DNA from: Actinomycetota bacterium
GTDB lineage: Bacteria; Actinomycetota; Actinomycetes; Nanopelagicales; Nanopelagicaceae
DNA length: 64,000 bases
Assembly (NCBI GenBank): GCA_027728065.1
Contig: JAQBVO010000003.1
Span: 26,410 to 90,409, forward strand
Direction of reading: 5' to 3'
Shown one piece after another: positions 1-64,000 of this stretch (the stretch's first letter is position 1; each line of letters starts with the position of its first letter). The notes below the pieces were generated by a model. The model worked only from the letters and a program-made list of their open reading frames with translations, made no database searches and was not told the origin of the DNA. A program made the translations under genes and the position numbers.

Positions 1-201
1 TAAATCCAATGCAGGAAGCTCGCTTTCAATAATACAGACCGCATTTACATAATCTGGTTGGGTTGGTCCGCCCATGGGTGCGGTTGTGTAGTACGAAGAA
101 ACCGCAACCACATCGGTTGATTCACGTAAGAGAGCCAGTGCGATATCTAAATTTTCGTGTGGGTTACCAAGATTTGCACCAAGTCCTATTACTGCTTTCA
201 T
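1..201 (-). CDS. folK: 2-amino-4-hydroxy-6-hydroxymethyldihydropteridine pyrophosphokinase, partial (runs off window start)
   Basis: Minus-strand translation MKAVIGLGANLGNPHENLDIALALLRESTDVVAVSSYYTTAPMGGPTQPDYVNAV...; typical HPPK N-terminus; overlaps folB stop. Confidence 0.9.
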   Translation of the reverse strand, partial: MKAVIGLGANLGNPHENLDIALALLRESTDVVAVSSYYTTAPMGGPTQPDYVNAVCIIESELPALDL

Positions 202-560
202 CGTGTGCGTTTTATTGCTACTGCAATATCTTTCAGTGATGCAGTTACCGGTGCCTGTGGTTTATGGACTGTAACTGTTACTGAAACAACTTTCACATAG
301 GAATTCAAAATCCGTTCAGCGATTCGTCCTGCAAGTTTCTCGATGAGTGAGACTGGATTAGATGTAATTTCGGCAACAACTAGATCGGTAATCTCGGCGT
401 AGTTGACGGTATCCTCGATTAAATCACTAGTGGATGCTGCACGCAGATCAATTTCAAGGGCTAAATCAACATAGAAATCCTGACCATGGGCGCGCTCATG
501 TTCGAGCAGGCCGTGGTATCCAAAGCCGTGGATCGCCTCGAGCAGTATCTGATCACTCAT
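198..560 (-). CDS. folB: dihydroneopterin aldolase
   Basis: ORF 120 aa, FolB-like; in folate cluster. Confidence 0.93.
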   Translation of the reverse strand: MSDQILLEAIHGFGYHGLLEHERAHGQDFYVDLALEIDLRAASTSDLIEDTVNYAEITDLVVAEITSNPVSLIEKLAGRIAERILNSYVKVVSVTVTVHKPQAPVTASLKDIAVAIKRTR

Positions 561-1312
561 GAGCGCAACACATCTTTATGGGGCTTCACAGAATGAACTC
601 TAACTCCCCAAATACCGCTCGTGGAAAGCCGCTTTGTTAGGGCGATACTCGCCTGTTCACGTTTATCGGGTGTAGTGCCGCCAAGAAAACGTTTTCGAGA
701 GCCACCAACTAAGACCCGATATCCAAGGGCTACGAACTCATCGATGCGATCAATAATCGCCCAGTTGTGATCGGCGTTTTTGGCAAAGCCAATACCTGGA
801 TCGATAATTAAATTATCTTTGCTTATTCCCGTATCTAACGCCGCAGAGATTCTCTCTTGCAACTCGCAAATTACATCGCGCACAACATCCCCATAAATGG
901 CCATACTATTCATATCTTTTGACTGTCCGCGCCAATGCATGGCGATATAAGGCGCCTGTAATTGCGCAGCGGTTGCTAACATTTGCCCATCTGCTAACCC
1001 CCCACTGACATCGTTAATAATCTGAGCCCCGGCTGCTATCGCAGCTCTTGCTGTGCTAGCACGCATCGTATCGATGCTTATTGGGACACCCTCTTTAGCA
1101 AGTTCAGAGATTACTGGAATAACGCGGGCGAGCTCTTCATCTGCACTAACACGATCTGCGCCAGGTCTAGTTGACTCACCACCGATATCAATAATCTCAA
1201 CACCCTCGGCGATCATTTGACGCCCATGGTGCAATGCGCTTTCAATAGAGTTATACCGACCACCATCGGCAAATGAATCCGGTGTGACGTTAAGAATCCC
1301 CATGACCAACAT
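557..1312 (-). CDS. folP: dihydropteroate synthase
   Basis: MGILNVTPDSFADGG, GGESTRPGA motifs. Confidence 0.95.
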   Translation of the reverse strand: MLVMGILNVTPDSFADGGRYNSIESALHHGRQMIAEGVEIIDIGGESTRPGADRVSADEELARVIPVISELAKEGVPISIDTMRASTARAAIAAGAQIINDVSGGLADGQMLATAAQLQAPYIAMHWRGQSKDMNSMAIYGDVVRDVICELQERISAALDTGISKDNLIIDPGIGFAKNADHNWAIIDRIDEFVALGYRVLVGGSRKRFLGGTTPDKREQASIALTKRLSTSGIWGVRVHSVKPHKDVLRS

Positions 1313-1317
1313 GGGTT

Positions 1318-1920
1318 TTACCGATGTGTAATGAGGCTAATTGCTTCGGCACGTGTTGCAGCCTTTAGAAGCGCACCACGAACCGCACTTGTTGTCGTGC
1401 GAGCCTGTGACTTCTTTATACCACGCATCGACATGCATAGATGTTCGCAGTCAATGATCACAATTACACCAAGTGGATCAAGGATTTCAACTAAAGCATC
1501 GGCGATCTGCGTAGTTAATCGCTCTTGCACCTGTGGGCGTTTAGCATAGACATCGACTAAGCGCGCCAACTTTGAAAGGCCGGTGATTTTCCCGCGCGGT
1601 ATATAGCCAATGTGTGCAACACCGTGAAAGGGAGTTAGGTGATGTTCACAGTGCGAAAAAACCTCAATGTCGCGGACAATAACTAACTCTTCATGCCCAA
1701 TATCAAATGTTGTTGTTAGCACATCCTCTGGAGCCTGCCAAAGCCCTGCAAAATTCTCCTTCATCGCGCGAGCAACACGCGCCGGCGTTTCTCGTAAGCC
1801 CTCTCGATCTGGATCTTCACCAAGTGCTATTAAAAGCTCGCGTACTGCACGCTCGGCTCGTTCTTGATCATATGGAGCGGGTCTGTGAGCGTCGGTGAGA
1901 GTAATTTTACTTATTGTCAT
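1318..1920 (-). CDS. folE: GTP cyclohydrolase I
   Basis: [21 protein letters not shown] motif. Confidence 0.97.
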
Positions 1921-3976
1921 CTGTCAGCTTCTTACTAGGTGTGGGCTTCTTTACTTTTGTAATAACGGCTCTTTCTGGAACATCAACTGGTGGTTGATCT
2001 GATGGAATTCGTGTAATTGAACCCGTCCATGCCGGCCGTGCCGTAACGGATTTAACCCGCTTAAAGATCTTTGCTATCTCTTTCTTACTGAGCGTCTCTT
2101 TATCTAGGAGCTCTAAGACCATCTCATCTAAAACCTTACGGTTTGCAACCAAGATATCAAAGGCCTCTTGATGAGCGTTTTCAATAAGTCTGCGGATTTC
2201 TCGGTCAACAACACCTGCAATACTCTCAGAGTAATCGCGTTGGTGGCTATAGTCCCGGCCCATAAATGGAACATCGCTACTTGTTCCTAACTTTATCGCG
2301 CCCACCGCTTCAGTCATTCCATATTGAGTAACCATTGCACGGGCAAGTGTCGTCGCTTTTTCAATGTCATTTGATGCACCTGTCGATGGATCATGAAAAA
2401 TCAACTCTTCTGCCGCCCGACCGCCCAATGAGTATGCCAACTGATCAAGGAGTTGATTGCGCGTAGTTGAATAGCGATCCTCATCGGGAAGAATCATCGT
2501 GTAACCAAGGGCGCGGCCGCGAGGTATGATTGTTATTTTATGCACAGGATCTGTGTGTGGCAGTGCATGGGCTACAAGAGCATGACCAGCTTCGTGATAG
2601 GCGGTAACGCGTCGCTCATCCCCACTCATGATGCGCGATTTGCGCTGTGGACCCGCCATCACACGATCAATAGCCTCATCGATTTCAAGATTTGAAATCA
2701 ACTTGTTTTCTTCGCGAGCCGTCAAAAGGGCAGCCTCGTTAAGAACATTTGCAAGATCGGCACCAGTAAATCCTGGTGTGCGACGTGCATAATCAATAAG
2801 TTTTACCGAGTCACTCATAGGTTTATTCTTTGCGTGTACTGCCAAAATCGCTTCACGACCCTTAAGATCAGGGCGATCAACTGCAATTTGTCGATCGAAG
2901 CGGCCTGGACGCAACAGCGCTGGATCTAGTACATCTGGACGGTTAGTCGCGGCGATAAGAATGACCTTCGTATTTTCTTCAAAGCCATCCATCTCAACTA
3001 AGAGTTGATTAAGGGTCTGTTCACGCTCGTCATGTCCGCCACCCATACCTGTGCCGCGCTGGCGACCAACGGCATCTATCTCATCAACAAAAACTATCGC
3101 CGGTGAATTTTCTTTTGCTTGATTAAATAGATCACGCACACGCGCTGCTCCAACACCAACAAACATCTCAACAAAATCAGATCCAGAGATCGAATAAAAG
3201 GGGACTCCCGCTTCGCCTGCGACTGCGCGAGCAAGTAGCGTCTTGCCAGTCCCTGGAGGACCAAAGAGTAAAACACCCTTTGGAATCTTCGCGCCTAGTG
3301 CACCGTACTTATCTGGGTTGGCTAAAAAATCCTTAATCTCCTCGAGTTCGGCTATGGCTTCATCGGCACCGGCGACATCTTTAAAAGTGGTCTGCGGCAC
3401 GTCATTACTTTGAAGTTTTGCACGCGACTTACCAAATTGAAATATCTTATTGCCGCCTTGCGCCTGGCTCATCATCCAGAAGAATAAGAAGCCAATAAGT
3501 AGAAATGGAATTATCGAAAATAGAAATGAGACAAGGAGTGATTGCGATGGAACACGGACGTTCCAGCCTTTTGGTGGTGGATTTGAGGTAAGAGCATCAA
3601 TTATCGTCGGCTCCTGTCGGGCAACATATGAGGCTTCAACTTTAGCTGCCCCTTTAATTGCAGCACCCGGCTTTAAGACGAGACGAATCTTCTGATCTTT
3701 ATCTACAACCTCTGCCGAGTCGACGTTAGAGCGGGCAATAGCATCTAGTGCTTGCGAGGTTTCAATCTGCGTATATCGGTTGCCGGCAGATGTAATCTGG
3801 CCAAAGATAGAGACGACAAAAATTGCAAAAAGAATCCAAAAAAGTGGTCCACGAAGAATTCGGCCAGTACGAGTTAATGGCTTTTTAGAGTTTGAACCGC
3901 CTGCGAAACTCTTTTTGAGGGGTTTAATCTTCGCCGGTTTCTTCACTGGTTTCTTGACTTGCGACATCTCGTGCAT
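1907..3976 (-). CDS. ftsH: ATP-dependent zinc metalloprotease FtsH
   Basis: AAA domain [18 protein letters not shown] zinc motif, N-terminal TM. Confidence 0.98.
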
Positions 3977-3992
3977 CTCTCAATTCTTGGGG

Positions 3993-4544
3993 TTATACGT
4001 ACATGTGCTTAGCAAGCACGGCGATAAATGGGAGGTTGCGATATTTTTCATCAAAGTCGAGACCATACCCAACAACAAAATCTGGTGGGATTTCAAAGCC
4101 AACATATTTAACATCGACCATAACTTTGGCTGCATCTGGCTTACGAAGAATGGATAGTACCTCGACGCTGGCCGCTCCACGCGATTGAAGATTTGCTATA
4201 AGCCACAAAAGTGTTAAACCAGAATCAACGATATCTTCAACGATTAAAACATTTCGGCGTGTAATGTCGCGATCTAAATCTTTAAGAATTCGAACTACGC
4301 CACTTGATTTTGTGCCTGAGCCATAGGATGAAACAGCCATCCAGTCCATCTCTACGTGACGCGCTAGTGCACGTGAGAGATCGGCCATCGCCATCACTGC
4401 GCCCTTAAGTACTCCAATTAAAAGCAGGTCTTTGCCTTCGTAATCCTTTTCAATTCGTAGAGCGAGCTCTTTAATCTTTGCTTGCAGATCTTCTTCACTC
4501 ACGACTACGCGCTCTATATCTTTTTCAACTCCAGCTAAATCCAC
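3993..4544 (-). CDS. hpt: hypoxanthine phosphoribosyltransferase
   Basis: VLIVEDIVDSGLTL PRPP motif; ftsH-hpt-tilS synteny. Confidence 0.96.
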   Translation of the reverse strand: MDLAGVEKDIERVVVSEEDLQAKIKELALRIEKDYEGKDLLLIGVLKGAVMAMADLSRALARHVEMDWMAVSSYGSGTKSSGVVRILKDLDRDITRRNVLIVEDIVDSGLTLLWLIANLQSRGAASVEVLSILRKPDAAKVMVDVKYVGFEIPPDFVVGYGLDFDEKYRNLPFIAVLAKHMYV

Positions 4545-4559
4545 GAAGGCTCCCTTGGG

Positions 4560-5516
4560 CTAGTTGCGTAAGAGTGAAAGTCTGCCCGATAATCGCTCAA
4601 CCTTCACACCACCCGGCAGATAAGAAGCCCCCTGCCCGCTCCAGGCCGTGATTAAAGCCTCAATTGAGGTGACGTGCTCGGCTGAAATTGAGCCCGATGG
4701 CGCCCCTGCCGCGTAAATCGCAGCCCGAATAACCCGACTTCGGATCGCTTGTGGCAATGTGGCTAGATGCTCACAGGACAAATCAGCTAAATCTAAATGT
4801 TGAATTTCGCGCTTTGTCCAGGCATCGAGTGCATCGGCGTCGTGGCGCAATAGTTCGGCGCTGCGCGCGAGAGCATCGGAGATGCCTGGGCCAATTGCTT
4901 TTTCAAGCGTTGGAATTGCGTCGGTGCGAACACGCACGCGAGCAAAATTTGAATCGAGATTATGTGGATCGTTCCATGCGATTAAACCAACATCTCGACA
5001 AAGGCTTTCGGTTTCTGCGCGGGTAATTGAAAGAAATGGACGAATATATTTTCCCTGCAGCGGTGCCATCCCTGAGAGCGAACGAGTTCCAGAGCCACGT
5101 GCAAGACCAAGCAAAACACTCTCGGCTTGATCATCACGGGTATGACCTAAGAAGATTGCAACTGCTTTTAGATCATCACTTACTCTATCTAATGCACCAT
5201 ATCTAGCTTTGCGCGCCGATGCTTCTAGACCATCGGTAATCTCAACAGTGACCTTTGCAATCGTCGTCTTGATACCTAAAGACTTCATCTGCTCAGCAGT
5301 TTTCTCTGCCTGTATTGCCGAACCCGATTGCAGTTGATGATCAACTGTTACTGCATGCACGTCAATTGCTAATTTAGGTGCCTCAAGTGAAAGTGCATAG
5401 GCAAGGGCAAGTGAATCGGCTCCTCCGGAAACGGCTATGACTACTAAATCTCCAGCCTCTAACTTTTCAAGCCATGGACGCACAGCGGCGCGGGTTAACG
5501 GTGCGCTCGTGCTCAT
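4560..5516 (-). CDS. tilS: tRNA(Ile)-lysidine synthase
   Basis: AVSGGADSLAL PP-loop motif. Confidence 0.95.
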   Translation of the reverse strand: MSTSAPLTRAAVRPWLEKLEAGDLVVIAVSGGADSLALAYALSLEAPKLAIDVHAVTVDHQLQSGSAIQAEKTAEQMKSLGIKTTIAKVTVEITDGLEASARKARYGALDRVSDDLKAVAIFLGHTRDDQAESVLLGLARGSGTRSLSGMAPLQGKYIRPFLSITRAETESLCRDVGLIAWNDPHNLDSNFARVRVRTDAIPTLEKAIGPGISDALARSAELLRHDADALDAWTKREIQHLDLADLSCEHLATLPQAIRSRVIRAAIYAAGAPSGSISAEHVTSIEALITAWSGQGASYLPGGVKVERLSGRLSLLRN

Positions 5517-5525
5517 GGGTTAAGA

Positions 5526-6728
5526 CTAGACCCGACCACCAAAAGGCATAAGCCCCTTAACGCTATAGATATTTGAAAACAGCAGGCCCTTGTCCTTTGA
5601 GTTTGCCTCCCACATCATTCCATTACCCGCATAAATGCTGATGTGATGAATAGTAGAGATTGTGCCCTTATATGAATAGAAGAGAAGATCCCCCGGCACA
5701 AGTTCATTGAGTGAAACATGTTTGGTATAGCCCGAATACAGAGCTGAGTTTAGACGATCCCAGTTTGGCCAACCCAATCCCGCATACTTATATGCGGCAT
5801 ATACAAGTCCTGAACAGTCAAAAGTATTTGGCCCTTCTGAACCCCAAACATATGGTTTGCGCGCTAGCACTTGCTTTTTTGCAAACTCAACGGCCTTTAA
5901 CCGTTGCTTTTCATTAGTTCTAATCGTTGACCGACCTCGGAATCCAATATCTGGCCAGATCTTTGACTGTCCTGCAGTTTGTCCGGCTTGATTAGCTTGA
6001 GCCTCTTCTAAGAGTGCGAGTTGTCGTTGCTGCTCAAGAGTGGTTCGCACTTTACGTGCACTGAGCAAATCTTTCATTAACTGATCTTGTACCTTTTGTA
6101 ACTTAGCAACTTCTTTGGCCTGCTCGGCTTTTGCATCATCGGCAACTTTTTTAGCTGCAGCTACTTTGTCTGTTGCTTTTTGTTGAACAATCTCGGCCTC
6201 ATCTGCGGCTTTCTTCGCCGCACGTGCAATAATTTCAGCGGCTTTAAAACGCTCTAGGGCAATTGTGTTCTTTGTCCCCAATGTACTTAATGTGCTGAGT
6301 TGATCCATTAAATCCTGCGGTCCATTAGCACTAAGCAATGGCTCTATATTGCTCATGTTTCCACCCAAGATATAAGCATTAGCGGCAAGTCTTCCAATCA
6401 CATGGTGTGCCTCTGCAACGGCCGCAGCGGTTTCGGTTGCGTACTGCGCCGCTGAGCGTGCTGCGGTTTCGGCAATCGCTAACTCTTTTTGTGCCTGTAC
6501 ATATAGCGCCCTAGCGGCATTTGCTTTAGCAGTTAACGTACGTAAATTTTGATTTGCCGCAGCTAATTTTGCCGCTTGCGCCTCGGCAGCTTTCTTCTTA
6601 GCCGCTTCAACTTTCTTAGCCGCTTTAATCTGTGCCAACGTTGGTTTTGGGGTCTTTGCTATTGCCGGCGCTGTTGTCAGCGTCAGTGCAAGAACGAGAG
6701 CAAGTGAAACCGCTCTATACATTTTCAA
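5526..6728 (-). CDS. secreted NlpC/P60 family peptidoglycan endopeptidase with coiled-coil N-terminus
   Basis: Signal peptide, coiled coil, C-terminal NlpC/P60 (FDCSGLVYAAYKYAG, LVPGDLLFY). Confidence 0.92.
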   Translation of the reverse strand: MKMYRAVSLALVLALTLTTAPAIAKTPKPTLAQIKAAKKVEAAKKKAAEAQAAKLAAANQNLRTLTAKANAARALYVQAQKELAIAETAARSAAQYATETAAAVAEAHHVIGRLAANAYILGGNMSNIEPLLSANGPQDLMDQLSTLSTLGTKNTIALERFKAAEIIARAAKKAADEAEIVQQKATDKVAAAKKVADDAKAEQAKEVAKLQKVQDQLMKDLLSARKVRTTLEQQRQLALLEEAQANQAGQTAGQSKIWPDIGFRGRSTIRTNEKQRLKAVEFAKKQVLARKPYVWGSEGPNTFDCSGLVYAAYKYAGLGWPNWDRLNSALYSGYTKHVSLNELVPGDLLFYSYKGTISTIHHISIYAGNGMMWEANSKDKGLLFSNIYSVKGLMPFGGRV

Positions 6729-6802
6729 TTCAAAACCTCCGGAGGAAGGTCTTAAGAATAAATGACTAACCTTAGAAAAACCTGATAAATCCGCTGGTGT
6801 CT

Positions 6803-7609
6803 TTAATTAGATACATCTCGTCGAAGAAATAGAAATGAGGCGATAATGACCCCGACTGCAACGTATGCTCCGCCGACTAATAGAGCATGCGAATATTCAA
6901 TTCCTGTGGTAAACCCACGCACTGCTCCACCAGATGCTATGGCTGAAAGCTGTGCCCCTGGCATCCAATCTTGTAACGAGTTTTTAACAGCAATTAATAA
7001 ATTCTCAACGATTAGCAACCACAAAACACCAAATGAGATAGCGCTAATCGGAGAGCGCAGTAAGAGACCTAGGACCATGCCAATAGTTCCAAAACCGATA
7101 ACAGAGATGATTATATTTATGGAGGTTGTAAGCAGTGCATGCCGACCATCAGGGCCAAACCAAAGATCAGTTGAAACCTTTGCACGCGGTGCTAAAAGTA
7201 TGGAGGCGCTAATACTTACAATCCCTGAAAAAATAATCATCACAAGTGCAAATAACTTCATCGCAATAAATTTTCCAACTAGAATACGTATGCGCCCAGG
7301 TTGGCGAACCAAAATATTGCGCAAAGTTCCATAGGTATATTCCTGCGCTGTCTGTGCGGCAAAAACGCAGAGCGCGATTATCCCGAGAAATCCACCTACG
7401 CTGCTAAAACCCTGTACACCACCTGTTGCAAGTCCAAGAACTTCACGGCTAACGGTTCGGCCGCGATCGGAGTTTCCATCAGGTGAGTCAATGAGTAAGA
7501 ACAAAAGAGATGAAAAGAGAGCGCTGAAAAAAACAACGGCGCCCATGGTGCCCAGAAAAAGTGTTGGTCGGCGTAATTTACGCAACTCTGATAAAGCTAC
7601 TCGCCACAT
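6803..7609 (-). CDS. ABC transporter permease (ABC-2 type)
   Basis: Polytopic membrane protein downstream of and overlapping an ABC ATPase. Confidence 0.85.
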   Translation of the reverse strand: MWRVALSELRKLRRPTLFLGTMGAVVFFSALFSSLLFLLIDSPDGNSDRGRTVSREVLGLATGGVQGFSSVGGFLGIIALCVFAAQTAQEYTYGTLRNILVRQPGRIRILVGKFIAMKLFALVMIIFSGIVSISASILLAPRAKVSTDLWFGPDGRHALLTTSINIIISVIGFGTIGMVLGLLLRSPISAISFGVLWLLIVENLLIAVKNSLQDWMPGAQLSAIASGGAVRGFTTGIEYSHALLVGGAYVAVGVIIASFLFLRRDVSN

Positions 7610-8514
7610 TATTTTTCACCAGTCATTTCAAAAAAAGTTTCTTCAAGGTTTGGAAGCTGTGGCGTTAACTGCGAAAGAGTTATCCCTGCATCAAATGCGG
7701 CACGGTTAAATTCAAGAGCCCATTCAGCTGGACCTTCAACATGCACGGCGCCATCTCTAATTACTGCTCGGTGACCAGCTCTTTGCGCTATCGCTAGTAA
7801 CGCGCCAAGATCGCTCTCATGTGCGCCCTTAGCGATGATTACTGGCTGCTGATCGAGCATTAAATCACTCATCTTGCCGGTAAAGACAACTTCGCCCTTG
7901 CGCAACATTACTAAATAATCGCTGATGAGTTCGAGTTCAGATAAGAGGTGTGATGAGACAAAGACGGAGGTGCCTTCATCTGCTAGCGCGCGCAAAAGTG
8001 AACGAACCTCTTGGATTCCCTCGGGATCTAAACCATTTGTAGGTTCGTCCAGCATCAGCAGTTTTGGATTAGGCAGTAAGGCGGCGGCGATCCCCAAGCG
8101 TTGCTTCATTCCAAGTGAGTAGGTCTTGTACTTTGATTTCGCGCGATCACCTAGACCTACTTGATCGAGTAAATACTGAACACGATCAGTTGAAAACCCG
8201 CCAAGATTTGCTAAGTATTTTAGATTCTCACTACCGCTTAATGCTGGATAGAAAGCTGGTCCTTCAATCATCGCCCCTACACGTGGCAGATATTTCTCGG
8301 GGTGCTTAATTGACTCACCCAAGATCTCTCCCGTGCCACCAGTGGGTGTAATTAAACCGAGCAACATGCGCATCGTGGTTGTCTTACCCGAACCGTTAGG
8401 TCCAACAAAGCCACAAATCGTGCCTAGTGGGACTTCAAATGTTGCATGAGATACTGCCATGCGCCCACCGTACTTCTTACTTAAATCACTAACGGAGATA
8501 GCGGTATTAGACAT
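7609..8514 (-). CDS. ABC transporter ATP-binding protein
   Basis: Walker A GPNGSGKTT, signature YSLGMKQRLGIA, Walker B LLMLDEP. Confidence 0.95.
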   Translation of the reverse strand: MSNTAISVSDLSKKYGGRMAVSHATFEVPLGTICGFVGPNGSGKTTTMRMLLGLITPTGGTGEILGESIKHPEKYLPRVGAMIEGPAFYPALSGSENLKYLANLGGFSTDRVQYLLDQVGLGDRAKSKYKTYSLGMKQRLGIAAALLPNPKLLMLDEPTNGLDPEGIQEVRSLLRALADEGTSVFVSSHLLSELELISDYLVMLRKGEVVFTGKMSDLMLDQQPVIIAKGAHESDLGALLAIAQRAGHRAVIRDGAVHVEGPAEWALEFNRAAFDAGITLSQLTPQLPNLEETFFEMTGEK

Positions 8515-8523
8515 AGTTATAAC

Positions 8524-9393
8524 CTACACCGCTAACTGGGCAACTACCAGTACAACCGATAGCAGGCTCAGGTAAGTAATCGACCACTGAAAAATCTTGC
8601 CAGCGCTCTTGGCATAATCAGGTGAACTCTCTTTAAGTCCAATCAGTTCACGGGCAAAGATCAAACCGAGCACAATGGTTATTAGAAGTGACCACGTTGG
8701 CAACTGCGCCGAGAGTATTAACCAGATAGATGATGCAATCATTAAAATAGTGTGAGACCACATCTGTCGATGTACCTGAGATTTAGGCGCTACAACTGGA
8801 AGCATTGGGATACCAGCTGCTGAATAGTCATCTTTGTATTTAATTGCAAGTGCCCAGAAATGTGGAGGTGTCCAGAAAAAGATAACCATAAAAAACGCCA
8901 ATGCAGTTAAGGAGAGTGAATTAGTCACTGCTGCCCAGCCGATAAAAACCGGCATGCACCCTGCTATTCCACCCCATACGATATTTTGAGATGTACGTTG
9001 CTTTAGCCCTATCGTATAAACAAATACATAAAATGCGATAGCAATAAAGGTTAAGAACGTTGCTAACGGTGTTGTATAGAACCAAAAAATAATCAGAGAT
9101 AATGCGCCGATAATCGTTGCAAAGAGCGTTGCCTTCGTTTTGCTTATAACACCGGTAATAATCGGGCGTTTGGCAGTGCGCGCCATTAACTTATCGCTCT
9201 CACTTTCGATCACCATGTTGAATGCGTTGGCACTTCCTGCAGCTAATGTTCCGGCAAGAATCGTTGTGGCCACGAGTGAAAATGTGGGTAGGCCTTTGTC
9301 GGCTAAGACCATGGCGGGCAGTGTGGAAACTAAGAGTAGTTCGACAACCCGTAGCTTCATCAAATCTAAGTACCCACCTATGGTTCTCTTCAC
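8524..9393 (-). CDS. ctaB: protoheme IX farnesyltransferase (heme O synthase)
   Basis: UbiA-type prenyltransferase with NAFNMVIESESDKLMARTAKRP motif. Confidence 0.93.
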   Translation of the reverse strand: MKRTIGGYLDLMKLRVVELLLVSTLPAMVLADKGLPTFSLVATTILAGTLAAGSANAFNMVIESESDKLMARTAKRPIITGVISKTKATLFATIIGALSLIIFWFYTTPLATFLTFIAIAFYVFVYTIGLKQRTSQNIVWGGIAGCMPVFIGWAAVTNSLSLTALAFFMVIFFWTPPHFWALAIKYKDDYSAAGIPMLPVVAPKSQVHRQMWSHTILMIASSIWLILSAQLPTWSLLITIVLGLIFARELIGLKESSPDYAKSAGKIFQWSITYLSLLSVVLVVAQLAV

Positions 9394-9508
9394 GCCCCTA
9401 GATTACTTGCCAACTTGGTATTGGGTTTACCGAGATTTCTACCTGTGCAGGTAGCTCTCAATATATTAAAGAGTTTTTCATCACCTCTGCCCACATTAGA
9501 GTGGGCCA

Positions 9509-10579
9509 ATGCGCTCCATAATCTTTCTCGCCCTAAGCTTGCTTTCAACGGCCCTGCTGCCGGCACAGGCTCAGCCCCTGACCAGCGATACAAAGATGAG
9601 TTTAGTTAAAACTATTACTGGCGATATTTCACCAAAATCGGTGCGCTCTTCGGGTAATGGTTTAGTGAGTGCACATAACATGATGTACAAGCACAGCGTC
9701 ACAATCTATGACGCTAATACCTTCGACTTAATCAGAACAATCTCTGATTCTGTCCAACTTTCTAGCTTTGGACATTCGAAATCTACTTCAATCTTTAAAG
9801 GCGCACCGGTTGAAGGCGCGTATTCGCCAGATGGCAAGTACTTATATGTTACGAATTATTCGATGTAAGGCAAAGGATATAACCGTGAAGGCCATGATAC
9901 TTGTTCTCCGGCTTCAAAGTTCGATAAGAGCTTTCTTTACCGGATTGATTTAGGTAGTTACGAGATCGATGCAGTCTATCCAGTTGGCTCAGTTCCAAAA
10001 GTTGTCGAAGTAACACCGGATAACAAATATATCCTTGTCTCAAACTGGTGCACATATGATCTCAATGTGATCTCGGTTGAAACTCAAAGAACTGTAAAGA
10101 TTGTAAAAATCGGTAGGTACCCTCGTGGAATTGCTGTCAGCGGGGATAGCAAGACGGCTTATGTTGCTCAGATGGGTGGAAGTCGAATTCACGTTGTAAA
10201 TTTAGAGGATTTCTCCATCACACACATCCCGATCGGAGTGACTCCCCGTGCAATAGTTATCTCTCCGGATAACACGAGAATGTATGTAACACTCAATCTC
10301 TCTGGCAAAGTCACCGCATGGGATTTAGTAGCCAATAAGAGCCTCGGTAACGTTACGACGGGTAAAGCGGCACGCTCCTTAGCTATCTCTGATGATGGCA
10401 GTGCTCTATTTGTCGTTAATTTTTCAAGCAATACCGTTACAAAACTGCGTACCAGTGATTTAAAGACGGTTCAAACAATAAAGGTCTGTAATGAACCGAT
10501 TGGTATTACCTTTGATACACCAACACAGCGCACATGGGTAGCTTGTTATGGTGGATCAATTAAAGTCTTTGATAACTAG
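9509..10579 (+). pseudogene. secreted YVTN-type beta-propeller protein interrupted by an in-frame TAA (9866-9868)
   Basis: ORFs 9509-9868 and 10067-10579 share a frame; the frame stays open after the TAA (GKGYNREGHDTCSPASKFDKSFLYRIDLGSYEIDAVYPVGSVPKVVEVTPDNKYILVSNWCTYDLNVIS...). Confidence 0.85.
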
Positions 10580-10581
10580 AG

Positions 10582-11763
10582 TTAAGGCGCTGGTGTTGGT
10601 GTTGCCTCAGAGATTTGTGCTGGAATATTTGGTGCTGCGATTCGACCCACTAATCGATCGATAGCTGCACGAGCTTTAGCATTAGCTGCTGCTCCGCGTC
10701 TAATCTTATCGGCTAGAGTCACAAATATATATTCGCCATTAGTTGATTCGACATAGCCTGCCAGAGTTACAGTCCCATTAAGGGTCCCTGTTTTTGCCCG
10801 AACCAAACCAACTGCCTTTGGCGCAGTTGTTAAGAATCTCGATCGCAAGGTTCCGGAGACTCCACCTAATGGTAGTGAATCATAGAGTAATTTGTATTGT
10901 GGATCTTTGTGGATCTTATAGAGAAGCTCTCCGATCATCTGGGCCGTAATACGGTTCTCTTTCGATAATCCACTCGCATCACTTACAGCCAGCTTCGAGG
11001 AATCGATTTCAAAATCAGCAAGAATTTTCATGAAAGTATCTGAAATACCTTTACTACTGAACGCATATCCAGCGGCCCGCGATGAGAGACGAGATAAACG
11101 ATCTGCTAAATTATTATCACTCCACTTAATCATGAACTCTAGAATTTCATACAGTGGAGGAGAGGTATCTCTTACTATCCGTGTGCCCGCTTTAAGTAAA
11201 GTCTCCTCTTTGCTTATCGCCTTCATCATTGGCTTAAAGCCCCGTTTGGCCCAGAATCTCTTTAGGTTAGTGACATCTTGTGAATATAAACCTGAGTAAT
11301 AAACAGTTATCTTCTTTAGCGAACCACCGGGTGCCCTCTTGAGAGCGTTTAAAGAGTTAAAGCCCAGATACGGAAGCGATGTACGCTTCATCTTCCGCGC
11401 CACTTCATGGTCAAGACTTATCCATGGATCGTAACTACCCTCAATAATCAGCGTCTTGTCCTGCACCCCCAAAGATATATTTGTTGCAAAATTAGACTGA
11501 GGATCTAAATATTTAAGTGTCGCAACCCCGGCAAAGATCTTCATGACCGAGGCTGGCTTACGTTGTGAGTATGCGTTTTTCTTATAAATCACTTGGCCTG
11601 TTGTGCTATCTATTAAAACCACTGCAGGATTAGAAAGCACCGATGATCTTAAAAGCTCATCAAAGACGGCTGGGATTGAGGCCGCTGATAGCGCGGCATT
11701 GGCCGGCGTAATTGAAAAAACAATCGTGAGCGATAGAAGAAAAATACCTACTTTGCTTCGCAC
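10582..11763 (-). CDS. dacB: D-alanyl-D-alanine carboxypeptidase/endopeptidase (PBP4/DacB family)
   Basis: RKPASVMKIF (SxxK), SDASGLS, KTGT motifs; likely GTG start at 11763 before the signal peptide; ORF track extends to 11919. Confidence 0.88.
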   Translation of the reverse strand: MRSKVGIFLLSLTIVFSITPANAALSAASIPAVFDELLRSSVLSNPAVVLIDSTTGQVIYKKNAYSQRKPASVMKIFAGVATLKYLDPQSNFATNISLGVQDKTLIIEGSYDPWISLDHEVARKMKRTSLPYLGFNSLNALKRAPGGSLKKITVYYSGLYSQDVTNLKRFWAKRGFKPMMKAISKEETLLKAGTRIVRDTSPPLYEILEFMIKWSDNNLADRLSRLSSRAAGYAFSSKGISDTFMKILADFEIDSSKLAVSDASGLSKENRITAQMIGELLYKIHKDPQYKLLYDSLPLGGVSGTLRSRFLTTAPKAVGLVRAKTGTLNGTVTLAGYVESTNGEYIFVTLADKIRRGAAANAKARAAIDRLVGRIAAPNIPAQISEATPTPAP

Positions 11764-11811
11764 AATAACTCCATGTTGATACTGCTCATGTCGACAGTTT
11801 AGAGTGACCAT

Positions 11812-12459
11812 ATGTCCACACCAACGACCCCAGGCATTATTGGAGCCGGTGAGTTTTTTCCAGTTGTCGGTGTAGGCCCACATGAAAAACCATGGCCAGA
11901 AGGTGCTCAATACGACCATGAATTATTACTCCATGGTGACCGTCGAAATGTCTTGGATCATTATCGCTACTGGAGTATTGAGGCGATAGTTGCCGATTTA
12001 GATAACAAGCGCCACAAACTACATATTGCGATTGAGAACTGGCAACATGATTTAAATATTGGCTCAATTGTCCGCACAGCCAATGCATTTAATGTCGCCG
12101 GCGTTCATATCGTTGGAAAGCGTGACTGGAACAAGCGTGGTGCAATGGTTACAGATAGATATCTAACGGTTTATCACCACCCAACAGTTCAAGATTTTTC
12201 ACTTTGGTGTAAAGAAAATCATCTGCCAATCATTGGTATCGATAACGTCCCAAGCTCCAAACAGTTAGAGTCTGCGCAATTGCCCGAAAGTTGCGTTCTA
12301 TTGTTTGGCCAAGAGGGTGCAGGTATGTCGAATGAGGCACTTGCTGCCTGCGAAGTTTTATATGAGATCAATCAATATGGTTCGACGCGTTCTATGAACG
12401 CTTCGGCAGCTGGTGCGATCGCCATGTATCACTGGGCGCTACAACACATACTTCGCTAA
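11812..12459 (+). CDS. TrmH/SpoU family RNA methyltransferase
   Basis: NIGSIVRTANAF, LLFGQEGAGMS, SMNASAAGAIAMY motifs. Confidence 0.93.
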   Translation: MSTPTTPGIIGAGEFFPVVGVGPHEKPWPEGAQYDHELLLHGDRRNVLDHYRYWSIEAIVADLDNKRHKLHIAIENWQHDLNIGSIVRTANAFNVAGVHIVGKRDWNKRGAMVTDRYLTVYHHPTVQDFSLWCKENHLPIIGIDNVPSSKQLESAQLPESCVLLFGQEGAGMSNEALAACEVLYEINQYGSTRSMNASAAGAIAMYHWALQHILR

Positions 12460-12974
12460 CTTTGCAACTCTTCTAACAAACCATCTATGGCTCGCTCAAG
12501 CATAGCTAATGTTTCTTCATAAGCTTCAACACTTTGATTGTAGGGATCTGGAACTTCTAGTTTGTGATAGTCAGCAGATTGCGGATCAATCTCTCGCAGT
12601 GCTGGATCAAAACTCCTCAGATAAAAAACTTTACTTCGGGATTCATTGTTCTCTGCCAGTTTTAGAACAGTGGTAAAATTGCTGGAATCCATTACCAAAA
12701 TTAAATCTGTTGCATAGAAATCACTAGATTGAAACTGGCGGGCAGTGTGTGTGTGCTTATATCCGGCTTTTTCCCAAACTTTTTGCGATGTCGGATGTGC
12801 GCCTTGACCTACATGCCAAGGACCTGTGCCTGCACTATCAACGATTATCTTCGGTGTACTCCAACTGGCGGTACGGTTTGAGAGAACGGCCGCGGCCATT
12901 GGAGATCGACATATATTGCCCATACAGACCATCGTTATTCGTATCTCGGGCCTTATTTTTAACTGCTTAATCAA
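12456..12974 (-). CDS. low molecular weight protein-tyrosine phosphatase
   Basis: VCMGNICRSPMAAAV (CX5R) and VPDPYNQ motifs. Confidence 0.95.
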   Translation of the reverse strand: MIKQLKIRPEIRITMVCMGNICRSPMAAAVLSNRTASWSTPKIIVDSAGTGPWHVGQGAHPTSQKVWEKAGYKHTHTARQFQSSDFYATDLILVMDSSNFTTVLKLAENNESRSKVFYLRSFDPALREIDPQSADYHKLEVPDPYNQSVEAYEETLAMLERAIDGLLEELQS

Positions 12975-13915
12975 GCCTCGGTCTCTTCCCCTAACGCCTC
13001 TTGTACTGACTTTAATCGTCGCTCAATCTCATCGGCCTCTTGAATACGGCCCTGTAAACGAGCGATTTTTGCAATACGGGATTCAACATCGATAATAAAC
13101 TCAAAGTCCTTGGGTTCATCCTCACTCACAAAAGTAAGTACTCTGTTCAAAGTTGCAAGACCCTCATCATATTTCTCTAGTAAAAGTTGGGCCTTACCTA
13201 ACTCAAAGAGTGCAAATGTTTCACGACGATGATCGTGGCCGGTTTCAAAGACGTCGATTGCTCTACGCGCAGTCTCCATCGCGAGTTCACCTTCATTAAG
13301 TTCAACTAAACACGAAGCCATTTTCTGATCGCATCGCGCGACATGAATAACCTCTTTATTTCCCTTAAAGAAGATGCGAGCCTCTTTGAATGCATCAATA
13401 GCTTTTTCATAGTTTTTTAATTCACGTTCGGCACAGCCAATCAAGTACAGATCGTTTGCCGCACCGATTTCATTGCTATCTAATAAATGCTCCTGTGCAC
13501 ACTCACCCATAGTTAAAACAACTTTTGCATACTGTTTAGATGTGTACCACCATTCGCCCAGTGTGCATGCAAGTTCAAGAGCTACCGGTGATTTATTCTC
13601 GCGCAAGATTTCAACGGCTTTACTCATTGCAGTTGCAGCCTCGTCCATACGTTTTAATTGATTAAGGTTGTATCCGATCGCTGAATATGCCTGGGCCAAA
13701 CCCTCACTCGGAGCGTTTGTGCCAAGTGTTGAATAAATATCCCGCGCCGTTTCTGCCAACGCAAGAGCCTCGTCGTACTGCCCCCGTGCATAGATTCGAG
13801 CGCTAAGTTCGTAATATGTGCTGGCGCGCTCCTCGCCATCGACATCGGGAATTCGATCCCAGAGCATCTCCTCGGTGATGATCTCTTCCATCTCATCATC
13901 TTCACTCACGTCCAC
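12971..13915 (-). CDS. tetratricopeptide repeat protein
   Basis: Repeated TPR-like helices across 314 aa. Confidence 0.8.
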   Translation of the reverse strand: MDVSEDDEMEEIITEEMLWDRIPDVDGEERASTYYELSARIYARGQYDEALALAETARDIYSTLGTNAPSEGLAQAYSAIGYNLNQLKRMDEAATAMSKAVEILRENKSPVALELACTLGEWWYTSKQYAKVVLTMGECAQEHLLDSNEIGAANDLYLIGCAERELKNYEKAIDAFKEARIFFKGNKEVIHVARCDQKMASCLVELNEGELAMETARRAIDVFETGHDHRRETFALFELGKAQLLLEKYDEGLATLNRVLTFVSEDEPKDFEFIIDVESRIAKIARLQGRIQEADEIERRLKSVQEALGEETEA

Positions 13916-14039
13916 GACCTTATACGTATTGGGTCAATGACGCGGGGGATTTGCCATCTGTGACCGAGCTTTGATTCAGGCGGCAGTCAGGGCCCATTTC
14001 AAATAGACAGCCCCCAAGGCCTAACCTAGGATTTCTTTC

Positions 14040-14054
14040 TGCAAAGACTTTGCA
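14040..14054. promoter_or_regulatory. candidate Nur (nickel-responsive Fur family) operator: TGCAAAGACTTTGCA
   Basis: Perfect 7-1-7 palindrome = TGCAA-N5-TTGCA, ~46 nt upstream of the NiCoT ATG at 14101; matches the recalled Streptomyces Nur box tTGCaa-N5-ttGCAA. Confidence 0.6.
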
Positions 14055-14100
14055 TCTCAGGGGGTGGCATTTGAACGTAGTTCTCAAAGAGCCGATCCGT

Positions 14101-15258
14101 ATGCCTCTGCAAGATCGTCTTAGCGCCGATGAGTGGCGGCGCATGGCCTTGATGTTTGGCTTCATCGCCTTCCTGCATATCAGCGGCACCGTATTAATGT
14201 GGCGAGCCACAACTGGAGATTATGTCTTGGCCGATGGCACCCTATTTGGCTGGGGAACTGCAATCCTTGCATACACTCTCGGTGCACGTCACGCCTTCGA
14301 TGCCGACCACATCAGCGCAATCGATAACACCACACGGAAATTGATGTCGGAGGGACAGCGCCCTCTTGCGGTCGGGTTCTTTTTCGCTCTTGGCCACTCC
14401 TCTGTCGTATTTGCTCTAGCGATGTTGCTGAACTTTGGAATTAAGGCATTAGGAACTCAATTAAAAGACGACGATTCAACTTTGCATCGTTACACCGGAC
14501 TCATTGGCATGACCGTCAGCGGTACTTTCTTAATGATCATCGCAATTTTAAACCTCATCGTTTTAGTTTCCATAGTCAGCGTCTTTCTTAAGATGCGTCA
14601 AGGTGCATATAACGACGAAGAGCTTGAGAAGCATTTAAATTCCCGTGGCTTATTAATGCGCTTTTTTGGACCAATAGCTCGTCGAATTGATAAGTCATGG
14701 AAGATGTACCCATTAGGTATTTTATTCGGTCTAGGTTTTGATACTGCAACTGAAATCGGTTTACTTGTCCTTGCAGGAACTACAGTGATAGCAGGTCTGC
14801 CTTGGTGGGCAGTAATCTCGCTTCCACTATTTTTTGCTGCTGGAATGAGTTTGCTAGACACTATCGATGGTTCTTTTATGAACTTTGCCTACGGCTGGGC
14901 CTTTTCAAAACCGGTTCGTAAGGTCTATTACAACATCATCATCACAGGGTTATCAGTTGCAGTTGCCTTGTATGTAGGTGGGTTAGAGCTCTGCCAGGTC
15001 CTAGCCGAGCAGCTTAATTTGTCAGGTGGTTTCTGGAATTACGCCCTTGCTTTCAATCTAAATAGCGCTGGCTACTTCATAGTTGCATCTTTCGTTGTGG
15101 TGTGGGCAGTTGCCTTATTACTTTGGAGATTTGGAAAAATTGAAGAGCGCTGGCATAACAAAGCTCATGCCGCACAGTTAGCGCGAGGTGAAGATTCAAA
15201 TCACACAGCCGCTGGAATTGGACTTGGCCCTATCAAGGATGGATTTAAGATCGATTAA
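14101..15258 (+). CDS. HoxN/NixA (NiCoT) family nickel/cobalt transporter
   Basis: GARHAFDADHISAIDNTTRKLM signature, LGFDTATEIGLL motif; ORF track opens at TTG 14050 but ATG 14101 is more plausible. Confidence 0.94.
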   Translation: MPLQDRLSADEWRRMALMFGFIAFLHISGTVLMWRATTGDYVLADGTLFGWGTAILAYTLGARHAFDADHISAIDNTTRKLMSEGQRPLAVGFFFALGHSSVVFALAMLLNFGIKALGTQLKDDDSTLHRYTGLIGMTVSGTFLMIIAILNLIVLVSIVSVFLKMRQGAYNDEELEKHLNSRGLLMRFFGPIARRIDKSWKMYPLGILFGLGFDTATEIGLLVLAGTTVIAGLPWWAVISLPLFFAAGMSLLDTIDGSFMNFAYGWAFSKPVRKVYYNIIITGLSVAVALYVGGLELCQVLAEQLNLSGGFWNYALAFNLNSAGYFIVASFVVVWAVALLLWRFGKIEERWHNKAHAAQLARGEDSNHTAAGIGLGPIKDGFKID

Positions 15259-15343
15259 TCAGTATTTTGTAAGTGGTAATAAGTAGAGATAATCCACGGT
15301 AGAATTACCCCGTTGGTGCAACCGCATCAATGAACTTCTCCTA

Positions 15344-15434
15344 AGTGCTGCGCAATGCAGCACTACATGCGAGTCTTATCTTCGCCCTAGCCGCCATATG
15401 CGCGAGCTATACCCGAGACGCGCTTGTCGTCTCG
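15344..15434 (+). promoter_or_regulatory. structured 5' leader of the DEAD-box helicase gene: two perfect hairpins
   Basis: AGTGCTGC-GCAAT-GCAGCACT (15344-15364) and CGAGACG-CGCTTGT-CGTCTCG (15414-15434), second hairpin 16 nt before ATG 15451. Confidence 0.6.
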
Positions 15435-15450
15435 ATTGGTATGCATTTAT

Positions 15451-17433
15451 ATGTCTCTACAACCACGCACTGTCGCGCCCGGAAAGGCACGTCGCGCTGC
15501 ATCAGCAGGAAAGTCTAAGCGAGCGAAAAAGTCTGTGGTATCTAAAACCGCTGTATCAAAACCGCGCCATACAACTGCGCAAAAGAATGCGCGCAAAATA
15601 GCTGCCCAAAAGCCAGCAACAACTCGCCGCTATACCGATGCAGATCCTAAAACTCTCTCAAAGAAGCAGGCCCGACTCAGTGATCGCTCAAAGCTTCGCG
15701 CTAAACGCTTCCAAGAGAAAATAGCTTTGCATCCACGCCCACTTGAAGCGCCAGAAGAGCCAAGAGTGGGCATTCAGAGATCACAAAAGCCGCAAAGCCG
15801 CGCAAAGAAATTCGTTACACAACGCGAAGTTCGAAATCAAGATACGCGCCCGACAACTCGTCGCGAAGCAGTCAAGGCAAAGATTGCCCGCACCGATGAT
15901 GGTCGACCAAACTTTGAACCCCGTAAACGTGAAAAGTTTGACCCAACCCGCCCAAAGAAGCGCAGCCACGCACCCGATACACGTGCGGCCAACGCTCGCA
16001 CCACCCGCCCGGTGCGAGATCCTCGAAACGACTCGCCGGTAGATGCTCATGATGGGTTTAAACACTCATCAAAGACACATACCAACGCCGCAGTTGATTT
16101 TGGAGCAGATGATAATTACATCTCGACAAATTTAGCCGATGCTAATCTCATTGATGCGACTCCTCTAACACAGATCACAACAACATTTAGCGATCTTGGA
16201 GTTGGGCTACCTCTTGTTAACGCTCTTAGTAAGCAGGGCATTCTGCATCCGTTTCCAATTCAGATCGCTACTTTGCCTGATGCATTAGCTGGCCATGACA
16301 TTTTAGGTCGTGGACAAACTGGTTCAGGTAAAACCCTCGCCTTTGGATTAGCACTACTTAACAATTTGAATGGAAAAGTTGCCAAGCCTCATAAGCCATT
16401 AGCACTTGTATTGACGCCGACTCGCGAATTAGCACAGCAAATTGATGAGGTGCTAACACCACTTGCACGTTCAATTGGCCATGAATCAGTCGTTGTTGCC
16501 GGCGGGATGTCATATGCAAAGCAAATAACTGCAATGCGACGTGGTACAGCAGTCTTGGTTGCAACACCTGGGCGCTTAATTGATCTGCTCAATAAGGGTG
16601 AAGTTCAGTTAGATAATCTAGAGATAACTGTTCTCGATGAGGCCGACCAAATGGCCGACATGGGCTTCTTGCCTGTTGTTAAAGAGATTCTAGATCAAGG
16701 AAATCTCGATGGGCAGCGCATGCTGTTCTCGGCCACACTCGATCGCGGTGTTGATTCATTGGTTCGTCAGTATTTAAAGAGTCCTAAGACGCACTCACTT
16801 CAAAATGACCGTGCGTCGGTTTCAACAATGAAGCACTTTGTTCTAGTGATGAACCCCGGCGACAAAGATGAGATTACAAATCAAATCGCTGCACGCACCG
16901 GTAAGACAATTATGTTTGTAAAAACGCAACGAGGTGCCGATCGATTAGCCGACAAACTTGCCCACGCAGGTGTTCCGGTTGGCGCACTCCATGGCGGAAA
17001 AACACAAGCGGTACGCACTCGCACGCTCGCCTTGTTCAAAGAATCCACAAACGCCGCTCTTGTAGCAACCGATGTTGCAGCACGCGGGATTCACGTTGAT
17101 GGAATCTCACTCGTTGTCCATGTTGATGCCCCGATAGATTACAAAGATTATCTACACCGTGCAGGACGCACTGCGCGTGCAGGCGAGGCGGGAACCGTCG
17201 TAACAATAGCTACGACTAAACAACAGAAATCAATCGGTGGACTCACTTCACGTGCTGGAGTCACCCCTAAATTTGTTGGCGTAACCCCTCTTAGTACTGA
17301 ACTCATGAGAATTACTGGTGCACAAGAACCATCTGGCGTACCATATCTCGTTCCAATAGTTGCGAAATCAGTGCGCAGCGGTGGAAAGCGTCCTCGTCCT
17401 AACTCAAATACCAGACGTCGTCGACCTCGCTAA
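15451..17433 (+). CDS. DEAD/DEAH box RNA helicase with long basic N-terminal extension
   Basis: GRGQTGSGKT, PTRELAQQI, VLDEADQM, FSATL, HRAGRTARAGEAG motifs; ~240 aa Arg/Lys-rich N-terminus. Confidence 0.95.
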   Translation: MSLQPRTVAPGKARRAASAGKSKRAKKSVVSKTAVSKPRHTTAQKNARKIAAQKPATTRRYTDADPKTLSKKQARLSDRSKLRAKRFQEKIALHPRPLEAPEEPRVGIQRSQKPQSRAKKFVTQREVRNQDTRPTTRREAVKAKIARTDDGRPNFEPRKREKFDPTRPKKRSHAPDTRAANARTTRPVRDPRNDSPVDAHDGFKHSSKTHTNAAVDFGADDNYISTNLADANLIDATPLTQITTTFSDLGVGLPLVNALSKQGILHPFPIQIATLPDALAGHDILGRGQTGSGKTLAFGLALLNNLNGKVAKPHKPLALVLTPTRELAQQIDEVLTPLARSIGHESVVVAGGMSYAKQITAMRRGTAVLVATPGRLIDLLNKGEVQLDNLEITVLDEADQMADMGFLPVVKEILDQGNLDGQRMLFSATLDRGVDSLVRQYLKSPKTHSLQNDRASVSTMKHFVLVMNPGDKDEITNQIAARTGKTIMFVKTQRGADRLADKLAHAGVPVGALHGGKTQAVRTRTLALFKESTNAALVATDVAARGIHVDGISLVVHVDAPIDYKDYLHRAGRTARAGEAGTVVTIATTKQQKSIGGLTSRAGVTPKFVGVTPLSTELMRITGAQEPSGVPYLVPIVAKSVRSGGKRPRPNSNTRRRRPR

Positions 17434-17461
17434 ACTCTTTTTAATTAGTAAGATTCGAGTT

Positions 17462-19495
17462 ATGACAAACGCAAACCCTTTTGCCCAACGCAGCACCCTC
17501 GAATTTGAACTACCTGCATTTGCACAAATTAACCAGGAGCACTATCTGCCTGCCTTCTACGAAGGATGCACACAGCAGTTAGCACAAGTTCAGGCCATTC
17601 TTGATACTCCAGGTGCTGCAACCTTCGAAAATACAATTGTCGCTCTTGAAATGAGTGGGCAGATGTTGAAGCGCATGTTGTTGGTCTTTTATAACAAGTC
17701 ATCTAGCGATACTAATGATGCATTAGATGCAATCGAAGAGGAGATGGCTCCAAAACTTGCCGCGCATGAAGATGCAATTAATTTAAATCCAACTTTGTTT
17801 AAGCGGATTAAGGATTTGTATGATAACCGTGAATCTCTATCTCTCAATAGCGAAGATGCATGGCTGCTCGAACGCTACTATAAGGATTTAATCCATGCAG
17901 GTGCCCACTTAACCCAATCTCAGCGCGATCGACTAAAAGAGCTTAACGAAGAGCTCTCCTCCCTTGAGACTCTATTTTCAAAAAACGTCCTCGCAGATAC
18001 TAATAACCTCGCTATCGTGGTTGAAACTCTTGAGGAGTTAGATGGGCTTAGTGAGAATGAAATCGCTAGCGCAGCAGCAGCAGCTAAAGAGCGTGGGTTT
18101 GATGGCAAATGGCTTATTGGAATGGTCAACTTCACCGGCAATCCACTCCTTAATTCTCTAACCAATCGCCAACTGCGTAAAAAGATTATGGAGGCATCCA
18201 AGCTAAAGGCTAACCGGGCAAATGAAAACGATAACAAGCCTATTCTGCTCAAAATGGTCAAATTACGCGCAGAGCGTGCCAAATTATTCGGTAAGCAAAC
18301 ACATGCCGAGTATGTAATCGCTGTTCAGACCGCCGAGCATCCAGAGAACGTCCACGCGATGCTCCGAAAAATTGCACCTGCAGCCGTTCGCAATGCAAAG
18401 GCAGAGGCCGATGATCTCAAAAAATCAGCGGGAAGCGATATAGAAAGCTGGGACTGGGGTTTTTATACCGAACAAGTCCGTCTTGAAAAATACAACATCG
18501 ATACAACAAAGATGCGCCCCTATTTTGAATTAGAGCGCGTACTACACGATGGTGTCTTCTTTGCCGCCAACAAGTTGTTCGGTCTTGTCTTTAAAGAGCG
18601 TCCAGATTTAACTACGTATCATCCAGAGGCCCGTGCCTTTGAAGTTAATCATGAAGATGGCAGCAAGGTTGGTTTATTCATTGGAGATTTCTACACGCGG
18701 GATTCAAAGCGTGGTGGGGCATGGATGAATAGCCTTGTCAATCAAAACTTTTTGATCAATCAACTCCCCGTGATAGTCAACAATTTAAATGTTCCTAAGC
18801 CACCAGCGGGAAAGCCAACATTGCTTACTTATGATGAAACAACAACCTTGTTCCACGAATTTGGCCATGCTCTGCATGGTCTGTTGTCTCAAGTTAGGTA
18901 TCCCCGTGTTTCCGGCACCAGCGTTCAGCGCGACTTTGTTGAGTTTCCATCACAAGTAAACGAGATGTGGATTCTGTGGCCAGAGGTTGTTGAAAACTAC
19001 GCACGGCATAATGAAACTGGTCAGAAACTGCCACAAGAGTGGATCGATAACTTAAAAGCGGCTTCAACATTTAATGAAGGTCATGCAACTACAAGTTATT
19101 TGGCTGCGGCCATTCTTGATTTAGCCTGGCACTCGCTGACAGTTGAAGAGGCGGCTAAAGTCAATGATGTAGAAGGCTTTGAGGCTCAAGCGATTAAGGA
19201 TTACGGTCTTGATTTTGCACCTGTACCAACTCGATATCGCTCTACTTATTTCTCACATATTTTTGCTGGGGGTTATTCAGCTGGGTATTACGGCTACATC
19301 TGGTCTGAAGTTTTGGATGCAGACACTGTGGATTGGTTCAAGGAAAATGGTGGATTGCAACGCAAAAATGGTGAGCATTTCAAGAACACACTACTCGGAC
19401 TCGGTGGATCGATTGATTCAATGCAGATGTTCCGTAACTTCCGGGGATGTGATTCAAAAATCGAACCGTTGTTAAAACGTCGCGGTCTGCTCTAA
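17462..19495 (+). CDS. dcp: M3 family metallopeptidase (peptidyl-dipeptidase Dcp-like)
   Basis: FHEFGHALHGLLS zinc motif; start MTNANPF at 17462. Confidence 0.93.
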   Translation: MTNANPFAQRSTLEFELPAFAQINQEHYLPAFYEGCTQQLAQVQAILDTPGAATFENTIVALEMSGQMLKRMLLVFYNKSSSDTNDALDAIEEEMAPKLAAHEDAINLNPTLFKRIKDLYDNRESLSLNSEDAWLLERYYKDLIHAGAHLTQSQRDRLKELNEELSSLETLFSKNVLADTNNLAIVVETLEELDGLSENEIASAAAAAKERGFDGKWLIGMVNFTGNPLLNSLTNRQLRKKIMEASKLKANRANENDNKPILLKMVKLRAERAKLFGKQTHAEYVIAVQTAEHPENVHAMLRKIAPAAVRNAKAEADDLKKSAGSDIESWDWGFYTEQVRLEKYNIDTTKMRPYFELERVLHDGVFFAANKLFGLVFKERPDLTTYHPEARAFEVNHEDGSKVGLFIGDFYTRDSKRGGAWMNSLVNQNFLINQLPVIVNNLNVPKPPAGKPTLLTYDETTTLFHEFGHALHGLLSQVRYPRVSGTSVQRDFVEFPSQVNEMWILWPEVVENYARHNETGQKLPQEWIDNLKAASTFNEGHATTSYLAAAILDLAWHSLTVEEAAKVNDVEGFEAQAIKDYGLDFAPVPTRYRSTYFSHIFAGGYSAGYYGYIWSEVLDADTVDWFKENGGLQRKNGEHFKNTLLGLGGSIDSMQMFRNFRGCDSKIEPLLKRRGLL

Positions 19496-19501
19496 AACTA
19501 T

Positions 19502-19693
19502 TTAGCCGGCAGAGCCAGAACCCGACGGACCGGCTTTGCGCTGAATTTGTGGCGCGCCACCGCTGCGTTGCCCTCCACGAATCTTAGATCCAGTTTCAGT
19601 GTGTGTCTGAGTGCCTGGTGCGCCCTTTTTATTTCTCTTTGCTTCAAGGGCGGCGAGCATTCTTGCCTTCACATCATCATTTTTATCGGCCAT
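19502..19693 (-). CDS. small DUF5302-like protein
   Basis: 63 aa, MADKNDDVKARMLAALEAKRNKK...; typical actinobacterial small protein. Confidence 0.7.
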   Translation of the reverse strand: MADKNDDVKARMLAALEAKRNKKGAPGTQTHTETGSKIRGGQRSGGAPQIQRKAGPSGSGSAG

Positions 19694-19702
19694 GAGGTAA
19701 CT

Positions 19703-19906
19703 CTAGTTGGTTGATTCCTTATACTCACGCAAACGTTCAAGAACCTCTGACTCGCGATAGCGACGATGTCCGCCAAGGGTACGAATCGCAGTAAGTTTGC
19801 CGGCCTTAGCCCAACGAGTCACTGTTTTAGGATTTACTCGAAAGCGTTGTGCCACTTCTTTTGGCGTTAAGAGAACTTCTGGAGCGGGCGGGCGGTTCGT
19901 ATCCAT
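19703..19906 (-). CDS. bldC: BldC-family MerR-like DNA-binding protein
   Basis: LLTPKEVAQRFRVNPKTVTRWAKAGKLTAIRTLGGHRRYRESEV. Confidence 0.93.
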   Translation of the reverse strand: MDTNRPPAPEVLLTPKEVAQRFRVNPKTVTRWAKAGKLTAIRTLGGHRRYRESEVLERLREYKESTN

Positions 19907-19999
19907 CGCTTGACCCCTTGATCAATCATGTCCTAATTGCACCGTATTGTGACGAAGTATCGCCGATTTAAGTAGCTTAAAGCAATACTGCCGAAGGGG

Positions 20000-20815
20000 T
20001 TAATTCGCCGATTCTAGGCTTTGAACGTTGCGCCAACGCGACATTAACCGCTCGTACCCTTGTCCTGCAACCATTCCATCGGCGGCTGCTAGACCGCTCA
20101 ATGAGCGCGCTACATCCTCAATCGATGTATCGGCTATTAATCCATCTTCACCATTATCTCGAAGTGATTTATCTAGATACGTTGCAAGGCCGCCGTAATC
20201 TAGTTCGACGAAGGATTGTGGGTGAAACATTTCAAGCCATGAGATTAAGTTTTCTAAATCCTGTTCTACCGGCCCTTGGCCAAATGCACCGACTACTGTT
20301 TCGTGTGCAGCTTGTGCACGTGATTTTGCTAGAGAAATAGTTGTACGGGCGATTGTAAATAAACCATATGCATCCTTACCCCGCTGACGATCTTGCGGCT
20401 GGAAAAGTAAGAACCATCGTGGAGGGATTACCCACGTCTCGTTGAGAATATGCGGAACCTTATCTTCTAGTAAATCTACACCAGCGGTTATTACATCTTC
20501 CATAGCCGGTGTTATAAAGAAAGGGATCACTGTGCTCGGTAGTGAGTCTTTAAAGTTATCGAGTGCAGCCCAGCAACGTGTCGCCGTCGCCCATGGCGAT
20601 ATGTATCGCTCGCCTTCAACCTCAAGAATATGAACACCATCTGGTCGGCCTGCTGGGGATTCCAGAAAAACTAAACGGCGAAGCGCTAAGGTCTCTTCGA
20701 ATATATAACTCGCCCCATCTATATCAATCGACTGCCAACGCAGGCGATCGGCGGGTTCAAATGCTGAAAGTGGTTCGTAGATACGAAGAGATGCAACGTA
20801 AGGAGTTGGTCTCAC
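20000..20815 (-). CDS. conserved hypothetical protein (actinobacterial)
   Basis: 271 aa ORF, GTG start overlapping the DUF3073 stop (GTGA). Confidence 0.75.
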   Translation of the reverse strand: MRPTPYVASLRIYEPLSAFEPADRLRWQSIDIDGASYIFEETLALRRLVFLESPAGRPDGVHILEVEGERYISPWATATRCWAALDNFKDSLPSTVIPFFITPAMEDVITAGVDLLEDKVPHILNETWVIPPRWFLLFQPQDRQRGKDAYGLFTIARTTISLAKSRAQAAHETVVGAFGQGPVEQDLENLISWLEMFHPQSFVELDYGGLATYLDKSLRDNGEDGLIADTSIEDVARSLSGLAAADGMVAGQGYERLMSRWRNVQSLESAN

Positions 20816-20988
20816 GCACGTGGGATATAATTGCCCTCAACGAAGGGATCGTCATCATCTTGATTTTTTGCTGTATCAACTTCGCCATGGAGCTCTTTTG
20901 TTAAACGATCGAAATCCATATCTTGTGCGTTGTACTTTAAATCCCGTGCAACTTTTGTCTGCTTTGCTTTTGTTCGGCCGCGACCCAT
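20812..20988 (-). CDS. DUF3073 small protein (absent from ORF track)
   Basis: 58 aa: MGRGRTKAKQTKVARDLKYNAQDMDFDRLTKELHGEVDTAKNQDDDDPFVEGNYIPRA; located after purM as in other actinobacteria. Confidence 0.92.
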   Translation of the reverse strand: MGRGRTKAKQTKVARDLKYNAQDMDFDRLTKELHGEVDTAKNQDDDDPFVEGNYIPRA

Positions 20989-21030
20989 AGTGCGACCTCC
21001 TCACCTGTGTGTTTTCGTCAGAGCCGTAGA

Positions 21031-21471
21031 TTACCGCCCTCTGTAGGCGCCTTCCAAAGTAGAGCGTGGCCCTGAGCCAGTCGTCGTTGATATAACGCCA
21101 GCTACCCAGGCTTTCATCCCACGTGCGGCCAGGGATGCCAGGGCTAGATCGGCTGAATCCGGGGCCAGAACTGCGACCATGCCGATTCCAGCGTTCCACG
21201 TGCGCTCCATATCGGCCTGCGGTACGCCACCAATCCTGGCCATAAACTCCATCTCAACTGGAAGCGACCATGTTGAGCGATCATAGATGGCGGAGAGATT
21301 CTCTGGAATCACTCGCGCCGTATTTTCGGCGATGCCTCCACCTGTGATGTGAGAGAAGCCGCGCAGTGCAGTCGGCATGGATTTAATTAAAGCCAAGCAA
21401 TCTAAAGTGTAGATCTCTGTGGGTTTGAGAAATACCTCACCTGATGTTTTTCCATATTCACTTACACCCAG
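21031..21471 (-). pseudogene. purM: phosphoribosylformylglycinamidine cyclo-ligase, C-terminal fragment only (~146 aa)
   Basis: LGVSEYGKTSGEVFLKPTEIYTLDCLALIKSMPTALRGFSHITGGGIAENTARVIP...; N-terminal ~200 aa absent; upstream sequence is purC. Confidence 0.88.
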
Positions 21472-21617
21472 TCGTATGCAGATATTCGATCAGAGGCAAC
21501 TAACAAAATCTGATTCTTCTCATTTGTATATAGGTCTCGTACTTTTCCCGTGCGCAGATGTGTCCACCCAGGTATCGCAGGCGCTGGCGGTGGGCCAGTT
21601 AGGCCAAAGCCACTCAC
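21462..21617 (-). pseudogene. purC: SAICAR synthetase, N-terminal fragment only (51 aa)
   Basis: VSGFGLTGPPPAPAIPGWTHLRTGKVRDLYTNEKNQILLVASDRISAYDWV then TAA; GTG start overlaps purB stop; GKVRD and DRISAYDWV are PurC hallmarks. Confidence 0.88.
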
Positions 21618-23035
21618 CGAATAGAGCCGGGTTTGTACTGCACTGCTGCAGGGTGCGCGGATGTAATCGCGTCGATGCGACTGACAACTCGAGCAACTTG
21701 TTGGCGAGCATCGCCAGTAAATTCAAGTGGTGTACTTATCAATAGATCTAAAGCCGCTCGATCTAAAGGTAGGCGCGCATCATTAGATAAATCCTCAAGA
21801 AGAGAGTTGCTCTTACCCTCACGCATTTCAAGGGCGGCCTTGATCGCATGCTCTTTAATAATTTCATGTGCACTCTCGCGTCCAACGCCAGCTTTGACCG
21901 CGGCCATCAAGATCTTTGTGGTGGCTAAAAACGGCAGATAGCGCTCTAATTCTGCGGCGATAACGGCGGGGAAAGCGCCGAACTCATCGAGTACCGTCAA
22001 TATCGTTTCAAGTAGCCCATCCATGGCAAAAAATGCATCCGGGATCGCCACTCGACGAACAACGCTGCATGAAACATCGCCCTCGTTCCATTGATCTCCG
22101 GCTAATTCGCTGACCATCGATGCATATCCACGCAGGAGAACAGCTAAACCATTTACTCGTTCGCATGAGCGTGTATTCATCTTATGCGGCATCGCACTGC
22201 TGCCGACTTGCCCCGCTTTAAAGCCCTCGGTTACAAGCTCTGCACCAGCCATTAAGCGAATCGATGTTGCCAGCGATGATGGAGCAGATGCTAACTGCAC
22301 AAGTGTTGTGAGAACATCATAATCAAATGAACGTGGGTAGATCTGACCTGTCGAGTCCATGACTCGATCAAAGCCCAAGGCTTTTGCGATAGCAGATTCA
22401 AAGTTTGAATGTGCATCGGATGAACCCAATAAGTCAATTGAATCCTGCGCGGTGCCTACTGCGCCTTTAATCCCACGCATTGGATAGCGCTCTTGTAATG
22501 CAATTAAGCGCTCGTATGCAAACAGTAACTCTTCAGCTATAGATGCAAAACGTTTCCCAAGTGTTGTGATCTGTGCCGGTACATTATGTGAGCGGCCAGT
22601 GATAGGTTGATTGGAATACTGCATTGCACGCTCTGCTAACCGTGCCAGCAGAGTAATCACTTTTTCGCTTATAAGATCAAGTCCGTTGCAAATTTGTTGT
22701 GCCTCGATATTTTCAGTTAGGTCGCGGCTAGTCATCGCGGCATGAATTGATTCGTGACCGGCCAGAGCATTAAACTCTTCGATACGTGCCTTAACATCAT
22801 GACGAATCTTTTTTTCACGGACATCGATTGATGCAAGATCCACTCGTGCAATTACATTCTCATAGGCTGTAATTACAGCCGGAGAGATTGCGTGAGCGTG
22901 GGCCGATTGTGCCCGCATAACAGCGATCCATAATCTTCGCTCTGCAATAATCTTTGCCTCAGGCGAAAAGATTTCGCGCATCGGCGCAGTTGCATATCTA
23001 TTGGCGATAAGGCTCACTGATGGATTATCGGCCAT
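21614..23035 (-). CDS. purB: adenylosuccinate lyase
   Basis: GSSAMPHKMNTRSCERVNGL signature. Confidence 0.96.
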   Translation of the reverse strand: MADNPSVSLIANRYATAPMREIFSPEAKIIAERRLWIAVMRAQSAHAHAISPAVITAYENVIARVDLASIDVREKKIRHDVKARIEEFNALAGHESIHAAMTSRDLTENIEAQQICNGLDLISEKVITLLARLAERAMQYSNQPITGRSHNVPAQITTLGKRFASIAEELLFAYERLIALQERYPMRGIKGAVGTAQDSIDLLGSSDAHSNFESAIAKALGFDRVMDSTGQIYPRSFDYDVLTTLVQLASAPSSLATSIRLMAGAELVTEGFKAGQVGSSAMPHKMNTRSCERVNGLAVLLRGYASMVSELAGDQWNEGDVSCSVVRRVAIPDAFFAMDGLLETILTVLDEFGAFPAVIAAELERYLPFLATTKILMAAVKAGVGRESAHEIIKEHAIKAALEMREGKSNSLLEDLSNDARLPLDRAALDLLISTPLEFTGDARQQVARVVSRIDAITSAHPAAVQYKPGSIR

Positions 23036-24280
23036 TTAATTGCCCTTCTCTGCCACTGAGGCGTTCAGTGCAATGTCGCTGCGAAAAAAGGAGCCGGGTA
23101 GCGAGATTTGACTAATGGCACGGTAGGCGCGATCTCTAGCCTCGGTCAGATCAGATCCAACGCCGGTCACGGTTAAAACACGGCCTCCGGTTGCTATAAG
23201 GCCTTGGCCGTTCTGTGATGTGCCTGCGTGAAAGATTTGTACATTCTTAATCACTGGCAACTGGGAGATACGGCCACCACTCTTTGGGGCAGTTGGATAT
23301 CCCTCAGCAGCTAAAACAACAGCGACTGCCGATTCATCTCGCCACTCCAATACAGTGTCGGCAAGATCTGCAGTAGCAGCCTTATACAGAAGTGATGCCA
23401 GTGGAGTTTTGAGTAATGGAATTAGCACTTGCGTTTCTGGATCTCCAAAGCGCACATTGAACTCTATGACGCGCGTTCCATGATCGGTTAGTGCTAAGCC
23501 TGCATAGAGTAAACCGATAAAGGGTGTTCCACGCGCATTCATTTCGGCGATGATTGGTGCAAGGACTTGCGTATAGGTGTCGTCGATAATATCCGAGGGT
23601 GCCCAGGAAAGTGGTGAGTATGCACCCATTCCACCAGTATTAGGACCATCATCATTATTGCCGACACGTTTGAAATCCTGTACTGGTTGCATCGCAAGAA
23701 TTGAAGTTCCATCACTAATGCCAAAGAGTGAGATCTCTGGTCCATTTAAATACTCTTCTATAACGACACGTTTACATGTCAGTGCGTGATTTATTGCCTC
23801 TTGCCGATCGTGCGTAACGACGACGCCTTTACCACCAGCTAATCCATCATCTTTAACAACATATGGTGGGCCAAAAGTATCGAACGCCTTTTCATACTGT
23901 GCAAGCGTTGTACATGTAAAGCTATGCGCAGTCGGTACACCCGCATCCGACATCACCTCTTTAGCAAAAGTCTTTGAACCCTCTAACGCTGCCGCCGCCT
24001 TTGATGGACCAAATACAGCGATTTTCAATCGGCGTAGATCATCGGCAACTCCATTAACTAGTGGAATCTCTGGACCGATAACTACTAATTCTGCGGCGAT
24101 TTCCTGTGCCAGGGCAACGATTTGCGCGTTACTTGTGATGTCGATTCGATGGCATTGGGCAAACTGGGCGATACCTGGATTGCCGGGTGCAACATGTAGT
24201 TCGGTACAGGCGGGATCTGCATGTAGAGCTAACCCAAGGGCGTGTTCGCGACCGCCGCTTCCAATTAGGAGGATTTTCAT
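23036..24280 (-). CDS. purD: phosphoribosylamine--glycine ligase
   Basis: MKILLIGSGGREHALG, VIEFNVRFGDPETQ. Confidence 0.97.
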   Translation of the reverse strand: MKILLIGSGGREHALGLALHADPACTELHVAPGNPGIAQFAQCHRIDITSNAQIVALAQEIAAELVVIGPEIPLVNGVADDLRRLKIAVFGPSKAAAALEGSKTFAKEVMSDAGVPTAHSFTCTTLAQYEKAFDTFGPPYVVKDDGLAGGKGVVVTHDRQEAINHALTCKRVVIEEYLNGPEISLFGISDGTSILAMQPVQDFKRVGNNDDGPNTGGMGAYSPLSWAPSDIIDDTYTQVLAPIIAEMNARGTPFIGLLYAGLALTDHGTRVIEFNVRFGDPETQVLIPLLKTPLASLLYKAATADLADTVLEWRDESAVAVVLAAEGYPTAPKSGGRISQLPVIKNVQIFHAGTSQNGQGLIATGGRVLTVTGVGSDLTEARDRAYRAISQISLPGSFFRSDIALNASVAEKGN

Positions 24281-24282
24281 TG

Positions 24283-26618
<2,336 letters not shown>

Positions 26619-26752
26619 TTTGGCTCCTTGTCGCTCTGGCGTAAAACTCTAGGCGAGCGCTTCGTTGAACCATCTAGAGGCTTACGGCCAATCCTCTCAC
26701 TTTCTAGCCTAATCGCACAAAGCGGCACAAAGATCTGCAGAGAGTGGCAGAG

Positions 26753-26784
26753 AAAATGCCCCCGGACTGGGTTGGGGGCATTTT
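26753..26784. terminator. intrinsic terminator-like hairpin (bidirectional): AAAATGCCCCC-10 nt-GGGGGCATTTT
   Basis: Perfect 11-bp inverted repeat, A/T flanks; 9 nt downstream of the small ORF stop on the minus strand. Confidence 0.85.
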
Positions 26785-26793
26785 CAAAGCCGC

Positions 26794-26898
26794 TTAGGAC
26801 AGGCTCTTAAGGGCGTTAGCTAAGAACTTGGCCAGGGCTGCAACTAGCACTGGACTACTCAGTAGCTTTAAAAACATGAGGATAAAAGACGTAAGCAT
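26794..26898 (-). CDS. predicted 34-aa hydrophobic/amphipathic peptide (absent from ORF track)
   Basis: MLTSFILMFLKLLSSPVLVAALAKFLANALKSLS; upstream AAAGGAG-ttcac-ATG ribosome binding site; followed by terminator. Confidence 0.65.
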   Translation of the reverse strand: MLTSFILMFLKLLSSPVLVAALAKFLANALKSLS

Positions 26899-26961
26899 GT
26901 GAACTCCTTTCCATGGCGAATCATTGGCCGTGTTCACTCACAAAAAAGCTATCTGACAAAA

Positions 26962-26981
26962 CCTTGTTGATAAGAACAAGG
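26962..26981. repeat. small inverted repeat CCTTGTT-GATAAG-AACAAGG between acs and the small peptide gene
   Basis: Perfect 7-bp arms, 6-nt loop, in the divergent intergenic region. Confidence 0.6.
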
Positions 26982-27000
26982 GCGGGTAGCCTCTCTGGCT

Positions 27001-28965
27001 ATGGAACAAGAGCATGAGTCGCTTGAAAATCTCCTACACGAAGCGCGCAAATTCCCGCCAACTGCCGAGTTTGCTGCAACGGCAAATGCTCAGCCTGAGA
27101 TTTATGCACGTGCTGACAAAGATCGCTTAGCTTTTTGGGAAAATCAAGCTTGCGATCTTGAGTGGGAGAGAAAATGGGATTCGGTACTTCAATGGAATGT
27201 CCCCTATGTACAGTGGTTTTCCGGCGGAAAGTTAAATGCCTCTGTTAACGCACTTGATCGCCATGTGGCACAGGGCCGCGGTGAGCGAGTTGCATTTTAT
27301 TTCGAAGGTGAACCTGGAGATACGCGCACAATTACTTACGCGCAGTTATTAATTGAGGTTAAAAAAACCGCCAATGCTCTGACCGAAATCGGAGTTAAAG
27401 CTGGGGAGCGTGTTGCTATTTATATGCCAATGATTCCCGAGGCTGCGATTGCAATGTTGGCCTGTGCCCGCATTGGCGCGCCACACTCGGTTGTCTTCGG
27501 TGGCTTTTCAGCCGATGCCCTCTTATCACGTATTCAAGATGCCGATGCTAAGTTGGTTATTACCGCCGATGGTGGGTTTCGAAAGGGTGCCCCGCTAGCC
27601 TTAAAGAATACGGTTGATGATGCCCTTAAAGGCCGGCACAATGTTGAAAAAGTTCTAGTTGTTGCACGCACAGCGCAGGAGGTTGCATGGGAATCTGGCC
27701 GCGATCTCTGGTGGCATGAAATCGTTGACCGGCAGAGCCCAGAGCATATGGCGCAAAGCTTTGACTCTGAGCATCCGCTATTTATCCTCTATACATCGGG
27801 TACAACGGCCAAACCTAAGGGTATTTTACATACTACAGGCGGCTATTTAACCCAGGTCGCCTACACCCACAAAGTTGTCTTTGACCTTAAGGCCCAGAAG
27901 GATATTTATTGGTGCACAGCAGATGTCGGTTGGGTGACCGGACATAGCTACGTTGTTTATGGCCCACTTATTAATGGTGCTACACAGGTTATGTATGAAG
28001 GTACCCCCGATACTCCACATAAGGGACGTATCTTTGAAATTATCGCAAAGTACGGTGTCACTATTTTATACACCGCGCCAACGCTTATTCGCACATGGAT
28101 GAAATGGGGCGATGAGATTCCTTTGGCACATAACTTAAAATCTCTCCGCTTGCTGGGCTCAGTTGGTGAACCGATTAACCCCCAAGCATGGATGTGGTAT
28201 CGAGAGATTATCGGTGGCGACCGCTGCCCGATCGTAGATACATGGTGGCAGACCGAGACCGGCGCAATCATGATTTCACCACTACCAGGAATTACTGCAA
28301 CTAAACCCGGCTCTGCGATGCAAACTATCCCCGGTATCAGCGCGCAAGTTGTTGATGATTCGGCCACCCCCGTTGGAAACGGGCATGGAGGTTATTTAAT
28401 TCTCGATAAACCATGGCCATCTATGTTGCGGGGTATTTGGGGCGAAGACGCGCGCTACAAAGAGACTTACTGGTCTCGCTTTCCTGGGATTTACTTTGCA
28501 GGAGATGGCGCTAAGTTAGATGAAGAGGGCGCTATCTGGCTGCTAGGCCGAGTCGATGATGTTATGAATATCTCAGGCCACCGAATCTCAACAACTGAAG
28601 TTGAATCCGCTCTTGTTTCCCATGAAGCCGTTGCAGAAGCGGCAGTTGTCGGCGCCGCAGATGCGATGACAGGTCAAGGCATCGTTGCATTTGTGATTTT
28701 GCGGGGAGGCGCTGCCCATAACAATGGCGAGCTCTTATTAGCGCAGCTTCGAAACCATGTGGCAAAAGAGATTGGTGCGATAGCAAAGCCCCGTCAAATA
28801 TTGGTAGTTAATGAACTGCCAAAAACTAGAAGTGGCAAAATCATGCGGCGCTTACTCAAGGATGTTGCCGAAGATCGCCAGGTTGGAGATGCAACGACCT
28901 TGGCCGATCCAAATGTAATGAAGCTTATTTCTGAGGGTTTAAAAAGTGCCAAGGATGAGGATTAA
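27001..28965 (+). CDS. acs: acetyl-CoA synthetase
   Basis: [47 protein letters not shown] motifs. Confidence 0.96.
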
Positions 28966-29486
28966 ATTTCTATTCCTAAATACTCACTCGTCAGAGTAAT
29001 CAACTCTTCTTCGCTCTTTATCTCGCCTATCTTTTTGTAGGCCACACTGCCATCGGTGGCTATAAACCAGGTCACAGGTACACCCATCCCGAAGTATGCC
29101 CGCGATTGACCATCGCTATCGTAGAGATTTGGCCAAGTCATCCCGTTTTTTAATACAAACTCCCGACCATCTTCAATCGAAGCCTCTTCGACATCAACCC
29201 CAATCAATTGGAGTTTGCCCTCTGCCTTTTCATAGAAAGAGCGAAAGTGGCCCATCTCCGCTTTGCAGGTAGTACACCAAGATGCCCACACATTAATAAT
29301 CATTGGCCCACGCAAAGAGTTTATTGCAACCCCGGTTGAACCATCTAAACAATCTAGGGTTATTGGGTTGGAAATCGTTTTGCTTTGTAGTGATGAGCAG
29401 GAAATGACTTCGCCAGAGATCTCTTCAACAGGTTGTGTACAACTGGTGAGAAATAACAGAGATAGAGTGAGTGCAATAACTCTCAA
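28962..29486 (-). CDS. TlpA-like thioredoxin-fold lipoprotein
   Basis: Lipobox [18 protein letters not shown] redox motif. Confidence 0.9.
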
Positions 29487-30181
29487 CGAAAATCCTTATC
29501 TGTTTTTACGAGTAGTTTAGCATTTTCAATATTCATCTCACCGATACCTACACTCGGACACAGCTTTGCAACTGGGCAAACACCGCATGCGGGTTTGCGA
29601 GAATGACAGATGCGGCGACCATGCCAAATCATCCGCTGGGAAAGATTAGTCCATTCAGCCTGTGGAATTAAATCACCAACGATACGTTCCACTTTTACTG
29701 GATCCGTCTCGCTCGTCCAACCAAATCTGCGAGAGAGGCGACCAAAGTGTGTATCTACAGTTATCCCTGGAATATTAAATGCATGCCCTAGGACAACATT
29801 TGCAGTTTTACGACCGACGCCTGGCAATGTAATTAACTGCTCTAATGTTTGTGGAACTTCACCTTGAAAATCTGTAAGGATCTTCGTCGTTAGGCTTTTT
29901 ATGTGTCGGGCCTTTGCGCGGTAAAAACCAGTTTGGAAAACGAGATCTTCAATGTCGCTTAAATTTGCGCTGGCAAAGGCTTCAACGTTTTTGTACCGCT
30001 TAAAAAGTGCTGGGGTAACAGTGTTAACCCTCTTATCTGTGCACTGCGCGCTGAGCACCGTTGCGATAATTAACTGCAGTGGATTCTTGAAATCTAGTTC
30101 ACAGCGGATCTCTGGGTACGTCTTAGTCAGGACTCGATAGAGGGCCCGCGCCTGTTTGCGTCTTTCATTATTGATGGGCAT
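29483..30181 (-). CDS. nth: endonuclease III
   Basis: LPGVGRKTANVVLGHAFN, VDTHFGRLSRR, Cys cluster for 4Fe-4S. Confidence 0.97.
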   Translation of the reverse strand: MPINNERRKQARALYRVLTKTYPEIRCELDFKNPLQLIIATVLSAQCTDKRVNTVTPALFKRYKNVEAFASANLSDIEDLVFQTGFYRAKARHIKSLTTKILTDFQGEVPQTLEQLITLPGVGRKTANVVLGHAFNIPGITVDTHFGRLSRRFGWTSETDPVKVERIVGDLIPQAEWTNLSQRMIWHGRRICHSRKPACGVCPVAKLCPSVGIGEMNIENAKLLVKTDKDFR

Positions 30182-30199
30182 GAGGCTAAAGTACTCCTT

Positions 30200-30883
30200 G
30201 TGACTCCAGAAGAAGATGTATTCCGTAAAGCCCCACTTTTTACTGCCCTCGATGATACGGCTGCAGCTTCGCTGCGGGCATCAATGGAGACGGTAAAGAT
30301 TCTAAAAGGCAGTGTGCTTTTTGCCGAAGGTGACGAGGGTAATCATTTATATATCGTTGTTGATGGGAAGTTAAAACTAGGTACATCTAGTGGTGATGGT
30401 CGTGAAAATCTTTTATCCATCCTTGGACCGGGTGAGATGTTCGGTGAGTTAAGCCTCTTTGATCCAGGACCTCGCACCTCAACTGTAACGGCAGTTACCG
30501 ATGCAAAACTCCTTACTCTTGGACGCAAGGAGTTAATTCCGTGGCTTGCGCTAAATCCCGTTGTAGCACTGCATCTACTTGGAAGGTTAGCCCAACGTCT
30601 GCGTGGGGCAAATGATGCAGTTGGTGATTTGGTTTTCTCTGATGTTCCAGGACGAGTTGCCAAAGCACTCATCGGTCTTGGCGAGCGCTTTGGAAAAACC
30701 AGCCCTGAAGGTCTTTATGTCAATCATGATTTAACACAGGAAGAGCTTGCACAGTTGGTCGGTGCATCGCGCGAAACAGTCAATAAGGCACTAGCCGACT
30801 TTGCTAGCCGCAACTGGATTAAGTTAGATGGTCGAGCAGTATTGATTACAGATATTGAACGCTTATCAAAGCGGGGAAAATAA
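30200..30883 (+). CDS. Crp/Fnr family transcriptional regulator
   Basis: Cyclic-nucleotide binding domain, HTH LAQLVGASRETVNKALADF; GlxR-like. Confidence 0.92.
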   Translation: MTPEEDVFRKAPLFTALDDTAAASLRASMETVKILKGSVLFAEGDEGNHLYIVVDGKLKLGTSSGDGRENLLSILGPGEMFGELSLFDPGPRTSTVTAVTDAKLLTLGRKELIPWLALNPVVALHLLGRLAQRLRGANDAVGDLVFSDVPGRVAKALIGLGERFGKTSPEGLYVNHDLTQEELAQLVGASRETVNKALADFASRNWIKLDGRAVLITDIERLSKRGK

Positions 30884-30892
30884 CTGGACCCA

Positions 30893-31360
30893 TTAGTCGG
30901 TAATCTCGACTGTTAATTCAATCTCAACCGGTGAATTCAACGGTAGTTCAGCAACTCCTATAGCGCTACGTGCATGCTTTGCACCATCACCCCAGATAGC
31001 TAGAAACAGTTCACTGGCACCATTAACAACAAGGGGGGCATTAATAAAGCCAGGCACGCCGTTTACATAACCAACCACTCGAACAATCTTTGTAATCTTA
31101 TTGACATCTGCAACGGTTGCAACGGCGGCAAGTGCATTGAGAGCGCAGATTTGAGCGAGCTCTTTTGCGCGCTCAGGGGTGATCTCCCCGCCGACTTTTC
31201 CAACACCGGCCATCTCACCATTTACTAAGGGCAACTGCCCTGCAGTAAAGACAATATTTCCCGTGCGAATCGCTGGGACATAGGCCGCTACAGGCTTTGC
31301 AGCAACTGGAAGCTCTAAGCCAATCTCTTTCAACTGTGCGCCAACATCTAAACTCTTCAC
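30893..31360 (-). CDS. RidA family protein
   Basis: NIVFTAGQLPLVNGEMAGVGKVGGEITPERAKELAQICALNALAAV. Confidence 0.92.
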   Translation of the reverse strand: MKSLDVGAQLKEIGLELPVAAKPVAAYVPAIRTGNIVFTAGQLPLVNGEMAGVGKVGGEITPERAKELAQICALNALAAVATVADVNKITKIVRVVGYVNGVPGFINAPLVVNGASELFLAIWGDGAKHARSAIGVAELPLNSPVEIELTVEITD

Positions 31361-31512
31361 TTAATCTCTCTCTTCATGTAAGCCACTAACTGCTCACCAG
31401 TACCTGGGGCTGGAATAACTTGGATGAGCTCCCAACCATCAGAGCCCCAAGTATCAAGAATCTGTTTAGTTGCATGTGAAAGCAGCGGAACAGTTGCATA
31501 TTCATATTTCAT
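31357..31512 (-). CDS. DUF4177-like small protein (absent from ORF track)
   Basis: 51 aa: [51 protein letters not shown]; overlaps RidA start (GTGA). Confidence 0.9.
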   Translation of the reverse strand: MKYEYATVPLLSHATKQILDTWGSDGWELIQVIPAPGTGEQLVAYMKREIK

Positions 31513-31961
31513 TTATTTAACGCCTCTTTCACTAGATTTGAAACGGTAGAGCCATCGGCTTTGCCCGCAATTAATGGTTTAACTGCGCCCATAACCTTAC
31601 CCATATCGGCCGGTCCTGTGGCCCCAGTTAATGCGATTGCACTGGTAATCATCTTTTTAATATCATCAACGCTTAACTGCGCTGGCAAATACTTTGCAAT
31701 TACTTCGCCCTCTGCCTTTTCAAGGCTGGCTTTATCGGCACGCCCAGCACTTTGATATGCCTCGGCTGCTTCCCGACGCTTTTTTGCCTCACGTGAGAGG
31801 ACGATAATAAGCTCATCATCACTTAAAACGCGCGCCTGCTTGCCGGCAACCTCTTCATTAGTAATCGCCGTTAAAACCATTCGAATTGTGCTCGAGGTAA
31901 TCTCATCACGAGCGCGAATCGCTTCGGTGAGATCGCTGCGTAACCTCTCTTTAATGCTCAT
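31509..31961 (-). CDS. GatB/YqeY domain-containing protein
   Basis: [45 protein letters not shown]. Confidence 0.94.
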
Positions 31962-33003
31962 GCTGTGAACTCTATCGCGAGAAGTTCGGCTATCTGCGCG
32001 GTATTTAGCGCAGCGCCCTTTCGAAGGTTGTCACCGCATACAAATAGATCAAGGGCCATGGGATTATCAATGCTCTTGCGCACACGTCCCACCCATGTTG
32101 GATCAGTGCCTACGGCATCGGCAGGTGTTGGAAACTTATAGTTTTCAGGATCATCGACTAATTTGACCCCTGCAGCGTTTTGCAAAATATCCTGTGCACC
32201 TTTGCGTGATGGCTCTTTTGCAAATACTGCATGGACTGTTAGCGAATGAGTTGTGAGTACCGGCACCCGAACACAGGTAACTGCAACCTTTAAATTCGGC
32301 AGAGCTAGAATTTTGCGAGACTCATTGCGAACTTTTAACTCCTCTGATGAGTAACCATCTGCCTTTAACGATCCCGCCCATGGCACAACGTTTAAGGCAA
32401 GGGGTGCTGGGAAAGGTCCGTTATCGCAGATCATCACACGTAAATCGGCAGGGTTTTCACCAGCATTTGTTCCAGCAACTATCTTCATCTGTTCGCGCAG
32501 AGTGTCGATCCCTGCCTGGCCCACACCTGATGCAGCTTGATAAGAGGATACGACTAACTCCTGTAGATCATAATCGCGATGAAGCGCGCCAAGGGCAACA
32601 ATCATCGAGAGCGTTGTGCAGTTCGGATTAGAGATGATTCCTCGTGGACGGTTTTTTACTTCCTTTGGATTTACTTCGGGCACAACTAGTGGGACATCGC
32701 TATCCATTCGAAACGCCCCAGAGTTATCGACAACAACGGCGCCGCGCGATGCGGCAATCGGTGCCCACTCTTTTGATATCTCATCGGGTACATCAAACAT
32801 CGCAACATCAATACCATCAAAACTCTCTGGTGTAAGTGCGACAACGGTTAACTCTTCACCGCGGCAGATGAGTTTTTTCCCAGCGCTGCGCACCGATGCT
32901 ATTAAACGGATCTCTCCCCAGACATCTGGGCGCTCGGATAAGATTCCAAGCATCACTGTGCCTACCGCACCAGTTGCACCGACAACTGCAAGTGAGGGTT
33001 TAC

Positions 33004-33007
<4 letters not shown>
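31958..33007 (-). CDS. asd: aspartate-semialdehyde dehydrogenase
   Basis: [20 protein letters not shown] motifs. Confidence 0.97.
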
Positions 33008-34275
<1,268 letters not shown>

Positions 34276-34365
34276 GGGGCAATGGTGACATCTGGGCCTG
34301 ACTCTGGCTAACGAGTTTTCCGATTTTCTTACTATATGAGATGCTAGGCGTACCACATTGTGGGA

Positions 34366-34968
34366 TTAAACGCTGCGCCGGCCCTCAAAGGCGCGACCGA
34401 GCGTAACCTCATCGGCATACTCCAGATCTCCCCCTACCGGCAGACCAGATGCCAGGCGCGAGGTTTTAATATCCAGGGGCTTAATCAAACGCGCCAGATA
34501 GGTCGCCGTCGCCTCGCCCTCCAGATTTGGATCCGTTGCCAAGATAACCTCTTTAATCTCTGAGCCACCGAGTCGTTTCATGAGCTCGCCGATACGTAAC
34601 TGCTCTGGTCCGATTCCATCGATGGGAGAGATCGCGCCACCTAACACGTGGTACTTACCGCGAAATTCTCGCGTGCGCTCGATAGCGATGACATCTTTAC
34701 TCTCTTCAACGACACATATCGATGAGTTTTCACGACGAGGATCGCGACAGATCCGACACTGATCCTCTTCAGAGACGTTTCCGCATGTTATACAAAACTT
34801 AACTCGCTCTTTTACTGTGCGAATCGAATCAACGAGTGCTGAGGCGATTTCAGGTTCGGAGTTCAAAATATAAAAAGCGATTCGTTGTGCAGATTTTGGG
34901 CCAACACCTGGCAGGCGGTTTAAGGCATCGATAAGATCTTGTATCGCACCTTCATACATCCCCGACAT
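34366..34968 (-). CDS. recR: recombination protein RecR
   Basis: [15 protein letters not shown], Cys zinc finger, Toprim. Confidence 0.98.
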
Positions 34969-34971
34969 CGC

Positions 34972-36675
34972 TTACTTCTCAATCAATTTGGCACCGAGCT
35001 CTTGCGCCAAGAGCGCTGCACCCGATAGTAGTGTCTTATCTGTCGGTGCCTCCGATGTCCGCATCTCACGCGCGGCTGGGGTATTTGTATCTAGGGATAG
35101 ATCAACTATGCACTCTATCTTTCGATCAATTCCAACTACATCTATAAACGCTTTGCGCAAAATCTCATCGGATTCAGAGCGCACAAATGAATCGCGTGCA
35201 CCGGCGTTAACGATTCCGATTGTGATAGCAAGCTCATCAACGGCTAATACCTGTGCCGAGGCGCTCAATAACGACCATGTGAGTCTGCGCCGCTTCTTTA
35301 CATCCTCGATGACATCTGGCCATGCACGTCGCAGTGCCGCAATATTAAAGCCACCATGCTGTGAGGCTCCAGGTGGAACAGCGGCAGGTTTCGCTAAGAT
35401 GTGCTCTTTAACCTCAGCTACAACCTCTGCCCGTTCAGCCTTTTTAACTGGAATGTTTTCTTTTGGCTCCACGGTTTGAGATCTAGCCGAGCTCCCAGAA
35501 CTCATGGGTGCGATATTTTCAACCCGCTCAAGGCGTTCTATGCGTGAGAGCATTCCCGCTTGAGTGTTATCACCAATCGGCAACAGGATCCGTCCGCAGA
35601 TAAGTTCAAGCATTAAACGTGGCGGCGTTGCCCCGCGCATCTGAGTTAGACCTTCAGCGGTGATATCGGCGGCGCGGGAGAGATTAGCAGTTCCAATTCG
35701 ATTAGCTTGATTGCGCATACGCTCCATCTGATCATCGGGCATATCGCGCAGGATGGAGTTAGCCGTTAAATCTTTTAGCGCATCGACGATCATTAAATCG
35801 CGGATTCGCTCCAACATATCGATGGTAAATCTACGGGGATCATGGCCAGATTCGATAACACGATCGATTGTCTTAAACAAAGTTGCACCATCATGGGCGG
35901 CAATCGCATCGATCGCATCATCTAGTAATGCGCCATCGGTAAAGCCCAACAGTTGAACTGCGATCTCATAACTAACGCCATCGCTACCTGCACCGGCCAA
36001 GAGCTGGCCGAGAACAGATAAGGCATCTCGTACCGAGCCACCAGATGCGCGAACCACTAATGGAATAACACCTTTTGCCACGTTTACGCCTTCGAGGTTA
36101 CAAATTTTTTCTAAATGTGCAGACAAGATTCCAGGTGGAACCAAACGGAATGGATAATGATGTGTACGTGAGCGGATAGTTGCAATTAACTTATCGGGCT
36201 CGGTCGTTGCAAAGATGAAAATAACATGTGGTGGTGGCTCTTCTACGACCTTCAAAAGCGCATTAACCGCCCCTGGGCCAAGTTGATGTGCCTCATCGAT
36301 AATGTAAATCTTATATCGTCCCTGTACCGGAGCAAAGAATACTTTATCGCGAAGATCGCGCGCATCATCTACTAAGCCATGAGTTGCAGCATCAAGTTCA
36401 ATAACATCGAGAGACCCCGGACCATTTGCAACTAAATCCTTACATGATTGACAGATCCCGCAAGGATTAGAAGTAGGGCCGTTTTCGCAGTTAATCGAGC
36501 GCGCCATAATCCGTGCACTCGATGTTTTACCGCAACCGCGTGGACCACTAAATAAATAAGCATGGTGTGTGCGATTACCAGTTAACGCATTTGAAAGTGG
36601 AATGGTTACATGATCCTGTCCGATTACATCGGCAAATAGAGAGGGGCGATATTTACGATACAAAGCTAATGACAT
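34972..36675 (-). CDS. dnaX: DNA polymerase III subunit gamma/tau
   Basis: YRKYRPSLFADVIGQDHV, FSGPRGCGKTSSARI. Confidence 0.97.
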   Translation of the reverse strand: MSLALYRKYRPSLFADVIGQDHVTIPLSNALTGNRTHHAYLFSGPRGCGKTSSARIMARSINCENGPTSNPCGICQSCKDLVANGPGSLDVIELDAATHGLVDDARDLRDKVFFAPVQGRYKIYIIDEAHQLGPGAVNALLKVVEEPPPHVIFIFATTEPDKLIATIRSRTHHYPFRLVPPGILSAHLEKICNLEGVNVAKGVIPLVVRASGGSVRDALSVLGQLLAGAGSDGVSYEIAVQLLGFTDGALLDDAIDAIAAHDGATLFKTIDRVIESGHDPRRFTIDMLERIRDLMIVDALKDLTANSILRDMPDDQMERMRNQANRIGTANLSRAADITAEGLTQMRGATPPRLMLELICGRILLPIGDNTQAGMLSRIERLERVENIAPMSSGSSARSQTVEPKENIPVKKAERAEVVAEVKEHILAKPAAVPPGASQHGGFNIAALRRAWPDVIEDVKKRRRLTWSLLSASAQVLAVDELAITIGIVNAGARDSFVRSESDEILRKAFIDVVGIDRKIECIVDLSLDTNTPAAREMRTSEAPTDKTLLSGAALLAQELGAKLIEK

Positions 36676-36738
36676 CGCCGCTCTCCTCTACTCTTCGTCG
36701 CGTTACTCTACTTAAAAGATCCACATTCAGTTTAAAAG

Positions 36739-36827
36739 GATCCCTCGCACACCTGCCAGAGCCGACCTACCCTTGCTGCATTCCTGCCCTGGGGGAGTTT
36801 GGTACGGATAACACCGTACGAGGGATC
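36739..36827 (-). ncRNA. ffs: bacterial small signal recognition particle RNA (4.5S-type)
   Basis: Minus strand GATCCCTCG...CCCAGGGCAGGAATGCAGCAAGGGTA...CGAGGGATC; terminal stem and conserved apical motif; upstream of dnaX. Confidence 0.92.
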
Positions 36828-36870
36828 TGGCGTAATCATAGTTATAGCCACCGATAGAGTGCTCCCCTCG

Positions 36871-36958
36871 GGAGGATTCGCATAGCGGCCGAGTGCGCAC
36901 GCTTGGAAAGCGTGTATAGGGAAACCTATCGAGGGTTCAAATCCCTCATCCTCCGCCA
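36871..36958 (+). tRNA. tRNA-Ser(GGA), CCA encoded
   Basis: GGAGGAT...ATCCTCC acceptor, long variable arm, loop TTGGAAA, T-loop GGTTCAAATCC. Confidence 0.96.
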
Positions 36959-37071
36959 AGTTTCACTCCCTTCGGCTGAATCACTCATTAATCAATTCGG
37001 CGATTTAACTAGAACCCCTGCCACATACAGAAATAGCGAGTTCGGACATCCTCGGCACATAAAATACCCCT

Positions 37072-37154
37072 GGAGGATTCGCATAGCGGCCGAGTGCGCG
37101 CGTCTCGAACACGCGTAGATGAAAATCTCGAGGGTTCAAATCCCTCATCCTCCG
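37072..37154 (+). tRNA. tRNA-Ser(CGA)
   Basis: Same acceptor and T arms as the neighbouring tRNA-Ser; loop CTCGAAC; CCA not encoded. Confidence 0.95.
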
Positions 37155-37158
37155 CTGA

Positions 37159-38577
37159 TTAAATCTCGACGCCAATGAATTTGGATTGTAGGAACTCATG
37201 AATTCCATCAAAGCCGCCTTCGCGACCTAACCCTGACTGTTTTACGCCACCAAATGGTGCCGCTGGATCTGAGATAACACCCTTATTGATTGCAACCATT
37301 CCAGACTCCATCGCCTCTGCTGTGCGCAGTGCACGAGTGAGGTTTGAAGAGAAGACATAACTAATAAGTCCAAACTCGGTGTCATTAGCCATCTGGATAC
37401 CCTCTTCATCGCTATCAAAGATCACGATCGGTGCGACGGGGCCGAAGATTTCATGGAGAAGAATCGGGTTATCTTTTTCAACTAACAAAACCGTTGCTGG
37501 GTAGAAAGCTCCTTCGCCTTCAGGCTTTACGCCTCCTATTTCAACCTTTGCGCCAGCTGCAATGGCTTGATCTACTAACTCTGCGATCTTATTGCGCTCT
37601 TTCATGGAGACAGAGGCGCCTAACGTTGTTGTGGCATCTGTTCCGCGGCCCATCACATAGGAGCTCATGGATTGAGAGATCTTTTCGATAAACTCTTTGG
37701 CAATTGGGCGTTGGACAAAGATGCGGTTGGCAGATGTACATGCTGCACCACCATTACGCATCTTTGCAAGTGATAGCTGAGGAATCGTTACTGCAAGATC
37801 TGCATCTTCGTGAATAACAACTTGCGCATTTCCACCTAACTCCATGGAACAGCGAATAATCCTATCTGCCGCCTCTTTAAGAAGGATACGACCGACCTCA
37901 GTTGAACCAGTAAATGAAAGATTCTTAACGCGTGGATCATGCAACATCTTCGAGATCGCAGGACCTGTTTTCTCAGGTAAGACTAAGTTTAAAACACCTT
38001 TGGGTAGGCCAGCGCGCTCCATAATATCGACGATATACATCGCCGTTAACGGAGTCTCTGTCGCAGGCTTTAAAATCATTGTGCAGCCAGCGGCAACAGC
38101 GGGGCCAATCTTTCGAGTAGCCATACCTGCAGGGAAGTTCCATGGCGTAATAAGAATTGATAAACCGATTGGTTGGTGAGTTACAAGGATTCGTTTATCT
38201 CCCGATGGAGATTTACGAAAATCTCCAGGTGTGCGAACGCTCTCTTCTGCAAACCAACGGAAAAACTCTGCAGCATAGGCCGCTTCACCACGTGCATCTG
38301 GCATAGCTTTCCCATTTTCACGCGATATCAATGTTGCAATTGTTTCTATTTCACTTGTCATGATTTCAAATGCTTTACGCAAAATCTCTGATCGAAATCT
38401 CGGAGCCGTCTTAGCCCATGCCACTGCAGCGGCATCGGCGGCTGCTATCGCCGCTTCACACTGGACATCGGATGCTAATGAGACTTTGGTAATGACCGAA
38501 CCATCGCTGGGGTCATGGACGGCGACTGTGCTGGCGCCCTGAATCCATTGGCCATCGATATATAACTCTGTGCGCAT
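37159..38577 (-). CDS. gabD: NAD(P)-dependent succinate-semialdehyde dehydrogenase family protein
   Basis: Aldehyde dehydrogenase: NFPAGMATRKIGPAVAAGCT, ELGGNAQ, GGAACTSANR. Confidence 0.9.
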   Translation of the reverse strand: MRTELYIDGQWIQGASTVAVHDPSDGSVITKVSLASDVQCEAAIAAADAAAVAWAKTAPRFRSEILRKAFEIMTSEIETIATLISRENGKAMPDARGEAAYAAEFFRWFAEESVRTPGDFRKSPSGDKRILVTHQPIGLSILITPWNFPAGMATRKIGPAVAAGCTMILKPATETPLTAMYIVDIMERAGLPKGVLNLVLPEKTGPAISKMLHDPRVKNLSFTGSTEVGRILLKEAADRIIRCSMELGGNAQVVIHEDADLAVTIPQLSLAKMRNGGAACTSANRIFVQRPIAKEFIEKISQSMSSYVMGRGTDATTTLGASVSMKERNKIAELVDQAIAAGAKVEIGGVKPEGEGAFYPATVLLVEKDNPILLHEIFGPVAPIVIFDSDEEGIQMANDTEFGLISYVFSSNLTRALRTAEAMESGMVAINKGVISDPAAPFGGVKQSGLGREGGFDGIHEFLQSKFIGVEI

Positions 38578-38681
38578 AGGGCGAGCATACGCGCTGCCTG
38601 CAAGAAGTCGAAGTCGGTGCGCTCTACGATAGAGTCATAGCAGTTAAGTTGCACTATGGCGCAATTATTAAAGGAGAAAAA

Positions 38682-41021
38682 GTGCCCAAGTCTTGGACCG
38701 ATGAGGCGCAAGAGCCAGTTGTTAAGAAAGATCATGCGCACCTAAAAGACCCTTTCATTTACAAAGTTAAGAGTTTCTTTTTAGGTACTCCTCTGAATAG
38801 GCACTCTCTAGAGTCTCAAAGACTAAGCAAAAGGAGTGCCTTCGGAATACTTTCTTCCGACTGTATCTCCTCCTCTGCTTATGGAGGCGAGCAGATTCTT
38901 GTTGCGCTTATCCCCGCCTTTGGTCTTGCCGCTTTTACAATCTTTCCACCGATGGTCGGAGTCATTCTTGTTATGTTGATGGCAATAACTTTGTTATATC
39001 GAGATGTAATTAGTACATATACCCGCTCTGGCAGTGCTTATATTGTCTGTAAAGATAATTTTGGAAGAGTCATCTCTCAAATTGCTGCAGTTGAATTAAT
39101 GTTTGGCTACATCATCACAGTAGCGATTCAATCTGCCGCAGGTGTAGCAGCCATTATTTCAACATTTCCAGAGTTAAATTCTCTCAAGGTCCAAATGACG
39201 ATAATAATCGTGATTCTGCTGACCTACATCAATTTACATGGGGTTAAAGAAGCCGGTTTTGTCTTTGTTCTACCATCGTATTTATTCATGGGGAGCATGT
39301 TTTTGGTTTTCTTATTTGGAATTTATAGATATTTTACCAACACACTACCGGTTTACGATTCCACTACCGTTGGACTTGTTCCAATCGGGCAGGCACAAGG
39401 TCTATTAAGTTTTGCTGCATTCTTATATCTATTAAAAGCATTCGCTAATGGCAGTGCCTCTTTGACTGGCATTGAGGCGGTTTCAGATAGTGTTCCTTTG
39501 TTTAGAAATCCTCAACACTCAAACGCAAAAAAGATCTTGACCTTTATGAGTTTAGCCTTAGGCACGTTAATAATCGGTATCGCTTGGCTTGCAAAGCAGA
39601 CACAAGCGATTCCCTACGAAGATGGAACACCTACGGTTATCTCCCTTGTTGCAAAAGCTGCGCTGGGTGAAGGAGTTGTGGGTTCCTCTCTCTTTCTGTT
39701 GACCCAACTAGGTACTATGTTGATTTTATTTGCTGGCGCTAACACCTGCTTTAACGCCTTTCCAAATATGGTTAATATGGTTGCAAATGATGGTTTCTTG
39801 CCGCGCAGATTGACTCAGCGTGGCCACAAATTAGTTTTCTCTAATGGGGTTTTCTTTATTGCCGGTTTGGCATCATTATTGGTAATCGTCACAGGTGCTA
39901 GTATCACAATTTTGGCTGCTATTTATGCTCTTGCGGTATTTATTGGCTTTGCATTAACTGGCGCTGGTATGACAAAAAAGAGTATGTCCACTCAAAACTT
40001 GAATTCCAAATTAAGAGTTGGGGTTCATGCTTTCGCAACCTTGCTTGCCTCTTTTACGGTAATTGTGCTCTCAATAGTTAAATTTGCAGAGGGAACATGG
40101 ATCATAGTTATCGGTACACCGCTGATTGTGCTACTAATGCTAAAGTTCAATAATCAATACGCTCGCGAACAAGATGCACTTTCGGTTAAACAACATCAAG
40201 AGCGAGCTACGTCAATCTCTCGCCATGATGTTGCAGTCCTTGTCGATAGCGTCGATATTGCAACTGTTGGTGCGATTCGATACGCCCGCAGCCTTAACCC
40301 AAGACACCTAGTCGCCGTCCACTTTGTCATCGATGATAGGCGCGCTGCCGATATTCAAAGAGCGTGGGCGGCATCTGCTGCTCTAGATGATGTCACCCTT
40401 GAATTAATCGACTGCCCCGATCGTAGGCTGGCAAATTCAGCCTTGGATTATGCGATTCGAATGACTCAAAAGCCAGATGTTGAATTGACATTACTCTTGC
40501 CGCGCCGGGCATACTCTGGATCCTTGAGTCGTTTACTACATGATCAAACTGCCGAAGAGATTGCAGCACCTATCTCACAACTCTCTCGTGTTGTCGCAAC
40601 GATTGTTCCTTTCGACGTTGATCGCATCATTTCTTTTTCAAAACTAACTACCCCTAGACAACCTCAAAGCGTTGGGAAAGTAGCCGAACCAGAAAAAGTA
40701 ACCAAAAAGCCTTCTGTGTCGGTGAGTACCGAGCCAGTTAGCCATTACGCCGAAAACGTAACTCCTATCGATAAAATTAAATGGAGAAAACGTGCCCGAG
40801 TTCAGGGTCACGTCACCTCGATTAAGAGTGCGCCGCGTGGTTCAGCACCGACTCTTGAAGTAGAAATCTGGGATAAAACCGGTGGTGTCTCACTTCATTT
40901 CTTAGGCCGGCGAGAGATTGCAGGACTTGCAGTTGGATCACAGATGCGTGCCGAAGGAATGGTTGGCGAAGAAGAGGGATCGATGGTAATTCTTAACCCC
41001 TCTTACGAACTCCTTGTATAA
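38682..41021 (+). CDS. APC family permease with C-terminal soluble region ending in an OB-fold-like domain
   Basis: ~12 TM APC transporter; C-terminus KWRKRARVQGHVTSIKSAPRGSAPTLEVEIWDKTGGVSLHFLGRREIAGLAVGSQMRAEGMV resembles OB-fold proteins; GTG start 38682 after AAAGGAG. Confidence 0.88.
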   Translation: MPKSWTDEAQEPVVKKDHAHLKDPFIYKVKSFFLGTPLNRHSLESQRLSKRSAFGILSSDCISSSAYGGEQILVALIPAFGLAAFTIFPPMVGVILVMLMAITLLYRDVISTYTRSGSAYIVCKDNFGRVISQIAAVELMFGYIITVAIQSAAGVAAIISTFPELNSLKVQMTIIIVILLTYINLHGVKEAGFVFVLPSYLFMGSMFLVFLFGIYRYFTNTLPVYDSTTVGLVPIGQAQGLLSFAAFLYLLKAFANGSASLTGIEAVSDSVPLFRNPQHSNAKKILTFMSLALGTLIIGIAWLAKQTQAIPYEDGTPTVISLVAKAALGEGVVGSSLFLLTQLGTMLILFAGANTCFNAFPNMVNMVANDGFLPRRLTQRGHKLVFSNGVFFIAGLASLLVIVTGASITILAAIYALAVFIGFALTGAGMTKKSMSTQNLNSKLRVGVHAFATLLASFTVIVLSIVKFAEGTWIIVIGTPLIVLLMLKFNNQYAREQDALSVKQHQERATSISRHDVAVLVDSVDIATVGAIRYARSLNPRHLVAVHFVIDDRRAADIQRAWAASAALDDVTLELIDCPDRRLANSALDYAIRMTQKPDVELTLLLPRRAYSGSLSRLLHDQTAEEIAAPISQLSRVVATIVPFDVDRIISFSKLTTPRQPQSVGKVAEPEKVTKKPSVSVSTEPVSHYAENVTPIDKIKWRKRARVQGHVTSIKSAPRGSAPTLEVEIWDKTGGVSLHFLGRREIAGLAVGSQMRAEGMVGEEEGSMVILNPSYELLV

Positions 41022-41451
41022 AATCCTTTAACATCGCAGCACACTCTTTGGCTAATACTTCGCTGCGGACTTCGACTTTGTACAAAGAGCGGCGATCACG
41101 TAGAAGATCCCAAACCGAACCCACTGCGCCAGCCTTTTCATCCCATGCTCCAAAGACTAGGGTAGAAATTCGCGCCTGAGCAATAGCCCCTGCGCACATT
41201 GCACATGGTTCGAGGGTAACTACAAGTTTGTATTCTTCTAAGCGCCACTTACCGATTTTTTCACAGGCTCTGCGTATAGCGACAATCTCTGCATGTGCAG
41301 TTGGATCATTACGTAGTTCGCGCTCATTGTGGCCGATTGCAATAATTTCGCCCTCTTTGTCCACAATAACCGCACCTACTGGTACGTCACCGCTTGCAAG
41401 GGCTTTTTGCGCAACAGCTAATGCTGCGCGCATTAACTCTTCATCGCTCAC
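40993..41451 (-). CDS. tadA: tRNA adenosine(34) deaminase
   Basis: HAEIVAI, PCAMCAGAI zinc deaminase motifs. Confidence 0.95.
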   Translation of the reverse strand: MSDEELMRAALAVAQKALASGDVPVGAVIVDKEGEIIAIGHNERELRNDPTAHAEIVAIRRACEKIGKWRLEEYKLVVTLEPCAMCAGAIAQARISTLVFGAWDEKAGAVGSVWDLLRDRRSLYKVEVRSEVLAKECAAMLKDFIQGVRKRG

Positions 41452-41999
41452 AGCTCTAAGAGCTCTGCAAACTGATCGCCAAAGCCCAAACGGTTAGCTA
41501 TCGCCTCTAACTGTTCATCTGGATATAATTCAAAGTCATCACAGAGAGCAGATATCTCCATTCCATTCATACCAAGGTCAGCCAAAATATCAATATGCCC
41601 AATAGGATTTGTATCCTCGTCCTTTTCTGGCATTGGTATATCTGCAATCTCAAGTAGCTCTTCGGCGACTGGATAAGACAAAGCGCATGTCACATCGCTG
41701 AGAAAGAGCCACATATGTGCACCAAGAACTCGAATCAAAATAAAAAACTCTTCATCGATCGAAATCAATGCGATTGCGCCACCATTTGTCTGTTGTGATT
41801 TAAGGCTTGTAATTATCTGTGCGATATCAGTTGGGTCTGGGAGTAGTCCTAGCGTCCAGCGACCATCTTCATGCCAGGCCGCTACAGCGATATCTAACTC
41901 ATTTGTGATGCTGCTTACTTTTAGAATCGCTTCAGGTACATCCTCGTGCGCGTCGAACTCTTCGATCTCCTCTGCGATCTCCTCATCGAATCCGGACAT
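41448..41999 (-). CDS. tRNA adenosine deaminase-associated protein
   Basis: 183 aa acidic protein directly upstream of tadA, conserved actinobacterial pairing. Confidence 0.85.
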   Translation of the reverse strand: MSGFDEEIAEEIEEFDAHEDVPEAILKVSSITNELDIAVAAWHEDGRWTLGLLPDPTDIAQIITSLKSQQTNGGAIALISIDEEFFILIRVLGAHMWLFLSDVTCALSYPVAEELLEIADIPMPEKDEDTNPIGHIDILADLGMNGMEISALCDDFELYPDEQLEAIANRLGFGDQFAELLEL

Positions 42000-42046
42000 G
42001 CGCTCATAGTTCCACTCATTTGGAAGGAATGAAACCCCTGTAAGGT

Positions 42047-42691
42047 ATGGGCATGAAGGTGCACGTTACAGATCACCCACTCATCGCCCACAAATTGACG
42101 GTTTTGCGGGATGAACGTACCGATTCGCCAACTTTTCGCCGACTCGTTGAAGAGCTCGTAACTCTCCTTGCCTACGAAGCGACTCGCAATGTACGTACGC
42201 GCCCAGTTTCGATTACAACCCCTGTTACTCAGACCACTGGAATAAAGATGGCCGATCCTCGGCCCGTTGTGGTCCCAATTCTGCGTGCGGGCCTTGGAAT
42301 GCTTGAGGGAATGAGTAAGTTGATTCCAACGGCCGAAGTTGGTTTTCTTGGAATGGTTCGCGATGAAAAAACTCTACAGGCTAGTACATATGCCAATCGT
42401 CTTCCAGATGATTTATCTGGGCGCCATATCTTTGTTTTAGATCCGATGCTTGCAACTGGTGGAACTCTAATATCGGCCTTTCACTACTTAATCAATCTTG
42501 GAGCAAATGACATAACTGCGATCTGTATCTTGTCTGCTCCTGAAGGCATCGCAGCGGTTGAAAAGGAGTTCGCGAGCAGTAATGTTCCGATCACAATCGT
42601 GACTGGCGCACTTGATGAAAAACTAAATGAGCATGGATACATTGTTCCGGGGTTAGGCGATGCCGGCGATCGTTTGTATGGAGTCGTATAA
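42047..42691 (+). CDS. upp: uracil phosphoribosyltransferase
   Basis: [25 protein letters not shown]. Confidence 0.97.
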
Positions 42692-44068
42692 ATGGCAACA
42701 ACATCACCTAGCTATGGCATCACGATACGCGTTGAGGGCTCTTCATCGGCGCAACCTGTAGCACTAGCCACAACGGTCATCGCAGGAGCTGGCGCAACGA
42801 TCACTGCCCTCGATGTCGTTGAGTCGCTCTTAGAGCGAGTTGTTATCGATATTACCTGTGACACTATCGACTCCGCTCATGCCGAGGAAATTACAATCGC
42901 ATTGGCAAAAAACCCTGAGTTGACCGTTCGCAAGGTCAGTGACCGAACTTTCTTGCTACACCTTGGTGGAAAGATTGAGATTACATCTAAAGTTCCGCTG
43001 AAAACACGCGATGATTTATCGCGCGCATATACCCCCGGTGTTGCCCGCATCTGCCAAGCGATAGTTGATGATCCTGCCGATGCCCGCCGCTTAACAATTA
43101 AGCGCAACACTGTGGCAGTTGTGACCGATGGATCGGCGGTTTTGGGCCTTGGCAATATCGGTCCTGCCGCTGCCCTGCCTGTGATGGAGGGTAAGGCCGC
43201 ATTATTCAAGCGCTTTGCCGGTGTAGATGCTTGGCCTGTATGCCTTGATACGCAAGATGTAGATGAAATTGTCCGCACCGTACAACTAATCGCTCCCGTA
43301 TACGGTGGAATTAATTTAGAAGATATCTCCGCCCCGCGTTGTTTTGAAGTCGAACGCCGTCTGCGTGAACTCTTAGATATACCTGTTTTCCACGATGACC
43401 AACATGGCACTGCAATTGTGGTTCTTGCCGCTCTGCGCAACTCACTTAAGTTGGTTAAAAAGGATTTGAGTAAGGTTAAGATAATTCTTATTGGTGTTGG
43501 CGCCGCAGGTAATGCCATTGCACGCCTATTGGTTCTTAAAGGTGCTAAAAACATTATTGGCTTTAACCACCGTGGTGTTGTCACCAGGGATATGAAATCT
43601 ACAGATGCAATGCAGCAGTGGTTTATTGATAATAGCAATCCCGATAACTTCACTGGAGATATCGCAGGGGCTATGAAGGGTGCCGATGTCTTTATTGGAG
43701 TTAGTGCTCCAAATGTAATCAATGAATCTCACGCCGCTTCCATGGCTCCAGGTTCAATTATCTTTGCTCTTGCAAACCCGAATCCTGAGATTGACCCAGC
43801 CATCGCACGTAAATATGCAGCTGTTGTTGCAACCGGTCGTAGCGATCAACCTAATCAGATTAACAATGTCCTTGCCTTCCCCGGCATCTTCCGAGGACTT
43901 CTAGATGCAAACGCCCACAAGATCACAGATAAATTATTAGTTGCCGCAGCCGAAGCGATAGCCGACTGTGTTTCCCCTGAACAGCTCAATGCATCTTTTA
44001 TCGTGCCAAGCGTCTTTGATCCAAATGTGACTAAAGCAGTTGCCGCAGCGGTAAAGAAGTCTGTGTGA
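42692..44068 (+). CDS. NAD-dependent malic enzyme with N-terminal ACT domain
   Basis: YTPGVARICQAI, DGSAVLGLGNIGP, DDQHGTAIVVLAAL. Confidence 0.95.
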   Translation: MATTSPSYGITIRVEGSSSAQPVALATTVIAGAGATITALDVVESLLERVVIDITCDTIDSAHAEEITIALAKNPELTVRKVSDRTFLLHLGGKIEITSKVPLKTRDDLSRAYTPGVARICQAIVDDPADARRLTIKRNTVAVVTDGSAVLGLGNIGPAAALPVMEGKAALFKRFAGVDAWPVCLDTQDVDEIVRTVQLIAPVYGGINLEDISAPRCFEVERRLRELLDIPVFHDDQHGTAIVVLAALRNSLKLVKKDLSKVKIILIGVGAAGNAIARLLVLKGAKNIIGFNHRGVVTRDMKSTDAMQQWFIDNSNPDNFTGDIAGAMKGADVFIGVSAPNVINESHAASMAPGSIIFALANPNPEIDPAIARKYAAVVATGRSDQPNQINNVLAFPGIFRGLLDANAHKITDKLLVAAAEAIADCVSPEQLNASFIVPSVFDPNVTKAVAAAVKKSV

Positions 44069-44670
44069 TAGAACTTGCCGCCTCTTTTGACGCTCAACTC
44101 TCTGCCCTTACGCCATATTTAATCTACATAATTGTTGGAGCTATTGTCTTCTTTGAAACAGGTGTCTTATTCGCGTTTTTCCTACCTGGAGATTCAATAC
44201 TTTTTAGCGCAGGTCTTGTCGCCGCCGCACATGGTGAAGTAAATATTGTTATTCTCGTAACGGTTATATTTATCGCCGCATTTTTTGGAGATCAAATCGG
44301 CTTTGTTTTGGGGCGCTTAGTCGGTCGCCCCTACTTAGATAAACATGATTCACCGCGTATGAAGTCGATGATTGCCCGCTCTGAGCGCTTTTACGAACAG
44401 ACAGGGTGGTGGGCCGTTGTCGCTGCGCGCTTCTTCCCCTGGATTCGCACCTTTGTACCGCCCATTGCCGGTGCCTCCAAGATGAACTACTACAAATTTT
44501 TAACCGCTAACGCGTTAGGTGCCCTGTTGTGGGGTGTAGGTATAACTCTTGCTGGGTATTACGCCGCTACCTTGCCATGGGTAAAGACATGGTCCTATGC
44601 GATAGCAGCGTTCTTTATATCTGCTTCGCTGGTCTCGGCCTTGGTGAACTACTTACGACACCGGCGATAA
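44065..44670 (+). CDS. DedA family membrane protein
   Basis: FLPGDSILFSAGL, FFPWIRTFVPPIAGASKM. Confidence 0.93.
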   Translation: MIELAASFDAQLSALTPYLIYIIVGAIVFFETGVLFAFFLPGDSILFSAGLVAAAHGEVNIVILVTVIFIAAFFGDQIGFVLGRLVGRPYLDKHDSPRMKSMIARSERFYEQTGWWAVVAARFFPWIRTFVPPIAGASKMNYYKFLTANALGALLWGVGITLAGYYAATLPWVKTWSYAIAAFFISASLVSALVNYLRHRR

Positions 44671-44817
44671 ATCCTGCGTAGGTCATAACAATTCCCGTTA
44701 CTAGACAAGTGCTGCCTGTAGCCCCTTGTTTAACTCAGAGGAGAGAGCACCATTGACGCGGGCCTAAAGTGCGATAACTACACCTGAAAGTGCGGCAAGT
44801 AAGTCTTATCGTATTTT

Positions 44818-45342
44818 TTAATGTGTGCCGTCGAACTCTCGTTTATCAGCAATCCAATCCATGAGCGCAAATAAAACTCCTGAGGCAACAAATGTGAGAT
44901 GAATGATTCGCCATTTTGTTCCACCACCTACATGATCCTGTCCAGCCAATTCGATGAAATCTTTAAGAAGTTCGATTACGGATATGGCGACTAGCGAGCC
45001 AATTAATTTGATTTTTAATCCGCTAAAGTCAATCGTGCCCATCCAGTGTGGGCGATCTTTTGACTCGGTAGCTACATCGATGCGTGATATGAAGTTTTCA
45101 TAGCCTGCAAAGATCACCATCAGAATCAGATTTGCTAAAAGCGTTAAATCTAATAAAGCCAATAAATCCAGGGTAAAACTCTGTGGAGTCGCCTCACCAA
45201 CCTTCTGCGCTAAGTGATAAAACTCAACGATAAAGCGGAAGCACAGTAATACGAGTGCACCAACAAGGCCAAGGTAGAGGGGGGCCAGGAGAAATCGTGC
45301 ACGGAAGAGTAAAACTTCAACGCCATGAGAGATTCTATTCAT
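44818..45342 (-). CDS. YqhA family (UPF0114) membrane protein
   Basis: VLLFRARFLLAPLYLGLVGALV...NLILMVIFAGYENF...HWMGTIDFSGLKIKL. Confidence 0.88.
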   Translation of the reverse strand: MNRISHGVEVLLFRARFLLAPLYLGLVGALVLLCFRFIVEFYHLAQKVGEATPQSFTLDLLALLDLTLLANLILMVIFAGYENFISRIDVATESKDRPHWMGTIDFSGLKIKLIGSLVAISVIELLKDFIELAGQDHVGGGTKWRIIHLTFVASGVLFALMDWIADKREFDGTH

Positions 45343-45356
45343 CTGAGGATTTTAAC

Positions 45357-47126
45357 TTAATCCTCCAGAGAAAGCGTTATTTGAAGCCACTCCTCTTCGA
45401 GCCCCTCCAGTTCTAACTGCAGACGTAGCGACTCTTGGCCAATCTCGAGCAGTTGTTCGGCATCAAATGCCGCCGATTCCTGCTTGAGCTCTAGCTCCAT
45501 AATTCTTGCCTTGCTCTTTTCTATCTGACGTTCAACTCGTACTTTGTCCTTCTTTAACTCTCGCTCCTCTACCGCACTTGATCGTCTCTTTTCTTTCTGT
45601 GGCGTAATGGGCGTATTTAACCCCGCACGGCGTAGTTCTAGATACTCATCGACGCCACGTGGTAAATCACGAAGAGATTTGTCACCCAGTAACCCAACGA
45701 AGTGATCACATACACGCTCAAGGAAATATCTATCATGTGAGATAACAATGAGTGTGCCACCGAAACTATCCAATAAATCCTCTAACTCAGTCAAGGTTTC
45801 AATATCAAAATCATTTGTTGGCTCATCGAGTAATAAGACATTGGGGCTATCCATCAATAAGCGTGTTAACTGCAGACGCCGCTTTTCTCCACCTGATAAA
45901 TCTCGCACAGGCGTCCACTGTGATTCACGGTCAAAGCCCAAACGTTCGCAGAGTTGTGATGCTGAGAGCTCGCGCCCACCACCGAGTTCTACTCGATTAG
46001 CTATTTTTTCAACGGCCTCTAAGACGCGCCATGTGGGATCTAGCTCGTCTAAATGCTGTGTTAAAAAAGCTGGTTTTACAGTTATACCCGTAACTAATTT
46101 GCCTGCAGTTGGTTGAACCTGACCAACGAGAGCGCGCATTAACGTTGTCTTACCCGCACCGTTTACGCCCACAATCGCGACGCGCTCACCGGGGCCAATA
46201 TTCCAATACACATCATTTACTAATTCATTATCGCCGAGCTTTACTTGCATATGGTGGGCCTCATAAACCGTCTTGCCTAAACGATTGAGGGCGAATTTAA
46301 GTAGCTCGCCTTGGTTTCGTGGCTCTGGCTCACTTGCAATGAGAACATTTGCAGCATCGACTCGAAATTTCGGTTTCGTTGTGCGCGCTGGTGCGCCACG
46401 GCGCAACCACGCTAACTCTTTGCGAATAAGGGCGTTTCGACGAGCATCCATGGCCGAACTCTGGCGAGCGCGTTCAGCCTTTGCTAAAACAAATGCGCTG
46501 TATCCACCCTCATACTCTTCAACCTTCCCATCAACTACTTCCCAGGTCCTATAGGTAACGGCATCTAAAAACCAACGGTCGTGAGTTATAACAACCACCG
46601 CTAACCCTTTGCGTTTGTTTAAATAGTTAGCGAGCCAGGCAACACCTTCAACATCGAGATGATTGGTTGGTTCATCAAGTAAAATTAGATCGGGTTCATT
46701 GATAAGTAGTTTGGCTAATCCAACTCGTCGTCGCTCACCACCAGATAACTGTCCAAACTTTCTCTCAAAAATATGATCGTCAAAACTTCCAAACAAACCA
46801 GTAAAAACTTCGCGGATATTTGGCTCACTTGCCCATTCGTGTTTTTCTGTATCCCCTAATATAACTTCACCGACAGTGCTATCCGGGTTTTCAACATCAA
46901 CTTGGAAGAGAATTCCGATACGTGCAGCGTTAGATTTTGTTACCCGGCCAGCATCTGGGGCTTGGTTACCAGCGATAACTTTAATCAAAGTGCTCTTACC
47001 AGATCCATTTCGGCCAACGATTCCGATCCGATCGCCCTCAGATATGCCTAATGAGACCCTTACTAAAAGCTCTTTAATATCAAAGCTCTTGAAGACCTCT
47101 TCGATATTTACAATGTTGCGCGCCAT
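45357..47126 (-). CDS. ABC-F family ATPase
   Basis: Two ABC domains (GRNGSGKSTL, GVNGAGKTTL), LSGGE signatures, no TM. Confidence 0.94.
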   Translation of the reverse strand: MARNIVNIEEVFKSFDIKELLVRVSLGISEGDRIGIVGRNGSGKSTLIKVIAGNQAPDAGRVTKSNAARIGILFQVDVENPDSTVGEVILGDTEKHEWASEPNIREVFTGLFGSFDDHIFERKFGQLSGGERRRVGLAKLLINEPDLILLDEPTNHLDVEGVAWLANYLNKRKGLAVVVITHDRWFLDAVTYRTWEVVDGKVEEYEGGYSAFVLAKAERARQSSAMDARRNALIRKELAWLRRGAPARTTKPKFRVDAANVLIASEPEPRNQGELLKFALNRLGKTVYEAHHMQVKLGDNELVNDVYWNIGPGERVAIVGVNGAGKTTLMRALVGQVQPTAGKLVTGITVKPAFLTQHLDELDPTWRVLEAVEKIANRVELGGGRELSASQLCERLGFDRESQWTPVRDLSGGEKRRLQLTRLLMDSPNVLLLDEPTNDFDIETLTELEDLLDSFGGTLIVISHDRYFLERVCDHFVGLLGDKSLRDLPRGVDEYLELRRAGLNTPITPQKEKRRSSAVEERELKKDKVRVERQIEKSKARIMELELKQESAAFDAEQLLEIGQESLRLQLELEGLEEEWLQITLSLED

Positions 47127-47150
47127 GATAGGAGAGCGTACCTTTCATCC

Positions 47151-48425
47151 ATGAATGTGACGCAACGCGAGTACGCCTTAGAGCTAGATAGGAATGACCC
47201 CCTAGCCCGCTTTAAATCGATGTTTGTCATCTCCGATCCGCAGATGTGCTATCTCGATGGAAACTCCCTTGGTCGCCTGCCCAAATCCACGATTGCGGCC
47301 ATCAACGATTTTATGGTCGATGAATGGGGACCACAGGTTGTTACTGGATGGAGCCATTGGGTTGATCAGGCCCAACCAGCTGGAGATTTATTGGGCTCTG
47401 CAGCTTTAGGTGCATCCCCTGGACAAATTCTGGTGTGCGATACAACCTCTGTTAATTTCTATCAGCTCTGTCTTGCTGCGATTAAAGCAAGACCTGGACG
47501 TAAAACAATAATAACTGATGCTGCGAACTTTCCAACTGATCGCTATATTCTCGATGGAATCGCTAAGCAATTTAATTTAAAGTTAGTGATTATTAATAAC
47601 GAAGATTCAGCAATTGCTGATCATGAACGAATAACGACGCAAGTACTTGCTCCATATTTAAATGAAGATGTGGCTCTAGTTACCTTTCAAGTAATCCAAT
47701 ACCGATCTGGTGCCCGTACCGATATGAAATCAATTACAGACCAGGTTCGCGCAATCGGTGGATTAGTTGTTTGGGATGCTAGCCATGCAGTGGGTGCAAT
47801 CGAATTAAACCTTGATGCAAATGGTGTCGATTTATGTGTGGGCTGTACATATAAGTATGGAAACTCCGGCCCGGGATCACCAGCTTGGTTATATGTATCA
47901 AAGAGCCTCCAAAGCCAGCTGCAAGTTCCAATTCAAGGCTGGTTCGCCCAAGATGCACAGTTTGAAATGGGCCCGATATTTGAACGATCTCTAAGCATCC
48001 GCGGTTTCCAAATTGCAAGTCCACCGCTGATGGGAATTCGCTGCGTGCAAACTGCTTTTACAATGATTAGAGAGGCTGGAATCGATGCAATCGCCAAAAA
48101 AGCAGCTATCGGTACGCAGATGATGATTGATTTATATGATGCATGGCTTGCCCCCCTTGGAGTTGAGTTGAATACTCCCAGAGATCCGAAAGAGCGCGGT
48201 GGTCATATCTCATTAGGCCATCCAGATGCCGCGCAGATTTGTTTAGCTCTGCGCCAAATATCTAATGTGATTCCTGATTATCGCGCTCCACACTCAATTC
48301 GTTTAGCAATCTCCCCCCTACCAACTTCCTATACTGAGGTTTGGGATGGTTTCGAGCGCATGCGTGATTTAGTGGCAAGTGGTCGCTATAGCCAAATACA
48401 AGAAAGTGGGTCTCGAGTCACATGA
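47151..48425 (+). CDS. kynU: kynureninase
   Basis: PLP fold: CYLDGNSLGRLPKST, VVWDASHAVGA, GCTYKYGNSGPGSPAWLYV. Confidence 0.95.
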   Translation: MNVTQREYALELDRNDPLARFKSMFVISDPQMCYLDGNSLGRLPKSTIAAINDFMVDEWGPQVVTGWSHWVDQAQPAGDLLGSAALGASPGQILVCDTTSVNFYQLCLAAIKARPGRKTIITDAANFPTDRYILDGIAKQFNLKLVIINNEDSAIADHERITTQVLAPYLNEDVALVTFQVIQYRSGARTDMKSITDQVRAIGGLVVWDASHAVGAIELNLDANGVDLCVGCTYKYGNSGPGSPAWLYVSKSLQSQLQVPIQGWFAQDAQFEMGPIFERSLSIRGFQIASPPLMGIRCVQTAFTMIREAGIDAIAKKAAIGTQMMIDLYDAWLAPLGVELNTPRDPKERGGHISLGHPDAAQICLALRQISNVIPDYRAPHSIRLAISPLPTSYTEVWDGFERMRDLVASGRYSQIQESGSRVT

Positions 48426-49219
48426 GTGATGAAAAATTTGATTCAGCGTTGACATACACATCATATCTAGCAGTTGATGAACTACTTAGTTTGCAGCGAC
48501 CACTATCTGCTGGACCTGAGCATGATGAGATGTTATTTATCATCATTCATCAAACATATGAGCTCTGGTTCAAGCAGATAATTCATGAGTTCCTACAGGC
48601 ACAGAGAACTATGGAGTCTGGTGATACATATTATTCATTAGCGATTCTTGGCCGTATCCGTACGATTATGAAGGTTTGTGTTGCTCAAATAGATATTTTA
48701 GAGACAATGACTCCACTGCAGTTCAACTCCTTCAGATCCTATTTATCATCAGCTAGTGGCTTCCAATCTACGCAGTTTAGAAAAGTTGAGGCTCTGTTAG
48801 GTAGACGAGATAACAAAATGGCAGACCATCTACCGCCAGCTATTCAAGCCGAAATCGCTCTACTCACAGCAAAAAACTCGGTTTGGGACTCTGCACTTGC
48901 CTATCTGGCAAAGCGTGGCCATGCGATTCCAACTGATGTTCTCAACCGTGATCGAGCTCTGGCCTATGAGACAAATCTTCAAGTCCAAGATGTCTTGCTT
49001 GATATTCACCGCCAAGATCCTGAGAGTTCAATGGTCTGTGAGCGATTGCTAGATATCGATGAAGGTATTCAAGAGTGGCGATACCGCCACGTAAAAATGG
49101 TAGAGCGTACCATCGGACATAAAGTCGGTACTGGTGGATCTAGTGGTGTTGAGTACTTATCCGGCACTCTGTTTAATCCTGCATTTCGAGATCTCTGGGA
49201 GATTCGCTCCCGTTTTTAA
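48422..49219 (+). CDS. kynA: tryptophan 2,3-dioxygenase
   Basis: LTYTSYLAVDELLSLQRP, FIIIHQTYELWFKQI, RHVKMVERTIGHKVGTGGSSGVEYL. Confidence 0.97.
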   Translation: MSDEKFDSALTYTSYLAVDELLSLQRPLSAGPEHDEMLFIIIHQTYELWFKQIIHEFLQAQRTMESGDTYYSLAILGRIRTIMKVCVAQIDILETMTPLQFNSFRSYLSSASGFQSTQFRKVEALLGRRDNKMADHLPPAIQAEIALLTAKNSVWDSALAYLAKRGHAIPTDVLNRDRALAYETNLQVQDVLLDIHRQDPESSMVCERLLDIDEGIQEWRYRHVKMVERTIGHKVGTGGSSGVEYLSGTLFNPAFRDLWEIRSRF

Positions 49220-49221
49220 TC

Positions 49222-49542
49222 TCACCGCCAATAATAAATGAGCACGACAAGAATTCCGGCGATGGTTGCACCTGCGATAATAAAATATTTAATCCAGAGT
49301 GGAACTCCAGCTTTTTCAGAGGCTGACTTTGCCGCCGATTTAGTTTTTTCCATTACGCGAGCGGCCCAGGCAAACTCTGTTGCCAAAATACCAAGACCTG
49401 CAAGAAGTACCAATAAGCCAGGACCTGGAGTAACAAGTGTGATTAAGCCAAGAACGGTGATACCAGCACCTAAGACGCCGATAAATACCCGCCAGAACAA
49501 ACGGCCAGCGGGTGTGCGCTTAACCCAGCCTCTCAACTTCAA
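49222..49542 (-). CDS. PGPGW-type (TIGR02611-like) transmembrane protein
   Basis: LVTPGPGLLVLLAGLGILATEFAWA. Confidence 0.85.
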   Translation of the reverse strand: MKLRGWVKRTPAGRLFWRVFIGVLGAGITVLGLITLVTPGPGLLVLLAGLGILATEFAWAARVMEKTKSAAKSASEKAGVPLWIKYFIIAGATIAGILVVLIYYWR

Positions 49543-50951
49543 TTCTTTGCACTCTCCACTTGCTCACCATATGCCACAAAAGCAATCTCTTCTCGCCGTG
49601 CACGGTATACGGGGGATGCACCTGAGATTAAATGCTCAAAACGGGTAGATGCCTTAATTAAAGCCCGAAGCTCATCGGGGGCGGTTGAATCACTAAAGAT
49701 AGGGGCGCTCTCTTTGACTACTTCATCGTTTTTATGCGGAATAAAATAGCGATAGACCAGGGCTAATCGCCGAATCCCTAGATTCGCAACATGGCGTAGC
49801 CCGCGGTTAATGTGATCTTGCGCCATCAAGCGCTTAAATGTTAAAGCTTTAGGGCTCCCTGGCTTTTGTGCCATTGATAGCGAAAGCAAAATCTCGGCAA
49901 TCTCTTGAGCACCGGTTGTATCGGCCAGCTTGGCACATTGCGCGGCTAGTTCCAGCCGAATCTGTGGATCCTGTAGCTTTCTTACGCTCTGTGTGATGTC
50001 GGCTAGATCGCTTTGATCAGCTCGCAAGGCATAACCAAAGTCATTACACCAGCGCGCGCGCGCCTCTTGATTATCGGTTCCACGGATATTTGATACAAAT
50101 ACGGTTGGTATACCTGCAGGTAATAGTTCGTGAACGCCATTGTATCCCGTGGCACAAATTCCGGCATCAAAGGCATGTAAAACCTTTGCCAATGGAAAGT
50201 AGTGAATAGTTTTAATATCTAGTCCTGCAGGAGCTAGAGAGCTTCCATCTTTAGCTACTGGAGCCTTTGTAACGATAACCTGCAAATCTCTCCAGCCAAT
50301 TAGACCTTCAAGTGCGGCCGTCATTTTGTGGTTAACATCGCTATCGCCCGTGCCTAACTGCACAAGAACTACTGGTCGATGCAGATCTAAGCCGAGTGCT
50401 CTGCGTGCATCATCACGTGTCATCGCCTCTTCTTTTTTAAAGAGCGAAACTGGTGATGTTAAAACGCTATCTTTACGCTTTGATGTTGGGCCATGATCAT
50501 ATGCACGGGCGATATCACCGGGTTCAATAATCACATCCATCATCGCAGACTGTAATCCTAAGATAAAACGCTGCGGTTTTTTCTGCCACAAACCCCGGCG
50601 AACCCAGACTAATTTAAGCGCTGGATTTGAGTTCTTTGTGGCAATAACCCCTGGATAAGGAACTACCCCATCAAATGAAAGAACTTTCGCATCGGTCTCA
50701 TCGATGAGAGCAAGGAGCCGATCACGTAAGTACTTATCCCACTTTTTTCTAGACATCCATAAACGATCTCGCCCTGGAATATATTCACAACGAATATCCA
50801 TAAATGATGCAATCTCAGCGATACCGCCGGCCATTGAAACAATTATTGGATTAGCTACATCTTTAAGTGCTAACGCCACTGCACTTGCGCGGGCTAAATG
50901 CCCCATGCCAACCCCATTACTCGTTGCAAGAATGATTGTTGGCTTCGCCAT
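49539..50951 (-). CDS. MurG-like glycosyltransferase
   Basis: NGVGMGHLARASAVA; GYNGVHELLPAGIPTVFVSN nucleotide-sugar-binding motif. Confidence 0.8.
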   Translation of the reverse strand: MAKPTIILATSNGVGMGHLARASAVALALKDVANPIIVSMAGGIAEIASFMDIRCEYIPGRDRLWMSRKKWDKYLRDRLLALIDETDAKVLSFDGVVPYPGVIATKNSNPALKLVWVRRGLWQKKPQRFILGLQSAMMDVIIEPGDIARAYDHGPTSKRKDSVLTSPVSLFKKEEAMTRDDARRALGLDLHRPVVLVQLGTGDSDVNHKMTAALEGLIGWRDLQVIVTKAPVAKDGSSLAPAGLDIKTIHYFPLAKVLHAFDAGICATGYNGVHELLPAGIPTVFVSNIRGTDNQEARARWCNDFGYALRADQSDLADITQSVRKLQDPQIRLELAAQCAKLADTTGAQEIAEILLSLSMAQKPGSPKALTFKRLMAQDHINRGLRHVANLGIRRLALVYRYFIPHKNDEVVKESAPIFSDSTAPDELRALIKASTRFEHLISGASPVYRARREEIAFVAYGEQVESAKN

Positions 50952-50995
50952 ATGCCTTAGCCTACCTAACTGCTCACATGAATTAGACTAAGGGC

Positions 50996-52078
50996 GTGAA
51001 CCTAGTAGCTGAACATGCGTTGATTGCAGGAAAACTGGAGCAACGTGTTTGCGTCGAATATAGCGATGGGTTGATTACGGATATCACAATTAACTCGACT
51101 CTTGCCACAACAGTAAATGGAACTCTCATCCCAGGCTTCGTCGATATTCATTGTCATGGTGGAGGGGGCCACTATTTCTCAGCTAAGCACCCTGAAGAGA
51201 TTTCAACGGCCATCAAGACACATAGAGCCCACGGCACAACATCGATGTTGGCTAGTTTGGTCTCCGAGCCTATTGAAGCCCTAATGGCACAGATAAAAGC
51301 GCTACAACCCTTTATTAAACAGGGCGCCGTCAAAGGAATTCATTTAGAGGGTCCTTATCTCTCCCATACACACTGCGGTGCACATGATCCAGCGTTTTTT
51401 AGAATACCAACCGTGGCGGAGTTAAGTGAACTTATCGCAGTTTCTAATAACACTATCCGTATGGTCACAATCGCTCCCGAGATAGAAGGTGCGATTGCTG
51501 TTATCGAATACTTAGTTAAGCAAAAAGTTACAGTCGCTCTCGGACATACTGGTGCTAACGCCTCAATCGCCCAAGAGGCTATAAATGCTGGGGCAAAAAT
51601 AGTTACGCACTTTAATAATGGCATGCCTAAGTTGGACACGGGCGATAACATCAATTCCCTCTCTCTGAGTGATTCTTCGGTAGCCCTCGAGCTCATTCTC
51701 GATGGCATTCATGTAAATACCACCGATCTCCAGAGGATTACCTCAACTGCTCCAAGACGCATCATTGCAATAACCGATGCTATGTCGGCCGCTGGTGGCA
51801 GAGATGGTGATTACACGATTGGTAAGCTTGATGTGCAGGTTCTCAATGGCATTGCACGTTTAAAATCAAAGGACTCTCTGGCTGGTAGCACTTTAACTAT
51901 GGACCGAGCCTTTCTTAGCTTGCTCAATAATTTTAAGTTTTCAATCGCTGATGCTAGTTATTCGGCATCAACATTACCCGCACAGCGAATTGGTCTAAGT
52001 GATGTTGGCAGTATCGAAATTGGTAAAAGGGCTGATTTTGTTGAGCTTACAAGCCAAGGATCAATCAGGCTGGTTTAG
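50996..52078 (+). CDS. nagA: N-acetylglucosamine-6-phosphate deacetylase
   Basis: PGFVDIHCHGGGGHYFS, HLEGPYLS, ALGHTGANAS, THFNNGMPKL. Confidence 0.93.
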   Translation: MNLVAEHALIAGKLEQRVCVEYSDGLITDITINSTLATTVNGTLIPGFVDIHCHGGGGHYFSAKHPEEISTAIKTHRAHGTTSMLASLVSEPIEALMAQIKALQPFIKQGAVKGIHLEGPYLSHTHCGAHDPAFFRIPTVAELSELIAVSNNTIRMVTIAPEIEGAIAVIEYLVKQKVTVALGHTGANASIAQEAINAGAKIVTHFNNGMPKLDTGDNINSLSLSDSSVALELILDGIHVNTTDLQRITSTAPRRIIAITDAMSAAGGRDGDYTIGKLDVQVLNGIARLKSKDSLAGSTLTMDRAFLSLLNNFKFSIADASYSASTLPAQRIGLSDVGSIEIGKRADFVELTSQGSIRLV

Positions 52079-52080
52079 AT

Positions 52081-53541
<1,461 letters not shown>

Positions 53542-53549
53542 CTACCCAA

Positions 53550-54476
53550 GTGTCCAATCCGCTCATCTGTGTACGTGGGCTGACCAAGAAATTCGGTGAT
53601 TTAACGGCCGTCGATGGCGTCAACTTTGAAGTAGCCGAGGGTGAATCCTTCGGATTATTGGGTCCGAACGGGGCCGGTAAATCGACCATCATGTGCATCT
53701 TGGCGGCAACATCTACCCGCACATCGGGCACAGTTGAAATACTAGATAAGGATCCTGAAAAATTTGGACCCCTTGTGCGTGCCCATCTTGGAGTTGTGCC
53801 CCAGCAAGATAATCTTGATGGCGAGTTAACTGTTAGTGAAAATCTATTCATCTATGGCCGTTATTTCGGTCTTTCAAAGAAGTTTATTAATAATAAGATT
53901 GAAGAGTTACTGGAGTTTGCCCAGCTGCAGGAAAAGCGCGACGTAAAGGTCGAGGCCTTAAGTGGTGGGATGAAGCGGCGTTTAACGATTGCCCGCGGAT
54001 TGGTTAGTGAGCCAGATATCTTGTTGCTCGATGAGCCAACAACAGGTCTAGACCCACAGGCGCGGCATATTCTCTGGGATCGTTTGTTTCGATTAAAAGA
54101 GCAAGGCGTCACTCTCGTCTTAACAACCCATTTTATGGATGAGGCTGAACAGTTATGTGACCGTCTTGTTGTCATGGATAAAGGCGCGATTATGGCGCAG
54201 GGCTCACCCGCTGGATTGATTAAGGAGTACTCCAGTAAAGAGGTACTCGAGGTTCGTTTTGGTAGTGAGCGCAACGCTGATGTCGCACTCGTATTACGAA
54301 ACATCTGTGAACGTATGGAGGTTCTGCCCGATCGTATTTTGATGTATGCCGATGACGGTGAAAAACTACTTGAAGAGATTACGGTGCTCAAGCTCCATCC
54401 CACTACTTCTCTGGTGCGACGAAGCTCGTTGGAAGATGTCTTTCTGCGCCTTACTGGAAGGACTTTGATTGAATGA
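53550..54476 (+). CDS. ABC transporter ATP-binding protein
   Basis: GPNGAGKSTIM, LSGGMKRRLTIARGL, LLLDEPTTGLDP. Confidence 0.96.
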   Translation: MSNPLICVRGLTKKFGDLTAVDGVNFEVAEGESFGLLGPNGAGKSTIMCILAATSTRTSGTVEILDKDPEKFGPLVRAHLGVVPQQDNLDGELTVSENLFIYGRYFGLSKKFINNKIEELLEFAQLQEKRDVKVEALSGGMKRRLTIARGLVSEPDILLLDEPTTGLDPQARHILWDRLFRLKEQGVTLVLTTHFMDEAEQLCDRLVVMDKGAIMAQGSPAGLIKEYSSKEVLEVRFGSERNADVALVLRNICERMEVLPDRILMYADDGEKLLEEITVLKLHPTTSLVRRSSLEDVFLRLTGRTLIE

Positions 54477-55285
54477 ACACTGGAATTGATGTTGTACGCA
54501 TTGCCCGCTTTGGAGCGCTGTATATCGCTGCAGCTCGTTTTCGTTCGATGTTTAAGTGGAGAACGGTTATTGCCGCAGTCGATATTGGAAACCCACTTTT
54601 CTATTTAATCGCCATAGGTATCGGTATCGGCGTATTAGTTGAAAATAACTCTGGGACAAGTGGCACTAGTGGAATTAAGTACATCGCCTTTATCGCACCG
54701 GCACTACTTGCAAGCTCAGCGATAACCGGTGTCATGGATGAGTGTGTTTTCCCAGTCATTGAGGGGTTTAAGTGGCGCAAACTCTTCTACGCCCAAAACG
54801 CTACCCCAATAACCGGTAAGCAAATCGCTATTGGTGTCTATCTCGCCGCGCTGAGTAGAGCCGTTTTTAGTGTTGTTATCTACTATCTTTTGTTACTGAC
54901 ATTTAATGTCGTTGATTTTGGTATCAGTATCTTAATTGTCCCAATCGCTATTATGGCAGGTGGCTCTTTTGGTGCTGTAATGCTCTATTTTGCAGCTAAA
55001 GTTGAGAAAGAAGATTATTTTTTCAATATTATTGGGCGCTTAATCGTTATGCCTATGTTCTTATTCTCTGGAACATTCTTCCCGCTATCTTCAATGCCGA
55101 TTTATTTACAACCGATTGGCTGGATTTCACCGCTATGGCACGCTACCGAACTTGGCCGTGAAGCCGCCTTTGAATATGGCCTCTCACCATTAGTGATCAC
55201 GACCCACTTACTGTTTTTAACAGCAGTGACGGTTGTTGGATTGATCTTATCTATCGGCCAATTTGAAAGGAGGTTGGCCAAATGA
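54473..55285 (+). CDS. ABC transporter permease
   Basis: ABC-2 membrane protein, overlaps ATPase stop. Confidence 0.9.
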   Translation: MNTGIDVVRIARFGALYIAAARFRSMFKWRTVIAAVDIGNPLFYLIAIGIGIGVLVENNSGTSGTSGIKYIAFIAPALLASSAITGVMDECVFPVIEGFKWRKLFYAQNATPITGKQIAIGVYLAALSRAVFSVVIYYLLLLTFNVVDFGISILIVPIAIMAGGSFGAVMLYFAAKVEKEDYFFNIIGRLIVMPMFLFSGTFFPLSSMPIYLQPIGWISPLWHATELGREAAFEYGLSPLVITTHLLFLTAVTVVGLILSIGQFERRLAK

Positions 55286-56094
55286 GCACTGCCATTGAGA
55301 TTGCCCAAAGCCGTTCATCTAGCGCGATGTATGCCGGTCGCCCACAAGTTCTTCTTGAGCGTAGTTGGTTGGCTTTTCGCTCCACAACATGGGTCCCAAT
55401 CTTTACCGGATTCATAGAGCCGGTTTTGTTCTTACTCGCCTTTGGCTATGGAATGGGTAATCTGGTTGGCAATATCTCCGTGGGGTCGGCAAGTATTGAT
55501 TACACGATGTTTATTGCACCTGGTTTACTCGCAACTAGTGCTATGAATGGCGCGGTTTATGATTCAACGTGGAATGTATTTTTCAAGCTTAATGAATCCA
55601 AACTATATAAAACTATGCTCTCGACTCCACTTGGCCCGATGGATATCGCCTTAGGTGAGATTACTTGGGCGCTTTTGCGTGGATTGGTCTACTCGATCGG
55701 TTTCCTAACCGTTGTCAGTGTATTTGGCTTAACACCTAGCGTCTGGGCTGTTTTAGCTATCCCAGCGGCCTCTCTGGTCGCCTTTGGTTTTGCATCCTTT
55801 GGAATGGCCATCACTTCATTTTTTAAGACTTACCAACAGATGGGCTTTGTTACCTTTGTTCTCCTACCCATGAATTTATTTTCCGGATCTTTATACCCAA
55901 TCTCAGTTTACCCCGATTGGTTAGAAAAGATAATTATGGCGTTGCCGTTATGGCATGGAATAGAACTAGTTCGGGCATTTTGGTTTGGAAATATTAACTC
56001 AGGGATATTAGTACATATTTTTTACTTTTTAATAATGATTGCTGTTGGTTTATTTGTTACTTCCCATCGTTTGCGGGCGCTTTTCTTACGCTAG
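55282..56094 (+). CDS. ABC transporter permease
   Basis: ABC-2 membrane protein, ATGA overlap with previous gene. Confidence 0.9.
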   Translation: MSTAIEIAQSRSSSAMYAGRPQVLLERSWLAFRSTTWVPIFTGFIEPVLFLLAFGYGMGNLVGNISVGSASIDYTMFIAPGLLATSAMNGAVYDSTWNVFFKLNESKLYKTMLSTPLGPMDIALGEITWALLRGLVYSIGFLTVVSVFGLTPSVWAVLAIPAASLVAFGFASFGMAITSFFKTYQQMGFVTFVLLPMNLFSGSLYPISVYPDWLEKIIMALPLWHGIELVRAFWFGNINSGILVHIFYFLIMIAVGLFVTSHRLRALFLR

Positions 56095-56105
56095 GGCGTG
56101 AGGGG

Positions 56106-56156
56106 TTGCATTTAAAAGGTAATGTGGGATACTTAGCCCCTAGTTCACATGAACTA
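56106..56156 (+). promoter_or_regulatory. candidate promoter (TTGCAT-18-TACTTA) with palindromic operator TAGTTCA-CA-TGAACTA
   Basis: -35 at 56106-56111, -10 at 56130-56135, perfect palindrome 56141-56156 near the expected +1. Confidence 0.5.
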
Positions 56157-56225
56157 AAAACGAACCGGGAGAGTACTTCTCAAACGAGTTTCAAACGCTG
56201 AAACCTTTGCCGTACAAGCTTTACA

Positions 56226-57620
56226 ATGATTACACAAGTTAATCACAAAGAAACTTATAGATCCGTTCCTTCAACATCAGTAGCAATTCCACCTGAAAGA
56301 ATCGCTGCCCTTCTAAAATCTGAGTGGGAGCTATTTACCAAGCAGACAGGCAAAAGCTTGGAAGAGAGTAAGCGCTCTTGCAAATCACTTCCACTTGGTG
56401 TGACCTCAAGCTTTCAGTACTGGGAGCCTTACCCGCTCTCTATCGTGAGCGCTAACGGTGCATGGATAACCGATGTGGATGGCCGTCAACTGTTAGATCT
56501 ATCGATGGGCTTTGGTGCGATGCTGGTAGGCCACCTCAATCCAACAGTTGTTACGCAGGTGCAGGGAGCACTAGAGACTGGAATGCTCTTTGTGACACCA
56601 TCGCCAATCTCTACCGATGGCGCAGAGCGCATCTGCCGCCGTTTTGTCATTGATCAGGTTCGATTTACCAACAGTGGAACCGAGTCGACTATGTATGCCG
56701 TTCGCACAGCGCGCGCTGCCACAGGTAAGGATGCAATTGCTAAAGTCGAAGGTGGTTATCACGGTAGCTACGATCCATTTGTAGTATCTGCTAAACCACC
56801 GATCGACAAGATTGGTGATCCAAACGATCCAACTGCCTATATCCCTCCAGCGATTATCCCTGGAGAGATCTATGTTGTTCCTTATAACGATGCCGATTCA
56901 TTAGAGCGTCTCTTCGAGAAAAGCGCGTCGAGAATCGCCTGCTTTATTGTTGAGCCAGTTATAGAAAACCTTGGAATCATTTTGCCAGATGAGGGATACC
57001 TCGAGCGAGTACGCGAACTCTGTGATCAATATGATGTCGTTCTAATCTTTGATGAGGTTAAGACAGGTTTAACTGCTGGCCACCAGGGCGCAGCACAGCG
57101 CCTGGGTGTTATTCCAGATCTCATCACACTTGCAAAGTCAATCGGTGGTGGAGTTACTGTGGCCGCTTTTGGTGGCAAGAAAAAATATATGGATTTTGTT
57201 ACCAACGGCAAGATGGCACACTTGGGCACTTTTAATGGAAATCCTTTAGCGATGGCAGGTGTGCGTGCCGTGGATGAGATCTGCACTAAAGAAGCTCTTG
57301 CTGGTGCTGAAGCTTTTAATCAACAAGCCCTCGATCGCATTAGTGAAATCATTAATGAATACCAACTACCAGCTCATACAGTGGGCTTTGGTGTAAAGGG
57401 CTGTATTACCTGGTCGACTACACCACTGCGAAATTATCGCGATTATAAAGCGAGTGATTTTGTGATGGCAGAGCTATCGTGGCTGTGGTCAATTAACCGT
57501 GGAATCATCACTCCTCCGGGATTAGATGAGCAGTGGTTGATTTCATTAGCCCACGGCCAAGCAGAGATTGATCTATTAGTAGAGGATTTCCGGGAGTTCG
57601 CTATAGCACTTCGAGCATAA
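56226..57620 (+). CDS. class III PLP-dependent aminotransferase (glutamate-1-semialdehyde aminomutase-like)
   Basis: RFTNSGTESTMYAVRTARAATGKDAIAKVEGGYHGSYD, FDEVKTG, LAKSIGGG. Confidence 0.9.
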   Translation: MITQVNHKETYRSVPSTSVAIPPERIAALLKSEWELFTKQTGKSLEESKRSCKSLPLGVTSSFQYWEPYPLSIVSANGAWITDVDGRQLLDLSMGFGAMLVGHLNPTVVTQVQGALETGMLFVTPSPISTDGAERICRRFVIDQVRFTNSGTESTMYAVRTARAATGKDAIAKVEGGYHGSYDPFVVSAKPPIDKIGDPNDPTAYIPPAIIPGEIYVVPYNDADSLERLFEKSASRIACFIVEPVIENLGIILPDEGYLERVRELCDQYDVVLIFDEVKTGLTAGHQGAAQRLGVIPDLITLAKSIGGGVTVAAFGGKKKYMDFVTNGKMAHLGTFNGNPLAMAGVRAVDEICTKEALAGAEAFNQQALDRISEIINEYQLPAHTVGFGVKGCITWSTTPLRNYRDYKASDFVMAELSWLWSINRGIITPPGLDEQWLISLAHGQAEIDLLVEDFREFAIALRA

Positions 57621-58182
57621 TTCGAACCGCTTTGACCATGTCATCTAAGGGCATCGTCGGTAACCCCGGAAACTCCCCTGCCTGCTCATCCATCAGTGGC
57701 ACATGGACAAAGCCGCTGCGCACATCTGAACCATGAAACTTGCTTTGAACCCGATAGAAGATGTGATTACACAAGAAGGCCCCTGCGCTTAATGAAACCG
57801 CCGCAGGAACTCCCTGTGCCTTAATCGCATTTACAATCTCTTTGATTGGCAGAGTTGACTCATATGCGACAGGGCCACCTGGCAGGATCTGCACATCGTC
57901 GCGAAGTACACCTTCATTATCTGCAATACGAGCTTCATCTAAATTGATTGCGATGCGCTCAGGGGTAATCTCTTTCCGACCCTCGGCTTGCCCCAAACAG
58001 ATAACTACATCCGGGGCCTGTTCATCAATTAAAGCCAATAGCACTTCGGCAGATTGCCTATAGGTAACGGGCAAGATCGCGGTAATGATGTTCTCACCGC
58101 TGATCTGCTTAACGATTTCACCTGATGAATTAAGAGTTGCCTTTCCAAAGGGTTCAAACCCTGTCAGCAGCACCTTGGTCAT
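57601..58182 (-). CDS. pcp: pyroglutamyl-peptidase I
   Basis: LLTGFEPFGKATLNSS, SLSAGAFLCNHIFYR motifs. Confidence 0.95.
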   Translation of the reverse strand: MTKVLLTGFEPFGKATLNSSGEIVKQISGENIITAILPVTYRQSAEVLLALIDEQAPDVVICLGQAEGRKEITPERIAINLDEARIADNEGVLRDDVQILPGGPVAYESTLPIKEIVNAIKAQGVPAAVSLSAGAFLCNHIFYRVQSKFHGSDVRSGFVHVPLMDEQAGEFPGLPTMPLDDMVKAVRIMLEVL

Positions 58183-58262
58183 AGCCTTAGCCTACTAAGA
58201 GAAGAAAAGCCCCCAGTGTGAAAAGCACCGAGAGCTTAACTTGTGCGCGCGAAGAGATTGAG

Positions 58263-58412
58263 TTAGTTAGTCTTGAGGTACTGCGCGGCATCTGCAAAGT
58301 CCTTGGCTTCTAACTTTGCGATGAGGTCAGCCTTTACCGCTTTCACGACATTATGTGTTCCGTTGCAATTCTTCTCTGGATCTGTCGTGTATCCGCAAAC
58401 GCATGCTCCCAT
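58263..58412 (-). CDS. 49-aa CDGSH-like Cys/His small protein (absent from ORF track)
   Basis: MGACVCGYTTDPEKNCNGTHNVVKAVKADLIAKLEAKDFADAAQYLKTN; RBS AAGGA upstream; CxC...P..CNGTH. Confidence 0.75.
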   Translation of the reverse strand: MGACVCGYTTDPEKNCNGTHNVVKAVKADLIAKLEAKDFADAAQYLKTN

Positions 58413-58473
58413 GGTGTTCCTTCTCTTCTCATAGTCATACGCCGGAAGCGCAGTAGGTGGGTCTCACCCTGGT

Positions 58474-58545
58474 GCGCGCGAAGGGATTTGAACCCCCAAC
58501 CTTCTGATCCGTAGTCAGATGCTCTATCCGTTGAGCTACGCGCGC
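58474..58545 (-). tRNA. tRNA-Arg(ACG)
   Basis: Minus strand GCGCGCGTAGCTCAACGGATAGAGCATCTGACTACGGATCAGA...; loop CTACGGA. Confidence 0.96.
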
Positions 58546-58672
58546 TTATGTAATTTTGTACAGCCTAGGAATACTACCTTCTTTTTGTTGGCTTCCAAAA
58601 CATCAAAGCGAGAATAAACCAAGCAGAGAGGGCGCCCGACCACTCGAGCGCCCTTGACTTACTGCTTATGTC

Positions 58673-60687
58673 TTAGCCTACTTTTTTGATGCGGCCATCT
58701 ACTACGGGTGTCTGCGTAACTTTTCCAGCGGCCATATCTGCCTTGAGCGCATCTACAAATATATCAAGTAACGCGCCTTTGACCTTGGACTCTGCAGGTG
58801 AGAAGACATTTGCATATCCATCCCCACCATAAATTAGGAAGTCAACAGTTGTAAGTGTGTACTGCTTATCATCTTTAGCAATAGCGGTTCCATCGTTCTT
58901 AGTAACCGTAACTATCCGGCTTCCAATTGCTTTAGATGCATCAAATGAGAACTTGAATCCTGAAATCTGTGGGAAACGTCCATCTCCTGGATAGCTACCA
59001 CCAACACCGTTTTCAAGTGCCTTCCAAAGATTTGCCCCAGTTATAACTGTCGTTGCGACCTGGTTACCAAATGGAAAGACGGTGAAAGCATCACCGAGAG
59101 TTACATCTAATGGACCAGCACCGGTGCGAACAATTGCTGTATTTGCAGGGAGATAAGTCTTTGCTGGGAATGTATCGCGAATACCGCCACCATTTTGAAT
59201 CGCAAAGTCAGTCTTATGCTTTACCCGCATCAAATCTGCCATGTAGTTACCCATTGGTGTCTCACCTGAGCGCTCTACCGCTGGTGATCCTCCACGTGGG
59301 AATACTCCTGAAACTTGACCGATTTTTACATCGAGTTTTGCGGTGAGTTGATCCTTATACTTTTTAACCATTGCAGCAGCTGTTGCATCCTGAGTTGTCA
59401 CAGTGCTAACAACGCCTGTATTTATATTGGCATTTGCAGCCTTTAATACATGCTGGATCGACTGGCCTACTACTTTGCTATTTTGTATACAGATTTGCGT
59501 GCGTGTGTACTCGACACCCGAGTTGCGAACCTGCCCAATAACAGTGGGTGCAACGCGTATGTTTCCTGGAATTACAGATGCAAATGTCTGGTGGCTATGA
59601 CCACCGTAGATTGCAGCCGCTCCTTTAATCTGTGAGGCCAGAGAGTTAAGTTGGCCTATTGCTACCCCATTGGCATTTTCTAACCAACCTTGATGAAGAA
59701 TCGCTATGACAATCTCTGCACCTGCTGCTTTAGCTTCAACGATAGCGGCATTAACCCCTTCAGCTCCTGGATTGATTGATATCGTCTTTTTCGCACCAGA
59801 TGCATCTTTGTAATCAAGGTTCCCTGGGAATACTTGTTCAATTGTCTCTGATGTATTTGCACCGACGACACCAACTCTAACCCCACCTCTATCAATGATT
59901 GCATATCGCTTGGCAGATTTTGAGCCAGATTTCAAAGCTGCCAAATCCTCTGGATTGTAGTTTGAAACTACCCACTGAAAATCAGATAGACCAATCATCT
60001 TATTAACGTGTTCTAAGTTTCTATCGTGCTCGTGGTTACCAAATACAGATACATCCAATTTTGTAAGATTTAATGTCTCAATAGTCGGAATCTCTTCAAA
60101 CTCTGTAGAAATCGGTGGCGCAGCGCCAATATTATCTCCTGCTGAAACTGCAATCGTTACTTTGTTAGCTAAACGATCTGCCGCCCAATTGCTAGTAAGT
60201 AGCGCTGCCCAAAGGAGCCACCGACTTCGATTGCGCCATGAAGATCGCTGTGTTGTAAGACTTGAACCGCTTTGTTACTAGATGAAGCCACAGTAGCAAG
60301 TTGTGCGGCGGTGTAACTCTTGCTAGATGCCGCTGGCTTTGAAAAACCATATGCGTTAACGGCTTGGACAACTGGTGTGCCTGCAGGTTGACCCGCAACA
60401 ACTGGCATCGTCACAATTGAGTTACGGTTTACAGGAACAAATATCGGGCATGAACCAGCACCTGCTGAAACAACATATCCAGTTACACCTGGATCAACAT
60501 CTGCGCCAGGAGTCCACTTCACAACAACGCCGCGAACGCCTAGGTAGGAGGTGACTTTAGTTGGAGGGTTCGGTAGCGAGTATGTCGCTGCCTGCGCTGT
60601 GGGTACTATTAATGAAACTAGTAGCGATGTAGCCAGAGCTAAAGAGCCCCAGCTAAAGATTTTTCTAGATGAGAGGGTTTTATTCAT
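58673..60687 (-). pseudogene. secreted UshA-like 5'-nucleotidase/metallophosphatase, split by a single-nucleotide frameshift near 60208
   Basis: ORF 60169-60687 carries signal peptide, FnIII-like region and VLQHSDLHGAIEVGGSFG; other frame continues AALLTSNWAADRLANKVTIAVSAGDNIGAAPPISTEFEEIPTIETLNLTKLDVSVFGNHEHD. Confidence 0.88.
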
Positions 60688-60868
60688 GACCGCATCCTAA
60701 TGATGCTCAGACTTCACTTCACCTACTTTTTAAGTAACAAAAAAGTTACGTTAAAGTAAATGTAGCCATAACCCTCAAGTGTGGGTTTAACCAACAACCC
60801 GAGCGCCTCCGTGTTAATCTACTTGTTGTTGGGTCGTTACTACATCCAAGGAGTTACTGCAGGATCGG

Positions 60869-62146
60869 TTAAATAACACCACCGAGCTTTAGTAAGTTTT
60901 CCTTCACAACCTCTTTAACCCGAGGTTTACCCTTTGGCTCACCAGCCAAAACCTCAGCCTCATTGATCCTCTGCCAATCTTCTTGAGTTACAACAATTTG
61001 ATGGGTCAATAATTCAGTGATATCTCCAGCACTTTTTGGAGTTGTTAGATCTGACAGTAATAACTCAACAACTGCGGCGGCATCTGATTTATTAGTTCCA
61101 ATTACCCCTGATGGTCCACGCTTTGCCCAGCCCACAACATAAAGATTGTCAGCGACTCGACCATCTTTATTAATTACTTTTCCGTTCTCATAAGGAACGC
61201 CATCTATAGCAACAGCTTGATAGCCGATTGCAGTAATAACAAGACCACACTTAATAGTCACATCGCCTTTGGGAGTTGAATAGAGAACGCCTTCTACCCG
61301 ATTGGTTCCAAGGATTTCTTTAGGTGTGTGTTGAAATAAGAACTCCATCGTTCGATCATGCTCGCCCAATGATGTTTGTGCGATTAATTGCATCGCATCA
61401 AAATTACTCTTTACATCCTTTTTGGGTTCATCACCTGCACGAGCAATGGCTTCTGCAATATCTGCTTGATGCATAATGACATTGGTGTGTTCCAATTTTG
61501 GAAGCTCACGCAGCTCTGGAGATGTAAAGGCGGCATGCTCCGCTCCGCGGCGAGCACTCATATAGACATGGCGCACCTGGCTCTTTTTGAAAGCCTCGAT
61601 TGCGTGATCGGCCGTATCTGTTACATCAAGTTCTGTTGGATCAAGTGCCAACATTCTCGCCACATCCATTGCGACATTTCCCGCGCCAATGACAATTGCT
61701 GTATCAGTATCTAGTGGAACATCTATCTCCACATAATCTGGATGGCCGTTGTACCACGGTACAAAATCGGCGGCCGAGATTGATCCAGGGAGATTCTCAC
61801 CTGGAATACCTAGAGTTTTACCAAGGGATGATCCAGTTGCAATAACGATGGCGTCATATCTGCTCTTCAAATCCTCTAACGAGATACCGCTACCAAGTTC
61901 AATGTTGCCAAAGAGGCGAAAGTTTGGCTCTGCTGCAATCTTTTCAAAGACCTTAGATACGGTTTTAATCTTTGGATGATCCGGGGCGACACCGCTGCGC
62001 ACTAATCCCCACGGGGTAGGGAGTCGTTCAATCATGTCGATTGAAAATGATCGCTCTGCATTGGCAAGATTTTGTAGCGCTTGAGCCGCAAAGTAACCAG
62101 CAGGACCTGCACCGATGATCGCTACTTTGTACTGCAGCATCATCAC
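60869..62146 (-). CDS. FprA-like ferredoxin/NADPH oxidoreductase (FAD-dependent)
   Basis: GAGPAGYFAAQAL, PTPWGLVRSGVAPDHPKIK, GAGNVAMDVARML, GWAKRGPSGVIGTNKSDA. Confidence 0.95.
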   Translation of the reverse strand: MMMLQYKVAIIGAGPAGYFAAQALQNLANAERSFSIDMIERLPTPWGLVRSGVAPDHPKIKTVSKVFEKIAAEPNFRLFGNIELGSGISLEDLKSRYDAIVIATGSSLGKTLGIPGENLPGSISAADFVPWYNGHPDYVEIDVPLDTDTAIVIGAGNVAMDVARMLALDPTELDVTDTADHAIEAFKKSQVRHVYMSARRGAEHAAFTSPELRELPKLEHTNVIMHQADIAEAIARAGDEPKKDVKSNFDAMQLIAQTSLGEHDRTMEFLFQHTPKEILGTNRVEGVLYSTPKGDVTIKCGLVITAIGYQAVAIDGVPYENGKVINKDGRVADNLYVVGWAKRGPSGVIGTNKSDAAAVVELLLSDLTTPKSAGDITELLTHQIVVTQEDWQRINEAEVLAGEPKGKPRVKEVVKENLLKLGGVI

Positions 62147-62166
62147 CCCTTAGAAGTACTTACGTG

Positions 62167-62255
62167 CGGAGACGGAGAGATTTGAACTCTCGAAGGTATT
62201 TCTACCTTACCTCGTTAGCAGTGAGGCGCACTCGACCGGGCTATGCGACGTCTCC
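62167..62255 (-). tRNA. tRNA-Ser(GCT)
   Basis: Minus strand GGAGACG...CGTCTCC acceptor, long variable arm, loop CTGCTAA. Confidence 0.95.
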
Positions 62256-62322
62256 TTGTACAGGTGTGAGTTTAGCGCGTGCAGGTGTGGCTACCAATTC
62301 TCAACGCTTGTAGGCTTAGACA

Positions 62323-63765
62323 ATGGAGTCAACAAAGAAGCCCGCTGAAAGTCGCCGTATTTACGACGTACCGCCATCAGATACCTATGTCGAATTCATG
62401 ACAACTGGCTGGGCGCCAACACCTTTGACTGGTATTACTCAGGATGCCGTTATCCCTTACTGCTTTGCACGCCGGAAGAAACTATCTCAGGCCTTTATCG
62501 GCCAGAGAGTTATCCTGCCGAGTGGAAACTCCAAAGTGCGCAGCAACGACACCGATTACCGATTCCGCCCGCATAGCGCCTTTGTTTACTACACCGGTGT
62601 GCAGGGCGAAGAAATTACATCCGACGCTGTTTTAGTAATGGAGCCTAAAGGTAAGCACCATGACTCTATTTTGTACATACAGCCGCGCTCTACCCGTGAT
62701 ACAAGTGCTTTCTATAATGATCGCAAATACGGCGAACTCTGGGTTGGCCGTCGCTATACAACCGATGAGGCTTCAGAGCGTTTTGGTATTGAGGTTTGCA
62801 AAGTCGATGATCTTAAATCACTTCTGAAAGATGGGACACCGACCGTTGCGTTAACGGGCCTTGACTCTTTGGTCGATTCGGTTATCAAAAAGAATCCACG
62901 AGGGGCAGAGTTAGAGAATTTTGTATCCGTTGCACGTCTTATTAAAGATGAGTATGAGATGGATCAGATGCAACAGGCAGTTGATGTCACTCACCGCGCA
63001 TTCAATGATGTTATTCGCGCGTTGCCCGCTGCGATTGCCACACCCCGTGGTGAGCGCGTAGTAGAAGCGGCATTTTTTGGTCGTGCCCGTATTGAAGGTA
63101 ACGAACTTGGTTATGACACTATCTCGGCCGCTGGCTCACATGCATGTGTGTTGCACTGGGCACGAAACGATGGTGATGTAAACAAGGGTGATCTTTTATT
63201 ACTCGATGCCGGTGTTGAACTCGACTCTTTCTATACCGCCGATATCACTCGCACACTGCCGATCAGTGGGAAGTTCTCGCCCGCTCAGCGCTCTCTATAT
63301 ATGCTTGTCTATGAAGCACAAAAGGCTGGCTTTGCAGCAATCGCTCCAGGGGTGCCTTTCCTTGAGATTAATAGAGCCTGCCATATGGTTTTAGCGCAGG
63401 GTCTATTTGATATGGGCGTATTAACAATGAGCGCCGAAGAGTCTATGCGTCCTGAGATTGGCCTTCATAAGCGTTGGACGCTGCACGGTGTCAGCCATAT
63501 GTTAGGCCTTGATGTTCATGACTGCGCCCAAGCCCGTAAAGATCAATACACCGATGCAGTGTTAGAGGCGGGAATGATTTTAACTGTTGAGCCAGGTTTA
63601 TATATCCAACCCGATGATGAGTTATTTGCACCTGAATATCGCGGTATTGGAATCCGTATTGAAGATGATGTTCTAGTAACCGAAACTGGCTATCTTAATT
63701 TAAGTGAGAAAATGCCGCGTCACCCAGATGAAATTGAAGCTTGGATGGCTAACTTACTTAATTAA
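62323..63765 (+). CDS. pepP: Xaa-Pro aminopeptidase (aminopeptidase P family)
   Basis: M24 metallopeptidase: LLLDAGVELDSFYTADITRTLPISGKFSPAQ, HGVSHMLGLDVHD, LTVEPGLYI, GIGIRIEDDVLVT. Confidence 0.95.
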   Translation: MESTKKPAESRRIYDVPPSDTYVEFMTTGWAPTPLTGITQDAVIPYCFARRKKLSQAFIGQRVILPSGNSKVRSNDTDYRFRPHSAFVYYTGVQGEEITSDAVLVMEPKGKHHDSILYIQPRSTRDTSAFYNDRKYGELWVGRRYTTDEASERFGIEVCKVDDLKSLLKDGTPTVALTGLDSLVDSVIKKNPRGAELENFVSVARLIKDEYEMDQMQQAVDVTHRAFNDVIRALPAAIATPRGERVVEAAFFGRARIEGNELGYDTISAAGSHACVLHWARNDGDVNKGDLLLLDAGVELDSFYTADITRTLPISGKFSPAQRSLYMLVYEAQKAGFAAIAPGVPFLEINRACHMVLAQGLFDMGVLTMSAEESMRPEIGLHKRWTLHGVSHMLGLDVHDCAQARKDQYTDAVLEAGMILTVEPGLYIQPDDELFAPEYRGIGIRIEDDVLVTETGYLNLSEKMPRHPDEIEAWMANLLN

Positions 63766-64000
63766 CCAATAATCTTTTCAGGACCAACTAGTATGCGACG
63801 GCAAGAGTCGTTTCCTGGATCAGATGCTACAACTGTTACTACCCCATTGCTTGTTGTCATAGTTACGGTAGCACCAGAAATATCGGAGACTTTCTTGTTC
63901 AGACAGAGATTCATTACTGAAATATCAGATTCGGTAGCACCCTTTACTGTCCAAGTGAGGACTTCGTTTGGTGACTTGCCGGCGGGTGGTAGACCGCCAG
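63762..64000 (-). CDS. uncharacterised protein, C-terminal part only (runs off window end)
   Basis: Open minus-strand frame: SPNEVLTWTVKGATESDISVMNLCLNKKVSDISGATVTMTTSNGVVTVVASDPGNDSCRRILVGPEKIIG*. Confidence 0.6.
   Translation of the reverse strand, partial: GGLPPAGKSPNEVLTWTVKGATESDISVMNLCLNKKVSDISGATVTMTTSNGVVTVVASDPGNDSCRRILVGPEKIIG

Follow-up and report, generated by a model that had tools for sequence, protein, structure and literature searches.

Downstream of an intact purB gene, in a stretch of 64,000 nt (positions 26410-90409 of contig C32 of the genome under study, G000; hereafter the window), the minus strand carries codons 1-51 of purC fused to codons 209-352 of purM, with a TAA at the join. 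The 45 contigs of the genome add up to 1.397 Mb, at a completeness of 99.06% and a contamination of 0.18%. The best matches of its purB include IMCC19121, IMCC25003 and Planktophila MAGs, the top match being at 87%, which places the genome with 'Candidatus Planktophila' (freshwater acI). Members of Planktophila, one of the most abundant bacterial genera of fresh water, are difficult to culture.

The purC frame opens at 21617, where it overlaps the purB stop, and continues for 51 codons to ...SAYDWV before reaching the TAA (21462-21464), past which the minus strand reads on in another frame as the C-terminus of PurM up to the natural stop at 21031 (Table 1). The 51 residues of PurC match PRK13961 and TIGR00081 at profile positions 8/9-46, and the PurM fragment matches TIGR00878 at positions 208-330 of 332. 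In terms of the NCBIfam and Pfam profiles, the PurC fragment is without all that lies beyond position ~32 of 233 and the PurM fragment without the entire AIRS domain and the start of AIRS_C; judging from these lost domains, neither would be able to act as a working enzyme. The join sits mid-contig, with no N. An earlier note on this DNA had described both fragments with their frames and coordinates as well as the TAA, and all of these are correct by sequence and by profile matches.

Table 1. Features of the purine locus and of salvage genes in the window.
Feature	Position	Strand	Remarks
orf271	20000..20815	-	conserved flank
DUF3073 gene	20812..20988	-	conserved gene downstream of purM
purM remnant	21031..21464	-	~codons 209-352 of 352, in frame to natural stop; N-terminal AIRS domain gone
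purC remnant	21462..21617	-	codons 1-51 of ~293; terminating TAA created by junction
deletion junction (purC GTG / purM TAAGTG...)	21464..21466		placement within 0-2 bp; ~6.3 kb absent in comparison with G106 and G057
junction 28-mer		-	GCATACGACTGGGTGTAAGTGAATATGG
purB (adenylosuccinate lyase)	21614..23035	-	intact
purD	23036..24280	-	intact
purA	24283..25566	-	intact
hpt (hypoxanthine phosphoribosyltransferase)	3993..4544	-	intact
guaB1, GMP reductase-type	52081..53529	-	intact

In IMCC19121 (G106) the gene order is purA-purD-purB-purC-purS-purQ-purL-SCP_3-purF-purM-DUF3073-orf271-BldC, SCP_3 being assigned by Pfam. The same purC-to-purM block is carried by G057, and its genes are also present in G119 and G116, split across two contigs in each. 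In the relatives, a DNA query covering 20812-21640 is split at its position 175/176 into a purC and a purM part, which lie ~6.3 kb apart on joined contigs, and in every relative with a readable, intact block these ~6.3 kb contain the rest of purC, purS, purQ, purL, SCP_3, purF and the start of purM. The coordinates of G106 and G057 set the stretch missing in G000 at ~6.28-6.29 kb. The synteny of these two genomes confirms the guess of the earlier note that the missing block holds purS, purQ, purL and purF; besides the pur genes one SCP_3 gene was lost with the block, which that note had overlooked. This gene (9351-9719 of the IMCC19121 locus) overlaps the end of purL. A plasmid search returned a single short match only, in a DUF3073 gene.

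When the proteins of G106 and G057 are compared with G000 over ~60 kb, clear truncation is confined to purC and purM; the protein at 59120-59866 of G106 also matches in part, and the frame of G000 on which this match lies is shorter but complete. Since no other gene is clearly truncated over this distance, the junction is confirmed as a real sequence feature, far beyond chance. The assembly is not generally broken, the other compared genes being essentially full length. General assembly dropouts in the region were also considered and set aside: the genes absent nearby are whole genes with clean borders and look like ordinary accessory content. At 15258-15424 of the window, G106 and G057 carry ~6 kb (a second COX1, COX3, CtaG, EamA and others) that are absent in G000; the main COX1 is present elsewhere in this genome, and many genomes of the genus have no second copy. 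At 8514-8524 G000 is without a gene for a Cys/Met PLP enzyme and at 12456-12459 without one for an MFS transporter, both of which G106 and G057 carry; the borders are again clean.

We assign a probability of about 0.72 to one recent event in this Planktophila genome, an illegitimate deletion of ~6.3 kb whose ends share 0-2 bp of homology. Such an event would have taken four fifths of purC (its 3' part) and codons 1-208 of purM, and the whole of purS, purQ, purL, SCP_3 and purF, so that six purine-synthesis genes (purC, purS, purQ, purL, purF and purM) are hit. The sequence at the breakpoints differs from what had been proposed, namely a 7-bp microhomology, CTGGGTG, fitting both genes. In fact, CTGGG comes from purC only; the purM side in relatives reads mostly A-H-V, and the L-G of the supposed L-G-V reading is not seen before VSEYG in the aligned PurM of relatives, which have mostly A-H. 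Against the left side of the G000 junction, 51 purM copies have 2 bp (21 copies), 1 bp (18) or 0 bp (12) in common. A microhomology-mediated deletion, in which several bases are common to both breakpoints, does not agree with these 0-2 bp, and the join looks like the product of end joining with little or no homology. So short a homology also makes an overlap-based misjoin unlikely: collapse by the assembler at a short repeat, the artefact suggested earlier, has nothing in its favour beyond being possible in general and is highly improbable, given that the 7-bp repeat does not exist and that 0-2 bp are far below the usual assembly overlaps. The main route to assembler collapse is thereby removed, but not chimeric molecules or a rare variant, and the main uncertainty is whether the deletion is fixed or belongs to a minority or chimeric molecule.

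The rest of the genome was searched for the missing functions. Across the 99%-complete G000, no copy of purC, purF, purL, purM or SCP_3 was found outside the locus. AIRS_C and SAICAR_synt have one match each, which are the PurM and the PurC fragment, respectively; the purF model has one, scoring 100.8 bits against a cut-off of 350 over profile positions 1-217, in a 614-aa frame that is probably GlmS; and a protein search for SCP_3 gave no match in G000. The genome search that the earlier note had recommended therefore finds neither a full-length purC or purM nor any purL or purF elsewhere in G000. The adjacent purN and purH, as well as the adjacent purK and purE, are intact and above curated cut-offs, as are hpt and guaB1. 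The salvage set named beforehand (hpt, purA, purB, guaB1) is indeed intact, and so is purD, the one de novo gene that had been listed as such; the intact purN, purH, purK and purE had been missed.

With purC, purF, purL and purM absent or truncated, G000 has no complete copy of these non-replaceable de novo genes, and it retains hpt, purA, purB and guaB1 together with one gene of the Xan_ur_permease (xanthine/uracil-permease) family as a putative uptake route. On this gene content, G000 is predicted to be a purine auxotroph, in agreement with the note. IMP cannot be made de novo without PurF, PurL/Q/S, PurM and PurC, so the cell would depend on imported purine bases or nucleosides, which would enter salvage through Hpt, PurA/PurB and GuaB1; purB is also needed for the formation of AMP from IMP, while purD serves the de novo pathway only. 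The single Xan_ur_permease gene is no more than prototrophs have, which counts against this reading, and a special purine transporter in genomes without the block was rejected as a candidate, permease counts not separating them from the others. Other lineages without the block have neither purD nor purE, which suggests that the leftover purD, purN, purK and purE of G000 would decay in time. PurH may be kept for its second role, the recycling of AICAR that arises in histidine synthesis.

Within the PurM remnant, 0 of ~62 near-invariant columns are changed. Its 144 codons have a mean dN of 0.140 against 16 relatives, whose own range is 0.099-0.154, and the dN values of the purC remnant (0.087) and of purD (0.115) are both ordinary, in a test that, with dS near saturation, shows only strong relaxation over long times. 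A decaying PurM remnant had been considered on account of its seemingly low BLAST identity to IMCC19121 (75%), and the conserved columns and dN show no acceleration. Because the remnants carry no excess amino-acid change, the deletion appears to be young compared with species divergence, or not fixed. Among the options that the earlier note had drawn from the intact purD, a recent event agrees with the undecayed remnants, and an assembly collapse of the repeat type does not agree with the 0-2 bp of homology.

The same undecayed remnants are also what a chimera arising at read level or during amplification would leave, or a minority deletion variant chosen by the assembler, most cells of the species keeping the block. 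This explanation, which we regard as unlikely though deserving of attention, would also fit the intact state of purD and of all the unlinked de novo genes and for the missing SCP_3, kept by other block-less genomes, and a stray 6.3-kb contig could have dropped out of the bin. It has against it that the contig runs through the join, that none of the block genes looked for (purC, purF, purL, purM and SCP_3) is found elsewhere in a bin 99% complete and 0.18% contaminated, and that other members of the genus have lost this block naturally, more than once.

This recurrence, which the earlier note had not seen, emerged from DNA searches of the genus. Nine genomes (G050, G055, G162, G016, G121, G020, G027, G046 and G058) have a purA-purB-SCP_3-DUF3073 locus, from which purD, purC, purS, purQ, purL, purF and purM are all absent, indicating that the state is viable in Planktophila. 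The unlinked purE is absent in 9/9 and purH is missing in G050, G055 and G058 and present in G046, in genomes that are 65-92% complete, where the absence of one unlinked gene from one genome is weak evidence and the contiguous empty sites are direct. That G046 retains purH without purE and the pur block is what one would expect if the enzyme serves to recycle AICAR formed in histidine synthesis. The same genome has a purF-like frame (G046:C176:53-778, profile 1-248) that is interrupted by three TGA and one TAA and may be a pseudogene in decay.

On the purB tree the nine genomes require 5 changes, at least 3 of them forced by well-supported branches, a single clade for the nine is rejected (AU p=0.000125) and G027 is sister to the block-bearing G140 (support 100/99); the purA tree requires 3 changes, only 1 of them forced, and an appearance of independent losses on such trees could also arise if the locus had recombined between lineages. 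In G000, as in the nine, purC, purS, purQ, purL, purF and purM are gone between purB and DUF3073. However, the nine have neither purD, purE nor remnants and retain SCP_3 (9/9), whereas G000 has the remnants, purD and the unlinked genes and has lost SCP_3, so that its deletion looks less clean than theirs; a clean block loss, with purD and purE lost and SCP_3 kept, does not describe it. An old inherited loss, one event common to all block-less Planktophila, would explain why the same genes are concerned, but we consider it scarcely credible in view of these differences, of the grouping of G000 with block-bearing genomes on both the purB and the purA tree, where the nine are not its closest kin, and of the purB tree, on which even the nine fail to group as one clade. 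Planktophila seems instead to have lost the de novo synthesis of purines repeatedly, G000 being a separate and very recent case. It is reasonably probable that purine synthesis is patchy in this genus and has been discarded repeatedly, by at least three independent gene-precise excisions sparing purA, purB and SCP_3, with G000 just past the first step.

The G000 deletion adds a new case to a kind of event that is already known. De novo nucleotide synthesis is described as complete in four acI strains (PMC5301498), and UMP auxotrophy is predicted for acI-C, with purine/pyrimidine permeases listed (PMC5574706); reduced nucleotide synthesis is reported for small freshwater genomes in general (PMC12495000). 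The auxotrophies of streamlined bacterioplankton and acI, of the Black Queen type, likewise concern free-living, small-genome freshwater actinobacteria dependent on neighbours; however, those described involve vitamins, amino acids, heme or, in acI-C, UMP, and in G000 purines (PMC5301498; PMC5574706; PMC7527133; PMC12381374). Purine exchange in the ocean likewise suggests that dissolved purines are a common resource of plankton, but that study deals with purine use and release in marine SAR11, SAR116 and Prochlorococcus, and the word 'auxotroph' is absent from its main text (PMC11698098). No report of purine auxotrophy in Planktophila or Nanopelagic* was found in the open-access literature; subscription papers and supplements may hold one.

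The cells of G000 probably must obtain purines from their neighbours. If some lineages cannot make purines, purine-free media would fail them, and their dependence on a supply of purines is open to test. Furthermore, with a broken block and intact unlinked genes, G000 represents an early state to be set against the finished losses, making the order of pathway decay directly observable. If purine synthesis has indeed been discarded repeatedly in Planktophila, purine exchange would be a structuring dependency of freshwater plankton.
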